DNA from: Ferriphaselus sp. R-1
Lineage (GTDB): Bacteria; Pseudomonadota; Gammaproteobacteria; Burkholderiales; Gallionellaceae
Assembly: GCF_000746095.1 (NCBI RefSeq)
Contig: NZ_JQKP01000004.1
Location: 124,001-188,000 of the forward strand
Direction of reading: 5' to 3'
Length of the DNA: 64,000 bases
The notes beneath the pieces are model-generated. The model had not been told where the DNA came from. It ran no database searches and worked only from the letters and a program-made list of their open reading frames with translations. Below are positions 1 to 64,000 of the stretch, piece after piece (the first letter of the stretch is position 1; each line of letters starts with the position of its first letter). A program made the position numbers and the translations under genes.

Positions 1-352
1 GTCGGAGGGCCTATCCAGCGAGATGTCGGAACTAACGCAGAGCGACAGCACCGCCGCCCGTTTCGCGGTCGAATACTACGCACGCCAGGTGCGTGCCGCC
101 ATCGGCAGTTACGCCGCCAAGGTCGGCGGCCTGGACGCACTGGTGTTCACCGGCGGCATCGGCGAACACTCCGTCACAGTCCGCACACAGGTCTGCGCCA
201 CACTGGGATTTCTGGGATTCGGCCTTGACCCGGTCGCCAACCGCAACCACGCATCGCAGCTGAATGCACAGAACAGCAAACCCATACTCCGAGTCCAGGC
301 GGACGAAGAAGCCGAGATAGCCAGACTGACGCGGGACAACCTCGCCGCCTGA
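1..352 (+). CDS. ackA: Acetate kinase, C-terminal part (5' end outside window)
   Basis: This is the last 116 codons of a gene cut by the window edge; the reading frame is open from base 2 and ends at TGA 350-352. Acetate kinase interconverts acetate plus ATP and acetyl phosphate plus ADP in the cytoplasm. The fragment has the family's C-terminal ATPase-fold motif FTGGIGEHS (about base 149), preceded by the helix RQVRAAIGSYAAKVGGLDAL. The full protein is normally about 400 residues, so roughly 70 percent lies upstream. No pta gene is visible. The downstream hairpin has its T-run on the other strand and belongs to the convergent tRNA-Pro. Family assignment is good; the kinase domain core cannot be inspected. 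Confidence 0.88.
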   Translation, partial: SEGLSSEMSELTQSDSTAARFAVEYYARQVRAAIGSYAAKVGGLDALVFTGGIGEHSVTVRTQVCATLGFLGFGLDPVANRNHASQLNAQNSKPILRVQADEEAEIARLTRDNLAA

Positions 353-380
353 CGACGGCCCGGCGACACCTTCCTGACCA

Positions 381-408
381 AAAAGAAAAAGGCCGCATCG
401 CTGCGGCC
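381..408 (-). terminator. Rho-independent terminator of tRNA-Pro
   Basis: Bases 391-408 form a perfect 7-bp stem (GGCCGCA/TGCGGCC) with a TCGC loop. On the minus strand it is followed by the T-rich run TTTTTCTTTT (381-390). It lies 23 bases past the 3' end of tRNA-Pro. The plus strand has no T-run after the hairpin, so termination of ackA here is less likely. Confidence 0.8.
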
Positions 409-430
409 TAGCCTTGTCCATCTACTTGTC

Positions 431-507
<77 letters not shown>

Positions 508-516
508 AGGGCGCGG

Positions 517-522
517 ATTATA
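517..522 (-). promoter_or_regulatory. -10 box of the tRNA-Pro promoter
   Basis: The minus strand reads TATAAT at 522-517, followed by a GC-rich discriminator (CCGCGCCC) typical of stable-RNA promoters. A start site about 7 nt downstream would leave a leader of only about 3 nt before the mature tRNA 5' end at 507. The -35 region is weak (TTTCCC or CTTTCC at 16-17 bp spacing). Confidence 0.6.
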
Positions 523-762
523 ACAGAGCACAGCGAACGGGAAAGCGGTTTTACAGAGCCAAGCGACAAAGCGCGACTAGCCAGAGATTTAGCCTGAAAC
601 CATCCGCCGGACGATGCAGTCGGCCCTGCTCTTGGCTTAGTACCCTTGGGTTGATTTTCGTTGTTTTTAGGGTACGTTACGCACCAACGACGGGCTAACG
701 TTTACATTCACCGGCCTTGCGTGGCTTAATGAGCAAGGCTGGGTGCAATGATGCGTTGGGCC

Positions 763-1383
763 TCACGGCACAACTTTGTAAATTGGTTTGGGCTGACATT
801 CCTCTATGTAGGGACTGATAGATACAGGGAAATAGTGATGTCCCGTCGGAGCCACAGGCCTTCTACCTGACCGGTCAAAAGCATCTGCATCTCTGCTTCG
901 AATTTCTCGAAGCACCTCCAAGGCTTCTGATCCAATTGCCGCCGCAAACGCATTTTGAATTAGCTCAATAGATCGTGATGCTGATTCAGCTTCTTGGGCG
1001 TAGGTCTGCGCCTTGGCCTCATCGTTTGTTTCCAGCGCCAAAAATCGCGCCGTATTTTCCCGAGGAAGAAGCTGGACGTACTCGCACCAATCGAGTCGAA
1101 TCTTCTTCGCGTATTCATCATCATATCGGTTTTCGGCGATCAATTTATCGAACCAATTGCGCATAAGATTCCAATACATGTAGGCATCTCGTCCGTGTAT
1201 GCTGTCCGGGAGGTCGCAGTCGTAGGCAAGACGGCGTTCAAAATCCGCTTGCAGTCGGACAAGCTCCTGCTCGCTTAGCGAACTCTGCTGTATTGGGGCC
1301 ACTGCGGTCTTGCGACCCGCACGAATCATGAGCCACCAGGCGGCTATAGCTATAGTGGCGAATAAGAGCAAAAGGTATTCCAC
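763..1383 (-). CDS. Hypothetical single-pass membrane protein
   Basis: I do not recognise this 206-residue protein. It begins with a strong membrane segment (about residues 3-22, YLLLLFATIAIAAWWLMI), then a positively charged stop and a soluble, largely helical cytoplasmic domain rich in Trp, Tyr and acidic residues (WNLMRNWFDKLIAENRYDDE). The GTG at 1383 is chosen as start because GGAGG sits 5 nt upstream; a TTG at 1395 would overlap that ribosome-binding site. It follows the other unknown membrane protein (1456-2019) on the same strand with a 72-bp gap. Base composition is visibly less GC-rich than the flanking metabolic genes, which may mark an acquired segment. No function is proposed. 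Confidence 0.6.
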   Translation of the reverse strand: MEYLLLLFATIAIAAWWLMIRAGRKTAVAPIQQSSLSEQELVRLQADFERRLAYDCDLPDSIHGRDAYMYWNLMRNWFDKLIAENRYDDEYAKKIRLDWCEYVQLLPRENTARFLALETNDEAKAQTYAQEAESASRSIELIQNAFAAAIGSEALEVLREIRSRDADAFDRSGRRPVAPTGHHYFPVSISPYIEECQPKPIYKVVP

Positions 1384-1455
1384 GGGCACCTCCAAGGATT
1401 AGTGTGCGGCGGTTAGCAGTTGTGAGACCCAACGATCACCATAGAAGCATGGAAT

Positions 1456-2019
1456 TCATTTCGTGAACTCCTTCCCAGACTCTCTCATGTGATGAATAGC
1501 CTTACGTAGGTCCCTCTTGCGGAGCGTAAGGTCAATAATCTGAGAGCAATGCAGGTCTTTCAATTGTAGAAGCCGCCCACCACCTTCGATAGAGCCTGAC
1601 TTAATAAGCCGATCAGGTATCCGTTCTAGTCGGGTGGATGGCGGAAATTTTCCGAACACTGGAATCCCAAGAGTAATCCCGGTAGCCATGTAATCGAGGA
1701 TTCCATCCGGTGTTGAGTTGACCCGAAGGCGTTCGGCTGCTGCTCCCCACAATGTGCCCCTAAGTTCCTCATATGCAACACGTGCTCCATCATTCAGTGG
1801 AATGGTCCCGACGCGAACGATGAACTCTCGTGAGAGATACAGTACAGAAACAAAGACTACGATCGACCCAGAAGCAAGGTAATACGCGGGGATTTTAGAC
1901 ATCCAGCCGATTGCCGCGCAAACAACTGTTACAACCGTTGCAGGGGTTACCCCGAAGAAGCTCACAATCTGAAGCAGATCGGCTATCAGCGAAATGACGT
2001 ATTGGATTTTCTTCCTCAT
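1456..2019 (-). CDS. Hypothetical protein with two membrane helices
   Basis: Unknown protein of 187 residues if it starts at ATG 2019 (MRKKIQYVISL). An amphipathic N-terminal helix is followed by two close membrane segments (about residues 25-43 and 46-66) and a soluble C-terminal domain of about 120 residues with basic helices at its end (LRKRDLRKAIHHMRESG). The frame stays open upstream for 89 more codons to a GTG at 2286 that overlaps the end of pgi. That extension has no good ribosome-binding site and odd content, so I prefer the internal start, although AGAAAGA upstream of it is weak. The sequence is AT-richer than its neighbours. Its partner at 763-1383 is probably co-transcribed. Confidence 0.5.
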   Translation of the reverse strand: MRKKIQYVISLIADLLQIVSFFGVTPATVVTVVCAAIGWMSKIPAYYLASGSIVVFVSVLYLSREFIVRVGTIPLNDGARVAYEELRGTLWGAAAERLRVNSTPDGILDYMATGITLGIPVFGKFPPSTRLERIPDRLIKSGSIEGGGRLLQLKDLHCSQIIDLTLRKRDLRKAIHHMRESGKEFTK

Positions 2020-2267
2020 AGCCGTAGCAGTCTTTCTAAGGGACGTAACGTAATTTAGACGGCGTTGAAAAGTTGGGATGCCGTTTACTGCGCAAGCGTT
2101 GCGTGAAGAATCAAACTTCCAATCACTTACATATCTCCTCCCCGTATTTTCCGGCCTCAAAAGTGCGGAGACGGTGAAAGTCGTTTCATGAGGTGGCAAT
2201 TCGGCATTTCTACATGTTTTGCGGTTGGCGCGATCCGTGCGAGTTGGTGCGCAAGCGCACCCTGCTA

Positions 2268-3908
2268 CTACCGCCCCGCCAAACACCTCTTCAATAAATT
2301 CGTCGTCGAAGCATCGTGCGCGGAAAGTTCAACCTTGCCTTGCAGCTCCGGCAGGAGCTTTCCGGCGAGTTGCTTGCCGTATTCCACGCCCCATTGGTCG
2401 AAGGCGTTGATGTTCCACACTACGCTCTGGACATAGATTTTGTGCTCGTACAGGGCGATCAGCATGCCTAGCGTGTAGGGGTCGAGCAGGTCGTAGAGGA
2501 AGGTGTTGGTGGGACGGTTGCCGGGGAAGAGTTTGAAGGGCAGCAGGGTTTCCAGCGCTTCGCCGCTCATGCCTTGGGCTTCCAGTTCGGCGCGGGCTTC
2601 GACCTCGGTCTTGCCCAGCATCAGGGCTTCGGTCTGGGCCAGGCAGTTGGACAGCAGCATGGCGTGATGTTCGCCCAGCGGGTGATGGCTGCGGATGGGG
2701 GCCATGAAGTCGGCGGGGACGATGCGGGTGCCCTGGTGGATGAGCTGGTAGAACGAGTGCTGGCCGTTGGTGCCGGGCTCGCCCCAGACGGTGAAGTGGG
2801 TGTCGTAATCCACCGGCTGGCCCTGACGGTCCACGCATTTGCCGTTACTTTCCATCTCAAGCTGCTGGAGGTAGGCGGGCAGGCGGTGCAGGGATTGGTC
2901 GTAGGGCAGCACGGCGTAGGCGCCGCAGCCGTGGAAGTTGCCGTACCACACGCCCAGCATGCCGAGGATGACGGGCATGTTGCGCTCGAAGGACGCGTCG
3001 CGGAAGTGTTCGTCCATCGCCCGCGCGCCTGCCAGCAACTGGCGGAAGTTGTCCATGCCGACATACAGCGCGATGGGCAGGCCGATGGCCGACCACAGCG
3101 AGTAGCGGCCACCGACCCAATCCCAGAACTCGAACACGTTAGCCGGATCGATGCCGAACTGGCCGGTGGCCTTGAGGTTGGTGGACACCGCGCAGAAATG
3201 TTTGCTCACCGCCGCCTCACTGCCCAGTTGCTCGACCAGCCAGGCGCGCGCCGAACGGGCGTTGGTCAGCGTTTCCTGGGTGGTGAAGGTCTTGGAGCTG
3301 ACGATGAACAGCGTGGCTTCAGCATCGACCTTTTTCAGCGTTTCGACCAGATCGGCAGCGTCCACGTTGGAGACGAAGTGCGCCTGCATCTCGGGATGGC
3401 CGTAAGGCTTGAGCGCCTCGCACACCATCAGCGGGCCCAGCGCCGAGCCGCCGATACCGATGTTGACGATATGGCGTAGCGGCTTGCCGGTGTGGCCGCG
3501 CCACGCGCCGCCGCGCACGGCTTCGGTGAAGCGGGCCAGATCGTCGAGCACGCGGTGCACGTCCGGCACCACGTTCTTGCCGTCCACCAGAATCTCGGCA
3601 CCCAGCGGCGCGCGCAGGGCGGTGTGCAGCACGGCACGGTTTTCGCTGGTGTTGATCTTGTCGCCGCCCAGCATCTTCGCCGTCCACTCGCCCACACCTG
3701 ACTGGCGCGCCAGATCGAGCAGCAGCTTCAGCGTCTCGTCGCTGAGGCGGTTCTTGGAATAGTCGAACAGCAGGCCATCGAGCTGGAGCGAGAATCTGTC
3801 GAAGCGACCCGTATCTGCCGCGAACATCTCGCGCATGGTCTGGTTGCTGATCTGCGATCGATGGGCAAGCAAGGCCTGCCAAGCAGGGGATTGGGTCAGT
3901 TTCGACAT
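2268..3908 (-). CDS. pgi: Glucose-6-phosphate isomerase
   Basis: It interconverts glucose 6-phosphate and fructose 6-phosphate in glycolysis and gluconeogenesis. The 546-residue product matches the usual length of about 550 (E. coli 549). Visible family features are the SIS sugar-phosphate fold, the sequence [14 protein letters not shown], the signature [17 protein letters not shown], the catalytic-Glu region [14 protein letters not shown], and the C-terminal [14 protein letters not shown] 3908 is preferred to an upstream in-frame start at 3956 because GAGAAA lies about 6 nt before it and the protein then aligns with known N-termini ([16 protein letters not shown]). The gene lies on the same strand after glgB and the DUF2934 gene, consistent with a hexose-phosphate/glycogen cluster. 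Confidence 0.97.
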
Positions 3909-4002
3909 GTCATTTCTCGTTGTTTCGGGCAGTGCCGGCTGAATAACCACAGACACCCGGGCGGAGCCGATCTCACCGCTCCGGGCGACTTTATACCTTG
4001 AG

Positions 4003-4365
4003 CTAGATCAGTTCGATGTGGATATCGATCTCACGTTCGGCAGCCAGCCAATCGTCGTGCTCGTATCCGGTGAGGAAGCCGCGACGCTCAGCGATGAAAT
4101 AAGCGGCCATCGCCACCATCTCGCGCCGCTGTTGGTGCGTCACTTTTTGTTTCTCTACTTTCTTCGCTGCCGCCTTGCGTGGCTTGGCTGCAGGCTTGTC
4201 CACGCCCGCCTCGGCGGCTTTCGCCCGAGGTGCACGGGGTTTCTTCGCCGGTGCTGCCTCGGCAGCCGCTACCGCAGCGGGTTTCGCCGTGGTTTCTGCA
4301 CTCGCCGCCTTGGCCTTGCTGGCGCGCGGTTTCTTGATCACTGCGTCACTGGATTTGTCCGTCAT
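4003..4365 (-). CDS. DUF2934 protein with histone-H1-like tail
   Basis: A 120-residue protein in two parts. Residues 1-75 are a low-complexity Ala/Lys/Pro-rich tail with repeated KPRA and AKAA-type units, like bacterial H1-like DNA-binding tails. Residues 78-118 match DUF2934: [17 protein letters not shown] followed by [14 protein letters not shown] 4365 has AGGAGA about 6 nt upstream. The gene sits between glgB (53 bp) and pgi (94 bp) on the same strand. DUF2934 proteins have been noted near glycogen genes in other proteobacteria, but I know no established function. The tail suggests binding to nucleic acid or another polyanion, which is inference only. Confidence 0.85.
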
Positions 4366-4417
4366 GATGTTCTCCTGTCAATTCAAACCGGGCGTACCTG
4401 TAAGGTCGCCAATAAAA

Positions 4418-6607
4418 CTACACCAACTTCAAGATGACACACGCCAACGGCGGCAGCTGGATAGGGGCCGAGTGGGCCTGTCCCATCCATGGCATGGCCT
4501 CCGCCTGCAACTCCCCGCCATTGCCGATGTTACCGCCGCCATAATACTGTGAATCACTGTTGAATATCTCGCGCCATTGGCCGCCGCAGGGCAAGCCCTG
4601 ACGGAAATCGTGTCGCGGCACCGGCGTGAAATTGAGCACCACCACCACGGTCTCGCCGTGGCGACCGCGCCGCTGGAACGACATGAGCGAACGCTCGGCA
4701 TCCTGACAGTCGATCCAGGCAAAGCCGTCCTGCTCGAAATCCAGCTCATGCAAGGCAGGCAGGTCGCGGTACAGGCGGTTCAGGTCACGCGACAGGTTCT
4801 GCACGCCCTGATGATAGAGCTGCACCAGTTGCCACCAGTCCACTTCCCAGCCAGAGCGCCACTCGTGGCCCTGCCCCAGCTCGTTGCCCATGAAGTTGAG
4901 CTTCTTGCCCGGGCTGGTCATCTGGTAGGCCAGCAACAGGCGCAGGTTGGCGAACTTCTGCCAGGCATCGCCCGGCATCTTGCCCAGCAGCGAATACTTG
5001 CCGTGCACCACTTCGTCGTGCGAGAACGGCAGCACGAAGTTCTCGGAATAGGCGTAGAGCTGGCCGAACGTGAGCTGGTTGAAATGGAAACGGCGGTGCA
5101 CGGGGTCGTGTTCCATGAAGCTCAGGGTGTCGTTCATCCAGCCCATGTTCCACTTCATCGAGAAGCCCAGCCCGCCCAGATACACGGGGCGCGACACCGC
5201 AGGCCAGGAGGTGGATTCTTCCGCCACCGTCAGCGCGCCGGGGAAGCTGTCGTGCACCATGATGTTCAGTTCGCGCAGGAAAGCCATCGCGTCCAGGTTC
5301 TCGCGCCCGCCGTACTTGTTCGGTATCCACTCGCCCTGCTTGCGCGAGTAGTCCAGGTAGAGCATGGAAGCGACCGCATCCACGCGCAGGCCATCGAAGT
5401 GGAACTCGGACAGCCAATAGTGCGCGCTGGAGAGCAGGAAACTCTTCACCTCGTTGCGCCCGAAATTGAAGATGTGCGTACCCCAATCTTGATGGAAGCC
5501 GAGGCGCGGGTCTTCGTGTTCGTACAGCGCGGTGCCGTCGTAACGGGCCAGCGCGAAACTGTCCTGCGGGAAGTGCGCCGGGACCCAGTCCAGCAACACG
5601 CCGATGTTTGCCTGGTGGCAGGTGTCGATGAAATAGGCCAGATCGTCGGGTGAGCCGAAGCGGCTGCTGGCCGCGAAATAGCCGGTGCACTGATAGCCCC
5701 AGCTCTCATCCAGCGGATGTTCGGAGACCGGCAACAGCTCGATGTGGGTGTAGCCCATGTCGGTGACATAGGGGACCAGTTGGTCGGCCAGCTCGCGGTA
5801 GCTGTAGAAACGCCCGTCCGGATGACGCTTCCACGAACCGGCATGGATCTCGTAGATGTTCATCGGGGCATGCAGCCAATCCAGCTGCGCGCGCCGTTGC
5901 AACCAAGCGCCGTCGCCCCAGCGATGCGAAAGCTTCGCGCCAGCGCGGGCGGCATTGCCCGGACGCACCTCGAACTCATGCGCATACGGGTCGATCTTGA
6001 CCTGCAGATTGCCGCTGGTGCTGCGTATCTCGTAGCGATACAGCGCCCCCGGCGACAGCTCGGGGATGAACAGTTCCCACACCCCGCTGCTACCGTGCAC
6101 GGCCATCGGGTTCACCCGTCCGTCCCAGCGATTGAACTCGCCCACCACGCTGACGCGCTCAGCATTCGGTGCCCAGACCGCAAAACGCACGCCGATTACG
6201 CCATCGACTTGCGCCGGGTGCGAGCCCAGCACGCGATAGCCTTGGTACAAACGGCCTTCGTTGAACAGGTGCAGGTCGAAACTGGAGATTTGCGGAGCGA
6301 AGGCGTAAGCGTCGTAGAGGGTGCGCTCGCCCTCTGCAGAACCGAGCTGCAAACGATAGGGGCGTTTGGGTTGCGTCTTGCCGCGCCACTCGAACAGCCC
6401 GTCGGGATGGACCCGCTGCAGCGGCTCGCGACCTTCTGCCGTCTCCAGCCAGACTTGGTCCGCATACGGCTGGAAGGAGCGCAGCACAAAACCGTCGGGC
6501 ACTTCATGCAGCCCCAGAAAACCGAAGGGGTCGTGCAACTGCCCCCGTAGCAGCGATTCAATCCGTGGATCTGGCGTAGAGCGCGTATTCTTTTTCATGG
6601 TGGGCAC
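4418..6607 (-). CDS. glgB: 1,4-alpha-glucan branching enzyme
   Basis: It makes alpha-1,6 branches in glycogen. The 729-residue protein has the full GlgB layout: N-terminal domain and CBM48 (about residues 20-220, with [19 protein letters not shown]), the GH13 barrel and an all-beta C-terminal domain. Catalytic motifs are visible: the nucleophile Asp in [12 protein letters not shown], the acid/base Glu in [11 protein letters not shown], and [10 protein letters not shown]. Length equals E. coli GlgB (728). The start could be GTG 6607 or ATG 6598; neither has a convincing ribosome-binding site. glgA, glgC and glgX are absent here; glgP lies 48 kb away. glgB is divergent from clpB, with TATAGT about 20 nt upstream as a weak -10 candidate. 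Confidence 0.96.
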
Positions 6608-6690
6608 GGTGTCGATGACGGGTGAACTATACCTGAAACCGCCCAGACTGGGGCATCTCCCGGACGCAGGCGGGGTTATAAGCGCAGCAT

Positions 6691-6718
6691 CTTGAAATCG
6701 CCATCAGCCGCCCCATCT
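6691..6718 (+). promoter_or_regulatory. Sigma-32 (RpoH) heat-shock promoter of clpB
   Basis: CTTGAAA (6691-6697), a 13-bp spacer, then CCCCATCT (6711-6718). The RpoH consensus is CTTGAAA-N11-16-CCCCATNT, so both boxes match almost perfectly. Transcription would start near 6725, giving a leader of about 27 nt before the clpB ATG at 6752. Placement before a known heat-shock gene supports the call. Confidence 0.92.
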
Positions 6719-6751
6719 TGCCGGACAATGAAACTTCCACGAGGAGCTGCC

Positions 6752-9337
<2,586 letters not shown>

Positions 9338-9391
9338 CCTGCGGGAGCAGAGCTAAGGCTGGCGAGCCCCGTCTGCTCGCAGGCCCCTCCA

Positions 9392-9428
9392 TGCCGTGGC
9401 TGCCGATCGACCGGCAGCCACGGCACCT
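9392..9428 (+). terminator. Strong hairpin terminator after clpB
   Basis: A perfect 14-bp stem, TGCCGTGGCTGCCG (9392-9405) with its complement at 9412-9425, loop ATCGAC, followed on the plus strand by only a short T-run (CCTTT). It sits between the convergent ends of clpB and the lipoprotein hydrolase gene, so it may stop transcription from both sides. Confidence 0.7.
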
Positions 9429-9451
9429 TTCAGGTAAGGAGCTCGCCCCGC

Positions 9452-10450
9452 TTATCGCCCTGAGGTCGCGGCAACAGGCGACAAGGACTCATCTTGGTAT
9501 ACGCGCGCCAGCATCTGTCTGAACGCGGCGATGCGGTCTGGTGCCGTGCGCGACAACACGCCCTGCTCCTGTAGCGTGGTGATGAGTTTGAGCGGTGCCT
9601 TGCGCTTGTCGCCGACGATCTCGACATGGCCCGCACGCACTTCGACTCGCCGCGAGCGGGGAAAACTCTCGATCACCGCATTGCGCTGCTCGTCGAGCGA
9701 AAACACATCGTCGCTCTCAAGACAGCGCCCATCCTGCTCCCGCCGGCAGGTGTTGCGCTCGTCGGTGTCGATCTTCAAATAGTCGTCGACCTCAGGAGCC
9801 AGCGCCCCCGGTTTGCGGATGAAGTCAGACGCAGAAGTGATGTCCATCCACTTCGCGCCGGTGACGATGTAACAGCTTACCGGCAGGAGACCGACCGTCA
9901 GCCAACCCAGCCACTGCTTGCCGCAGGTCTCGGCAGAGCCGATACCGTTGAACGGGCCGGAGATGGTGACCAGACGCAGAGAGGTCTGCCGTTGGGATGG
10001 CACCACCGAAAGCTCAGTGAGCGACTTGCGGGCGACCAAGGCCCCCTGGCTGTGTCCGATGACGGTGATCTGAGGTATGCGTGTCTGCTCCGCGAGCTGG
10101 TGCACGGCGTTGCGCAAGGCAGTCGCGCTTTTGGCCAGGCCATCCCGGTCGTCGTAGGTAAAGCAGGCAGTCTGCTGGCCTTGAAAGGCCAGCACCTGTG
10201 CCAACCCCCGGAACTGTCCGGATGAACCGAAGCAGCCATGCGTGAGCACATTGACCGGCTGGCTTGAGTTCAGTTGCAGACGGCGGTCCGGATTGTCGGT
10301 ACAGGGCCCCAGACCCGGGATGCTGAGCGTGACATCGGCGGGGGGCAGCTTGCCTTGCTCCATGTGGTAATAGGCCGCATCAGGCTTGTCGCGCAGGGCG
10401 CATCCGCCCAGCAGAACCAGAGCGAAACATAATGCCTTGGCAGGTCTCAA
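9452..10450 (-). CDS. Lipoprotein alpha/beta hydrolase (lipase/esterase-like)
   Basis: A 332-residue predicted lipoprotein: the signal peptide ends in lipobox LLGGC with the acylated Cys at 17. The alpha/beta-hydrolase fold is shown by the oxyanion HG turn (VNVLTHGCFGSSGQF, His71-Gly72) and the nucleophile elbow IGHSQG with Ser134. A weak downstream stretch after LRLVTISGPFNGIGSAET resembles lipases such as LipA. The substrate is not known; an esterase or lipase acting in the periplasm or at the outer membrane is the family expectation. It follows psd on the same strand with a 72-bp gap. Several extra Cys residues suggest disulfides. Confidence 0.75.
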   Translation of the reverse strand: MRPAKALCFALVLLGGCALRDKPDAAYYHMEQGKLPPADVTLSIPGLGPCTDNPDRRLQLNSSQPVNVLTHGCFGSSGQFRGLAQVLAFQGQQTACFTYDDRDGLAKSATALRNAVHQLAEQTRIPQITVIGHSQGALVARKSLTELSVVPSQRQTSLRLVTISGPFNGIGSAETCGKQWLGWLTVGLLPVSCYIVTGAKWMDITSASDFIRKPGALAPEVDDYLKIDTDERNTCRREQDGRCLESDDVFSLDEQRNAVIESFPRSRRVEVRAGHVEIVGDKRKAPLKLITTLQEQGVLSRTAPDRIAAFRQMLARVYQDESLSPVAATSGR

Positions 10451-10522
10451 GTGCCATCTCCCGTGGGTAGAGATCGTGACGACCCGCTCTCACCCTTGGT
10501 CACAGGCAGGCGCACGAAAAGA

Positions 10523-11383
10523 TCAGGCAGGCGCATTCCCCATCACCTCGCCCAAACGTACCGGCGCAGCGGCTGCCCAAACCGGGTTGAATTCCAGCAC
10601 ACCCTGCGGGAACAGCATCACCACGGTGGAGCCGAGCAGGAAGCGGCCCATCTCCGCGCCTTGTTCCAGGCGAATATCCTGATCGTCGTAGCGCCATTCG
10701 CGCACGCTGCCGGGGCGCGGCGGATTGACCACGCCATGCCACACGGTAGCCATACTGCCGACGATGGTGGCGCCGACCAGGGTCAGCACAAACTGGAAGG
10801 TCTTGCCATCGCGCTCGCCGTCAAACACGCAGACCACGCGCTCGTTGCGGGCGAACAGTCCGGGCACACCGCGCGCGGTGGTGGGGTTGACCGAAAACAG
10901 CTCGCCCGGCACGTGGATCATGCGGCGCAAGCGTCCGGCGCAGGGCATGTGGATGCGGTGGTAGTCGCGCGGGCTGAGATACAGGGTGGCGAAGCTGCCG
11001 TTGTCGAATTGCGCGGCCAGCGCCGCATCGCCGCCGACCAGCGCGGTGGTGGTGTAGCTGTGTCCCTTGGCCTGGAAGATGCTGTCGCGCTCGATGCCGC
11101 CAAATTGGCTGATCGCGCCGTCCACCGGGCAGATGAACGCGGCTTCGGCCTGCGGACGTGCGCCCGCGCACAGGGCTCGGGTGAAGAATTCGTTGAAGCT
11201 GGCGTAACTGGCGATGTCCGGGTTGGCGGCTTCCTGCATATCGACCCGGTAACGCGCCACGAAGCGGCGGATCACTGCCGTGGTCAGCCCGCCCAGCCGG
11301 GCATTGGCGAACTTGCCCGCCAGTACGGTGAGCAACTGCTTGGGCATCAGGTATTGCGGCAAAACCGCCAGGCGATCAGACAC
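10523..11383 (-). CDS. psd: Phosphatidylserine decarboxylase proenzyme
   Basis: It converts phosphatidylserine to phosphatidylethanolamine at the inner membrane. The proenzyme cleaves itself at LGST (residues 250-253), leaving a pyruvoyl group from Ser252 on the alpha chain. The family triad is visible: Asp88 in CPVDGA, His145 in YHRIHMP and Ser252, each two residues off the E. coli numbering (90/147/254). Length is 286 against 322 in E. coli, normal for short bacterial forms. In many betaproteobacteria psd lies between ilvC and pssA; here pssA is 25 kb away and psd is downstream of an rRNA methyltransferase paralogue. Confidence 0.96.
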   Translation of the reverse strand: MSDRLAVLPQYLMPKQLLTVLAGKFANARLGGLTTAVIRRFVARYRVDMQEAANPDIASYASFNEFFTRALCAGARPQAEAAFICPVDGAISQFGGIERDSIFQAKGHSYTTTALVGGDAALAAQFDNGSFATLYLSPRDYHRIHMPCAGRLRRMIHVPGELFSVNPTTARGVPGLFARNERVVCVFDGERDGKTFQFVLTLVGATIVGSMATVWHGVVNPPRPGSVREWRYDDQDIRLEQGAEMGRFLLGSTVVMLFPQGVLEFNPVWAAAAPVRLGEVMGNAPA

Positions 11384-11470
11384 GGGAATTTCCTGCGACG
11401 CGAAAGGCGCGGATTATAGCGGCGATGGCGAGAAAAAACCTGTGCAATTCATGGCTTGCCATGAGCTGGG

Positions 11471-12526
11471 TCATGCAGCGACGACCCGGATGGCAGATTT
11501 AGGCCGTGCTTCTGCCCGCGCCCGCAGTTGGCCGCACGCGCCTTCGACCTCCTGCCCAGCGGAGTCACGTAGCTGGGTGATGATGCCGCGCTGCTTCAGC
11601 GCGCCGACCATGAAGGCCATGCGCTCAGCGCTGGGGCGGCGAAAATCGAGGCCGTCTACCTCGTTGAACGGGATGAAATTCATGATGGCGTACTTGCCGG
11701 TGAGCAGTTCGACGATGCGCTCCAGCTCAGCGTCGCTGTCGTTCACGCCTTCGATCAGCGTCCATTGGTATTGCGTCGGGTAACGCGTGGCACGGGCGTA
11801 GGCCTCGGCCAGTTCCACCAACTCCACCACCGGGATGCGCGGAGCGTTGGGCAGCAGTCGGGCGCGCAGTGTGTCATCCGTGGTGTGCAGGGAAAGCGCC
11901 AGGGCGGGCTTGACGCTTTCCAGCGGCAAGCGCTCGAACACCCGCTCGTCACCCACCGTGGACAGCACCAGGTTCTTGTGCGCGATGTCGCCCTGCAAAC
12001 CCAGCACCGCTATCGCTTCGAGCACGTTGTCCAGATTGTGTGCGGGCTCGCCCATGCCCATGAATACGACTTTTTCCACCTTGCGGCGATGTCGCGCCAG
12101 CGCCACTTGGGCCACGATCTCCGCACTGCCGAGTTGGCGTATCAGCCCAGCGCGACCGCTCATGCAGAACACGCAACCGACCGCACAACCCACCTGCGTC
12201 GAGACGCACAGTCCGCCACGCGGCAGCAGCACGCTCTCCGCCAGCTGGCCATCGCTCAATTCCACCAGCAAACGGGCAACCTCATGGTCAGCCGGGAAGG
12301 CCCCGTGCAAACGCGCCAACCCGGCCAGCTGCGCCTCGATCACAGGCAACTCCGCCCGCAAAGCAGCGGGGAAGAAGCTCGCGGCCGGACTGCCCTTGCG
12401 ATCATACGAAGCGACCTGACTCCAGCCGCGCAGCAGCCTATCCTCATGGCAGGGTTTGCAGCCCAAGGCTTGCAGGCGTGACCGCAACAGCGCGATGCGC
12501 AACAACGGGGAAAGTTCGGAAGTCAA
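11471..12526 (-). CDS. RlmN/Cfr-family radical SAM methyltransferase (probable paralogue)
   Basis: A radical SAM RNA methyltransferase of 351 residues. The 4Fe-4S cysteines are Cys114, Cys118 and Cys121 (GCAVGCVFC). The two methyl-transfer cysteines of the RlmN mechanism are also present: Cys107 in LCVSTQVGC and Cys331 in GACGQLR, corresponding to E. coli Cys118 and Cys355. VVFMGMGEPAHNLDNV binds SAM. It departs from canonical RlmN after the cluster, with FCMSGRAGLIRQL in place of the usual FCSTAQQGFNRNL-type motif, and is about 30 residues shorter. That pattern is that of a widespread second copy, so the target may not be A2503 of 23S rRNA. It begins a minus-strand run followed by psd. Confidence 0.8.
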   Translation of the reverse strand: MTSELSPLLRIALLRSRLQALGCKPCHEDRLLRGWSQVASYDRKGSPAASFFPAALRAELPVIEAQLAGLARLHGAFPADHEVARLLVELSDGQLAESVLLPRGGLCVSTQVGCAVGCVFCMSGRAGLIRQLGSAEIVAQVALARHRRKVEKVVFMGMGEPAHNLDNVLEAIAVLGLQGDIAHKNLVLSTVGDERVFERLPLESVKPALALSLHTTDDTLRARLLPNAPRIPVVELVELAEAYARATRYPTQYQWTLIEGVNDSDAELERIVELLTGKYAIMNFIPFNEVDGLDFRRPSAERMAFMVGALKQRGIITQLRDSAGQEVEGACGQLRARAEARPKSAIRVVAA

Positions 12527-12702
12527 GGCAAGTACGAAATGCTGGTGAAACAGGGCCCGGATTCTAACTCACCCCATGGCCCAATCAAATATCCACTCTC
12601 GCCTCTAAGCTTTTTACTAAAGTTGACGATAACAGTCACATAATAAGAGCCGGTGAAGACAACCCCGAATGCAGCATGTTGTATCCCATTAAGGAGAGTG
12701 CC

Positions 12703-15105
12703 GTGGCTACGAAACTGGTCAGTTTTCTGGCCGGCTCATTGCGTAAGCAGTTGATCCTCGGCATGGTGCTGGTGATCGCTCTGACGATGACGACTTTCAT
12801 CTACGTCACCACCTTACACCTGCGGGCGGCAGAGGTCGTTGACCACCACGAACAGGAAGTCACGTTCACCAACATGCTGACAGCGGCTTCCGTGACCGTG
12901 CTCGCATCCGGGGAGATCACTGACCTGCAGGTGCTGGTGGATGCCCTGAACGGCTACCCTGACTTGCGTCAAGTCGCCATTCTGGATGTCGACGGACAAA
13001 TTCTGGCGCACACCGATCACTCCAGGATTGGGCTGCACTTACCGGGATTCCCCTTGGAGGCGGGCACCTCAGCCATATCCCAACATCCCGAAGTCCGTGA
13101 GATAACCTCCCCGTTAATCATGTCTGGCCAGAAAGTGGGCTGGGTGTATGCCACGCTGGATAAAAGTCATCTAGCTCAAAAGGTTCAGAGAATACTGATT
13201 TCCGGATTCCTGCTGGCCGTGCTGGGTACCGCTCTTGGTGTGCTGATTGCCGTGTTGGCCAGCCGATTCTTGACCCGACGTCTGCGCATCATCCACGAGG
13301 TTGCCGATGCTGTAAAAGCCGGGAACCATCAGGCCCGCGTCTACCTGTATGGCGAAGACGAAGCCTCTCAACTGGGTCGGCAGTTCAACTTCATGCTCGA
13401 CAGCATCGAGCAACACGATGAGCAACTACGCTCATTTTACGAATGTGATCTGGTCGGTCTGACGATCACCTCGCCCGACAAGGGGTGGATCAGCATCAAC
13501 CACTATCTGTGCGAGCTACTGGGATATTCCGAGCAGGAATTGAGGTCGATGACTTGGGTAGAGTTGACCTACCCGGCTGACCTGAGCGCCGATCTCGATC
13601 AGTTCAACAGGGTGGTGTCCGGCGAGATCGATGGTTACAGCCTGGAAAAACGCTTCATCAGCCGAACGGGCGAGGTCATCCCCACCAATCTGGTCGTGCG
13701 CTGTATCCGCAAGGAAAACGGCGAGGTGAAATTCATCACCGCCATGGTGGAAGATATCCGGCCACACAAAGCCACGGAGGCGCAAATAGAGCGCTTGGCA
13801 CTCTACGATCAACTCACCCACCTGCCCAATCGCCGCCTGTTGCTGGATCGCATTCGCCAAGCTCTGGCCTCGTGCGAACGCAGCAGCAAATCGGGAGCCT
13901 TGTTGTTTATCGACCTGGACAACTTCAAGACGCTGAACGACACCCTGGGCCACGACATGGGCGATCTGCTACTGCAAAAGGTCGCTGAAAGATTGACGAC
14001 CTGCGTTCGTGAAAACGATACCGTCGCCAGGCTGGGCGGGGATGAGTTCGTTGTGATGTTGACAGACTTGAATGCGAACACGCTTGATGCCGCAGCACAG
14101 ACCAAGGCCATCGCCGACAAGATACTCGCCCTACTGAATCAACGTTACCAACTGAACTCGCACCCCTACCAGAGCACACCCAGCATCGGTGTCACGCTGT
14201 TTGGCATCAGCCAGTGCGACATCGATGAACTGTTAAAGCAAGCGGATATCGCGATGTATCAGGCGAAACGAGGAGGACGCAACACCGTGTGCTTTTTCGA
14301 CCCGGCAATGCAGAATGAGCTGAACGCAAGAGCAACGCTGGAGATCGAGCTGCAAACAGCGATCGAACAACGGCAGTTCGAGCTGTACTTTCAACCCCAG
14401 GTCGATCACACACATCGCGTGCAGGGCGCTGAGGCCCTGATCCGTTGGCGGCACCCCCAACATGGCATCGTGTTTCCGGATGCATACATTCCGCTGGCAG
14501 AGCAGACCGGCCTGATCCAGTCGATAGGCGACTGGATGTTAGGCTCCGCTTGCGCACAGATCAAATCATGGCAGAACCATGAAGCCACGCGCCACCTCAC
14601 GCTCTCGGTGAATGTGAGCGCCAGACAAATGCATCACCCGAGTTTTGTGACAAACATCATAACCATCGTACAACGTCATGGCATCGATCCGCGCCTACTC
14701 CGACTGGAGCTTACCGAAAGTGTACTGCTGGAGAATATGGAGTTAACCGCTGCAAAAATGCACGAGCTGGGCGCACAAGGGATACGGTTCGACCTGGACG
14801 ACTTCGGCACGGGCTACTCATCATTGCAATACCTGAAGAAACTGCCCTTACATCAACTCAAGATCGACCAGTCTTTCGTTAGCGACATTGAGTTCGATGG
14901 CAATGACCGGGCGATCGTTCAAACCATCATTGCCATGGCCCAAAGTCTGAACCTTGAAGTGATCGCTGAAGGGGTGGAGACCGAAAAACAGGAACAAATC
15001 CTCGGCAGCATGGGATGCCTGCATTATCAGGGATACCGGTTCGGCAAACCGGTACCTCTGGACGAGTTCGAGCAAGCGATTGGGGATGGAAAGAGTACAG
15101 CCTAA
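12703..15105 (+). CDS. Membrane sensor with HAMP-PAS-GGDEF-EAL domains
   Basis: An 800-residue bifunctional c-di-GMP protein. Order: TM1 (about 17-38), periplasmic sensor (39-160), TM2 (163-187), HAMP (187-240), PAS (245-360), GGDEF and EAL. The diguanylate cyclase motif is intact (GGDEF at 445-449) and the inhibitory I-site RxxD is present (R436-D439). The phosphodiesterase motif is also intact (EAL at 577-579), with the [10 protein letters not shown] loop. Both activities are possible. GTG 12703 is chosen because AAGGAG lies 6 nt upstream; an ATG 27 nt earlier lacks such a site. The stop overlaps the convergent purT by 4 bp. Confidence 0.93.
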
Positions 15106-16310
15106 CCACCCGACACCGGCATCACCTTGCCGGCGGCGAGTTTGGCCCGTGCTCTGGCTTCGTCGGTGTCGCGGCCATTTGCCAGGGCGACGCCCATGCG
15201 CCGCTTGCTGAACGACTCGGGTTTGCCGAACAGTCGCAGCTCGGTCTCCGGGATGCGCAGCGCCTCATCCACGCCGGTGTAGACGATGCCGACCTCGTCC
15301 AGCTGGCCGTAGATCACGGCGGAGGCACCCGGCGCACGCAGGCAGGTGTCGACCGGCAAGCCGAGGATGGCGCGGGCATGCAGTTCGAACTCGTTCAGCC
15401 GCTGGCTGCACATGGTGACCATGCCGGTGTCGTGCGGGCGCGGGCTGACCTCGGAGAACCAGACCTGATCGCCCTTGACGAACAGTTCCACGCCGAACAG
15501 GCCGAGGCCGCCGAGATCGTCAGTGACCTTCCTGGCGATGTCGCGGGCGCGCTCCAGCGCCAGCGCCGCCATCGCCTGCGGCTGCCAGCTCTCCACGTAA
15601 TCGCCGCTCACCTGCACATGGCCTATGGGTTCGCAGAAATGCGTCTCGATGCGGCCAGCGGCACCGAGTGCCCGCACGGTGAGCAGCGTGATCTCGTAGT
15701 CGAAATCGATGAAACCTTCGACGATGACGCGCCCCTGATCCACGCGCGAGCCGCTGGCGGCGTATTCCCAAGCGGCGGACACCGCGTCCGCGCCATCCAC
15801 TTTCGACTGGCCTTTGCCGGACGAGGACATCACCGGCTTGATGATGCAGGGATAGCCGATGGTCTCGATGGCGGCGCGCAACTCCTCCAGACTGCTGGCG
15901 AACCGGTACGGCGAGGTCGGCAGCCCCAACGTCTCGGCAGCCAGGCGGCGGATGCCTTCGCGGTTCATGGTGAGTTGCGCCGCGCGAGCGGTGGGAATGA
16001 CGCGCGCCAGCCCTTCAGCCTCGATCGCCACCAGCATGTCGGTGGCAATGGCTTCGATTTCGGGTACGACCAAGTCCGGCTTTTCCTGCTCGATCAACGC
16101 ACGCAAAGCTGCACCGTCCGCCATGTTGATGACGTGCGCGCGATGCGCCACCTGATGCCCCGGCGCGTTGGGGTAGCGGTCCACCGCGATGGTCTCTACA
16201 CCCAGCCGTTGCAGGGCGATGAGCACTTCCTTACCCAGTTCGCCGCTGCCCAGCAGCATGACTTTGGTGGCGGAAGGAGATAGCGGTGTGCCCAGGGAAG
16301 CAGGTTTCAT
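15102..16310 (-). CDS. purT: Formate-dependent phosphoribosylglycinamide formyltransferase
   Basis: PurT makes formylglycinamide ribonucleotide from GAR, formate and ATP, a folate-independent route for step 3 of purine synthesis. The 402-residue protein matches the family (E. coli 392): N-terminal preATP-grasp motif [13 protein letters not shown], the substrate-binding [13 protein letters not shown], the ATP-grasp loop [15 protein letters not shown], and Mg-binding acidic residues in [16 protein letters not shown]. It is transcribed towards the GGDEF-EAL gene and overlaps its 3' end by 4 bp. A TATAAT lies 33 bp upstream of the ATG. Confidence 0.96.
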
Positions 16311-16342
16311 AACGTTTGAGACGAGAGCTTAGAATGGGGAAA

Positions 16343-16348
16343 ATTATA
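16343..16348 (-). promoter_or_regulatory. -10 box upstream of purT
   Basis: A perfect TATAAT on the minus strand (complement of 16343-16348), 33 bp before the purT ATG. No recognisable -35 lies 16-18 bp further upstream, so an activator may be needed. I see no PurR-type palindrome. Confidence 0.45.
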
Positions 16349-16465
16349 CACAGCCCGCACACGACCACGCGCCCCTATCGTTGCCGACCAACGCTTCCGG
16401 CTCAAGAAATCGGGCGCTGCGCCGTAATCGATAGCACTTCGTCACCATTCCGGACGACCACCGCC

Positions 16466-17440
16466 ATGAAGATTCTGCTAGTTGAAGATACCCGTGCCCT
16501 TGCCGTGGTCCTGACCGCCCGACTCAACAGTTTCGGCTACGAAGTCCTGGTCGCCGAAAACGGCAAAGTGGCCATCGAATGTTTCAAACAGGATGTCCCC
16601 GACCTGATCCTGATGGACATCGAGATGCCGGTGATGAACGGCTTCGAGGCCACCAGCCGGATCCGCGCCTACGAGACTTCGCAACAATGGGCGTGGACCC
16701 CCATCATCTTCCTGACCGCCTCGGATTCGCCCGACAATCTGGTCACCGCCATCGAAGCAGGTGCGGACGACTTCCTCTCGAAATCCATCACCGAGCCGGT
16801 ATTGAGCGCCAAGATGAAAGCCATGACGCGCATCGCGGCGCTGCGCCAACGCCTGTCCGTAGCCAACCAGAAACTGTACGAGCAAGCCAGCCGGGACGGG
16901 CTGACCGGGTTATTCAACCGCCGTCACATGGACGCACAGACCGATCTCGCCTGGGAAAACGCACAGCGTGGCGGACACCCCTTCGCCATCCTCATGCTGG
17001 ACATCGACAATTTCAAGAAATACAACGACCACTACGGGCATCAGGCCGGTGATGACTGCCTCAAACAGGTCGCCCAGGCGATCGCACGGGTGGTCGATGC
17101 GGCGAATGCGCAGTCACTGACTCAAGGCTGTTTCGCGGCCAGGTATGGCGGTGAGGAGTTCGCCGTGGTCGTACCTGCCGCTTCGGAGGGAGTGTGCGAG
17201 CGATTGGCGCACGCGATCATCAAGACCATTCGCGAGTTGAACATCGCCCATGAAAAGAATGCCGACTGGGGGATAGTGACCGCCTCCATCGGCGGCTGTC
17301 GGACGACGGTCGCCGAAGCCCAGATCAGCAACCTGTTCCGCTCCGCCGATGCGAAGCTCTATCAGGCCAAGGAGAACGGTCGCAACCGGGCCGAACTGAA
17401 CCAGACCCCGGTCGCCCGGCAAGTCAGCCCTGCCGCTTGA
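16466..17440 (+). CDS. Response regulator diguanylate cyclase (REC-GGDEF)
   Basis: A cytoplasmic 324-residue protein with an N-terminal receiver (1-125; MKILLVEDT, phospho-acceptor Asp51 in LILMDIEMPVMNG, conserved Lys in DDFLSKS) and a C-terminal GGDEF domain with active-site variant GGEEF at 228-232. GGEEF is catalytically competent in this family. No RxxD inhibitory site precedes it, so product inhibition is not expected. Phosphorylation by an unlinked histidine kinase would drive c-di-GMP synthesis. ATG 16466 gives the canonical receiver start; the ribosome-binding site is weak. No kinase gene is nearby. Its last 17 bp overlap the convergent cupin gene. Confidence 0.92.
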   Translation: MKILLVEDTRALAVVLTARLNSFGYEVLVAENGKVAIECFKQDVPDLILMDIEMPVMNGFEATSRIRAYETSQQWAWTPIIFLTASDSPDNLVTAIEAGADDFLSKSITEPVLSAKMKAMTRIAALRQRLSVANQKLYEQASRDGLTGLFNRRHMDAQTDLAWENAQRGGHPFAILMLDIDNFKKYNDHYGHQAGDDCLKQVAQAIARVVDAANAQSLTQGCFAARYGGEEFAVVVPAASEGVCERLAHAIIKTIRELNIAHEKNADWGIVTASIGGCRTTVAEAQISNLFRSADAKLYQAKENGRNRAELNQTPVARQVSPAA

Positions 17441-17792
17441 TCATCACGTAGTGCTTCTGCACCGGCTCGACGACCTCGAACACGCCCGCGAACCCCGCCG
17501 GAATCACACAGGCATCGCCAGGACCGAACTCGCGGGCACATCCCCCGGCATCGGTGATCCGGATGCGCCCGGCCAGAACGTGGAAATATTCGTCGCTATG
17601 CTCGTCGAAGGCGATGCGCCACGCGCCCACCTCGCACGCCCAGATACCGCAAGAGATACCGCCTCCGGGCGGTGCATAAAACTCCCAGGTCGTCCGCAAG
17701 GGATCGCCCTTGACCAGCCGCTCCGGCCTGGGGCGATCATGGGTCGGCACGACATCGGTGCGGGAACCGTCTATCGGTCGAAGCGCAACCAT
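17424..17792 (-). CDS. Small cupin-domain protein
   Basis: A 122-residue single-domain cupin of the DUF861/cupin_3 type, seen in the sequence WEFYAPPGGGISCGIWACEV, the metal-site strand HSDEYFHVLAGRIRI and FGPGDACVIPAGFAGVFEV. The likely metal ligand set is degenerate (His, Glu and few other His), so catalysis is doubtful and a ligand-sensing role is as likely. ATG 17792 starts one base after the TGA of the porin gene (TGA-C-ATG), which indicates translational coupling. The function is unknown. Confidence 0.75.
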   Translation of the reverse strand: MVALRPIDGSRTDVVPTHDRPRPERLVKGDPLRTTWEFYAPPGGGISCGIWACEVGAWRIAFDEHSDEYFHVLAGRIRITDAGGCAREFGPGDACVIPAGFAGVFEVVEPVQKHYVMIKRQG

Positions 17793-17793
17793 G

Positions 17794-19128
17794 TCAGCGT
17801 TCCCAATGCAGCCGCACACCCGCGAAGGAGACCGGGCCACGATCGGCGTTGTAAGCAGGGTTGCGCATGAACTGGTAGTCCGCCGTCAGCCAAGTGTCCT
17901 TCAGCACCTGAAGGCTGTAATAAGCTTCGGCGATCTGCTCATCCGCATAGTTCAGGCGACCATCACCGATGAAATACCCCAGTCCGCCAGCGGCAAGATA
18001 CTGACGATAGATGCCGGAAAGCGCGTTGCGCATCAGCGCCACCCCCACAGTATCGGATCCCCGCCCCCACTTCGCCCCTTGCATCGATGCTCCCAACGCG
18101 AACGAGCGATGCGCTTCGGTGAACGCATAGGTCTCAAAACGCCCGTCCTGCCAGAAGGTGCGCGCGAACACGCCAAAATCCGGGGTGACCGCCTGCTCAA
18201 GATTCAGGCCGACCCCATACTTCACCCCTTCACGACGCACCATGCCGGTAGCGGGTACGCCTGCCGCACTGGCTGCCGTCATCGTCGCCGGGTTCGCCAA
18301 GGCATCGGCATAACTGCCCATCAGCGCGGTGTTGCGCATCAGCAACAGGCGTAGTTTGCCCGGCTGACCGGCAAGCTGATGAGCGTGTTCGAGTTCAAGG
18401 TTCTGGCCATGGTGACTGAAATACCTCCAGTCCAACGCCAACTGATTGGCCAACAAGGGCTGCATGAACTGCCCGGCACGCCACACCCAATCGCCCCGGT
18501 AATATTCCAGCGCCGCACCCCAAGTATTGCCTCGCGCATCGGCGGCGTAATCGAAAGCGCAATGCGCCATGTTGCACCAGCTCAGGAACTGGGTACGCGG
18601 ATCATGGGCGTAACGGTTAGCATCGAAGATGTCCAGTGGCGGAAAGAATCCCGCCGTCAACACCAATCGCTCGGCATCCTGCATGCCCGCCAGTTGATTC
18701 ATGCCAGAACTGACGCTCTGTCCTTCACCGCCCATCCCCCAGGTCTGGCGCATGAACATCCGCACCCGATAGAGGATGGGATTGGCACCACTGGCACGGG
18801 TGATCTCGCCGTTATAAAAGCCGGCCATGCCAGTGAGGTTGGAGAGCGGCACGCCCTGAGCCACTTCCGGGTCGAAATAGAACTCGCCGCCCTGCCACAA
18901 GCGTTTGCCAAAGGCCCCCGTCAGACTGAACGAGTAGGTATTCTCCGCACCCGATGACAAGCTGAACGGGCCGCTGTAAGGCGCGGTCAACGCGGGCTTG
19001 TGCTGCCAGATGTACGTAGATTGCGCATGTGCATTCCAATCTTCAGCAGCAGGAATCAGCTCCTCTGCCCCCGCCCAGGGCTGGAGCAGACCGCATGCGA
19101 ACCAGAACGCGAAAAATCGTCCCATCAT
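17794..19128 (-). CDS. OprB-type outer-membrane porin
   Basis: A 444-residue secreted beta-barrel. The signal peptide (MMGRFFAFWFACGLLQPWAGA) is followed by the family's typical opening DWNAHAQSTYIWQHKPA and aromatic, alternating beta-strand sequence to a C-terminal VRLHWER. The carbohydrate-selective porin family OprB fits best; the actual substrate is unknown. It lies 10 bp downstream of the HD-GYP gene and is coupled to the cupin, forming a three-gene minus-strand unit. Met1 or Met2 could be the start. Confidence 0.8.
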   Translation of the reverse strand: MMGRFFAFWFACGLLQPWAGAEELIPAAEDWNAHAQSTYIWQHKPALTAPYSGPFSLSSGAENTYSFSLTGAFGKRLWQGGEFYFDPEVAQGVPLSNLTGMAGFYNGEITRASGANPILYRVRMFMRQTWGMGGEGQSVSSGMNQLAGMQDAERLVLTAGFFPPLDIFDANRYAHDPRTQFLSWCNMAHCAFDYAADARGNTWGAALEYYRGDWVWRAGQFMQPLLANQLALDWRYFSHHGQNLELEHAHQLAGQPGKLRLLLMRNTALMGSYADALANPATMTAASAAGVPATGMVRREGVKYGVGLNLEQAVTPDFGVFARTFWQDGRFETYAFTEAHRSFALGASMQGAKWGRGSDTVGVALMRNALSGIYRQYLAAGGLGYFIGDGRLNYADEQIAEAYYSLQVLKDTWLTADYQFMRNPAYNADRGPVSFAGVRLHWER

Positions 19129-19137
19129 CGCCCTGCC

Positions 19138-19764
19138 TCACGCCTCGCCAAGGTCAAAGCGACCGGATTCGATCACCCGGATGAAGCACTTCATGACTTC
19201 CGGATCGTGCTTCGTCCGGTCCTGCGCTTCCATCCGCAGGATCTCCATGACTTCCGGATGGGGGCGACGATCATGGTAGGAGCGTCTGACCGAAATCGCA
19301 TCGTAGCTGTCGGCGACGGCAATGATTCGAGCGCATATCGGTATGTCCTCTCCGGCAATGCCATGGGGATAACCCTGACCGTCGAAGGATTCATGATGGT
19401 GCAGGATCGCTTGCGCAGCCTGCTGCGCCCCCTCGATCTCGATGGATGCCATGATCTTCGCCCCGATCACCGGGTGCTGCTTCATGCAGGCCCACTCGTC
19501 GGCATCCAGCTCGGTCGGCTTCATCAAGATATGGTCGGGCACCCCGATCTTGCCAATATCGTGGAACGAGGCGGCTATCTTCAGGATGCTCAGCTCGGCG
19601 CTCGTCAGGCCACAGGCGAGCCCTATCTCCTTGGACAGTGCTCGCACCCGCTCCGAGTGCAGCCGCGTCTGCCAATCGCGATACCCCAAAGCCACAGATA
19701 GCGCCCTGGTATAGTCGTGCAAGGCGTTATAAATCGGATCGCAACAGTCCATTTTCTCCCCCAC
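19138..19764 (-). CDS. HD-GYP c-di-GMP phosphodiesterase
   Basis: A stand-alone 208-residue HD-GYP domain, with no receiver or sensor. Motifs: His36 in RLHSERV, HDIGK (68-72), GVPDHIL, HHESFDGQGYP (123-133, the GYP motif) and IIAVADSYDAI. These residues bind two or three irons and hydrolyse c-di-GMP to GMP in this family. It is the first gene of a unit with the porin and cupin, suggesting co-control of outer-membrane uptake and c-di-GMP, which is inference. Confidence 0.9.
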   Translation of the reverse strand: MGEKMDCCDPIYNALHDYTRALSVALGYRDWQTRLHSERVRALSKEIGLACGLTSAELSILKIAASFHDIGKIGVPDHILMKPTELDADEWACMKQHPVIGAKIMASIEIEGAQQAAQAILHHHESFDGQGYPHGIAGEDIPICARIIAVADSYDAISVRRSYHDRRPHPEVMEILRMEAQDRTKHDPEVMKCFIRVIESGRFDLGEA

Positions 19765-19843
19765 TTTCTGCTCGCTACGCTCTACTCGCTAAAAAACAGC
19801 CATTCCGTCGACCGCCCTTCGCCCGGCGCGCATTATACGTCCG

Positions 19844-20722
19844 CTACCGACCCTCGCCCTGTATCTTCCCCGACATCAGGCTGGCCGAGACGATCAGCAC
19901 CGCGCCACAGAGCTCGCGCGCACCCATCGCTTCCCCGGCCAGGAAATAAGCCGCGATGGCGGCGAACACCAGCTCGGAGAGGAACAGCACGATGGAACGG
20001 TTCGCGGGCAGGTGGGTCAGGCCGAATTGGACGATGAAGCTGGTGGCACACAACACTACACCCAGCATGCCCAGCAGCCAGAGCTGGCTGATCGGCAGTT
20101 CGACCAGCTCCCCCGCCCGCCCCATAAACAACATCGCCCCCAGCGTGAGTATCGCCGTGCCCAGCCACACGCTGGCCGACTTGTAGTTGACGCTCAAGTG
20201 CTCGGCCCGCCGCACCAGCACGTTGGACAGAGCGAAGCTGAAACCTGCGCTCAACCCGAACCATTCCGCCAGACTCTGCGGCCACGGCCAGCCGAGTCGC
20301 GGCTCCCACAGCATGATGAAGGCGCCTGTCAGCGACAGCGCCGCGACGGCATAGCCATAGCGGTCGAGCCGCTCTCCCAGCAGCAGCCGTGACAAACCGA
20401 CCGTCCACAGAGGCGCGAGGTAGAACAGCAGCAGCACGCGCATCACCGCGCCATCCAGCGTTCCCAACACGTAACCCAGATTGGCCCAGCCCGCGCTCAG
20501 CGGCAGCAGCAGGCCGATCCAGCCGGCCTTGCCACACTCGCGCCACAGCGGCCCACTCAGCGCCATCCCCAAGCCCAGTGCCAGCGTGTAGCTAACCACG
20601 ATCGCCGCCATACCGGACATGCCAGCCGCACCCAGCACGCGATACGGATACCAGATCAGCCCCCACACCAGCGCCGCCGTCAACAGGCTGGTCGCCGCCA
20701 CCACATTTTGTTTTGAAGCCAC
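19844..20722 (-). CDS. EamA/DMT-family permease
   Basis: A 292-residue inner-membrane protein with about ten hydrophobic segments in two EamA repeats (first repeat from LLTAALVWGLIWYPYRVLG; second from FSFALSNVLVRRAE). The family exports or imports metabolites such as amino acids; the substrate cannot be read. GTG 20722 is taken as start because AAAGGTG lies about 8 nt upstream and the hydrophobic repeat begins soon after; a longer frame to 20851 adds a non-membrane peptide. Divergent from dapC. Confidence 0.85.
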   Translation of the reverse strand: MASKQNVVAATSLLTAALVWGLIWYPYRVLGAAGMSGMAAIVVSYTLALGLGMALSGPLWRECGKAGWIGLLLPLSAGWANLGYVLGTLDGAVMRVLLLFYLAPLWTVGLSRLLLGERLDRYGYAVAALSLTGAFIMLWEPRLGWPWPQSLAEWFGLSAGFSFALSNVLVRRAEHLSVNYKSASVWLGTAILTLGAMLFMGRAGELVELPISQLWLLGMLGVVLCATSFIVQFGLTHLPANRSIVLFLSELVFAAIAAYFLAGEAMGARELCGAVLIVSASLMSGKIQGEGR

Positions 20723-20740
20723 TCGCCGCACCTTTATAAT
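20713..20740 (+). promoter_or_regulatory. Sigma-70 promoter of dapC
   Basis: TTGAAG (20713-20718), 16 bp, then TATAAT (20735-20740). A start near 20747 gives a leader of about 128 nt before dapC. It overlaps the 5' end of the divergent permease gene. Confidence 0.6.
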
Positions 20741-20874
20741 CGCGCACCTGAATCCAAAACCACTGTTCGCGCCAAACGCGAGCGCTTCAGCGCAGTCGTC
20801 GTAGTGTACACATCCACCGTTCGACTCTGCTGCGCTACGCCCGACACGCACGGAAATGACCCGCCGATAGCCAC

Positions 20875-22068
20875 ATGAATCCCGACCTGAACCACCTGCA
20901 TCCGTACCCGTTCCAGAAACTCGCCGCGCTGTTCCGCGACATCCCGCCGAACCCGGCGCTGAAACCCATCAGCCTGTCCATCGGCGAACCCAAGCACGCC
21001 ACCCCGCAGTTCATCAAGGACGCGCTGGTGGCGGGGCTGGACGGGCTAGCGAATTATCCCACAACCGCCGGGAGCGATGCCCTGCGCGGCGGGATCTCGG
21101 CCTGGATCGCGCGCCGCTACGCCATTCCCGCACCGGATGCCAAGACCCAGGTGTTGCCAGTGAACGGTAGCCGCGAGGCGTTGTTCGCCTTCGCCCAAGC
21201 GGTGGTCGACCGCAGCCGCCCGAACCCGGTGGTGGTCAGCCCCAACCCCTTCTACCAGATCTACGAAGGCGCGGCGCTCCTGGCTGGAGCCACGCCGGAG
21301 TTCATCAACACCCTGCCGGAAGACGGTTTCCGCATGGACTACGCGCAACTGCCGGAAGATGTCTGGCAGCGCACCCAGCTCATCTACGTCTGCTCGCCGG
21401 GCAATCCCAACGGCCACGTGATGGCGCTGGACGAGTGGCGCGAGCTGTTCGACCTGAGTGACCGCTACGGCTTCATCATCGCCGCCGACGAATGCTATTC
21501 GGAGATCTACTTTGACCAAGCGCCGCTGGGCGCCCTGCAAGCCGCGCGCCAACTGGATCGCGACGACTATAAAAACCTGGTGGTGTTCTCCAGCCTGTCC
21601 AAGCGCTCCAATGTGCCCGGCCTGCGCTCCGGCTTCGTGGCGGGCGATGCCGCCGTGATCGCCAAGTTCACCCTGTACCGCACCTACCACGGCTGTGCCA
21701 TGAACCCGGCCGTGCAGGCTGCCAGCATCGCCGCCTGGAACGACGAAGACCATGTCGCCGAGAACCGTCGCCTGTACGCCGAGAAGTTCGCCCGCGTGCT
21801 GGAAATCCTCCAGCCGGTGCTTCCAGTCGCGCTGCCGGACGCCGGCTTCTACCTCTGGCTGCGCACGCCCATCAGCGATACGCGCTACGCTCAGGAGCTG
21901 TTGCGCACACAGAATGTCACCGTCTTGCCCGGCAGCTACCTCGCCCGCGAAGCGCGCGGCATCAATCCAGGCCAGGATTTCGTCCGCTTTGCACTGGTCG
22001 CCGGGGTGGAAGAGACCATAGAGGCTGCTCAGCGTATCGCAAGATTCACCGCCATGCTTGCTGCATGA
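20875..22068 (+). CDS. dapC: Succinyldiaminopimelate transaminase
   Basis: A PLP aminotransferase (class I/II) of 397 residues that makes N-succinyl-L,L-diaminopimelate in lysine/peptidoglycan precursor synthesis. The PLP lysine is Lys243 in SSLSKRSNVPGLRSGF. Other family features are SIGEPKH, PVNGSREALF, YVCSPGNPNGHV and DECYSEIY. The opening MNPDLNHLHPYPFQKL is typical of betaproteobacterial DapC. The same pathway's dapA lies 2.4 kb downstream on the other strand. I see no good ribosome-binding site before the ATG. Confidence 0.94.
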   Translation: MNPDLNHLHPYPFQKLAALFRDIPPNPALKPISLSIGEPKHATPQFIKDALVAGLDGLANYPTTAGSDALRGGISAWIARRYAIPAPDAKTQVLPVNGSREALFAFAQAVVDRSRPNPVVVSPNPFYQIYEGAALLAGATPEFINTLPEDGFRMDYAQLPEDVWQRTQLIYVCSPGNPNGHVMALDEWRELFDLSDRYGFIIAADECYSEIYFDQAPLGALQAARQLDRDDYKNLVVFSSLSKRSNVPGLRSGFVAGDAAVIAKFTLYRTYHGCAMNPAVQAASIAAWNDEDHVAENRRLYAEKFARVLEILQPVLPVALPDAGFYLWLRTPISDTRYAQELLRTQNVTVLPGSYLAREARGINPGQDFVRFALVAGVEETIEAAQRIARFTAMLAA

Positions 22069-22175
22069 GCCACCGGCCCGGCGCAACCAAATAATCCACA
22101 GCAATGATGGGGTTACGAAATCATTCAAAAGAATGTTGTAAATTTGCATCGATGACTGGATATTTTCGCGGGAAT

Positions 22176-22184
22176 TGATAGAAT
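22176..22184 (+). promoter_or_regulatory. Extended -10 promoter of the Ala/Pro lipoprotein
   Basis: TGATAGAAT (22176-22184) is an extended -10 element (TG-n-TAGAAT). No good -35 lies upstream, as is common for this class. A start near 22191 gives a leader of about 73 nt to ATG 22264. Confidence 0.5.
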
Positions 22185-22263
22185 GCGCCGTCTTTCGTTC
22201 AAGCTCGATCATGGACGAACTGATTTACCCCGGTTTTTGTCAACTTAACGTGAAGGAAAAGAA

Positions 22264-22452
22264 ATGAAACTGTCCGCTCTGATTGCTGCCCTGTTGGCTC
22301 TGGCTCTGACCGCTTGTGGCGAAAAGGCTGCTGAAGCTCCTGCTGCTCCGGCTCCTGCTGCTGAAGCTCCTGCTGCTTCCGCTCCTGCTGAAGCCGCTCC
22401 TGCTGCTGAAGCTGCTTCCGCTCCTGCTGCTGAAGCTCCTGCTGCCAAGTAA
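22264..22452 (+). CDS. Small Ala/Pro-rich lipoprotein
   Basis: A 62-residue lipoprotein: signal MKLSALIAALLALALTAC with the acylated Cys at 18, then a 44-residue tail built almost only from Ala, Pro and Glu in repeats of EAPAA and SAPA type. The DNA repeats accordingly (gctgctgaagctcctgctg units). AAGGA about 8 nt upstream and a perfect terminator downstream show that it is a real single gene. The tail would be an extended, acidic spacer at the envelope; no enzyme function is visible. Similar short lipoproteins are annotated as hypothetical. Confidence 0.85.
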   Translation: MKLSALIAALLALALTACGEKAAEAPAAPAPAAEAPAASAPAEAAPAAEAASAPAAEAPAAK

Positions 22453-22473
22453 TCAAGTTACTCAGGCACTGAT

Positions 22474-22507
22474 GACGAAGCCGACGCAAGTCGGCTTCGT
22501 CGTTTTC
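22474..22507 (+). terminator. Rho-independent terminator of the small lipoprotein
   Basis: A perfect 12-bp stem GACGAAGCCGAC (22474-22485) and its complement (22490-22501) with a GCAA tetraloop, followed by GTTTTC. It is 21 bp after the stop codon. Confidence 0.9.
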
Positions 22508-22518
22508 AGGGAACAGGA

Positions 22519-23286
22519 TCAGGCCAGTTCGCGCCAGTCCACCCCGCCGGTCTGCGTAGCCACGCCGACCCACTCTCCAGAACACCCCAACACCGTACTC
22601 AATGCCTGCACCGCCAACTCCGGCGTGTTGTTGCGTTGGCTCAAATGCGCAGCCACCAGATGCTGCAGTCTCCCGCAGTCCATCGCGGCCAGCAAAGCGG
22701 CTGCCTGCTGATTGTTCAAATGGCCATAGTGGCCACCGACACGTCGCTTGAGCGTGAGTGGATAGTTACCCAGCTCCAGCATGGTCGTATCGTGGTTGCA
22801 CTCCAGCACCAGCGCATCACACCCCGTCAGCACGGAGCGGATATGGGGCGTGACATGGCCGGCGTCCGTCAGGACCGCCAGCCTGCGGGCACCATCGCCA
22901 AAGACGAACTGGACCGGCTCAGCCGAGTCATGCGGCACCGGGTAAGGGAGCACGTGGACATCGCCGATGGAGAACGGCGAATCCGGTGAAATCTCGGTAA
23001 CGACGACATCGCTGGCGAATGCCGACTCCTGCTGACGCAGGGTACCGTGGGTCAGCCACACCGGAAGTTTGTGGGCTTTGGCCAGTTTGGCCACGCCGGA
23101 GATATGGTCGCCGTGCTCATGCGTGACCACGATGCCACTGATCTGGCCAGGACTCAGCCCCAGACGCGCCAGCCGCCGCTCGGTCTCGCGCAGGCCAAAC
23201 CCGCAATCCATCAACACGCAGGTCTGGCCAGCACCAACCACCAATGCATTGCCTTCGCTTCCGCTGCCAAGCAAGGCAAAACGCAT
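22519..23286 (-). CDS. MBL-fold metallohydrolase (YycJ/WalJ-like)
   Basis: A 255-residue cytoplasmic metallo-beta-lactamase-fold protein. The di-metal site is THEHGDH (55-61), with His and Asp ligands further on (LTDAGHVTPH, LECNHD). The opening MRFALLGSGSEGNALVV and PVPHDSAEPVQFVF match the YycJ/WalJ family, proposed to be nucleases linked to DNA replication or repair. It is the last gene of dapA-bamC-MBL, with a 3-bp gap after bamC. Confidence 0.88.
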   Translation of the reverse strand: MRFALLGSGSEGNALVVGAGQTCVLMDCGFGLRETERRLARLGLSPGQISGIVVTHEHGDHISGVAKLAKAHKLPVWLTHGTLRQQESAFASDVVVTEISPDSPFSIGDVHVLPYPVPHDSAEPVQFVFGDGARRLAVLTDAGHVTPHIRSVLTGCDALVLECNHDTTMLELGNYPLTLKRRVGGHYGHLNNQQAAALLAAMDCGRLQHLVAAHLSQRNNTPELAVQALSTVLGCSGEWVGVATQTGGVDWRELA

Positions 23287-23289
23287 CGT

Positions 23290-24435
23290 CTATTTCAATT
23301 GCAGATAGAGCTTGTCGAACAGCCTGTCAGCCGCCCTGCTTTGAGTGCCTTCATCGGAAGTCACCGTGACTATCGTGACCTTGCCTGAACCACGCACGCT
23401 GACGTGCAGGATCTCCGGCTTGCTGCCGCCCCCCAGAATGGGCAGCAGGTTGCGCATTTCCGGCTTGGTAGTATTGATGAAATACATCCCGTCCGCCCGG
23501 TTCTTGTCCTCGACACTCAGCTTGAGCAGCTCCAGCGCCTGCCCCACGCGCTCCCAACCCTTGTCGAACGCATCACTCAACTCGATCGTGCGCATGCCGT
23601 CCGCCTGCTCGACCATCCTGGTCGATGCCGCCGGTACATTCTCTGCCTGCCCCGCCGAACCGACCGGATTCGAGCGTGCCGAGGCGGCGTTCAGACTGGC
23701 CAGCAATTGCTGCAAAGTGGCCGCTTCCAGCTCGACATCGCTGGGGCGGTTCTGCCACTTGAACGTACTGCCACTGGCATCCATCACCTCTTCCTTGCCA
23801 TAGTGGGAAACGTACACCTCGCTGGCTGCACCGGCCTGGGTACGCTCCACACGGATGCGGAACATGTCGCGGTTGCCGGTGGAATGCATGCCATCAGCCA
23901 GCTTGCCGAAGATGCCACGTATGCCACCTTCCTCGATCTTGGCACGTGTCTCATGCCACTCTGTCTCCATCAGCCCGGCGCGCACATCGTCGGCCACCAG
24001 CTTGATGCCCTTGTCGCTCCAAAAAGCAGTGAGCTGTGGCCAGATCGACTCGGCGGAGTCGTTCACCACCAACCAGCGCCGAGCTCCATCCCGTTCTAAC
24101 CTGGCTTTGCTCTCGGGTGCCGGAGTGGTTGCCTTGACGGCCACCGTCTGGGCTGGCGCGGAAGATGGACCACCCGCCACCGCTTGCGGGGCGGCGGCCG
24201 GCTCAGCCGTGCCATGGGCGTAGTCGGAGTAACGAGCGACCGTCTCGCCTTCGCTGCCCGGGATGGTGTAGCGTCCTTCGGTATTGGGTACGGTCAGATC
24301 GGGCGGGACTTCGAGGGACGGTGTGCGTTGCGCCTGTGCCTTGTAGTCCACTCGCTTGTTCTCGAACCCGAGCATGCTGCACCCAGCCAAAGCCAGCAAT
24401 GTCGCCGCCAGCGCAGCCTTGTTCATATGTTTCAT
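23290..24435 (-). CDS. bamC: Outer-membrane assembly lipoprotein BamC
   Basis: BamC is a lipoprotein of the BAM complex that inserts beta-barrel proteins. The 381-residue product has lipobox LAGC (acylated Cys19 from Met1; Met4 is another possible start), an unstructured N-terminal segment with LEVPPDLTVP that contacts BamD in E. coli, and two helix-grip domains (about 115-220 and 270-375). It is next to dapA, as in E. coli, where it was called dapX/nlpB, which strengthens the assignment. Confidence 0.93.
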   Translation of the reverse strand: MKHMNKAALAATLLALAGCSMLGFENKRVDYKAQAQRTPSLEVPPDLTVPNTEGRYTIPGSEGETVARYSDYAHGTAEPAAAPQAVAGGPSSAPAQTVAVKATTPAPESKARLERDGARRWLVVNDSAESIWPQLTAFWSDKGIKLVADDVRAGLMETEWHETRAKIEEGGIRGIFGKLADGMHSTGNRDMFRIRVERTQAGAASEVYVSHYGKEEVMDASGSTFKWQNRPSDVELEAATLQQLLASLNAASARSNPVGSAGQAENVPAASTRMVEQADGMRTIELSDAFDKGWERVGQALELLKLSVEDKNRADGMYFINTTKPEMRNLLPILGGGSKPEILHVSVRGSGKVTIVTVTSDEGTQSRAADRLFDKLYLQLK

Positions 24436-24455
24436 GTTATTCCCTGAGATTCAGT

Positions 24456-25343
24456 TCAATTGACGATACCGGCACGGCGCATCGCCTCTTCCACCACGCC
24501 CTGCGCGGAGACGGAAAGTGGGGTCAGCGGCAAGCGCAGCGTGTTCTTAATCAAGCCCATACGCGCCACCGCCCATTTCACCGGGATCGGATTGGCCTCG
24601 ACGAACAGATGGCGATGCAGAGCCAGCAAACGGTAGTTGATCGCGCGCGCCGTCGCCACATCGCCCGCCAATGCGGCGGCGCACATCTCGTGCATCAGGC
24701 GCGGCGCGACATTGGCCGTCACCGAGATCGTGCCGACCGCCCCCAGCAGGATCAGCGACATGGTGGTCGCGTCGTCGCCGCTGTACACAGCGAAGTCCTT
24801 GGGCGCACGCAACAGCAGATCACTGCCGCGCTCCAGATTGCCGGTCGCATCCTTGATGCCGACGATGTTGGGGATCTGCGCCAGACGCAGCACGGTGTCG
24901 TTGCTCATGTCCGCACCGGTGCGTCCAGGCACGTTGTACAGCAGGTGGGGCATATCCACCGCCTCGGCGATGGTCTTGAAATGCTGGTACAGGCCTTCCT
25001 GGGTGGGCTTGTTGTAGTAGGGAACCACGGTCAGCGAAGCCGCTGCGCCCGCTCTCTGCGAGAAGGAGGCCAGCTCTATCGCCTCCTTGGTGCAGTTGGC
25101 CCCGGTCCCGGCGATGATGGGGATGCGCCCGGCGGCATGTTTCACCGCCTCGGCGATCAACAGCTCATGCTCCTCGACATCCACGGTGGGAGACTCGCCC
25201 GTCGTCCCGACCACGACGATGCCGTCCGTGCCTTCGGCGATATGGAAATCGATCAACGTGCGGAACGCCGCCAGATCTAGACTACCGTCCTCATGCAATG
25301 GCGTGACTATCGCAACGATACTGCCCTTAACCATGTTCGTCAT
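24456..25343 (-). CDS. dapA: 4-hydroxy-tetrahydrodipicolinate synthase
   Basis: It condenses pyruvate and aspartate semialdehyde, the first committed step to diaminopimelate and lysine. The 295-residue TIM-barrel protein has the Schiff-base lysine in [10 protein letters not shown] (Lys164; Lys161 if Met4 is the start, as in E. coli), catalytic Tyr in [10 protein letters not shown] and GTTGESPT. Met1 (25343) and Met4 (25334) are both possible; neither has a clear ribosome-binding site. First gene of dapA-bamC-MBL; divergent from feoAB. Confidence 0.97.
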
Positions 25344-25390
25344 CGCTTAATTCGACCTGCGCCCGGTGCGCTCCATGAAATTGACGCGCA

Positions 25391-25418
25391 ATTCTACCCG
25401 AATCCGCCAGAGCACCAA
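25391..25418 (-). promoter_or_regulatory. Candidate sigma-70 promoter of dapA
   Basis: On the minus strand: TTGGTG (25418-25413), 16 bp, TAGAAT (25396-25391). The start near 25384 gives a leader of about 40 nt. The -35 box matches only in TTG. Confidence 0.45.
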
Positions 25419-25452
25419 AGCGGCAAGCTGCAATCTGTGGAATAATCCAGCC

Positions 25453-25710
25453 ATGCCTAAAGTCTCATCCGCCCCAGCCTCCGAGCCGCTGTCCGGCTTA
25501 CGGCCTGGAGACATCGCCACCATCGTCGGCCTGCACACCGCTGACGATGCATTGCGCCAGCGCCTGCTCGCTCTGGGGATGCGCACCGGAAAAACCATCA
25601 TAATCATGCGTCAGGCACCGTTCGGCGGGCCTCTGCAAGTGCGACTCGGCTCGACCGACTTGCTCATCCGGACAAACGAAGCCGACAAGATCAGCGTACG
25701 AAAAACATGA
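25453..25710 (+). CDS. feoA: Ferrous iron transport protein A
   Basis: An 85-residue cytoplasmic SH3-like protein that assists FeoB. It contains LSGLRPGDIATIVGL, the turn RLLALGMRTGKTIIIM and APFGGPLQVRLGSTDLLIR, all typical of FeoA. ATG 25453 is chosen over an upstream in-frame start because the conserved domain begins about 15 residues later. Its stop overlaps feoB by ATGA. I see no convincing Fur box upstream. Confidence 0.93.
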   Translation: MPKVSSAPASEPLSGLRPGDIATIVGLHTADDALRQRLLALGMRTGKTIIIMRQAPFGGPLQVRLGSTDLLIRTNEADKISVRKT

Positions 25711-27500
25711 AACGTGTCGCATTACTCGGGATGCCGAATACCGGCAAATCCACCCTGTTCAACCGGATCACCGGGGGCTCTGCCCGCGTAGGCAACTGGC
25801 CAGGGGTCACGGTCGATCTGCTTGCGGGCAAGCTGCTGCTAGGCGGCGAAATGGTGGAATTCATCGACCTGCCGGGCATCTACGACATGCACGGCTACTC
25901 CGACGACGAGCAGGTGGTGCGGCACTTCCTGCACGACAACGTCCCGGACCTGGTCGTCGTCGTGCTGAACGCCACCCAGATCGAACGTCAGTTGAGCTTG
26001 CTGCTCCAGCTCAGGAGCCTGGACCTGAACCTGATCGTCCTGCTCAACATGGCTGACGAGACGCGCAAGCTGGGCATCACCATCAACCGCCGCAAAATGG
26101 CCGAGATGCTCGAACTGCCTATATTGCTGGTCAGCGCGAAGTTCGGGCGCGGAGTCCCGGAAGTGCTGGAAGCCATCACCCGCACCCTGCGCTACCCCAC
26201 CCCCGGCATGGCCGAAGACCTGCGCGCCCAGTTGGAGAACGACGACCACATCGAAGTCGAGATGGCGCGCGTACTGAGCCAGTCGGTGGAGATCCCGGTG
26301 CGCATGTCTGATTCCGACACCGACCGGCTGGACAGGCTGATGCTGCACCCGTTCTGGGGGCTGCCGATCTTCTTCCTGATCATGTTCCTGCTGTTCAAGT
26401 GCATCTTCCTGCTCGGGCAGCCGCTGCAAAGCGAGGTCGCCTCGGCGTTCACCGCGATCCGCGAAAGCGCGCTGGAGCCGCTGCTGCTGGCCGTCCTGCC
26501 CCCGCCACTACTAGGCTTCCTGCTGGATGGCGTGTACAACGGCGTGGCCACGGTCGCTTCCTTCGTGCCCATCATCGTCCTGTTCTTTCTGTTCATGGCC
26601 ATCGTCGAAGACACCGGCTATCTGTCGCGCGCCGCTTTCCTGATGGATGCGCTGATGGCCAGGATGGGGCTGGATGGCCGCAGCTTCGTGATGCTGCTGA
26701 TGGGTTTCGGCTGCAACGTCCCTGCCCTGATGGGCACGCGGGTGATACGCTCGCGCGGGCAGCGGCTGCTATCCATGCTGGTCATCCCGTTCTCGTTGTG
26801 CTCGGCGCGCCTGCAAGTCTTTGTCTTCATCACTGCCGCCCTGTTCGCGCCGCCCCACGCCCCGTTGGTATTGTTCAGCCTCTATCTGGCCAGCTTCGCC
26901 GCCGCCTTGCTCACCGCGCTGATCTTCAAGAAAAGGTTGTCCAGCGACGAGCCCTTCGTGCTCGAACTCCCGCCCTACCGCTTCCCGACGATGCGACAAC
27001 TATGGCTGCGCAGCTGGCATGAGGTCTCCCACTTCCTGCGCCGTGCCAGCCTGTTCATCGTGGCCGGCGTGGTGCTGGCCTGGGTCCTGACCAATTTCCC
27101 GACCGGCGCGTATCCCGGCAGTCTGGACACATGGGCCGGGATGATAGGCAGCCAGTTGAATTTCATGTTCGCTCCGCTGGGCATCCCCCCGGAACTGACC
27201 ATCGCCCTGATACTGGGATTCATCGCCAAGGAGATCGTCGTCGGCTCGCTTGCTGTCATCTATGGACATCACGCGCTGGATGCGCTGGCAAACACGCTGA
27301 CCCACCAGTTGGACTGGGTACAAGCCTACAGCTTCATGCTGTTCACCCTGATCTACACTCCCTGCCTGTCGACCATTGCGACCCTGCGCTCGGAATCCAA
27401 GAGTGGAGGTTTCACCCTAGTCGCGCTGGCCTGGTCACTTTCCCTGGCCTGGCTGGTCAGCTTTCTGTTCTACCAAGCTGCACGCGCATTGGGATATTGA
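25707..27500 (+). CDS. feoB: Ferrous iron transporter FeoB (short form)
   Basis: An inner-membrane Fe(II) transporter with an N-terminal G domain. Motifs: G1 GMPNTGKST, G3 DLPG, G4 NMAD, G5 SAKFG. The membrane part has the Gate sequences PFSLCSARLQVFVF and LMGFGCNVPALMGTR, conserved in FeoB. Length is 597 against about 770 in E. coli, so the linker and terminal regions are short, but no core motif is missing. It is translationally coupled to feoA (ATGA). feoC is absent. Confidence 0.95.
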   Translation: MKRVALLGMPNTGKSTLFNRITGGSARVGNWPGVTVDLLAGKLLLGGEMVEFIDLPGIYDMHGYSDDEQVVRHFLHDNVPDLVVVVLNATQIERQLSLLLQLRSLDLNLIVLLNMADETRKLGITINRRKMAEMLELPILLVSAKFGRGVPEVLEAITRTLRYPTPGMAEDLRAQLENDDHIEVEMARVLSQSVEIPVRMSDSDTDRLDRLMLHPFWGLPIFFLIMFLLFKCIFLLGQPLQSEVASAFTAIRESALEPLLLAVLPPPLLGFLLDGVYNGVATVASFVPIIVLFFLFMAIVEDTGYLSRAAFLMDALMARMGLDGRSFVMLLMGFGCNVPALMGTRVIRSRGQRLLSMLVIPFSLCSARLQVFVFITAALFAPPHAPLVLFSLYLASFAAALLTALIFKKRLSSDEPFVLELPPYRFPTMRQLWLRSWHEVSHFLRRASLFIVAGVVLAWVLTNFPTGAYPGSLDTWAGMIGSQLNFMFAPLGIPPELTIALILGFIAKEIVVGSLAVIYGHHALDALANTLTHQLDWVQAYSFMLFTLIYTPCLSTIATLRSESKSGGFTLVALAWSLSLAWLVSFLFYQAARALGY

Positions 27501-27584
27501 ACGGAAGCGACTGAAAATAGGCTAGAATCACTCCCCAGACGATCATAATCCCGCGCAAAGTACGGCTGAAGACCAGAACAATCC

Positions 27585-28934
27585 ATGAGCACTACGAACA
27601 AAGCAGACATGACTCCCCTGGAAAGATTGCTTTCCTACTTTACCAAGATCCACCCAGGGGAAGGGGTCAGCGTAGCCTATCTGTTCGCCAACTCGTTCCT
27701 GCTGCTGTTTGCCTACTATCTGCTCAAGCCGGTGCGCGAGGCCTTGATCCTGACTCAGGGCGGTGCCGAGTTGCGCAGCTATGCCGTGGCCATGCAAGCG
27801 ATACTGTTGCTGGTCGCCATTCCGGTGTACGGCATGCTGTTTCAGGGGCGCAAGCGACTGGCATTGCTGCGCACCATCATCTTCTTCTTCGCCTCGAACC
27901 TCGCCCTGTTCTTCCTGCTGGGCAAGCTGGGAGTCAATGTCGGCGTGCCTTTCTTCGTCTGGCTGGGCATCCTCAGCGTCACCCTGGTCGCCCAATTCTG
28001 GGCCTTTGCCGCCGACATCTACAGCGTCGAGGCCGGACACCGCCTGTTCGCCTTCATCGCCGTCGGTTCGACGCTGGGATCACTGGTAGGCTCTGAGGTC
28101 GCCACCATCGGCATCCCCTTCATCGGTGCCTACGGCATGATGATGTCGGCAGCGCTGATCCTGTGCCTCTCGGTCATCCTGAGCGCCCGTGCCGATGCCA
28201 ACATCCCCGAAGCGTCGCGCGGCCACTCGGAGGACGGCCATTGGGCCGAGCAACATGCAGGCCTCCTGAGCGGCTTCTCCATCGTACTGAAGGACCGCTA
28301 TCTGATGCTGATCGGCCTTTTCGTGCTTCTGCTCAACTGCATCAACAGCACCGGCGAATACATCCTGGCCAAGATCATCATCGCCCAGTCCGAAGCCGAA
28401 GTGCTGGCCGATGTCACCCACACGCTGACCAAGGGCGATGCCATCGGCAACACTTACGGCGACTTTTACTTCTTCGTCAACCTGCTGACGCTCGCCATCC
28501 AGCTGCTGTTTGTGCGCCGCATCTGGCAGGCCGTGGGCATTCAGGGCGCACTCCTGATCTCGCCCATCATCGTCTTCTTCGGCTACGGCATGATCTCCTT
28601 CCTGCCTGCGTTCTGGGTGATCTACATGGTCAAGATCCTTGAGAACAGCACCGACTATTCGATCCAGAGCACCACGCGCCACGCCCTGTTCCTGCCGGTG
28701 GACCGGGAGAAGAAGTACAAGGGCAAGACCTGCATCGATACTTTCATCTGGCGTCTGGGTGATCTGATTCAGGCCCTGCTGGTCTATCTAGGGATGAATG
28801 TGTTCGGTTTCGGCCTGAAACACTTTGCGATGGTCAATTTTGCGTTATCGACCGTGTGGCTAATCATTGCCATCGGCATCGGCATGAGTTACAAACGCGC
28901 CCGGGCCAACACGCCCCCGGAAGGCCAAGCCTAG
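27585..28934 (+). CDS. ATP/ADP-translocase-like MFS transporter
   Basis: A 449-residue inner-membrane protein with about 12 hydrophobic segments. The segment AYYLLKPVREALILTQGGAELRSYAVAM and the closing block STDYSIQSTTRHALFLPVDREKK resemble the Npt/Tlc nucleotide-transporter-like group of the MFS superfamily. True ATP/ADP exchange is known from obligate intracellular bacteria; similar proteins in free-living bacteria have no firm substrate. I therefore do not claim nucleotide transport. It stands between feoB and a Rieske oxygenase, in a unit of its own (85-bp gap before it). Confidence 0.75.
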   Translation: MSTTNKADMTPLERLLSYFTKIHPGEGVSVAYLFANSFLLLFAYYLLKPVREALILTQGGAELRSYAVAMQAILLLVAIPVYGMLFQGRKRLALLRTIIFFFASNLALFFLLGKLGVNVGVPFFVWLGILSVTLVAQFWAFAADIYSVEAGHRLFAFIAVGSTLGSLVGSEVATIGIPFIGAYGMMMSAALILCLSVILSARADANIPEASRGHSEDGHWAEQHAGLLSGFSIVLKDRYLMLIGLFVLLLNCINSTGEYILAKIIIAQSEAEVLADVTHTLTKGDAIGNTYGDFYFFVNLLTLAIQLLFVRRIWQAVGIQGALLISPIIVFFGYGMISFLPAFWVIYMVKILENSTDYSIQSTTRHALFLPVDREKKYKGKTCIDTFIWRLGDLIQALLVYLGMNVFGFGLKHFAMVNFALSTVWLIIAIGIGMSYKRARANTPPEGQA

Positions 28935-28955
28935 CCCCACCACTTCCCCGCACCG

Positions 28956-28986
28956 CAGGAACGGACTCGCACCGAGGCCGCTCCTG
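28956..28986 (+). terminator. Possible hairpin after the translocase-like gene
   Basis: An imperfect 14-bp stem (CAGGAACGGACTCG with CGAGGCCGCTCCTG; 12 pairs) with a 3-base loop. No T-run follows, so it could be a Rho-dependent end or an RNA-stability hairpin, not a classic terminator. Confidence 0.3.
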
Positions 28987-29090
28987 TCGTCCCTCGATCC
29001 ACCAATAAGCGGTTGCCCCCCCTGAGGAATTAAGGGAAAATCCGCGCCTTCCGAACCCGTATTCGTCACTTTCCACCCAAGGATGTGGGT

Positions 29091-30197
29091 ATGTCCGACA
29101 TTGCCAAGACCGCACAACTCAACCGCACCTCGCCACAGCCTCCCTTAAGCTGGTATTTCGACCCCAAGATATTGGAGATCGAACAACGCGTGCTGTTCGA
29201 TGCCGGGCCAGGCTATGTTGGCCACGAACTACTGGTACCGAACCAGGGCGACTACCATGTGCTGGAATGGATGGATAGCGCCAGGATGCTGGTGCGCAAC
29301 GACAACGGCGTGGAGTTGCTATCCAACATCTGCCGCCACCGCCAGGCCACCATGCTCAAGGGGCGCGGCACGGCCAAGAACGTGGTCTGCCCGCTGCATC
29401 GCTGGACCTACGATCTGGGCGGCGAGCTGATCGGTGCGCCGCAGTTTCCGCAGAACCCCTGCTTGCATCTAAACAAAAAACCGCTGCAACGCTGGAACGG
29501 CCTGCTGTTCTCCGGCCAACGCGACATCGCCAAGGACCTGGCGACCGTGCCCGCCTTCAAGGAGATCGACTTCACCGGCTACATGCTGGACCGCGTCGAG
29601 GTGGACCACTACGATTTCAACTGGAAGACCTTCATCGAGGTGTATCAGGAGGATTACCACGTAGCACCCTTCCACCCCGGCCTGGGCCGGTTCGTGAACT
29701 GCGATGACCTGACGTGGGAGTTCGGCGAGTGGTATAGCGTACAGACCGTGGGGCTCAACGATGCCCTGCGCCACCACGGCAGTCCGGTGTACGAGAAATG
29801 GGCCGAACAGGTGCTGCGCTACAACCACGGCGAGTTGCCCAAGTACGGCGCGATCTGGCTGACCTACTACCCCAACATCACGGTGGAGTGGTACCCGAAC
29901 ACGCTGGTGGTGAGTACCATCGTGCCGCGTGGCCCGGAAGCCTGCTCCAACATCCTGGAGTTCTACTATCCGGAAGACATCGTGCTGTTCGAGCGCGAGT
30001 ACATCGAGGCGGAGAAACAGGCTTACCGCGAGACGGCGGTCGAGGACGACATCATCTGCCAGCGCATGCACGAAGGCCGCCGCGCCCTGTTCAGGCAGGG
30101 CATCGAAGAGGTCGGCCCTTACCAGTCGCCCACCGAGGACGGGCTGGTGCACTTTCAGGAATTCCTGCGCCGCCAGCTCGATCCCCACCTGAAATAA
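29091..30197 (+). CDS. Rieske non-heme iron oxygenase, alpha subunit
   Basis: A 368-residue ring-hydroxylating-type oxygenase. The Rieske 2Fe-2S ligands are in NICRHRQATM and CPLHRWTYD (C-x-H...C-x2-H). The mononuclear iron site is in EVYQEDYHVAPFHPGL (Asp/His/His facial triad region). No reductase, ferredoxin or beta subunit gene is nearby, so the electron donor must come from elsewhere; the substrate is unknown. ATG 29091 has AAGGA 7 nt upstream; a GTG 6 nt earlier is too close to it. The next gene starts directly after the stop. Confidence 0.88.
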   Translation: MSDIAKTAQLNRTSPQPPLSWYFDPKILEIEQRVLFDAGPGYVGHELLVPNQGDYHVLEWMDSARMLVRNDNGVELLSNICRHRQATMLKGRGTAKNVVCPLHRWTYDLGGELIGAPQFPQNPCLHLNKKPLQRWNGLLFSGQRDIAKDLATVPAFKEIDFTGYMLDRVEVDHYDFNWKTFIEVYQEDYHVAPFHPGLGRFVNCDDLTWEFGEWYSVQTVGLNDALRHHGSPVYEKWAEQVLRYNHGELPKYGAIWLTYYPNITVEWYPNTLVVSTIVPRGPEACSNILEFYYPEDIVLFEREYIEAEKQAYRETAVEDDIICQRMHEGRRALFRQGIEEVGPYQSPTEDGLVHFQEFLRRQLDPHLK

Positions 30198-31034
30198 GTG
30201 GGCGCCCTGTGGATGCTGGCCGCCGGATTCCTGTTCGGCTGCATGGGCGTACTGGTGAAGCTGGGAGCGGGGCAATTTTCCAGCGCTGAACTGGTGTTCT
30301 ACCGCTCAGCCTTCGGCCTGCTGTTCGTGCTCCCCCTGCTGCGCAGCAATGGCCTCACCACCCCGCATTGGCGCGGACATCTGTGGCGCGGCCTGTCCGG
30401 CACGGTGGCAATGATGCTGTTCTTCTATTGCATCACCACCCTGCCGCTGGCCACCGCGATCACGCTGAACTACACCTCGTCGCTGTTCCTCACCGGGCTG
30501 ACCCTGCTTGCGTTCCGCGACAAACTGCACTGGCCGCTCACCGCCACCCTGCTGCTGGGCTTCGCCGGCATCGTGCTGCTGTTGCACCCCACGCTGGAGC
30601 GCGACCAGCTCATCCCCGGCCTGCTCGGGCTGCTGTCCGGCCTGCTCGCCGGCTTCGCCCTGTTCAACGTACGCCAGCTCGGCGTGCTGGGCGAACCGGC
30701 GGCGCGCGTAGTGTTCTACTTCAATCTGACCGCTACGCTGTTCACTGCTGTCTGGTTGCTGCTGGACCGCGAACTCCATGCGCCCACGCTCGCCACCCTG
30801 CCTTTGCTGCTGGGTTTGGGCGCTTCCGCCACGTTCGCCCAACTGGCGATGACCCGCGCCTACCGCCTCGGCGCCACGGCAGTGGTCAGCGTTTTGGCCT
30901 ACAGCACCATCGCCTTCGCTGCCCTGTTCGGCATGTGGCTATGGGATGAGACGCTGCCCTTGTCCGGATGGGCCGGGATGGCGCTCATCATCAGCAGCGG
31001 TGTGATAGCATTGAGACTGACTCCCAAGCACTGA
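30198..31034 (+). CDS. EamA/DMT-family permease
   Basis: A 278-residue membrane protein with ten predicted helices in two EamA repeats (AAGFLFGCMGVLVKLG and later MTRAYRLGATAVVSVLAYSTIAFAALFG). GTG 30198 immediately follows the TAA of the Rieske gene, so translation is coupled; an ATG at 30213 is an alternative. Its substrate may be the Rieske substrate or product, which is inference from coupling only. It differs from the permease at 19844-20722. Confidence 0.85.
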   Translation: MGALWMLAAGFLFGCMGVLVKLGAGQFSSAELVFYRSAFGLLFVLPLLRSNGLTTPHWRGHLWRGLSGTVAMMLFFYCITTLPLATAITLNYTSSLFLTGLTLLAFRDKLHWPLTATLLLGFAGIVLLLHPTLERDQLIPGLLGLLSGLLAGFALFNVRQLGVLGEPAARVVFYFNLTATLFTAVWLLLDRELHAPTLATLPLLLGLGASATFAQLAMTRAYRLGATAVVSVLAYSTIAFAALFGMWLWDETLPLSGWAGMALIISSGVIALRLTPKH

Positions 31035-31042
31035 GAAACGAT

Positions 31043-31390
31043 ATGATCACCATTCAACACTCCGAAAACCTGCTCAACGCCGCCATCCTCGGCGAATTCT
31101 CTCTGGCCGATTTCAAACAGTTCGAAGAAGAAGCCCTGTACAAGCTGAGCACTGCCGGCTCGATGAACCTGCTGTTCGATCTGCGCGACATGGTGAGCTA
31201 CACGGTCGACGTAGCATGGGAAGAGGTCAAGTTCTTCAGCCGCGAACACCAGCACGACTTCAGCAAGATCGCCATCGTCACCAACGACCAATGGCAGACC
31301 TGGGCGACCTGGTTGTCGCGCCTGTTCATCGATGCCGACGTACGGGCATTCTCCAGCTATGCCGAGGCCTCGGCGTGGATCAGCGAATAA
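31043..31390 (+). CDS. SpoIIAA/STAS-like small protein
   Basis: A 115-residue cytoplasmic protein resembling the SpoIIAA-like family (DUF3478): MITIQHSENLLNAAILGEF, then NLLFDLRDMVSYT and a C-terminal KIAIVTNDQWQTWATWLSRLF. In STAS proteins this fold binds regulatory partners or lipids; here no kinase or sigma partner is nearby. ATG 31043 has GAGAA about 6 nt upstream. It is 8 bp after the permease, so it is the third gene of that unit. Confidence 0.8.
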   Translation: MITIQHSENLLNAAILGEFSLADFKQFEEEALYKLSTAGSMNLLFDLRDMVSYTVDVAWEEVKFFSREHQHDFSKIAIVTNDQWQTWATWLSRLFIDADVRAFSSYAEASAWISE

Positions 31391-31394
31391 TCGG

Positions 31395-32084
31395 TCACAG
31401 GATATCGGCCTGCCCAGACAGGCTGTTGTACAGCAAGGCCGTCAGGACCAGCGTGTCTTCCGCTGACAGGCTGGTGAAACGTACCCCATGCATCTGGCTC
31501 GACGGATCGGCCTCAGCCCTTGCATCCGCATGACAGGAGCGCAGCTGGCATTCAATCTCCAGGATGTAGTCGTGGCCGTTCACTTTGACGCGCAATCCTA
31601 ACCCCAGATACTCATCGATACCCGCCATCTGCTCCTTGGCCACCAGCAGCGCGCCGCCCATACTGATGTCCCGGACCTGGCAGGCGTAACGCTTGCCGGT
31701 AGCATCCACCGCCGAGCCGATCAGACTCACGCTGGTTCGGGAACTGCTCCGCACGACCATTCCCCTGACCTCTTTGGGAAAACTGAGGTGCAGGTGGGGA
31801 AAGGGGACATTGGTCACCCTCCGGATCTCGGCGCTGAAGGCATAAGCGTTCTTGCCGCCGAAGAAACGCACCACGACGGGCACACCCTCACGCACCAGCA
31901 TCACTTTGCCCGCCTCAACCGGCGTGGAAACGATCACGCTCCCTCCCTTGAGGTAGCCGATCAGCGTTACATAGTGCCGCGTATCCCCCGTAGCCGCCTG
32001 GAACTGCAACTGCACCATGTCTCCGATATGCAAGCGGACTTGCTCCAGTGCCAAAACAGCCTGTTCGTCATTCGTATTGTCCAT
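31395..32084 (-). CDS. YcgR-like PilZ-domain protein
   Basis: A 229-residue predicted c-di-GMP receptor. The N-terminal YcgR-type domain (about 15-105, with GDMVQLQFQ and YLKGGSVIVSTP) precedes a PilZ domain holding the RxxxR motif (VVRSSSRTSVS) and the DxSxGG-type motif (VRDISMGGALL). In YcgR this pair slows the flagellar motor; no flagellar gene is in the window, so the output is open. Convergent with the SpoIIAA-like gene. Confidence 0.88.
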   Translation of the reverse strand: MDNTNDEQAVLALEQVRLHIGDMVQLQFQAATGDTRHYVTLIGYLKGGSVIVSTPVEAGKVMLVREGVPVVVRFFGGKNAYAFSAEIRRVTNVPFPHLHLSFPKEVRGMVVRSSSRTSVSLIGSAVDATGKRYACQVRDISMGGALLVAKEQMAGIDEYLGLGLRVKVNGHDYILEIECQLRSCHADARAEADPSSQMHGVRFTSLSAEDTLVLTALLYNSLSGQADIL

Positions 32085-32191
32085 GTATCCCCCTGCCCCG
32101 GATTGTATAGAAATATCAATAAAAACACAGCCCGGAGCAGTGCCGGGGCGAGCCCCCTAAAAAGTCGACAATTCACAATCAAAACAAATTA

Positions 32192-32221
32192 TTGACGCTT
32201 ATCTCAGGTGTCAGGTAACAT
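32192..32221 (+). promoter_or_regulatory. Candidate sigma-70 promoter of mltD
   Basis: TTGACG (32192-32197), 18 bp, TAACAT (32216-32221). A start near 32228 gives a leader of about 29 nt before GTG 32257. Confidence 0.55.
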
Positions 32222-32256
32222 GCGCCCGACTTTGAATCACCCTGACCGACCTGACC

Positions 32257-33713
32257 GTGCCCATCCGACACCTGCATCTCCTGCTGCTTTCTGCCGTACT
32301 GACGCTTGTTCCGTCGGTAGCTGCGTGGGCGGATGAAGACTCGGGAGCGCTGTCCTTCGTCACACAGATCCACCAGCCCCCTCCGGCAGCAGCACCTGCG
32401 CAGAACGACGACCAGATGGCACCTCTACTGCATGAGGTGGCGCAGGATGATCTCTGGCAACGTATCCGCAACGGTTTCTCGCTGGCCGAGCTGGACAGTC
32501 CGCTGATCGCCAAGCACGAGCAGTGGTACGCCAACCGCCCCGACTACGTATCACGCATGACCGAACGCGCCGGGCGCTATCTGTATTTCATCCTTGAGGA
32601 AGTCGAGAAGCGCGGCATGCCGACCGAAGTCGCCCTGCTGCCGATGATAGAGAGCGCCTACAACCCGTCCGCCTATTCGATCGCGAACGCGTCCGGCATC
32701 TGGCAGTTCATCCCGTCCACCGGGAAGGACTACGGCATGAAGCAGAACTGGTGGTATGACGGTCGCCGCGACATCCTCAGTGCCACACGCGGCGCGCTCG
32801 ACTATCTGCAACGGCTGCATGACATGTTCGGCGACTGGCAGCTGGCACTGGCCGCTTACAACTGGGGCGAAGGTGCCGTGCAGCGTGCCCAGGAGCGCAA
32901 TCGTGCTCGCGGCCTGCCGACGGACTACGCCAGCCTGACCATGCCGGAAGAGACGCGCAACTACATCCCCAAGCTGGTCGCCGTGAAGAACATCATCGCC
33001 AGCCCGTGGAACTTCGGCCTCACGCTATCCTCCGTGCCGAACCAGCCCTATTTCACCGCCGTGACCACCACCGAGCACATGGATGTGAAAGTCGCCGCCA
33101 AGCTGGCCAACATCAGCATGGAAGAGTTCCTTGCGCTGAATCCCGCGCACAATCGTCCGGTGATGTTGCAACACAACACCAACACCATCCTGCTGCCGGT
33201 GGATAAGGTTGATGACTTCTATCGCAACCTGGAGCATAACGACCAGCCTCTGGTCAGCTGGCAAGGGTATCAGACCCGCAAAGGCGAACGTCTGGACAAG
33301 CTCGCGCCGCGCTTCGGCCTGACGGTCGAAAAACTCATCTCGATCAACGGCCTGTCTGCCCGCGCCAAGACCAGCTCGGGCCAGACCCTGCTGGTTCCCA
33401 TGCGCGGCGGTGATGCGGATTACGAGTTCGAGGCGTTCAACATGCACCTGGCACCCAATGCCTTGGCCATGGTGGCGAAGACCTCCCCCAGAACAGGCAA
33501 GGACAACAAGGGCAAGACCAAGGAGCGCGGAAAGCTCGCCGCACTGGGCAACAAGCGCGAACGTCCGGGCAAACATGGCACCAAGGTCGCCTCTCGGCGC
33601 GAAGCCCCCGCCCGGAGCACCAAGCTGGCTAGCCTGAGCCGCTCCGCCGGCAAACCATCCGCATCACGCAGCGGTAAGCAGCCTGCCCGCCGCCTGCACG
33701 TCGCTTCCAACCC

Positions 33714-33717
<4 letters not shown>
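32257..33717 (+). CDS. mltD: Membrane-bound lytic murein transglycosylase D
   Basis: It cleaves glycan strands of peptidoglycan. The 486-residue protein has a signal peptide cleaved near AWA (25), a GH23/SLT domain with catalytic Glu132 in LLPMIESAYNPSAYS, the motif ASGIWQFIPSTGKDYG, and ALAAYNWGEGAVQRA. Two LysM-like repeats follow (about 280-325 and 350-400). The last 60 residues are strongly basic (Lys/Arg) and low-complexity, an unusual addition. There is no lipobox Cys, unlike E. coli MltD. The start is GTG. The stop overlaps the ABC ATPase by 4 bp. Confidence 0.92.
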
Positions 33718-35801
<2,084 letters not shown>

Positions 35802-35888
35802 GATTCACCTATCCAGCAGGCATCTCGCCCACACGCTACGGACAAGAGTGTAAAGCATCGCAGGAACAAGGCGGTGTAGAAAGGCGGC

Positions 35889-36644
35889 CTAGTTTTGTGA
35901 AGTGAGTGGGCGTGCGCGCAGTTCGAGCAGCCAGATGACGTAACCAGACAGGCAGTAGCCGAGAAAAATCAGGAACAGGACGATAGGCGGATCGACCGAG
36001 ATCAGGATGAAGAACATGGCGATCAGGAACACCACGATGAACGGGACGCTCTTGCGCATGTTGATGGCTTTGAAGCTGTGGAACTTGAGGTTGCTGACCA
36101 TGCTCAGCCCGGCGAAGGTGGTCAGCACGGCAGCGTACCAGCGCACCTCTTCCCCGCTGAAGTGGTTGTCCAGCATCACCCAGACGAAGCCGGACACCAG
36201 CGCGGCGGCAGCTGGGCTGGGCAGGCCCTGAAAGTAGCGCTTGTCCACCACGTCGATGTTGGTGTTGAAGCGCGCCAGACGCAGGGCGGCGGCACAGCAG
36301 TAGATGAAGGCGGCGAACCAGCCCCATTTCCCCAGCCCCTTGAGCGCCCATTCGTACATCACCAGCGCGGGTGCCACGCCGAACGAGACCATGTCGGACA
36401 GGCTGTCGTACTGCGCGCCGAACTCGCTCTGGGTATGCGTCATGCGGGCCACGCGGCCATCCATGCCATCCAGCACCATGGCCACGAAGATGGCGATAGC
36501 GGCGAACTCGAAGCGCCCGTTCATGGACTGGACGATGGCGTAGAAACCGGCGAACAGCGCACCGGTGGTAAACAAATTGGGCAGCAGATAGATGCTGCGA
36601 CGGCGCAGATCCAGAGGCTTGCGGTGATTGCGGTAAGGTTCCAT
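35889..36644 (-). CDS. pssA: CDP-diacylglycerol-serine O-phosphatidyltransferase
   Basis: It makes phosphatidylserine from CDP-diacylglycerol and serine. The 251-residue inner-membrane enzyme has the CDP-alcohol phosphotransferase motif DGMDGRVAR...SEFGAQYDSLSD (conserved Asp residues bind metal) and about seven membrane helices. The type is the membrane-embedded PssA of Gram-positives and many betaproteobacteria, not the peripheral E. coli type. It lies after ilvC on the same strand, separated by a hairpin repeat. The partner enzyme gene psd is 25 kb away. Confidence 0.95.
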   Translation of the reverse strand: MEPYRNHRKPLDLRRRSIYLLPNLFTTGALFAGFYAIVQSMNGRFEFAAIAIFVAMVLDGMDGRVARMTHTQSEFGAQYDSLSDMVSFGVAPALVMYEWALKGLGKWGWFAAFIYCCAAALRLARFNTNIDVVDKRYFQGLPSPAAAALVSGFVWVMLDNHFSGEEVRWYAAVLTTFAGLSMVSNLKFHSFKAINMRKSVPFIVVFLIAMFFILISVDPPIVLFLIFLGYCLSGYVIWLLELRARPLTSQN

Positions 36645-36734
36645 GCCGCGAGAGTATCAGTTCTTGCCGCGCACAGCCAGAACCGTGGGCAGCAAACCCT
36701 GACGGGTCATGATGGGATGGAGATAGAGGTTCAT

Positions 36735-36816
36735 GGTTGCCAGACGCTAGTCGCTAGCCGCCAGTCGAAAGCCAAGGCTTGCCTTAACGAACGACCAACG
36801 ACTAACGTCTAGCAAC
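36735..36816 (-). repeat. Imperfect inverted repeat between ilvC and pssA
   Basis: The left arm (from 36735, GTTGCCAGACGCTAGTCGCT) pairs with the right arm (ending 36816), whose complement reads GTTGCTAGACGTTAGTCGTT. All differences in these 20 bases are C/T, which on the minus-strand RNA become G-U pairs. A long hairpin is therefore expected in the ilvC-pssA transcript. No T-run follows. Confidence 0.65.
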
Positions 36817-36821
36817 TGTCT

Positions 36822-37847
<1,026 letters not shown>

Positions 37848-37880
37848 TCAAATAAAAAGTTGTTAGTCGTAAGTCTGTAG

Positions 37881-37935
37881 ACGTAAGTTTGTGGTGTCCG
37901 CTGCGCGGTTTTTACTATCAACCAACAACTTACGT
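37881..37935. repeat. Imperfect inverted repeat between ilvN and ilvC
   Basis: Arms ACGTAAGTTTGTGG (37881-37894) and CCAACAACTTACGT (37922-37935), 12 of 14 matching, around a 27-base loop. Neighbouring bases repeat related units (TAGTCGTAAGTC, AAGACGTAAG), similar in style to the repeat beyond ilvC. It lies in the 110-bp spacer upstream of the ilvC ribosome-binding site. Confidence 0.55.
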
Positions 37936-37948
37936 CTTACGTCTGCTT

Positions 37949-38440
37949 TTACAGTTTCAAAATCCGTTCGCCGCGCCCGATGCCGGAAGCGCCGGTGCGC
38001 ACCACTTCCAGCATCAAGCTGGAGTCTATCGCTTGCACGAAGCTGTCCAGCTTGGAGCCGGTGCCGGTCAGTTCGATGGTGTAGCTGCTTGCATCCACGT
38101 CGATGATGCGGCCACGGAAGATGTCGGTCAGGCGCTTCAGCTCCTCGCGCCCTTCGCCCACCGCCCGCACCTTGACCAGCATCAGCTCACGTTCCAGATG
38201 CTGACCTTCGGTCAGGTCCATCACCGCGACCACGTCGATCAACTTGTTCAGTTGCTTGTTGATCTGCTCGATCACGTCATCGGAGCCGCTGGTGACGATG
38301 GTCATGCGCGACATGGTTTGATCTTCGGTCGGTGCCACGGTCAACGATTCGATGTTGTAGCCGCGCGCGGAGAACAGCCCGGCCACGCGCGACAGCGCGC
38401 CGGCCTCGTTCTCCATCAGCAATGAGATGATGTGACGCAT
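37949..38440 (-). CDS. ilvN: Acetolactate synthase, small subunit
   Basis: The regulatory ACT-domain subunit that gives valine feedback inhibition and stimulates the large subunit. The 163-residue protein begins MRHIISLLMENEAGALSRVAGLFSARGYNIESL, the classic ACT domain, and ends with the C-terminal domain typical of the long (IlvH) type. It starts 1 bp after the stop of ilvB, so it is coupled to it. IlvH is an equally valid name. Confidence 0.96.
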   Translation of the reverse strand: MRHIISLLMENEAGALSRVAGLFSARGYNIESLTVAPTEDQTMSRMTIVTSGSDDVIEQINKQLNKLIDVVAVMDLTEGQHLERELMLVKVRAVGEGREELKRLTDIFRGRIIDVDASSYTIELTGTGSKLDSFVQAIDSSLMLEVVRTGASGIGRGERILKL

Positions 38441-38441
38441 G

Positions 38442-40148
38442 TTACAGATCCTCCGCCAGAATCACTTCGGACAAGCCCTTGCCGCCGGGCACCATGGGAT
38501 AGACGTTCTCGGTGGAGTCGGTCCGGAAATCCAGGAACACCAGCTCGTTCTTGCGCGCCAAGGCCTCTTCCAGCGCCGGGCGCACGTCAGACGGCTTCTC
38601 GATACACAGGCCGACGTGACCATAGGCCTCGGCCAGCTTGGCGAAGTTGGGCAGCGCGTCCATGTAGGACTCGGAATAGCGGTTGCCGTGGAAGAACTCC
38701 TGCCACTGGCGCACCATGCCCAGATAGCGGTTGTTCAGCGCGATCACCTTGATCGGCAGGCGGAACTGCTTGCAGGTGGACAACTCCTGAATGTTCATCT
38801 GGATGCTGCCTTCGCCGGTGACACAAGCCACGGTCGCCCCCGGATGCGCCAGTTGCACGCCCATCGCGGCAGGCAGTCCGAAGCCCATCGTGCCCAGACC
38901 GCCGGAGTTGATCCAGCGACGCGGCTGGTCGAACTTGTAGTACTGCGCCGCCCACATCTGGTGCTGCCCCACGTCCGAGGTCACGAACGCATCGCCGCCG
39001 GTCAGCTCGTACAGCGTCTCGATCACGTACTGCGGCTTGATCAGCTCGTCGGAGTTGCGATAGGTCAGCGAATTCTTGCTGCGCCAATCGGCGATCTGCG
39101 CCCACCAGGCAGCCAAGGCCTGTGCATCGGGCTGCTGGCGGGTGGAGTGCAACACCGCGAGCAGGTCGCCCAGCACATGTGCCACGTCACCCACGATGGG
39201 CACGTCCACCTTCACCCGCTTGGAGATTGAGGACGGGTCGATGTCGATGTGGATGATCTTGCGCGGATTCTGCGCAAAGTGCGCGACGTTGCCGATCACG
39301 CGGTCGTCGAAACGCGCGCCCACCGCCAGCAGCACGTCGCACTGCTGCATCGCCATATTGGCTTCCAGCGTGCCATGCATGCCGAGCATGCCGAGGAACT
39401 GCTTGTCCGTCGCAGGATAGCCGCCCAGCCCCATCAGGGTGTTGGTCACCGGGAAACCCAGCAAACGCGTCAGTTCGGTCAACTGGCTGGCGGCACTGGA
39501 CAGCACCACGCCACCGCCCGCATAGATCATCGGGCGCTTGGCGTTCAGCAACAGCTGGGCGGCCTGACGGATCGCGCCGATGTCACCGTGCTGGGAGGGA
39601 TTGTAGGAGCGTATCTGCACCGAGGACGGATAGCTGAACTCTGTCTTCTGCGCCGACACGTCCTTGGGGATGTCGACCAACACAGGCCCCGGACGGCCAC
39701 TCTTGGCCAGATAGAAAGCCTTTTTCATGGTGCTGGCGATGTCCTTGACATCCTTCACCAGGAAGTTGTGTTTCACGCAGGGACGGGTGATGCCCACCGT
39801 GTCCACTTCCTGGAAAGCGTCCTCGCCGATGTAGCTGGTCGGCACCTGGCCGCTGATCACCACCATGGGGATGGAGTCCATGTAAGCCGTCGCGATCCCG
39901 GTGACGGCATTGGTCGCGCCTGGGCCGGATGTCACCAACGCGACACCGACCTTGTCGGTGGAGCGCGCATAGCCGTCAGCCGCATGGATGGCCGCCTGCT
40001 CATGGCGTACCAGCACATGCTTGACCTTGTCCTGCTTGTACAGCTCATCGTAGATGAACAACACTGCCCCGCCGGGATAGCCGAACAGGTATTCGACCTC
40101 CTCTTCCTGCAAACAGCGGATGACTATTTCTGCGCCCGTCATTTCCAT
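38442..40148 (-). CDS. ilvB: Acetolactate synthase, large subunit
   Basis: A ThDP-dependent enzyme making acetolactate or acetohydroxybutyrate. The 568-residue protein has the catalytic Glu in [16 protein letters not shown], the ThDP/Mg motif [14 protein letters not shown]...NNRYLGMV and [22 protein letters not shown] 40148 is used; ATG 40142 and an upstream in-frame start at 40178 are alternatives, but AAGG lies about 10 nt before 40148. First gene of the ilvBNC operon. Confidence 0.97.
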
Positions 40149-40188
40149 ACGTAGTGACCTTGGATTACAACCTATCAAAGAACCGCGC

Positions 40189-40217
40189 AGGGTAATGATT
40201 TTAGGCGCTTAGGTCAA
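40189..40217 (-). promoter_or_regulatory. Candidate sigma-70 promoter of ilvBNC
   Basis: On the minus strand: TTGACC (40217-40212), 17 bp, TACCCT (40194-40189). The predicted leader is only about 34 nt, too short for a classic leader-peptide attenuator. Confidence 0.5.
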
Positions 40218-40245
40218 CCCCCGGAACAGTGCGGGCATCCATCTT

Positions 40246-40275
40246 TCGGCAACCCCAGCAGAATTTTGCTAGTAT
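40246..40275 (+). promoter_or_regulatory. Candidate promoter of the sigma-factor operon
   Basis: TCGGCA (40246-40251), 18 bp, TAGTAT (40270-40275). Start near 40282, 21 nt before the proposed CTG start. The -35 match is moderate. An autoregulated ECF promoter (-35 AAC type) was not obvious. Confidence 0.35.
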
Positions 40276-40302
40276 CGCCCTACCCTCACCGGAGCAACGC
40301 AA

Positions 40303-40866
40303 CTGGCCAGCCACGCAGAACTTTCAGACTTCCTCACGGCAACCGAGCGCCGCGCCTACAAGCACGCGCTGTATGCGGTGCGCGACGAGCATTGCGCGCT
40401 CGACATCGTGCAGGATGCGATGCTCAAGCTCGCCGAGAAATACAGCGACAAACCCGCCGCCGAGCTGCCGATGCTGTTCCACCGCATCCTGCAGAACACC
40501 ATCCACGACCATTTCCGCCGCCAGAAGGTGCGCGGCCTGTGGACCACCTTGCTGTCGGCACTATCGCCCCGGCACGACGATGAAGAGCACGACCCGCTGG
40601 AGACCCTGCTGGATGAGACCCACCAGCACCATGCCCCGGAAGCCACGCTGGAGCAAACGCAGACTCTGGCCACGATCGAAACCGCAATAAAAAACCTGCC
40701 AGCCCGTCAACGTGAAGCATTCCTGTTGCGTTACTGGGAAGACTTGGACATCGCGGAAACGGCAGCAGTCATGGGTTGTTCGGAAGGAAGTGTCAAAACC
40801 CATTGCTCGCGCGCCACCCATGCTCTCGCGGAGTCTCTCCACGCACAAGGAATCACGCTACCATGA
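40303..40866 (+). CDS. ECF-type RNA polymerase sigma factor with CTG start
   Basis: A 187-residue sigma-70 family protein. Region 2 is visible in ALDIVQDAMLKLAEKY and LFHRILQNTIHDHFRRQKVR; region 4 in LPARQREAFLLRYWEDLDIAETAAVMGCSEGSVKTHCSRA (helix-turn-helix). The frame is open from 40273 with no ATG, GTG or TTG before the conserved region 2 helix; the only canonical start, GTG 40378, would remove part of it. CTG 40303 has GGAG 8 nt upstream and gives a natural N-terminus. The next gene overlaps its stop by ATGA. Its anti-sigma factor may be the DUF3619 protein. Confidence 0.85.
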   Translation: MASHAELSDFLTATERRAYKHALYAVRDEHCALDIVQDAMLKLAEKYSDKPAAELPMLFHRILQNTIHDHFRRQKVRGLWTTLLSALSPRHDDEEHDPLETLLDETHQHHAPEATLEQTQTLATIETAIKNLPARQREAFLLRYWEDLDIAETAAVMGCSEGSVKTHCSRATHALAESLHAQGITLP

Positions 40867-41195
40867 ACAGCGATCTCGACACAGAATCGATCAGGAAGCT
40901 ACTCGACCGCTCGTTGTCACGACTCGGACCGACCACACTCTCGCGGCTGAGCGATGCGCGCCAGTACGCCCTGGCCCTACGCACGGAATCAGTGCGGGCA
41001 CCCGCACTGGCGGGGAGCTACACCCACGCTGCCCACACACACCACCGTATCCAGCAATGGGGGCTGATTCTGCTGCTGTTGCTGCTTGTGCTGGGGGGCA
41101 TCAGCTATTGGAGCCAGCCCACCGGGCCGAGTGACGATGAGGTTGACATCGCCATCCTGACCGACGACCTCCCGGTCGAGATGTACGCGGATTGA
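40863..41195 (+). CDS. DUF3619 single-pass membrane protein (possible anti-sigma factor)
   Basis: A 110-residue protein: a cytoplasmic N-terminal domain (1-60, ESIRKLLDRSLSRLGPTTLSRLSDARQYAL), one membrane helix (about 62-80, LILLLLLLVLGGISYW) and a 30-residue periplasmic acidic tail. That topology is common for anti-sigma factors, and the gene is coupled to the sigma factor by an ATGA overlap, but there is no ZAS/anti-sigma motif I can point to. The role is inference; the DUF3619 match is firm. Confidence 0.85.
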   Translation: MNSDLDTESIRKLLDRSLSRLGPTTLSRLSDARQYALALRTESVRAPALAGSYTHAAHTHHRIQQWGLILLLLLLVLGGISYWSQPTGPSDDEVDIAILTDDLPVEMYAD

Positions 41196-41614
41196 TGTCA
41201 GACAAGCTCCGACATCGGCTTGCCAGCGCGGCGCTGATCGCGTGCCTGATTCCGGACGCGCAAGCCGCGCTCACCGCCTGGAACAAGCTCTCCCCCTTGC
41301 AACGGGAAGCGCTGGCCCCACTGTCCAGCCAGTGGGACAAGCTGCCTGAACCCTATCAGGCGGACATGCTCAAGCTAACGAATCACTACGAGAGGCTCAC
41401 GCCAGAACAAAGGAACAGGCTGCACACTCGCCTGCTGGACTGGAGTCGGCTGACTCCCCAACAACGGGCGCAAGCCCGGGAGAAATACACCGCCTTCCAG
41501 AAGGTCCCGCCGGAGAAGCGGGAGATGGTGAAGAACATGGTGAAAGAGCAACAAGCCGCGCGCAACGCCGCGACAGACAGCAGCGCCCCATCGCCGGCTC
41601 CGGCGACAAAATAG
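41195..41614 (+). CDS. DUF3106 secreted protein
   Basis: A 139-residue protein with a signal peptide (SAALIACLIPDAQAA), then a helical domain of repeated short motifs (WNKLSPLQREALAPLSSQW, LTPEQRNRLHTRLLDWSRL, LTPQQRAQAREKYTAFQKV) of the DUF3106 family. The P-x-Q/E-R-x repeats resemble CpxP/Spy-like LTxxQ motifs of periplasmic stress proteins, which is a hint, not proof. It overlaps the DUF3619 stop by TGATG. A short Ala/Pro/Thr tail ends it. Confidence 0.85.
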   Translation: MSDKLRHRLASAALIACLIPDAQAALTAWNKLSPLQREALAPLSSQWDKLPEPYQADMLKLTNHYERLTPEQRNRLHTRLLDWSRLTPQQRAQAREKYTAFQKVPPEKREMVKNMVKEQQAARNAATDSSAPSPAPATK

Positions 41615-41615
41615 C

Positions 41616-42692
41616 CTAGCGCCGCTCTGTCCACCACAGCATGGTCGAGGCCAGCATCAGAAACAGGGCCGGCATCACCACCACACTGAACAGCGCCGGC
41701 CAGTCATTGATCGCCCCCAGATTCCCGAACAGCTTGCCGACGAAGTGGAACGTCAGGCCGAGCACGATGCCGACAAAGATCTTGCCGCTCACGCCACCGG
41801 AACGGTGCTGCAACGAGGCGAACGGCAAAGCCAGCAGCAACATCACCGGCAAGGCCAGCGGGTAGATCAGCTTGTTCCAGAAAGCGACCTCGTAACGCGC
41901 TGTCTTCTGGTGATTGTCCGTCAGATGGGCGATATATTCGCGCAGGTTCCAGGCCGACATCTGCTCCGGCACCACCAGCAATACGTTCAACAAGCTGGGC
42001 TGCAACGACGACCGCCACTCCAGCTCCGGCAGCGCGTGCGAGACCGCACCGCGCGCATCGAACTCCGTCTGCGCCACCTCGTCCAGCTTCCAGCGCCCGT
42101 CTCCCAGAAAGGTGGCGCGCTTAGCCGCAGTCATCGCCCGCAAGCGTCGCGCGTCGTCGAACTCATAGATGCTGACGTTCAGCAGGGTCGTGTCCGGCAA
42201 CACGTTCTTCACGTTGACAAAGCTGTGCTCATCCTTGACCCATACGCCGGACCGGAACTCCTTGAGTTGCACCTGGATGTTGCTGGCCTTCAGACGCATC
42301 TTTTGCGCCATGCGCTCACTGGGAGGTGCGACGAACTCGCCACAGACGAAACTGAGCATCACCAAAGGCAAGGAGATCAACATCAATGACTTCACCATCC
42401 GCCCCAGAGATGCGCCGGAGCTGCGATAGATGGTCAGTTCGGAGTGCGCCGCCATCTGCACCAGGGCGAAGATCGCCCCGATCAGCACCGCCACCGGGAA
42501 CAGCTCGTAGATATGGCCGGGCACCGTCAGCAGCACGAACAGCAGCACCATCCCCAGGCCATAACTCCCCAGCCCCATCGCATTCAATTCATAGATCAGA
42601 TCCAGGAACGCGAACAGCATGACCAATGCAGCGAACACCAGAGCGATGCCGGCGTAGATCTCGCGCGCCAGATAACGGGTGAGCAGGTTCAC
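41616..42692 (-). CDS. lptG: LPS export permease LptG
   Basis: One of the two inner-membrane permeases of the Lpt ABC transporter that moves LPS to the outer membrane. The 358-residue protein starts NLLTRYLAREIYAGI, has six membrane helices and a large periplasmic beta-jellyroll domain (about 130-260). GTG 42692 overlaps the lptF TGA (GTGA), the standard coupling; the upstream-open frame is not coding. lptB and lptC are not here. Confidence 0.95.
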   Translation of the reverse strand: MNLLTRYLAREIYAGIALVFAALVMLFAFLDLIYELNAMGLGSYGLGMVLLFVLLTVPGHIYELFPVAVLIGAIFALVQMAAHSELTIYRSSGASLGRMVKSLMLISLPLVMLSFVCGEFVAPPSERMAQKMRLKASNIQVQLKEFRSGVWVKDEHSFVNVKNVLPDTTLLNVSIYEFDDARRLRAMTAAKRATFLGDGRWKLDEVAQTEFDARGAVSHALPELEWRSSLQPSLLNVLLVVPEQMSAWNLREYIAHLTDNHQKTARYEVAFWNKLIYPLALPVMLLLALPFASLQHRSGGVSGKIFVGIVLGLTFHFVGKLFGNLGAINDWPALFSVVVMPALFLMLASTMLWWTERR

Positions 42693-43819
42693 GGCAACCA
42701 CCTCCGCCACGAGAACACCAGCATGCGCCGGTAGAACAGCGCAACCACCAGTACCGCCATGGCCAGATGCAACAGCACCAACCCTTCCACCGGCCCCATC
42801 TTGCCCTGTCCGACCCAGGCGTTGGTGACACTGATCAGGTTGTTGTACAGCATGTAGATCATGATGGCCATGATGAGATTCAGTGAGCGGCCCGCACGCG
42901 GGTTGACAAAACTCAGGGGGATGGCCATCACTGCCAGGATCAGCGCACTGAGCGGCAAGCCCAGACGCCACTCCAGTTCGGACCATGCCCAGGTCGTCGG
43001 TTGCTGGATCAGGGCCAGTGTCGTCAGCGACTTGGGTGTGACGTTGGGCAGCTTGGCCTCCACGGTCTCGATGCGCACGGCATAGCGCTCGAACTCGACG
43101 ACCCTGAAGTCACTCCGCCCCGGCGTGCCCTCATAGCGAGTACCGTTGAGCAACACCAGGAAACGATCACCGTTGGGCGCGGTCTCCTGGTAACCCTCCT
43201 TGGCCAGCATCGCGCTGGTCACGCCATCCCTGGTGGACTGCACGAAGATGTTGCCGACACGCTTGCTCTGCACATCCACATCCTCAAGGAAGTACACGCG
43301 ATCCGCCTGCTTGGACTCGCGGAACATGCCCGGCTGCGCGGCAGACACCTCGTCGCGGCTATCCAGGCGACGCTTGTATTCGTCGGCCTGGGACAAGGCC
43401 CAGGGCGAGAGCACCAGACTCATCAGGGCGATCAGGGCGACCACCGGGAGCGCGTACCACAGCACCGGCGCGACCCAGCGGGTCAAGCCCAGGCCACTGG
43501 ACAGCCAAGTCACCATCTCGCTGTCGCGATAGCTGCGCGTCAACGTCAGCAGGATGGACAGGAACAGGCTGACCGAGAGCAACACCGGCAGATAATTGAG
43601 GGCCGAGAACCCCAGCATCACCAGCACCCCGTCCACCGGCAACGCGCCACTCACCGACTCGGTCAGCAAGCGGATCAGCTGCGACAGCACGACCAGACTG
43701 ATGAGCACCACGAACACCGGCACCCCGGTCGCCATGAATTCACGCTGTAACTCGCGCTGGAACAGTCCGCCGCGAACTGTCTTTGACTTTCGTTGGGAAG
43801 TTTGCGGATAATCCGGCAT
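42689..43819 (-). CDS. lptF: LPS export permease LptF
   Basis: Partner of LptG in the LptB2FG transporter. 376 residues (E. coli 366) with YjgP/YjgQ family features: LFQRELQREFMATGVPVFVVLISLVVLSQLI, six helices and a periplasmic domain (VDVQSKRVGNIFVQS). ATG 43819 is chosen; an open frame extends upstream but is the antisense of pepA. It diverges from pepA with only 37 bp between starts. Confidence 0.95.
   Translation of the reverse strand: MPDYPQTSQRKSKTVRGGLFQRELQREFMATGVPVFVVLISLVVLSQLIRLLTESVSGALPVDGVLVMLGFSALNYLPVLLSVSLFLSILLTLTRSYRDSEMVTWLSSGLGLTRWVAPVLWYALPVVALIALMSLVLSPWALSQADEYKRRLDSRDEVSAAQPGMFRESKQADRVYFLEDVDVQSKRVGNIFVQSTRDGVTSAMLAKEGYQETAPNGDRFLVLLNGTRYEGTPGRSDFRVVEFERYAVRIETVEAKLPNVTPKSLTTLALIQQPTTWAWSELEWRLGLPLSALILAVMAIPLSFVNPRAGRSLNLIMAIMIYMLYNNLISVTNAWVGQGKMGPVEGLVLLHLAMAVLVVALFYRRMLVFSWRRWLP
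43783..43812 (+). promoter_or_regulatory. Sigma-70 promoter of pepA inside lptF
   Basis: TTGACT (43783-43788), 18 bp, GATAAT (43807-43812): 5 of 6 matches in both boxes. It lies within the first codons of the divergent lptF. Transcription would start near 43819, 38 nt before GTG 43857. Confidence 0.7.
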
Positions 43820-43856
43820 CGGTTGGAAAACCAGTTCAATGAAAAAAGGAGCGGCG

Positions 43857-45338
43857 GTGGAATTTAGCACAAAACAGCTAGGCCCGGAAAAACAGACCGG
43901 AGGGTGCGTCATCGTTGGCGTGTATGAGAACGGCAAGTTCACCGACGCGGCCAAGGCGCTGGACAAAGCCTGCGGACACGCGCTGACCGCGCTGGTCACG
44001 CGCGGCGACCTCAGTGGCAAAGCCAGCTCCACCCTGCTGTTGCAGCAGCTATCCGGCAGCGCCGCCGAGCGCGTGCTGCTGGTCGGCCTCGGCAAGCATG
44101 GCGCGCTCGACAGCAAGACCGCACTGGAAGCCTTGCGCGCTGCCCTGCGTGCCGCCCTCGCCACCCCGGCCAGCGATGCGACGCTGTACTGCACCGACTG
44201 GGAGGTGGCCGGACGCGATGCCGCCTGGCTGGGAGCGCAAGCCGTGCTCGCCGCCGCCGATGTCAGCTACCGCAGCGACAGCCTGAAGAGCAAGCCTGCC
44301 GAACCGGCCAAGCTCACCCACCTGACGCTGGCCACTGGCGGCAAGGTCAGCAAGAAGCTGGAGACAGCCATCGCCCAGGCGGCTGCCACGGCGCAGGGTG
44401 TGGGGCTGGCCAAGACGCTGGGCAACCTGCCGGGCAACGTCTGCACTCCGACCTATCTGGCCGAACAGGCACTGGCGCTGGGCAAGTCGCACGGTCTCAA
44501 GGTCCAGGTGCTGGAACAGGCCGACATGGAGAAACTGGGCATGGGCTCTTTCCTCTCCGTCGCCCGTGGCAGCGTCCAGCCGCCCAAACTCATCAGCCTG
44601 GAATATCACGGTGGCGACAAGAAACAGAAGCCGGTCGTGCTGGTCGGCAAGGGCATCACCTTCGATACCGGCGGCATCTCGCTGAAGCCGGGTGCCGAGA
44701 TGGACGAGATGAAGTACGACATGTGCGGTGCCGCCAGCGTCCTGGGCACCTTCCAGGCCGTCGCCGCGATGAAGCTGCCGATCAACCTGGTCGGCATCAT
44801 CCCCACCTGCGAGAACATGCCCTCCGGCACCGCCACCAAGCCCGGCGACATCGTCACCAGCATGTCCGGCCAGACCATCGAGATCCTCAACACCGATGCG
44901 GAAGGCCGCCTCATCCTGTGCGATGCGCTCACCTACGCCGCCAAGTTCAAGCCGGACTGCGTGGTGGACATCGCCACCCTCACTGGTGCCTGCGTCATCG
45001 CGCTGGGCCATGTCGTCAGCGGCCTGCTCGGCAACGATGACGAGCTGGCCGCCGAGCTGCTCGCTGCGGGTGAACAAAGCTGGGACCGCGCCTGGCGCAT
45101 GCCGCTGTACGAGGATTACCAGACTCTGCTCGACTCCAATTTCGCCGACATGCAGAACATCGGCGGACGTGCGGGCGGCACCATCACCGCCGCCTGCTTC
45201 CTTGCCCGCTTCACCAAGGATTACCGCTGGGCGCATCTGGACATCGCCGGCACCGCCTGGAAGTCCGGCAAGGAGAAGGGCGGCACCGGACGCCCCGTGG
45301 GATTGTTGACGCAGTTCCTCATCAACCGCGCCGGGTAG
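43857..45338 (+). CDS. pepA: Leucyl aminopeptidase (cytosol aminopeptidase)
   Basis: An M17 aminopeptidase of 493 residues, hexameric, with two metals. Motifs: LVGKGITFDTGGISLKP (metal Lys and Asp), MKYDMCGAASVLGTF and the signature NTDAEGRLILCDAL. PepA also serves as a DNA-binding accessory factor in some bacteria. GTG 43857 has AAGGAG 5 nt upstream; an in-frame ATG 18 nt earlier overlaps that site. pepA next to lptFG is a common proteobacterial arrangement. Confidence 0.97.
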   Translation: MEFSTKQLGPEKQTGGCVIVGVYENGKFTDAAKALDKACGHALTALVTRGDLSGKASSTLLLQQLSGSAAERVLLVGLGKHGALDSKTALEALRAALRAALATPASDATLYCTDWEVAGRDAAWLGAQAVLAAADVSYRSDSLKSKPAEPAKLTHLTLATGGKVSKKLETAIAQAAATAQGVGLAKTLGNLPGNVCTPTYLAEQALALGKSHGLKVQVLEQADMEKLGMGSFLSVARGSVQPPKLISLEYHGGDKKQKPVVLVGKGITFDTGGISLKPGAEMDEMKYDMCGAASVLGTFQAVAAMKLPINLVGIIPTCENMPSGTATKPGDIVTSMSGQTIEILNTDAEGRLILCDALTYAAKFKPDCVVDIATLTGACVIALGHVVSGLLGNDDELAAELLAAGEQSWDRAWRMPLYEDYQTLLDSNFADMQNIGGRAGGTITAACFLARFTKDYRWAHLDIAGTAWKSGKEKGGTGRPVGLLTQFLINRAG

Positions 45339-45350
45339 CCGGCAGCGCAC

Positions 45351-45382
45351 CGGGGCCGGCTCCCGCATCGCATCCGGCCCCG
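45351..45382 (+). terminator. Hairpin between pepA and DUF4212 gene
   Basis: A 9-bp GC-only stem (CGGGGCCGG / CCGGCCCCG) with a 14-base loop just after the pepA stop. No T-run follows; it may only attenuate read-through. Confidence 0.35.
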
Positions 45383-45405
45383 CCACCTGCGGAAACGAGG
45401 AGAGC

Positions 45406-45663
45406 ATGCAGCCATCAGAAGCTCGTCACTGGCGCAACAACCGCAGACTGACGGTCGGACTGCTGGCGATCTGGTTCGTTGCCACCTTTCTGGTCAGCGG
45501 CTTCGCGCGCGAGTTGCAGGGCATCACCGTACTTGGCTTCCCGCTGCCGTTCTACATGGGCGCGCAGGGCGCGTTGCTGATCTACGTCTTGCTGGTCGGC
45601 TATTACGCCTGGCGCATGGGCAAGCTGGATGCCGAGTGCGCTGCCGGGCGAGAGGATGCTTGA
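45406..45663 (+). CDS. DUF4212 small subunit of a sodium:solute symporter
   Basis: An 85-residue protein with two membrane helices (about 17-35 and 48-70), including ARELQGITVLGFPLPFYMGAQGALLIYVLLVGYYAWRM, diagnostic for DUF4212. Such genes almost always precede a large SSS symporter, as here, where the TGA overlaps the symporter ATG. The pair acts in uptake of acetate or similar organic anions in characterised relatives. GAGGAG lies 5 nt before ATG 45406. Confidence 0.92.
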   Translation: MQPSEARHWRNNRRLTVGLLAIWFVATFLVSGFARELQGITVLGFPLPFYMGAQGALLIYVLLVGYYAWRMGKLDAECAAGREDA

Positions 45664-47741
45664 TGGCCACCACTGACCAGGCTGGCTTCGTCGCCCGACT
45701 GCGCCGCTACTACTCGCATTATGCGGGCGGCTTCATCGGCTTCGTGGTGATGCTCGCCATCCTCGAACAGATGGGCGTGCCCAACAAGGTGCTGGGCTAT
45801 GTCTTCCTCGGTGCGACGGTGTTAATGTACGCGGGCATCGGCATCCTGTCGCGCACGGCCAACCTCACCGAATACTACGTCGCCGGGCGGCGCGTACCCG
45901 CACTGTTCAACGGCATGGCGACGGCGGCTGACTGGATGTCGGCGGCGAGTTTCATCGGGCTGGCGGGCACCTTGTACCTGTCCGGCCACGACGGCCTCGC
46001 CTTCGTGATGGGCTGGACCGGCGGCTATGTGCTGGTGGCACTGCTGCTCGCCCCCTACCTGCGCCGCTTCGGCCACTACACCCTACCCGACTTCCTCGGC
46101 GCACGCTACGGCGGCAACCTGCCGCGCGCCATCGGCGCGTTCGCCGCCATCCTGTGCTCGTTCACCTACGTCATCGCCCAGATCTACGGTGTCGGGCTGA
46201 TTGTCAGCCGTTTCACCGGCCTGGACTTCGGCATCGGCGTGTTCGTCGGGCTGGGCAGCATCCTGCTGTGCTCCTTCCTCGGCGGCATGCGCGCCGTGAC
46301 CTGGACGCAAGTCGCCCAGTACGTCATCATCATCGTGGCTTATCTCATTCCGGTGGTGTGGCTGTCGGTCACCCATACCGGCAATCCAGTACCGCAGATC
46401 GCCTACGGCTACGCACTGCAACAAGTCACGGCGCGCGAACAGGTGTTGAACGATCCGACCACGCCCGAAGGCGCCCGCGAAGCCGAAGTGCGGGGGCTGC
46501 ACAAACAGTCACAGCAGGCATTGGAACTGCGCCTGCGCGAGCTGGATGCGGGCGGCGCGGCCTATCTGGCGGCAGAGCGCGCCAAACTGGAACGCGCCAT
46601 CGACGCGCTCAAGGTCGCCGCCCCCCTCGATGCAGACGCGCTGGCCGAGGCGCGCCGTCGGCTCGCCGAGTTCCCGCACGATATCGCCACCGCCCGCACC
46701 AGCTGGCGCGCCGCCGCCGAAGCGGCCCGCGCCAAGGCCGCGCCTATCACTGCCCACGCCGAACCCTTCGCGGGCAGCAGCGCAGAAGCCCGCGACACCA
46801 AGCGCAACAATTTCCTCGCGCTGGTGCTGTGCCTGATGGTCGGCACCGCCGCCCTGCCCCATCTGCTGATGCGCTACTACACCACGCCCTCGGTGCAGGA
46901 GACCCGCGTTTCGGTGTTCTGGTCGCTGCTGTTCATCTCCGTCCTGTACATCACCGCGCCCGCGCTGGCGGTACTGGCCAAGTACGATGTCTACACCCTG
47001 CTGGTCGGCTCCAGCTTCTCGGAACTGCCCGGCTGGGTCTCGGCCTGGGCCTCGGTGGACAAATCGCTGATGAGCATCACGGACATGAACCACGACGGCA
47101 CGGTGCAACTGGCCGAGATCAGCATCGGCGGCGACCTCATCATGCTGGCGACACCCGAGATCGCCGGATTGCCTTACGTGGTCACCGCGCTGGTGGCGGC
47201 AGGCGGATTGGCAGCCGCACTGTCGACTGCCGACGGCCTGATGCTGACCATCGCCAACACACTGTCGCACGATGTCTACTTCAAGATGGTCGATCCCAGC
47301 GCCTCGCCCAAACGCCGCCTGGTGATCTCCAAAGGACTGCTGTTCATCGTCGCCCTGTGCGCGGCCTACATCACCTCGCTCAAACCGGGCGACATCCTGC
47401 TGCTGGTCAGCGCCGCCTTCTCGCTCGCCGCCTCCGCCTTCTTCCCCGCGCTGGTGGCGGGCATCTTCTGGAAACGTGCCAACCGCTGTGGCGCGGTGCT
47501 GGGCATGACGACCGGCTTGCTGGTATGCGTGGGCTACATGCTCGCCACCTACCCGCTGTTCGGCGTGAACGCGCCCTTGTGGTGGGGCATCCATCCGATC
47601 TCGGCAGGCATCTTCGGGATGCCCGCCGGCATCGCTGGCGTGGTCATCGGCAGTCTGCTGACAGCCGCGCCGGATCAGCACACCCGCGACTGGGTGGACC
47701 TCATCCGCAGCCCCGACAGCGGGAAGACTCAGCCGCCGTAA
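45663..47741 (+). CDS. Sodium:solute symporter with coiled-coil and EF-hand inserts
   Basis: A 692-residue SSS-family transporter (VC_2705-like), much longer than ActP (549). Core segments: YYVAGRRVPALFNGMATAAD, SFIGLAGTLY, LSTADGLMLTIANTLSHD. Between helices lie a cytoplasmic-type Ala/Glu/Arg-rich coiled-coil insert (about 255-385) and, later, a full EF-hand loop DMNHDGTVQLAE (474-485; bases 47082-47117). The substrate is probably acetate or another small carboxylate, by family. It starts on the DUF4212 stop (ATGA-type) and overlaps the convergent rhodanese gene by 13 bp. Confidence 0.92.
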   Translation: MATTDQAGFVARLRRYYSHYAGGFIGFVVMLAILEQMGVPNKVLGYVFLGATVLMYAGIGILSRTANLTEYYVAGRRVPALFNGMATAADWMSAASFIGLAGTLYLSGHDGLAFVMGWTGGYVLVALLLAPYLRRFGHYTLPDFLGARYGGNLPRAIGAFAAILCSFTYVIAQIYGVGLIVSRFTGLDFGIGVFVGLGSILLCSFLGGMRAVTWTQVAQYVIIIVAYLIPVVWLSVTHTGNPVPQIAYGYALQQVTAREQVLNDPTTPEGAREAEVRGLHKQSQQALELRLRELDAGGAAYLAAERAKLERAIDALKVAAPLDADALAEARRRLAEFPHDIATARTSWRAAAEAARAKAAPITAHAEPFAGSSAEARDTKRNNFLALVLCLMVGTAALPHLLMRYYTTPSVQETRVSVFWSLLFISVLYITAPALAVLAKYDVYTLLVGSSFSELPGWVSAWASVDKSLMSITDMNHDGTVQLAEISIGGDLIMLATPEIAGLPYVVTALVAAGGLAAALSTADGLMLTIANTLSHDVYFKMVDPSASPKRRLVISKGLLFIVALCAAYITSLKPGDILLLVSAAFSLAASAFFPALVAGIFWKRANRCGAVLGMTTGLLVCVGYMLATYPLFGVNAPLWWGIHPISAGIFGMPAGIAGVVIGSLLTAAPDQHTRDWVDLIRSPDSGKTQPP

Positions 47742-48112
47742 CGGGTGGTGTCCTTGACCAAGGGCAGGCCTTGCTGGCCCCACGCCTCGACCCCGCCGGA
47801 CAGGGAAACCAGGTTGCTAAAGCCGATGCGTTGCAGATTGAGCACCGCCAGAGCAGAACGTCCACCGGTCTTGCAATACACCACCACCGGCTTGGTTTTG
47901 TCGGCGAACGCCGGATGCTCGCCGATGCGGAACTCGACCACACCACGCGGCAGGTTGATCGCGCCGGGCAGGCAGCCGGCCTCGTATTCGGCAGGCTCGC
48001 GCACATCCAGGCACAGCACGCCTTCATTCAGTAGCTTTGCGGCAGTCGCCACATCGGTCTCGCGGATCTGCGCCTTGGCCTCGGCGACCAGTTGTTGCGG
48101 GGTGATCGTCAT
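47729..48112 (-). CDS. Rhodanese-like sulfurtransferase
   Basis: A 127-residue single rhodanese domain. The active-site Cys is in VVYCKTGGRSALAVLNL and the fold-start in CLDVREPAEYEAGCLPGAINLP. It would transfer sulfane sulfur or reduce persulfides in the cytoplasm; there is no signal peptide. ATG 48112 has AAGGAG about 7 nt upstream. Confidence 0.92.
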   Translation of the reverse strand: MTITPQQLVAEAKAQIRETDVATAAKLLNEGVLCLDVREPAEYEAGCLPGAINLPRGVVEFRIGEHPAFADKTKPVVVYCKTGGRSALAVLNLQRIGFSNLVSLSGGVEAWGQQGLPLVKDTTRYGG

Positions 48113-48338
48113 ACGTGTATCTCCTTGCAGTGATTGATCCTCGCCGGTCGCGACGGCTGTCGCGCCGACACGGGACGCGTAAACTACACCATGCCCCGCC
48201 CCGCAGGCTATCCCCCGGATGGCGAGGTTCCTGCCGAAATCCTCCCGAAGGCCAGATTCCGTCCACACTACGCAGGATTTTCTCGGCCAGATTCGGCAGA
48301 ATACGCCTCACCGCAACCCGACAGTACAGGAGCCGAAC

Positions 48339-50708
48339 ATGTCCGCCTATGTCATCCCATTCCGGTCGCTGAGCATGGGCGACCTGCCCAAGGTGGGCGG
48401 CAAGAACGCCTCTCTGGGCGAAATGATCGCCACGCTGGGCGCATCCGGCGTGCGCGTACCCGACGGCTTCGCCACCACGGCGCAGGCTTACCGCGACTTC
48501 CTGGCGCAGGACGGGCTGGACCAGCGCATCGCCCGCACCCTGGCAGCGGTGGATGTGGCAGACGTTACGGCGCTGGCCGAGGCCGGACGCACCATACGCG
48601 ACTGGATCGTCAACGCGCCGCTGCCGCCGCGACTGGAAGCCGAAATACGCGAGCACTACGCCCGTCTGGCCGGCACTGGCGCGGACAGCTACGCCGTGCG
48701 CTCGTCGGCCACGGCGGAGGATCTGCCGGATGCGTCCTTCGCCGGTCAGCAGGAGACATTCCTGAACATCCACGGCATCGACAATATCCTGCAGGCGATC
48801 CGCGCCGTGTTCGCCTCGCTGTACAACGACCGCGCCATCTCCTACCGCGTGCACAAGGGCTTCAAACACGCCGAAGTCGCACTCTCGGCGGGCGTGCAGC
48901 GCATGGTGCGCTCCGACCTGGGCAGCTCGGGCGTGATGTTCACGCTGGATACGGAATCCGGCTTCCGCGACGCGGTGTTCATCACCTCAGCCTACGGGCT
49001 GGGCGAGATGGTGGTGCAAGGGGAAGTGAACCCTGACGAGTTCTACGTGCACAAGCCGCAGCTGGCAGCGGACTTCCCGGCCTTGATCCGCCGCAGTCTG
49101 GGCTCCAAGCTGCAGCGCATGGTGTTCGACGCGCAACGCTCGGCCAGCCGCTCGACCCGCATCGAGCCGGTGCCGGCGGCGGAACGGTCGCGCTTCTCCC
49201 TGAGCGACGAGGACGTGTTGCAACTGGCGCGCTACGCCGTGGCCATCGAACGGCATTATGGCCGCCCGATGGACATCGAATGGGGCAAGGACGGACTGGA
49301 CGGCCAACTGTACATCCTGCAAGCGCGGCCCGAAACGGTGAAATCGGTCATGGTGCGCGGCGGTGCCGAGAAATATGTGCTGAAGCGGCGCGGGCCGGTG
49401 CTGATCGAAGGCCGCGCCATCGGCCAGAAGATAGGTGCGGGCAAGGTGCGTATCGTCGCCCAGGCCGCCGAGATGGGCCGGGTGCAGCCCGGCGACATCC
49501 TGGTGACCGACATGACCGACCCGGACTGGGAGCCGGTGATGAAGAAGGCCGCCGCCATCGTCACCAATCGCGGCGGGCGCACCTGCCACGCCGCCATCAT
49601 CGCGCGCGAGCTGGGCATCCCGGCCATCGTCGGCTGCGGCCACGCCACCGACACGCTGCAGGATGGCGCGCCCGTCACCGTCTCATGCGTCGAAGGCGAC
49701 ACCGGCTATGTCTATGACGGCAAGCTGCCGTTCGAGGTCGTGGTGCAGGACGACATCGCGCTGCCGCCCATCCCGGTCGAGCTGATGCTCAACGTCGGCA
49801 ACCCCACGCTGGCGTTCGAGTTCGCGCAGTTGCCGTGCGCCGGGGTCGGCCTGGCGCGGCTGGAGTTCATCATCAACAACCTGATCGGCGTACATCCCAA
49901 GGCCGTGCTGTATCCCGATGCGCTCTCCGCCGAGCTGCAGGCTGCCGTGGCGGAACGTGCCGCCGGTTATGCCAGCCCCGAGGAGTTCTATGTGGAAAAG
50001 CTCACCGAAGGCGTGGCCACACTGGCGGCGGCATTCTGGCCCAAGCCGGTGATCGTGCGCCTGTCCGATTTCAAGTCCAACGAATACCGCAAGCTGCTGG
50101 GCGGGGCGGGCTACGAGCCGGAGGAAGAGAACCCGATGATCGGCTTCCGGGGGGCGGGGCGCTATGTCGCCGCCGCTTTCGCCGACTGTTTCGAGCTGGA
50201 GTGCCGCGCCATGAAGCGGGTGCGGGAGCGGCTCGGCTACACCAATGTGGAAGTGATGATCCCGTTCGTGCGCACCGTCGGCGAGGCGCGCGAGGTCGTC
50301 ACCGCACTGGAGCGCCACGGCCTGAAACGGGGCGAACATGGCCTGCGCCTCATCATGATGTGCGAGATCCCCTCCAATGCGCTGCTGGCCGAGGATTTCC
50401 TGCAATTCTTCGACGGTTTCTCCATCGGCTCGAACGACCTGACCCAGCTCACCCTGGGCCTGGACCGCGATTCCAGTCTGGTGGCCGACCGTTTCGACGA
50501 GCGCGACCCGGCAGTGAAGGCCTTACTGCAGATGGCGATCAGCACCTGCAACCGGCTCGGTAAATACGTCGGCATCTGCGGCCAGGGGCCATCGGATCAC
50601 TTCGATTTCGCCCAGTGGCTGATGGAGACCGGCATCCAGACCATGTCGCTGAATCCGGACACCTTGCTGGAGACCTGGCGCAGACTGGCTGCAGGGAAAC
50701 CGCAATGA
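48339..50708 (+). CDS. ppsA: Phosphoenolpyruvate synthase
   Basis: It makes PEP, AMP and phosphate from pyruvate, ATP and water for gluconeogenesis. 789 residues (E. coli 792): N-terminal ATP-grasp domain ([34 protein letters not shown]), the phosphohistidine domain with His417 in [14 protein letters not shown], and the PEP/pyruvate barrel with catalytic Cys in [15 protein letters not shown] 48339 has CAGGAG 6 nt upstream. Its stop overlaps gloB by ATGA. Confidence 0.97.
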
Positions 50709-51490
50709 GCCTGCGCATCACGCCCCTGCCCGCCTTCCGCGACAACTACATCTGGGCGTTGCACGACGAGCGGCATGCCGTCGTGGTCGATCCCGGTGAT
50801 GCCGCGCCCGTGCTGGCCTTCCTGCGCGAGCACGCCCTCAGTCTCGCCGCCATTCTGGTCACCCACCACCACCACGACCACACGGACGGCATCGTCGACC
50901 TGCTCGCCGCCATTCCCGATTGCGCGGTGTATGGCCCGCGCCACGAGGTCATCGACGGCATCAGCCATCCGGTCGGCGAAGGCGATGTCGTCCGCATTCC
51001 CGAACTGGACCTGAGCCTCAGCGTGTGGGACATCCCCGGCCACACACTCGGCCACGTCGCCTATCTGGGCGCGGGCGGCGTGTTCTGCGGCGACACGCTG
51101 TTCGGCGCGGGCTGCGGCAGGCTGTTCGAGGGCAGCTACGCCCAGCTCCACCACGCACTGAACCGGCTGGCGGCCCTGCCCGCCGCAACCCGCGTCTATT
51201 GCACCCACGAATACACCGAGGCCAACCTGCACTTCGCCCTCGCCTGTGAACCGGACAACCCCGACATCCGGCAGCGACAGTCCGCAACCGCCGCCCTGCG
51301 CGCCGCCGGCCAGCCCAGCCTGCCCTCGACCATCGCTCTGGAGCTCGCCAGCAACCCCTTTCTGCGCTGCGCCGTACCCGCCGTCGTCCAGCAAGCCGAG
51401 CACCACCTCGGTCACGCCCCCCCGGACAGCCTCGCCGTCTTCACCGCATTGCGGCAATGGCGCAACCACTTCCAGGCTCCCGCCCGCTGA
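50705..51490 (+). CDS. gloB: Hydroxyacylglutathione hydrolase (glyoxalase II)
   Basis: It hydrolyses S-lactoylglutathione to lactate and glutathione, step 2 of methylglyoxal detoxification. 261 residues with the metal motif [17 protein letters not shown] near the start, [27 protein letters not shown] and [13 protein letters not shown]. It is coupled to ppsA by ATGA; a methylglyoxal link with triose/PEP metabolism is plausible. gloA is not in the window. Confidence 0.95.
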
Positions 51491-51516
51491 ACCGCCCTCT
51501 GCACAGGGGATTTCGG

Positions 51517-51545
51517 TTGCAGTAACGGGCAATCTGGTTTATTCT
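51517..51545 (+). promoter_or_regulatory. Promoter of tRNA-Ser
   Basis: TTGCAG (51517-51522), 17 bp, TATTCT (51540-51545), then a GC-rich discriminator GCGCGCCC, the pattern of stringently controlled stable-RNA promoters. Start near 51552, 6 nt before the tRNA. Confidence 0.55.
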
Positions 51546-51557
51546 GCGCGCCCTTTC

Positions 51558-51648
51558 GGAGAGGTGGATGAGCGGTTTAAGTCGCACGCCTGGAAAGCGT
51601 GTTTGGGTTAATAGCCCAACGGGGGTTCGAATCCCCCCCTCTCCGCCA
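51558..51648 (+). tRNA. tRNA-Ser(GGA)
   Basis: A 91-nt tRNA with encoded CCA. The acceptor stem is GGAGAGG/CCTCTCC with discriminator G. The anticodon arm has stem CACGC/GCGTG and loop CTGGAAA, anticodon GGA (51592-51594). The long variable arm (TTGGGTTAATAGCCCAA) and the T arm (GGGGGTTCGAATCCCCC) confirm a type II serine tRNA. Confidence 0.97.
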
Positions 51649-51658
51649 GACATACAAC

Positions 51659-51697
51659 AACGCCGCGCCTTTGTCGTCATCAAGGTCGCGGCGTTTT
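51659..51697 (+). terminator. Terminator of tRNA-Ser
   Basis: A 9-bp stem AACGCCGCG (51659-51667) with CGCGGCGTT (51687-51695), extended inside by CCTT/AAGG, followed by a T-run (GTTTTC). Confidence 0.8.
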
Positions 51698-51743
51698 CAT
51701 CTCCGCCCCTGCCAGCATGACTGCGTGATGCGCGCTTCCGGGT

Positions 51744-52280
51744 TCAGTCCGGCAACTGAGCGGCGGACAGCTCTTTCAGGAACGTCTCGATATTCTCTTT
51801 CACGGCACCTTCGACGGCCATTTTCAGGCGGGTCACGGCGGCGAACGATTCGGACATGGTGGTGCGGTGCGAGCTGCGTATCGATGTGCGGAACATGATC
51901 TTTTGATCGGATACGCGGATGAGCTGCCAGGCGAGTTCGAGCTTCACGGTGAAGTTGCCGCCCATCAAGGGGCGTTGCAGCTCGATGATCCTGACGTACA
52001 GGGTGTAGTCGGCAGGTATCCGGCTGACCGAGCCGAACAGCCCGGCCTTGAGGATGGATGCCTCGACTGCAGCTTTGAGGTCGGCATCGGCGATCGACGA
52101 CGGGTCTAGCGCACCGGTCGCCTGTCCGCCCGACACAGTGATCTGCACACTGTCGCCCTTAGGAACCTGTGCGCGGACGACCGGCCCGGCCTCCATCGCA
52201 GCGCGGTCGGCGGGCGATGCGCAGCCACCCAGCAGCGCCAGCAGGACGGCACAGGCCGCGAGGATACCGAGGCGGGCCAC
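51744..52280 (-). CDS. Lipoprotein of unknown function
   Basis: A 178-residue lipoprotein: signal with lipobox LLGGC (Cys20). The mature part is an alpha/beta domain with SVQITVSGGQATGALD, YTLYVRIIELQRPLMGGNFTVKLELAWQLI and a helical C-terminus, typical of small envelope lipoproteins with no known activity. It lies 3 bp downstream of a second lipoprotein gene on the same strand; the two are likely a pair. Confidence 0.8.
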   Translation of the reverse strand: MARLGILAACAVLLALLGGCASPADRAAMEAGPVVRAQVPKGDSVQITVSGGQATGALDPSSIADADLKAAVEASILKAGLFGSVSRIPADYTLYVRIIELQRPLMGGNFTVKLELAWQLIRVSDQKIMFRTSIRSSHRTTMSESFAAVTRLKMAVEGAVKENIETFLKELSAAQLPD

Positions 52281-52283
52281 GGC

Positions 52284-52733
52284 TTACTTCCGTGTGTTCA
52301 GGATGTTATCGACGACCTCATCCACCATCTTGGCCGGGGACTTGCGGGTGAGCGAGGTGTGATAGGAATTGCCCTGCGCGAGCGGGAAGTTGGATTTGGG
52401 ATCGCGCACCACGATGGTCAGCTCGATCATGTACATGGTCATATCCCACATCCACTTGTCCACATAGGTGACCAGCGCATCGGGCTGGGCGGCGACCTCC
52501 GGGTCTGCCGTCACGACGAAACCTTTGGCGCGGAACTTCTCGGCGATCAACTTCTTCGTGCTGCCGTCCTCGCCGGGAAGTTGGGCGACGTGGACCGATT
52601 TGATCGAACTCCAGTTCATGGTCGGGTCGGAAGAGGCCGTGGCGCGGTTGACTGCGCAGCCCGTGTTGAGAAGGGTCAGGGCGCACAGTGCGGCGACCCA
52701 GGTTGTGCGGCTGATCAGCGTGGCGATGTTCAT
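52284..52733 (-). CDS. Lipoprotein of unknown function
   Basis: A 149-residue lipoprotein with signal MNIATLISRTTWVAALCALT and lipobox LNTGC (Cys26). The mature part (MNWSSIKSVHVAQLPGEDGS, KFRAKGFVVTADPEVAAQPDALVTYVDKW) resembles DUF4136-like lipoproteins with a beta-alpha fold, but I would not assign it firmly. ATG 52733 has GGGAG about 8 nt upstream; a longer frame to 52805 is not preferred. Confidence 0.8.
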   Translation of the reverse strand: MNIATLISRTTWVAALCALTLLNTGCAVNRATASSDPTMNWSSIKSVHVAQLPGEDGSTKKLIAEKFRAKGFVVTADPEVAAQPDALVTYVDKWMWDMTMYMIELTIVVRDPKSNFPLAQGNSYHTSLTRKSPAKMVDEVVDNILNTRK

Positions 52734-52773
52734 GTCCGTCTCCCGTCGAATGTGTGGCGACATTATGTGACCA

Positions 52774-53073
52774 ATGGGCAGGAGCGACAAGGGCGATATG
52801 CCCATGTGGTCAATCCGCGCTCAAGGTGAGCTGCGTACTTTGGCAAACTCGGCAGCGATGGAGTCGATCAGCGTCGCCTTCCTGATCCGGACCACACGGG
52901 GCCCGGTGCTGCTGACCGGCGATGCCTGCATCACAACATGGGGTTGGGAACATACCGTCGAGCCCGGCGACTTCACCGCCGACCACGCGCGCAACCTGAA
53001 GAACCTGCAAAACATGAAGCGACTGGTCGCGTATCATCCGCAGATCGAGGTGTATCTGGGGCACCAGCACTAA
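52774..53073 (+). pseudogene. Remnant of an MBL-fold hydrolase (C-terminal part)
   Basis: A 99-codon frame whose last 65 residues look like the end of an MBL-fold hydrolase: VAFLIRTTRGPVLLTGDACITTWGWEHTVEPG, then LKNLQNMKRLVAYHPQIEVYLGHQH. The N-terminal half, with the first metal motif HxHxDH, is absent and the first 28 residues match nothing. No ribosome-binding site precedes it. It is a truncated remnant. Confidence 0.65.
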
Positions 53074-53119
53074 GCTGGCCGACGACTGCCCAGCACCGAC
53101 ATCCGGCACTTGTCGATAT

Positions 53120-53212
53120 TCAACCGCAATCGGCAACCTTCCCCGCCTGCCCGACGCGATCTTCCCCGGTCGCAGTCACCAACAGATGGTTGAGTTCGGT
53201 TTCAGCAGTCAT
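53120..53212 (-). pseudogene. Possible remnant of a GcvR-like ACT-domain gene
   Basis: ATG 53212 with AGGA about 8 nt upstream encodes 30 residues (MTAETELNHLLVTATGEDRV...) that resemble the first strand of GcvR/ACT-domain proteins (LVVTAxGEDRPG) and then run off into unrelated sequence and a TGA. The rest of the domain is missing. The match is short, so it is tentative. Confidence 0.4.
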
Positions 53213-53302
53213 GGCGGTGGTCCTGGGAGGAGTGAAGTGGTGAATTGTAGGGATTGAGAGATGCTGGGGGAGGTTTATCGGGAGAGGATGGGGAGCGGGA
53301 TA

Positions 53303-53731
53303 CTAGACTCCGCGCTTTTGCACGACCCGACTTGAGTGCCGGGTTAGATGCGACTCGATGAGTTTAACAAATGTTTGGGTGCCTCTTGGGTACAGCACAT
53401 ACGAGGCGTTCAGACCCTGCAGTCTAATTAGTACGCCTCCAAGGGAGAGAAAACCTCGCTTCCATTCGACCCCGGCAATATCTCGATATGGAATGACTGT
53501 TGTTGAAAACCCGCAGATGACCATAAAGTCAGGATAAAGCGCTACACGAGTAAATGGAATATTGGTTCCGACACCAATTCCCAAACCTCTAGAGCCAACT
53601 GAGCATCTTTGTTGCCATAGAGGCTCTAAACTTTGCTCTGCAGGCACTCTACGGAAACTGCCAATAAGAGGCCAGAACAGCACACCTGCAACCACAACAA
53701 GAAGGGCAACGAGTTCAAAGAAGGGATCCAT
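53303..53731 (-). CDS. Hypothetical membrane-anchored PH-like protein
   Basis: A 142-residue protein I do not recognise: one N-terminal membrane helix (about 5-24, FFELVALLVVVAGVLFWPLI), then a beta-rich domain (VALYPDFMVICGFSTTVIPYRDIAGVEWKRG) that looks like bacterial PH-domain proteins. The AT-richer sequence and the neighbouring palindromic element suggest an accessory insertion. No function is proposed. Confidence 0.55.
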   Translation of the reverse strand: MDPFFELVALLVVVAGVLFWPLIGSFRRVPAEQSLEPLWQQRCSVGSRGLGIGVGTNIPFTRVALYPDFMVICGFSTTVIPYRDIAGVEWKRGFLSLGGVLIRLQGLNASYVLYPRGTQTFVKLIESHLTRHSSRVVQKRGV

Positions 53732-53751
53732 AGCTCTAACAAAATAAGTCT

Positions 53752-53876
53752 AGTAGGGTGGGCAAATCCCGATTTGCCCACGCGGTTTGCACGCTGGGCA
53801 TCATACGATACGCGCTGGATTTACGTGTGCGGATGTGTGTCAGCGGTGGGCAACACTACGTTTTTGCCCACCCTAC
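53752..53876. repeat. Palindromic MITE-like element
   Basis: A 125-bp element with terminal inverted repeats GTAGGGTGGGCAA...TTGCCCACCCTAC. Each half has its own hairpin: GTGGGCAAAT-CCCG-ATTTGCCCAC (perfect, 53757-53780) and GTGGGCAA...TTGCCCAC. It contains no open frame. Repeats of this GTAGGGTGGGC type occur in many proteobacterial genomes. It lies between the PH-like gene and srkA. Confidence 0.7.
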
Positions 53877-53889
53877 AAATGACCATCCG

Positions 53890-54927
53890 CTACGCCGCCC
53901 ACAGTGGCGGTTCGTCCATCAGGGCGATTTGTTCGCGTAGTTCGAGGATGCGTTCCTGCCAGTAGTGCTGGGTGTTGAACCAGGGGAAGGCGCGTTTGAA
54001 GGCGGGGTCGTCCCAGCGGCGGGCGAGCCAGGCGGAGTAGTGCAGCAGGCGCAGGGTGCGCAGGGCTTCGATCAGATGCAGTTCGCGGCTGTCGAATTCG
54101 CAGAAATCCTCGTACCCGGCCAGCACGTCGCCAAGCTGGCGCACACGCTCTTCGCGCTCACCGGAGAGCAGCATCCACAGGTCTTGCACCGCCGGGCCCA
54201 TGCGGCTGTCGTCGAAATCGACGAAGTGCGGGCCGTCGTCGGTCCACAGCACGTTGCCGGAATGGCAGTCGCCGTGCAGACGCAGCAGGCCGGGCTGTCC
54301 GGCACGGGCGTAGCAGTGGCGCACGCCTTGCAGGGCTTGCTCGACCACGCTGCGCCAGGCGGGCAGCAGGTCGGCGGGAATGAAATCGTGGGCCAGCAGG
54401 TAGTCGCGCGATGCCAGGCCGAAGGTGTCGAGGTCCAGCGTGGGGCGATGCCGGAAAGCCTGGAGTCGGCCCACGGCGTGGATGCGGCCAAGGAAGCGCC
54501 CCATCCATTCCAACGTTTCGCGGTCTTCCAGCTCCGGCGCGCGTCCGCCGTGCTTGGGAAAGACGGCAAAGCGGTAGCCGTAAAAGTGGTGCAGCGTGCT
54601 GGCGTTCAGCGTGAGCGCAGGCACGACGGGAATTTCGCGCTCGACCAGCTCCTGCACGTAGGCATGCTCTTCGAGGATGGCGGCATCCGTCCAACGCTCG
54701 GGGCGGTAAAACTTGGCGACCAGCGGTGTACCGTCTTCGATGCCGACCTGATAGACGCGATTCTCGTAGCTATTGAGCGCCAGCAGGCGGCCATCGCAGA
54801 CCAAGCCGAGGCTTTCCAGCGCGTTGAGCACGAGGTCGGGGGTGAGTGCGGTGTAGTCCGGCTGGACCATGGCCGGACGCAGGTCCCCGGAGGGCGGGTT
54901 CGTGTCCGGTTCCGGCGTGTGTGGCAT
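53890..54927 (-). CDS. srkA: Stress response kinase A (YihE/RdoA)
   Basis: A cytoplasmic Ser/Thr kinase of the choline/APH kinase fold, counteracting toxin- and envelope-stress-linked death in E. coli. 345 residues (E. coli 328): SYENRVYQVGIEDGTPLVAKFYRP (ATP Lys), LRLHGDCHSGNVLW (catalytic Asp) and HFVDFDDSRMGPAVQDLW (metal Asp). The start is unclear; ATG 54927 was used, ATG 54870 is possible. It follows glgP on the same strand. Confidence 0.92.
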   Translation of the reverse strand: MPHTPEPDTNPPSGDLRPAMVQPDYTALTPDLVLNALESLGLVCDGRLLALNSYENRVYQVGIEDGTPLVAKFYRPERWTDAAILEEHAYVQELVEREIPVVPALTLNASTLHHFYGYRFAVFPKHGGRAPELEDRETLEWMGRFLGRIHAVGRLQAFRHRPTLDLDTFGLASRDYLLAHDFIPADLLPAWRSVVEQALQGVRHCYARAGQPGLLRLHGDCHSGNVLWTDDGPHFVDFDDSRMGPAVQDLWMLLSGEREERVRQLGDVLAGYEDFCEFDSRELHLIEALRTLRLLHYSAWLARRWDDPAFKRAFPWFNTQHYWQERILELREQIALMDEPPLWAA

Positions 54928-54987
54928 GTCGACTTCGGTGCGGCAGCGGCCCGCCACCCGGCGCTGCACCGGGCGGCGGGCTGTGCG

Positions 54988-57489
<2,502 letters not shown>

Positions 57490-57885
57490 GATGGACTCCT
57501 GAACGTATCCTGTTAATCTGGTTTGCGAGCGGCCCAGGCCTGAATCGGGACAGGCGAGGCTGCTGCGCGTATCTGACCAAGCAATCCGCATGCCTGCGCC
57601 TGATACAGGCTGTCTGAGACACTCGAAAAAACGCCCCCGTCGATCGCGGGATCGGATGCTCGTGCATCACTGTCGTGAAGTTCGTTCTGCACCCGTTGCT
57701 TCATGGTCGGCGGTGCCGGGCCCGGGGTGTGGAAGTCGAGGACTGGGGGGCGTACATGGCGCGATTGTACGACAGATGAGGCTCTCCTGCTTGGCCAACG
57801 CGTCCGGCCCACGTCATACCTGCGTTCAACGGGGTTTTGTATTAGCATTCGCCGTCCGCAGAAACCGCCCCGACTCGCCCTCATC
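57490..57885. other. Intergenic region between glgP and the glycosyltransferase
   Basis: About 400 bp between two divergent genes. A TACAAT on the minus strand near 57770 is a weak -10 candidate for glgP but lacks a -35. I see no tRNA, riboswitch or clear hairpin terminator here. Confidence 0.4.
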
Positions 57886-59541
57886 ATGAACATCGCCCAC
57901 GCCCGCTGGCTGATCCTGCTCACGCTGCTCGTCAACGCGGCGGCCATGCTCTCGCCGGTGATCAACAGCGGGGATTCGATCACCTATGCCGCACTGGCAC
58001 AGCACATCGCCCTGAGCGGGGATTGGTCCAATCTGGTGCTGGACGGGCAGGATTGGCTGGACAAACCGCACCTGCCGTTCTGGATCACGGCGCTATCCTT
58101 CAAGTTGCTCGGCAGCAGCGCGTTCAGCTATATCCTGCCCGGCTTCCTGTTCCACCTGCTCGGCGGCTACTTCACCTATCGCATCGCGCGCCTGTTCTAC
58201 GGACGCGACACGGCCTGGCTGTCGGTGCTGGTGTTCGTGTCGGCCTATCACTTGATGGATTCGTCCATCGAGGTGAAGGCGGAGACCTATCTCACCGGCA
58301 CCATCATGGGTGCGTGTTACTACTGGCTGCGCTACGACGCGCAGGCCAGGCTCAAATACCTGCTGCTGGGCGCACTGTTCAGCGCGATGGCGGTGATGAC
58401 CAAGGGCGTGTTCACGCTCATCACCATCAGCAGCGGGCTGGTGGCGATGTGGCTGTATCAGGGGCAGTGGCGCAAGCTGTGGGGCGGCAAGTGGCTGCTG
58501 GCGTTGGTGCTGACTCTGCTGTTCACCGCGCCGGAGGTGGTGGCGCTGTATCTGCAGTTCGACGCGCACCCGGAGAAAGTGATGTTCGGCCAGACACACG
58601 TCTCCGGCATCAAGTTCTTCTTGTGGGACAGCCAGTTCGGGCGCTTCTTCAACACCGGGCCGATCAAGAACACGCAAGGCCATCCGTTCTACTTCGTGCT
58701 GGTGTTCCTGTGGGCGTTCCTGCCATGGGTGGCGGTGTTCGTGGCGGCGATGTCCGCCGGAATGCGTCGGTTGTGGCTACGCAGCGGCGGGAATGATGCC
58801 GGTTTCGTGTTCCTGTGCGGCGCGTTCTTCGTCACCTTCGGCCTGTTCAGCGCGACCAGCTTCCAGCTCGACCACTACACCGTGATCCTGTTCCCGTTCG
58901 CCGCCATCCTGTGCGGCAAGTTCCTCGCCGACTGGCTGGTTGAGGCTGCGGCGGCGCGCACGTTGCGCTATGTGCAATGGCTCATCGCCGGCGTGCTGGT
59001 GGGGCTGGTGGTGGGATTGAGTCTCTACACCGGCAACGTGCCGCTGACGGCAGTGGTGTGTACCCTGACGCTGGCGCTGCTGGGCTATGTCTACGCGACG
59101 CGACGGCAGCTGCGCCTCGGTGCAGTGACCTACCCGCTGCTGGCGATCAACCTGTTGTTCGTGTTCCTGTCCATGCTGGCCGCGCTCACGCTGGGCAGAT
59201 ACGATGTGGCGCACAACGTGGCGCAGGTGCTGGCGGACAGGCCGCCGTTGCCGGTGTATGTGCAGGCGCAGCAGATGACTTTGCAGGCGCGCGAACTCGG
59301 GCTTTACCTGCAGCAGCCCTGCATCGCCGTCGATGATTTCGCGTCCTTGCCGTCACAGGGGGGCTTCCGGGTGGTGATGCAGGAAAAGAACGTGGCGGAG
59401 TTCACCCGCCACCATCCTCGTTACACCCGGGTCGCTGCGCTGCAGGCGACCATCCAGAAGACCGGGACGTTCCCCAAGATGCTGAAGATGGCCCAGGGAA
59501 GCTGGCCGCTGGACGAGATCGCCGTCCTGCAAGTGCCCTGA
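57886..59541 (+). CDS. ArnT-like membrane glycosyltransferase (GT83)
   Basis: A 551-residue inner-membrane protein with about 11 helices and the GT-C pattern (acidic residues in the first periplasmic loop: NSGDSITYAALAQHIALSGDW, then LDKPHLPFWITALSFKLLG; also SIEVKAETYLTG). The family transfers sugars from polyprenyl-phosphate donors to lipid A or proteins. The substrate is unknown. ATG 57886 begins MNIAHARWLILL. It is convergent with a second GT83 gene, with no intergenic bases. Confidence 0.88.
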   Translation: MNIAHARWLILLTLLVNAAAMLSPVINSGDSITYAALAQHIALSGDWSNLVLDGQDWLDKPHLPFWITALSFKLLGSSAFSYILPGFLFHLLGGYFTYRIARLFYGRDTAWLSVLVFVSAYHLMDSSIEVKAETYLTGTIMGACYYWLRYDAQARLKYLLLGALFSAMAVMTKGVFTLITISSGLVAMWLYQGQWRKLWGGKWLLALVLTLLFTAPEVVALYLQFDAHPEKVMFGQTHVSGIKFFLWDSQFGRFFNTGPIKNTQGHPFYFVLVFLWAFLPWVAVFVAAMSAGMRRLWLRSGGNDAGFVFLCGAFFVTFGLFSATSFQLDHYTVILFPFAAILCGKFLADWLVEAAAARTLRYVQWLIAGVLVGLVVGLSLYTGNVPLTAVVCTLTLALLGYVYATRRQLRLGAVTYPLLAINLLFVFLSMLAALTLGRYDVAHNVAQVLADRPPLPVYVQAQQMTLQARELGLYLQQPCIAVDDFASLPSQGGFRVVMQEKNVAEFTRHHPRYTRVAALQATIQKTGTFPKMLKMAQGSWPLDEIAVLQVP

Positions 59542-61185
59542 CTAGCGTTTGGCCACCTTGCGGTACAACCACAGGTGACGGCCCGGTGCGGTGTCCCGCC
59601 CACCGTCCCAGATGACTTCCCACTTCGCCCGCTTGCTGACCGGCAACAGCGCCGTACCCTGCACCAGCCACAGGTCGCAATCGCTGGTGACGTAGTGGCG
59701 CGGCGTGATGTCACCGAAATATTGCAACATGGCGCGATGCACATCGTCCAGTTCGGCCCCGGCGATGCAGTGGTATTTCTGGGGAAGGTGTTGCTTCAGG
59801 TCGAGCACGGTGCTGCGATAACTCTTGCCGGTATCCAGCCAGGGTAGCCACAAGGTCATCGCCAGGATCCAGAGCAAAGTGACACCCGCCGCCCAGTTGA
59901 CCACGGCACGGCGGATGGAGCGTCCGACGCGCCAGATGAAGGCGACCCACAACACGGTGGACGCGGCGGCGATCCAGAACGAAGCCTCTTGCACGCTGGG
60001 CTGGTAGCCCGGATGGTACTGCTTCAGCCAGAAGGTGATCTTGGAGTGGTTGTCCAGCAGCAGGCCCGCCCAGCCCCACCAGAGCAGGATGGCCAGCAAG
60101 CCGAAGGTCATGATGCCGAACCAGTCCAGCGCATTGGCTGCGCCCCGGCGCAAGGTGGCCAGGGCAGCCGTCGCCAGCAGCGTCAGCGGGATCAGCATGG
60201 GCAGCGCGAACACTTCCTTGATGTTGGGCACGATGCTCAGGGTGGTCAGCATCACCAGGAAGGCGACCAGAGGCAACTGGAACTCCGGCTCGCGCAACAC
60301 TTTGCGGCGGGCTTCCCACACCGCCCAAGCCGCCAGCGGCAAGGCTGGCCAGGCGAACCAGGGCAGGATGCGCACGTAGTAGAGGGCATCGCGGTAATCG
60401 CCGCCGCCCGCATACTGCAGCCAGCGCCCGATGTTGAGCGTCCACGCCCACTCGGAGAACAGCTGCGGCGAGCGCAGATACAGCAGCAGCGGCCACACCA
60501 CCAGCCAGGGCAAAGCGAACAGTAGCGCCAGCAACAGGGTGCGCAGGTAGTGGCCGTTGCGCCAGAGCTGGAACGACAGCAGGCCCAGGCTGATGAATGC
60601 GAACAGCATCGGGGCGATGAAGCCCTTGGCCATGAAGCCGATGCCGACCCCACTGCCTATCCACAACGCGGCCTTGCTGCTGTGGCGCAGGATCAGGGTG
60701 TAGCCGTAGAGCATCATGGCGCAGCCGCTGACCAGCGCCAGATCGGTGATGAGCTGGTGCGAGCGCACCAGCATCCCCAGACAGCCGAGCAGGATCACCA
60801 CTGCCGCCCAGCCGCGCCCCTTGCCGAACAGTTCGCGCCCGGCCAGGCCGGTGAACAGCAGGGTCAACCCGGTATAGAAAGCACTGGCGAAGCGCGCGCC
60901 ATCATGCAGCGGCAGCCAGGGCGCAAGCGCCTTGGCGAACAGCGCTGCCGTCCAGTAGAACAGGGGTGGTTTGTCCATCACCGGCATGCCGGCCAGCGAG
61001 GGCACCAGCCAGTCGCCCATCTGCAACATCGAATAGACCAGGCCGAAGCCGTAGGCCTCGTAGGGCTCCCAGGGATCGTGTCCGACCAGTCCGGTGAACA
61101 TCCAGATCGCACACAACACCAGCAACAGCGCCGCTTTGGCGGGCGTGATGGGGTGTTCGCGCTGGTGTTCCGGGTAGGTGAACAT
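59542..61185 (-). CDS. ArnT-like membrane glycosyltransferase (GT83)
   Basis: A 547-residue GT-C protein of the same family, with DPWEPYEAYGFGLVYSMLQMGDWLVPSLAGMPVMDKPPLFYW, the typical first periplasmic loop. About 12 helices. It differs from the neighbour gene in sequence, so a recent duplication is not evident. It overlaps the M48 gene's stop (TGATG), so it is translationally coupled to the protease. Confidence 0.88.
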   Translation of the reverse strand: MFTYPEHQREHPITPAKAALLLVLCAIWMFTGLVGHDPWEPYEAYGFGLVYSMLQMGDWLVPSLAGMPVMDKPPLFYWTAALFAKALAPWLPLHDGARFASAFYTGLTLLFTGLAGRELFGKGRGWAAVVILLGCLGMLVRSHQLITDLALVSGCAMMLYGYTLILRHSSKAALWIGSGVGIGFMAKGFIAPMLFAFISLGLLSFQLWRNGHYLRTLLLALLFALPWLVVWPLLLYLRSPQLFSEWAWTLNIGRWLQYAGGGDYRDALYYVRILPWFAWPALPLAAWAVWEARRKVLREPEFQLPLVAFLVMLTTLSIVPNIKEVFALPMLIPLTLLATAALATLRRGAANALDWFGIMTFGLLAILLWWGWAGLLLDNHSKITFWLKQYHPGYQPSVQEASFWIAAASTVLWVAFIWRVGRSIRRAVVNWAAGVTLLWILAMTLWLPWLDTGKSYRSTVLDLKQHLPQKYHCIAGAELDDVHRAMLQYFGDITPRHYVTSDCDLWLVQGTALLPVSKRAKWEVIWDGGRDTAPGRHLWLYRKVAKR

Positions 61186-62615
61186 CAGTCGACGACCTTG
61201 ATCGACTGCCCGGCGACCGGCTCACCCTTGGGATATTGGGCGTTGATCAGGCGCAGGTAGCTCTCGGCGTTACGGCCCAGCGGCGAGCGCCGCGCCAGTG
61301 CCGCGTAAGTGTCGCCTGCGCGTGCGGTGATGATGTGGATCTGCAGCGGGCGCAACTGCTTGCGCTCAGTCTCGCTGAGGGCGCGGAAGCTGCGTATGGT
61401 GTGCAACACGGCATTGCGCTGTACCGCCAGCGCTTCCGGTGACTTGGCCACACTCTGCACGATGTAGGCCCGGCCATTCAGGTAGATCACGCCGGTGATC
61501 GTGCTCGGTGTGGAGGCGATGGCCGCCGACAGCCCGTTGCACTCGGCGGGCTCGACGCTGCTGCCCGCGCCGGTGTAACGCTTGGCGTATTCCACCGGCG
61601 TACCCGTCGGTTTCACGTCCATGCGCAACTGCATCGAGACCTGCGCGTCCGGGCTGCTCGCCACCAGGCGGTCGGGCAGGTTCTGCACCTTCCAGTCGGC
61701 GGGGAAACTCAACGACAGACCGAGTTCGCCGTGGCTGAACACGTTGTTGCGCAGCACGCCCTGATCGCTGCTGTCATGGAAGGTGATGCCCTCGATGTGC
61801 TGCAGGAACACGTCGCGTCCCTCGTAGGGCTGCGCCACCACCAACCCCTTCGACTCGTTGACGACTTCCTGCAGGCGCGTGTCGGCATCGGGGTGCGAGG
61901 CGAACACGCCGTGATAGCGGCGCGGCTCGCGCCCTTCCTGCTTGGCGATTTCGGCATCGAACAGTTCCTGATCCTTAAGCACGCCGACCACCCGGATCAT
62001 GGCGTGCGGGTCGTAGCCGGAACGGGCGAGGTAATCGGCTCCCAGTCGGTCGGCCTCCAGCTCATGCTCGCGGCCATAGCCGGACAGCAAGGCACCGCCC
62101 AGCAGATTGGATAGGTTGTAACCGATATTCGTGTTCAGTTGTGGTACCCAATATGCGGCGATTCTTAGGCCAATATCGGTTGCCGTGGTCGCACTTTGCT
62201 GGCGCACCCCGTGACGCGCCGTGACGTGCCCGGTCTCATGCCCCAGCACCGCTGCCAGTTCGGCCTCGGAGTTGAGATAGGCGAGGATGCCGCGCGTGAT
62301 GTACACATAGCCGCCCGGCAAGGCGAAGGCGTTGATCTCGGGCGAATCGACCACGGTGTAATGGTATCTGAGGGTCGGGCGATGGCTCTTCATGGCCACC
62401 TTCTGTCCCACGCTATCGACGTAGTCCTGCAACGCGCGCGAGGGATAGACCTTGTATTGCTGCCTGACCAGAGCATCCTGGCGCAGGCCGATGCTGACTT
62501 CCTGCGCCTCCGACATCATCACGAAATCCTGCTTGCCGGTCACCGGATTCTGCGCACAGCTGGAAAGTGCCAGCAGCACCGGCACGGTGAACAGGGATCT
62601 CGTCAATGTATTCAT
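61185..62615 (-). CDS. M48-family metalloprotease lipoprotein
   Basis: A 476-residue lipoprotein: signal with lipobox LSSC, then an M48 peptidase domain with zinc motif HETGH (LGHETGHVTARHG) and the third ligand in ELEADRLGADYL. The C-terminal part has a beta domain and a LysM-like end (ITARAGDTYAALARRSPLG...LINAQYPKGEPV). It is BepA-like in its protease part and may act in outer-membrane protein quality control. ATG 62615 is preferred to a start at 62633. Confidence 0.9.
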   Translation of the reverse strand: MNTLTRSLFTVPVLLALSSCAQNPVTGKQDFVMMSEAQEVSIGLRQDALVRQQYKVYPSRALQDYVDSVGQKVAMKSHRPTLRYHYTVVDSPEINAFALPGGYVYITRGILAYLNSEAELAAVLGHETGHVTARHGVRQQSATTATDIGLRIAAYWVPQLNTNIGYNLSNLLGGALLSGYGREHELEADRLGADYLARSGYDPHAMIRVVGVLKDQELFDAEIAKQEGREPRRYHGVFASHPDADTRLQEVVNESKGLVVAQPYEGRDVFLQHIEGITFHDSSDQGVLRNNVFSHGELGLSLSFPADWKVQNLPDRLVASSPDAQVSMQLRMDVKPTGTPVEYAKRYTGAGSSVEPAECNGLSAAIASTPSTITGVIYLNGRAYIVQSVAKSPEALAVQRNAVLHTIRSFRALSETERKQLRPLQIHIITARAGDTYAALARRSPLGRNAESYLRLINAQYPKGEPVAGQSIKVVD

Positions 62616-62632
62616 GGTCAGACTCCAAAACA

Positions 62633-62656
62633 AAAAGGCAGCAAGCGCTGCCTTTT
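62633..62656 (-). terminator. Rho-independent terminator of rpmE
   Basis: A perfect 10-bp stem AAAAGGCAGC (62633-62642) with GCTGCCTTTT (62647-62656) and an AAGC loop. On the minus strand it continues into TTTTTGTTTTGG. It lies between rpmE and the M48 gene. Confidence 0.9.
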
Positions 62657-62681
62657 GATTGATACCGGAGGCTAAGTTCCC

Positions 62682-62903
62682 TTAGGCGGCAGCTTTCGCG
62701 CCGGCCTTGCCGTACTTCTGGTTGAACTTTTCGATACGACCGGCGGTATCCACGATCTTCTGGGTGCCGGTGTAGAACGGATGGCACTCGGAACATACTT
62801 CAACGTGCAGCGGCTTGCCCAAAGTGGACTTGGTGGTGAAGGAATTGCCGCAGCTGCAATTGACGGCGATCTCGTTGTACTGTGGATGGATGTCGGCTTT
62901 CAT
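62682..62903 (-). CDS. rpmE: 50S ribosomal protein L31
   Basis: A 73-residue ribosomal protein of the C+ (zinc) type: Cys in NCSCGNSF and [13 protein letters not shown] give the four ligands. This type is normally replaced by a Cys-less paralogue under zinc limitation. AGGAAAAG lies just before ATG 62903. It has its own promoter and terminator. Confidence 0.97.
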
Positions 62904-62957
62904 GGTCTTTTCCTAAAAAATTCGGGCGCGGCAGGTGTACGCGCTACAGGGTCGCGG

Positions 62958-62986
62958 ATTATCCATAAAAAAGCGACCGCGCGCAA
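62958..62986 (-). promoter_or_regulatory. Promoter of rpmE
   Basis: On the minus strand: TTGCGC (62986-62981), 17 bp, GATAAT (62963-62958). Start near 62951, giving a leader of about 48 nt. Confidence 0.65.
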
Positions 62987-63004
62987 CATGATTATGGCAA
63001 CCGC

Positions 63005-64000
63005 TCATCCCTTACCCAGCAGCGACTTCAGCAGCGCCAGTTTGGCCTTGCCCTCGTCCTTGCTGACAGCGGGGGCGGCACCTTCCGGCAGCAGCCCGGC
63101 GAACTGGATGTCGCCTTGCGGCAATTCTTCTATGAAGCGGCTGGGCTGGCACTTTTCCCATTCCTTGCCTCGACGGCGGCGGGCGCAGTGGCTGATCTGC
63201 AAGCTGCGCTGGGCGCGGGTGATGCCGACGTACATCAACCGGCGCTCTTCCTCGATCTGTTGCGGCGATTCGCTGTTGCGGTGCGGCAAGATGCCCTCCT
63301 CTACTCCGACCAGAAACACGTGGCCGAACTCCAGCCCCTTGGCCGCGTGCAGGGTAGAGAGCGACACCGCGTCGGTCTCCTGCTCGCGCGATTCCAGCAG
63401 ATTCATCAGGGCGATGGTCTGCGTCATGGCGATCAGGTTCTTGCCGTCGTTCTCGGCCTTGCGGTTGATCCAGCCAACGAAGTCGCTGACGTTGCCCCAG
63501 CGCACCTCGGCCTGGCGCGGCTCCAAGCTGTCGAACAGCCAGCCCTCGTAGTCGATGGCGGTCAGCAGGTCGTTCAACACCGGCGCACAGTCTTCGTGCT
63601 CGGCGCGCGATTGCATGCGGGCGATGAAGTTGCAGAAGGTCAGCAGGTCTTCGTACTGGCGCGCGCTCAACTGCTCGGTCAGCCCAGCCGCAAACACGGC
63701 ATCGTACAAGCTGATGTGGTGCGTCCCGGCATGGCTGGCCAGCTTCTCCAGCGTGGCGTTGCCGACCCCGCGTTTGGGCGTGGTGATGGCGCGGATGAAG
63801 GCCGGATCGTCGTCCGGATTGGCGATCAGGCGCAGATAGGCGACGATATCCTTGATCTCGGCGCGCTCGAAGAACGAGGTGCCGCCGCTCACCGTGTAGG
63901 GGATGTTCTGGCTGCGCAACTGTTCCTCGAAGCCGCGCGACAGGTGATTGCTGCGGTACAGGATGGCGTAGTCGGAAAATTGGGTCTTGCGCTCGAACTT
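63005..64000 (-). CDS. rep: ATP-dependent DNA helicase Rep, C-terminal part
   Basis: The last 331 codons of a UvrD/Rep superfamily 1 helicase; the 5' part with Walker A lies outside. Visible: YAILYRSNHLSRGFEEQLRSQNIPY (motif IV region), SLSTLHAAKGLEFGHVFLVGVEEG (motif V) and EERRLMYVGITRAQ (motif VI). The C-terminal tail is short. Rep helps replication forks through obstacles. The last codons fit Rep better than UvrD, but the distinction rests on a partial sequence. Confidence 0.88.
   Translation of the reverse strand, partial: KFERKTQFSDYAILYRSNHLSRGFEEQLRSQNIPYTVSGGTSFFERAEIKDIVAYLRLIANPDDDPAFIRAITTPKRGVGNATLEKLASHAGTHHISLYDAVFAAGLTEQLSARQYEDLLTFCNFIARMQSRAEHEDCAPVLNDLLTAIDYEGWLFDSLEPRQAEVRWGNVSDFVGWINRKAENDGKNLIAMTQTIALMNLLESREQETDAVSLSTLHAAKGLEFGHVFLVGVEEGILPHRNSESPQQIEEERRLMYVGITRAQRSLQISHCARRRRGKEWEKCQPSRFIEELPQGDIQFAGLLPEGAAPAVSKDEGKAKLALLKSLLGKG

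Follow-up and report, generated by a model that had tools for sequence, protein, structure and literature searches.

The locus lies on the forward strand of a 64,000-nucleotide stretch from Ferriphaselus sp. R-1 (Gallionellaceae), here called the window, and consists of genes for an ECF sigma factor, a membrane protein and an exported protein (Table 1). The sigma factor scored 267.9 bits against the NF006550/PRK09047 profile (cut-off 173) and contained the Sigma70_r2 and Sigma70_r4_2 domains above their cut-offs, while the second and third proteins belonged to DUF3619 (PF12279; 58.4 bits, cut-off 22.2) and DUF3106 (PF11304; 86.2 bits, cut-off 24.3). The sigma gene overlaps the DUF3619 gene by ATGA, and the stop codon of the latter is shared with the start of the DUF3106 gene in a TGATG sequence, with the ATG at position 41195. 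Both overlaps had been noted in the original prediction, as had the succession of a sigma factor, a membrane protein and an exported protein, which was borne out by the family scores, a single hydrophobic stretch in the second protein and a signal peptide in the third. The start of the sigma gene had been placed at position 40246; the conserved protein begins instead at a CTG codon preceded by a GGAG sequence. Neither the CUG start nor the promoter had been mentioned in the original prediction. The divergent neighbour upstream of the sigma gene encodes a thiamine-pyrophosphate enzyme, which we read as ilvI (acetolactate synthase), and the convergent neighbour downstream of the DUF3106 gene is an LptF/LptG gene.

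Table 1. Features of the sigma–DUF3619–DUF3106 locus, in window coordinates.
Feature	Position	Strand	Basis
Sigma-70 promoter element (extended -10 type) of the operon, TTTGCTAGTAT	40265..40275	+	Match to TTTGYTAnnAT
Shine-Dalgarno sequence GGAG, 8 nt ahead of the CTG	40291..40294	+	Read from sequence
ECF sigma factor gene (NF006550/PRK09047)	40303..40866	+	Profile match, start-codon column
CTG start codon of the sigma gene	40303-40305	+	Start column is CTG in 165/268 loci
TGA stop codon of the sigma gene	40864-40866	+	Sequence
ATGA overlap of sigma stop and DUF3619 start	40863..40866	+	Sequence
DUF3619 (PF12279) gene; candidate anti-sigma factor bound to the membrane	40863..41195	+	Profile match; stop TGA 41193-41195
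DUF3619 cytoplasmic part, two expected helices	40863..41057	+	Helices inferred from sequence pattern
DUF3619 single transmembrane segment	41058..41108	+	Limits set by eye
DUF3619 short conserved periplasmic tail (D..xL.DDLP...Y.D)	41112..41192	+	Alignment of 54
DUF3106 (PF11304) gene; product exported and all-helical, candidate sensor or co-regulator in the periplasm	41195..41614	+	Profile match
DUF3106 signal peptide (MSDKLRHRLASAALIACLIPDAQA)	41195..41266	+	n/h/c pattern ending AQA, by eye

The three-gene module was found across the Beta- and Gammaproteobacteria and is class-wide in its distribution. In a sample of 250 genomes of the Burkholderiales, the GTDB order to which the window belongs, DUF3619 was detected in 181, DUF3106 in 184 and the sigma factor above its cut-off in 182. 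Of 80 named loci that had been picked by the sigma gene only, 76 had the three genes side by side; the exceptions were 2 loci located at contig ends (L075 and L093), one with a gene for an RDD protein directly after the sigma gene (L116) and one that contained neither partner (L122). The original prediction had held that it would be contradicted if DUF3619 and DUF3106 were commonly found without the sigma gene. This was not the pattern observed: among 100 further Burkholderiales loci selected by the sigma gene alone (100 of about 150 sigma matches listed, with 2.3 to 2.6 kb examined at each), 99 contained DUF3619 and 98 contained DUF3106 on the same strand.

The co-occurrence extended to a sample of 274 genomes from the class, which included 2 others of the window's order. 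Of the 63 sigma genes that scored above the cut-off in this sample, 59 were followed by a DUF3106 gene on the same strand at a distance of 392 to 820 nucleotides, which leaves room for one gene, and 2 of the 4 exceptions were located near contig ends (G205 and G229). Conversely, the sigma gene was missing at 9 of the 76 places where DUF3106 was identified. DUF3619 was recognised in only 23 of the 274 genomes, the window's own included, and mostly over the N-terminus, which indicates that divergence is most rapid in the middle gene. Neither the sigma factor nor DUF3106 was present in one of the 23 genomes, whose DUF3619 match looks false (L020); the 20 other genomes from outside the order all contained the sigma gene, and one of them had no match to the DUF3619 profile that we built (L023). 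Gene order and strand were identical in all 126 loci that contained all three genes, and the DUF3619 gene started exactly at the 4-base overlap with an ATG in 205 of 268 loci and with a GTG in 30.

To describe the start of the sigma gene, we aligned 268 loci, non-redundant at the 98% level, of which 207 were from the Burkholderiales and 61 from elsewhere in the class. The start column contained CTG in 165 loci, ATG in 38, TTG in 18, GTG in 7 and another codon in 40. The corresponding numbers were 140, 38, 15, 6 and 8 for the Burkholderiales, while the loci outside the order contained CTG in 25 cases, TTG in 3, GTG in 1 and another codon in 32. Among the 40 loci with another codon, 27 had an ATG, GTG or TTG within 20 codons upstream or 4 codons downstream, and 13 had none. 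A CTG start was rare in the neighbouring genes, with a single case among 141 ilvI starts (ATG 117, TTG 4, GTG 1, unresolved 18) and a single case among 44 LptF/LptG genes (or 4 of 44 when the count is restricted to the exact column). A quick tree built from 228 loci showed 13 changes between CTG and the other NTG codons.

CUG start codons are very rare in general; in the accessible part of a survey of 36 genome triplets, only 2 of 61,358 AUG starts had changed to CUG (PMC5622118), and CTG starts are described as scarce in mycobacteria in an excerpt of another study (PMC4633059). This rarity is one reason to ask whether the CTG simply encodes a leucine, with translation starting at an ATG, GTG or TTG upstream or downstream of it, and in-frame codons of this type were indeed located upstream in 84 of the 165 CTG loci, with another 4 in which the frame ran to the edge of the stretch. 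Yet no such codon was present between the upstream stop codon and the CTG in 77 of the 165 loci, in 45 there was none either upstream or over the next 20 codons, and in 24 a stop codon was located no more than 5 codons upstream. In the window, the first in-frame ATG, GTG or TTG is a GTG at position 40378, within region 2. The codon usage also speaks against a leucine codon, in that a leucine codon other than CTG was found at the start column in only 3 of 268 loci, whereas the leucine columns at +6 and +10 use all six leucine codons, and CTG alternates at the start column with ATG, TTG and GTG. CTG accounted for 43% of the leucine codons within these sigma genes. A Shine-Dalgarno peak at positions -13 to -10 upstream of the column again disagrees with an internal codon, and the protein is conserved from codon +1 onward, with third codon positions free to vary. 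We therefore regard the leucine-codon explanation as highly improbable.

A Shine-Dalgarno duplex of -4 kcal/mol or better was present in 122 of the 165 CTG loci, compared to 12 of the 63 loci with ATG, TTG or GTG, a comparison for which the supported branches of the tree supply no more than 5 independent pairs. The median Shine-Dalgarno energy of the 38 ATG loci was +0.3, versus -2.4 in a control window, and that of the 7 GTG loci was -5.9. This pattern suggests that translation of the sigma gene may be kept low by a CUG codon combined with a good Shine-Dalgarno sequence, and that in the named loci of Burkholderiaceae and Methylophilaceae a low level would mostly be reached by an AUG without a Shine-Dalgarno sequence. 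The retention of a CUG start across families, and partly beyond the order (25 of 61 class loci), is unusual and, if true, would offer a natural example of regulation through the strength of a start codon. In practice, gene finders limited to ATG, GTG and TTG will shorten or mis-start the sigma factor.

The DUF3619 protein in the window contains one hydrophobic stretch, at about residues 66 to 82 as judged by eye. Hydropathy profiles of 264 middle proteins identified one segment in 234, none in 26 and 2 or 3 in 4, and the first segment started at a median position of residue 64 (47 to 83 for the 5% to 95% range). A co-translated and mostly single-pass protein with its segment at this position is as expected for a membrane anti-sigma factor, and an anti-sigma role of DUF3619 would thus fit the arrangement. 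The most conserved residues of the cytoplasmic part were L14 (125 of 126 loci), L29 (126), R33 (126) and A36 (124). Invariant positions in an alignment of 54 DUF3619 proteins were L14, L29 and R33 on the cytoplasmic side and D95, L99, P104 and D110 in the tail. The original prediction had claimed that DUF3619 lacks a known anti-sigma motif; among the Pfam families listed for the 54 members (25 of 35), none was a known anti-sigma family. Searches with DUF3619 against the sequences of solved structures, singly or as a profile, gave no useful match.

Structure prediction and covariation were less informative about the contact between the two proteins. In an AlphaFold model of the fused sigma–DUF3619 sequence of locus L124, in which DUF3619 was entered without relatives, helix 2 expected from the sequence pattern was present with a pLDDT of about 80, while helix 1 had one of at most 57, and the interface could not be read. 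Mean-field direct coupling analysis of 261 sigma–DUF3619 pairs placed W145–L14 as the top pair, and the maximum, the second value and the mean of ten exceeded those in 60 of 60 local shuffles. However, the control comparison of the sigma factor with DUF3106, which cannot touch each other, also exceeded its 24 shuffles, as did that of the sigma factor with the DUF3619 tail its 21, and the covariation between the sigma factor and DUF3619 therefore proves nothing. Contacts of the CnrY type, with helix 1 on region 4 and helix 2 on region 2, were not significant (reached by 7 of 60 shuffles). Of 60 shuffles, 3 attained the maximum for the tail against DUF3106, and a clustering score separated no protein pair clearly from the shuffles (for the tail and DUF3106, 5 of 49 reached the top-15 value).

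These data can also be read without an anti-sigma factor, such that DUF3619 is a co-translated membrane partner of DUF3106 and the activity of the sigma factor is set by its amount only, through the weak start codon and the promoter. The missing anti-sigma signature among the listed families, the shortness of the cytoplasmic part, the unspecific covariation and the weak kind of start codon of the sigma gene would all agree with such a partner, but its invariant residues would be expected in the tail alone, and not, like L14, L29 and R33, also on the cytoplasmic side, nor would a fast-diverging middle gene be expected to stay between the sigma and DUF3106 genes, as in the 59 of 63 class loci with room for it. 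We consider this explanation distinctly unlikely. Anti-sigma factors usually diverge fast in sequence, and the view of DUF3619 as a new anti-sigma family is, in our opinion, a fair reading of the alignments.

The AlphaFold model of DUF3106 consisted of five helices (pLDDT 87, pTM 0.58), and the family is characterized by conserved tryptophans and L-T-P-x-Q-R caps. The original prediction had likened it to CpxP and Spy. This kinship was not supported: the window protein scored 17.9 bits against LTXXQ (PF07813), or 19.2 for the mature part, with a cut-off of 24.3, and unrelated helical families scored as well. Matches to LTXXQ at an E-value of 0.5 or better were obtained for 12 of 57 DUF3106 members (best E 0.00085) and to Metal_resist (PF13801) for 9 of 57 (best E 0.018), to be compared with 26 of 57 for the unrelated TetR_C_24; the window protein itself scored 12.5 bits against Metal_resist (cut-off 29.2). 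No match to a solved fold was identified by fold searches (best Foldseek E 2.6; best Z 2.9 among 49 chains realigned to the model), and CpxP, Spy and CnrX were absent among those 49 chains. Searches of DUF3106 against the sequences of solved structures, singly or as a profile, likewise gave no useful match.

Chains of known ECF sigma factors aligned with the sigma portion of the fused L124 model at Z-scores of up to 9.6. The helix in region 4.2 that reads the -35 element had a core, MGCSEGSVKTH.SRA, that was common to the loci of the order and the class, and identical in class loci with and without the promoter element described below. A shared -35 element in the order and the class is plausible, judging by this identity.

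A candidate promoter element, GTCAAC-N16-CGTT, was located within 400 nucleotides upstream of the sigma gene in 30 of the 61 class loci outside the Burkholderiales (shuffles: mean 0.02, maximum 1) and in none of the 207 Burkholderiales loci, the window included. An ECF-type promoter on its own operon makes it probable that the sigma factor controls itself outside the Burkholderiales. The extended -10 element TTTGYTAnnAT was found within 200 nucleotides upstream of the sigma gene in 67 of the 268 loci, including the window (shuffles: 0.35). Promoters of the GGAAC type were also considered, and discarded, with 8 loci observed and 7.9 in shuffles.

To identify candidate targets outside the order, we scanned 30 class genomes, of which 24 had been chosen for the presence of the element before the sigma gene and 6 had not. 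The pattern GTCAACC-N14-GCGTT had 69 matches, distributed over all 30 genomes, versus 9 for the reversed pattern, and 14 matches in 12 of the 30 genomes were obtained with a spacer one base longer. The sigma gene itself accounted for 23 of the 69 matches, 2 of which were about 485 nucleotides away. We read 34 of the other 46 sites by eye and noted that 18 precede a gene for an exported protein, while 16 were located inside frames or had no clear target. Nine of the 18 exported proteins were lipoproteins of the DUF4382 type, 8 of which were above the Pfam cut-off and one without a match, and in 5 genomes the DUF4382-type site was located 2.6 to 2.9 kb after the sigma gene's own site. The remaining targets included an exported L-T-E-E-Q protein without a Pfam match, an EF-hand protein, a DUF4136 protein and a 17-kDa-antigen lipoprotein, along with exported proteins of His-rich, repeat and other types.

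A genome-wide scan of 21 genomes related to that of the window showed no enrichment of the strict pattern, with 16 matches in 11 genomes compared to 21 for the reversed pattern. The argument for a shared promoter in the Burkholderiales would thus come from where the sites lie. Of 12 sites in the relatives that were read by eye, 7 precede an exported protein (the secreted A/K/P- or K-rich proteins L354, L359, L360 and L362, the lipoprotein L364 and the cytochromes c L357 and L358) and 5 were located inside long frames. Strict matches on C3 of the window's own genome (L365) and on C1 of G492 (L367) were rejected because they lie inside long open frames.

The variant TGTCAAC-N16/17-CGTTA, which follows the spacing observed at sites of the family, was scanned for in 8 genomes, representing the window's genus and 5 family members that mostly lack the secreted A/K/P-rich protein, and matched 8 times in 5 of the genomes (reversed pattern: 3). 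All 8 matches were located 60 to 245 nucleotides ahead of an exported protein: 7 small cytochromes c, all above the Pfam cut-off, and one A/K/P-rich secreted protein. The window's own genome contributes two of the cytochrome c sites (G000:C1 near 297840 and G000:C2 near 386017), each with a counterpart before the corresponding cytochrome gene of a second species in the genus. The secreted A/K/P-rich protein was present in 23 of 40 family genomes, excluding the window's genus, although the weakest matches are doubtful due to the low complexity of the query. TGTCAAC-N15/17-CGTT was identified at -82 to -94 in 21 of 22 homologs of this protein (shuffles: 0.005), counted over 26 places of which 22 had a start, and with several of the genomes being close relatives. 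A palindrome that follows the promoter of the secreted protein suggests another layer of control.

It is the identity of the motif that would connect the sigma factor to these sites in the window's family. They might instead be read by another ECF sigma factor, with the module having other targets here, since the element precedes the sigma gene in none of the 207 Burkholderiales loci, the strict pattern gave 16 matches against 21 for its reverse in the relatives, and these genomes encode further ECF factors, the window's genome having 3 matches to NF006550 at an E-value of 0.001 or better, only one of which is the sigma factor of the window. Against this, 30 of 61 class loci carry the same element ahead of the sigma gene, the core of region 4.2 is identical in the order and the class, and exported proteins recur as targets in both groups, and we judge a second sigma factor to be a fairly unlikely reader of these sites.

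Taken as a whole, the module is probably an ECF sigma switch, held by DUF3619, that controls genes for exported proteins. What we observed directly is the conservation, the order of the genes, the topology, the start-codon column and the sites of the promoter element. We infer that DUF3619, with its translation starting in the ATGA overlap, would hold the sigma factor in an inactive state at the inner membrane, its short two-helix N-terminus clamping the sigma factor in the way that the class II anti-sigma factors CnrY and NepR do. The periplasmic tail of DUF3619 and the exported DUF3106 protein would relay a signal, DUF3106 acting as a putative sensor, upon which the released sigma factor would read TGTCAAC-N15/17-CGTT(A) promoters ahead of genes for exported proteins. 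Its targets in the window's family would be the genes for small c-type cytochromes and for a small A/K/P-rich protein that is secreted; in other Gammaproteobacteria, it would read the gene for a DUF4382 lipoprotein and its own operon. The output of the sigma gene would be held low by the conserved CUG codon, or in some lineages by an AUG without a Shine-Dalgarno sequence. A role in envelope stress had been predicted originally and was not supported. The promoters point to exported proteins and, in the window's family, to small cytochromes c, whose genes do not have to be connected with stress. Envelope stress may be one option for the signal; periplasmic redox or metal supply is another, given that cytochromes c are among the targets.

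A sigma factor with an anti-sigma factor and a periplasmic partner is an already known kind of system, and the sigma group, perhaps with DUF3619 as a putative regulator, may already be included in the large ECF reclassification. What appears to be new, as far as the open literature shows, is the DUF3619–DUF3106 pair, the promoter with its targets and the retained CUG start. In our literature search we found no paper on DUF3619, DUF3106 or PRK09047, nor any that joins a CUG start or initiation codon to a bacterial sigma factor or TGTCAACC to an ECF sigma factor. The most far-reaching version of this view combines a new class II-like anti-sigma family, a new periplasmic sensor in DUF3106, an ancient CUG codon kept to limit the sigma factor and, in Gallionellaceae-like bacteria, a supply of cytochromes c, in a class-wide switch unnamed in the literature searched; as a package, we hold it tentatively and at slightly below even weight. 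Two widespread families of unknown function (present in 181 and 184 of 250 Burkholderiales, respectively) would gain a role, and the promoter element yields a ready list of target genes.

Among systems with comparable parts, CpxP, Spy and ZraP of the LTXXQ family are small exported helical proteins with L-T-x-x-Q/R caps, features that DUF3106 shares, although it remained below the LTXXQ cut-off and the fold search gave no match. The AlgU-MucA-MucB system comprises an ECF sigma factor, a single-pass membrane regulator and a periplasmic partner, like RpoE-RseA-RseB, and promoters of the RpoE/AlgU type read GGAACTT..TCTGA. The promoter of the module, TGTCAAC..CGTT, is unlike these, and an anti-sigma domain of the RseA/MucA type was absent among the Pfam matches listed for DUF3619 (25 of 35). 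The similarity to RpoE-RseA-RseB lies in the encoding of the three parts in one operon and in the exported proteins among the targets, as described in the accessible text on that system (PMC8103513).

Another comparison is with CnrYXH of Cupriavidus metallidurans, in which CnrX is a small all-helical protein. The module has the order sigma–middle–periplasmic, whereas that of cnrYXH is the reverse, judging by its name, and the targets also differ. The DUF3619 profile had no match to CnrY among PDB sequences, and DUF3106 was below the Metal_resist cut-off. Furthermore, the module is present in about three quarters of the sampled Burkholderiales (sigma factor in 182 of 250), whereas cnr is located on plasmid pMOL28, according to the part of the source available (PMC9045368). 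The two systems nevertheless place their three parts in the same compartments: in the accessible accounts, CnrX is a sensor with a periplasmic domain, comparable to the exported DUF3106, and CnrY, a class II anti-sigma factor, embraces its sigma factor with the two helices of a short cytoplasmic part, comparable to that of DUF3619 (PMC4598750, PMC7406223). By analogy, the length and the two-helix pattern of DUF3619 would fit a class II anti-sigma factor such as CnrY.

Among the 76 loci with all three genes of the module (from L053-L132, picked by the sigma factor), clustering placed an ilvI-like cluster divergent from the module in 43 loci, an LptF/LptG cluster convergent with it in 39, and a gene for an RDD protein, in the same orientation as the operon and 3' of it, in 33. 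Both of the RDD neighbors scanned belonged to family PF06271.

Gene finders that accept only ATG, GTG, and TTG would place the start of the sigma gene in the window further downstream, with the loss of 25 codons of sigma region 2. In genome G185, the sigma reading frame was split into two pieces (locus L013).

Start of the sigma gene in the window
Feature	Position	Codon
Sigma gene	40303-40866	CTG
Alternative start	40378	GTG
Segment lost	40303-40377	

In the window's family, the palindrome GACAC-N-GTGTC, or GACC..GGTC at some loci, was located immediately 3' of the ECF-type promoter of the secreted A/K/P-rich protein gene (L405-L430), often followed by AAACGTTTATyAACC. The palindrome, which a simple pattern search recovered at 16 of 22 loci, may form a hairpin at the 5' end or serve as a site for a regulator.

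The class targets, which are genes behind GTCAACC-N14-GCGTT sites other than those upstream of the sigma gene, included an EF-hand protein as well as exported proteins rich in His (L393, L395, and L382), a hint of metal binding.
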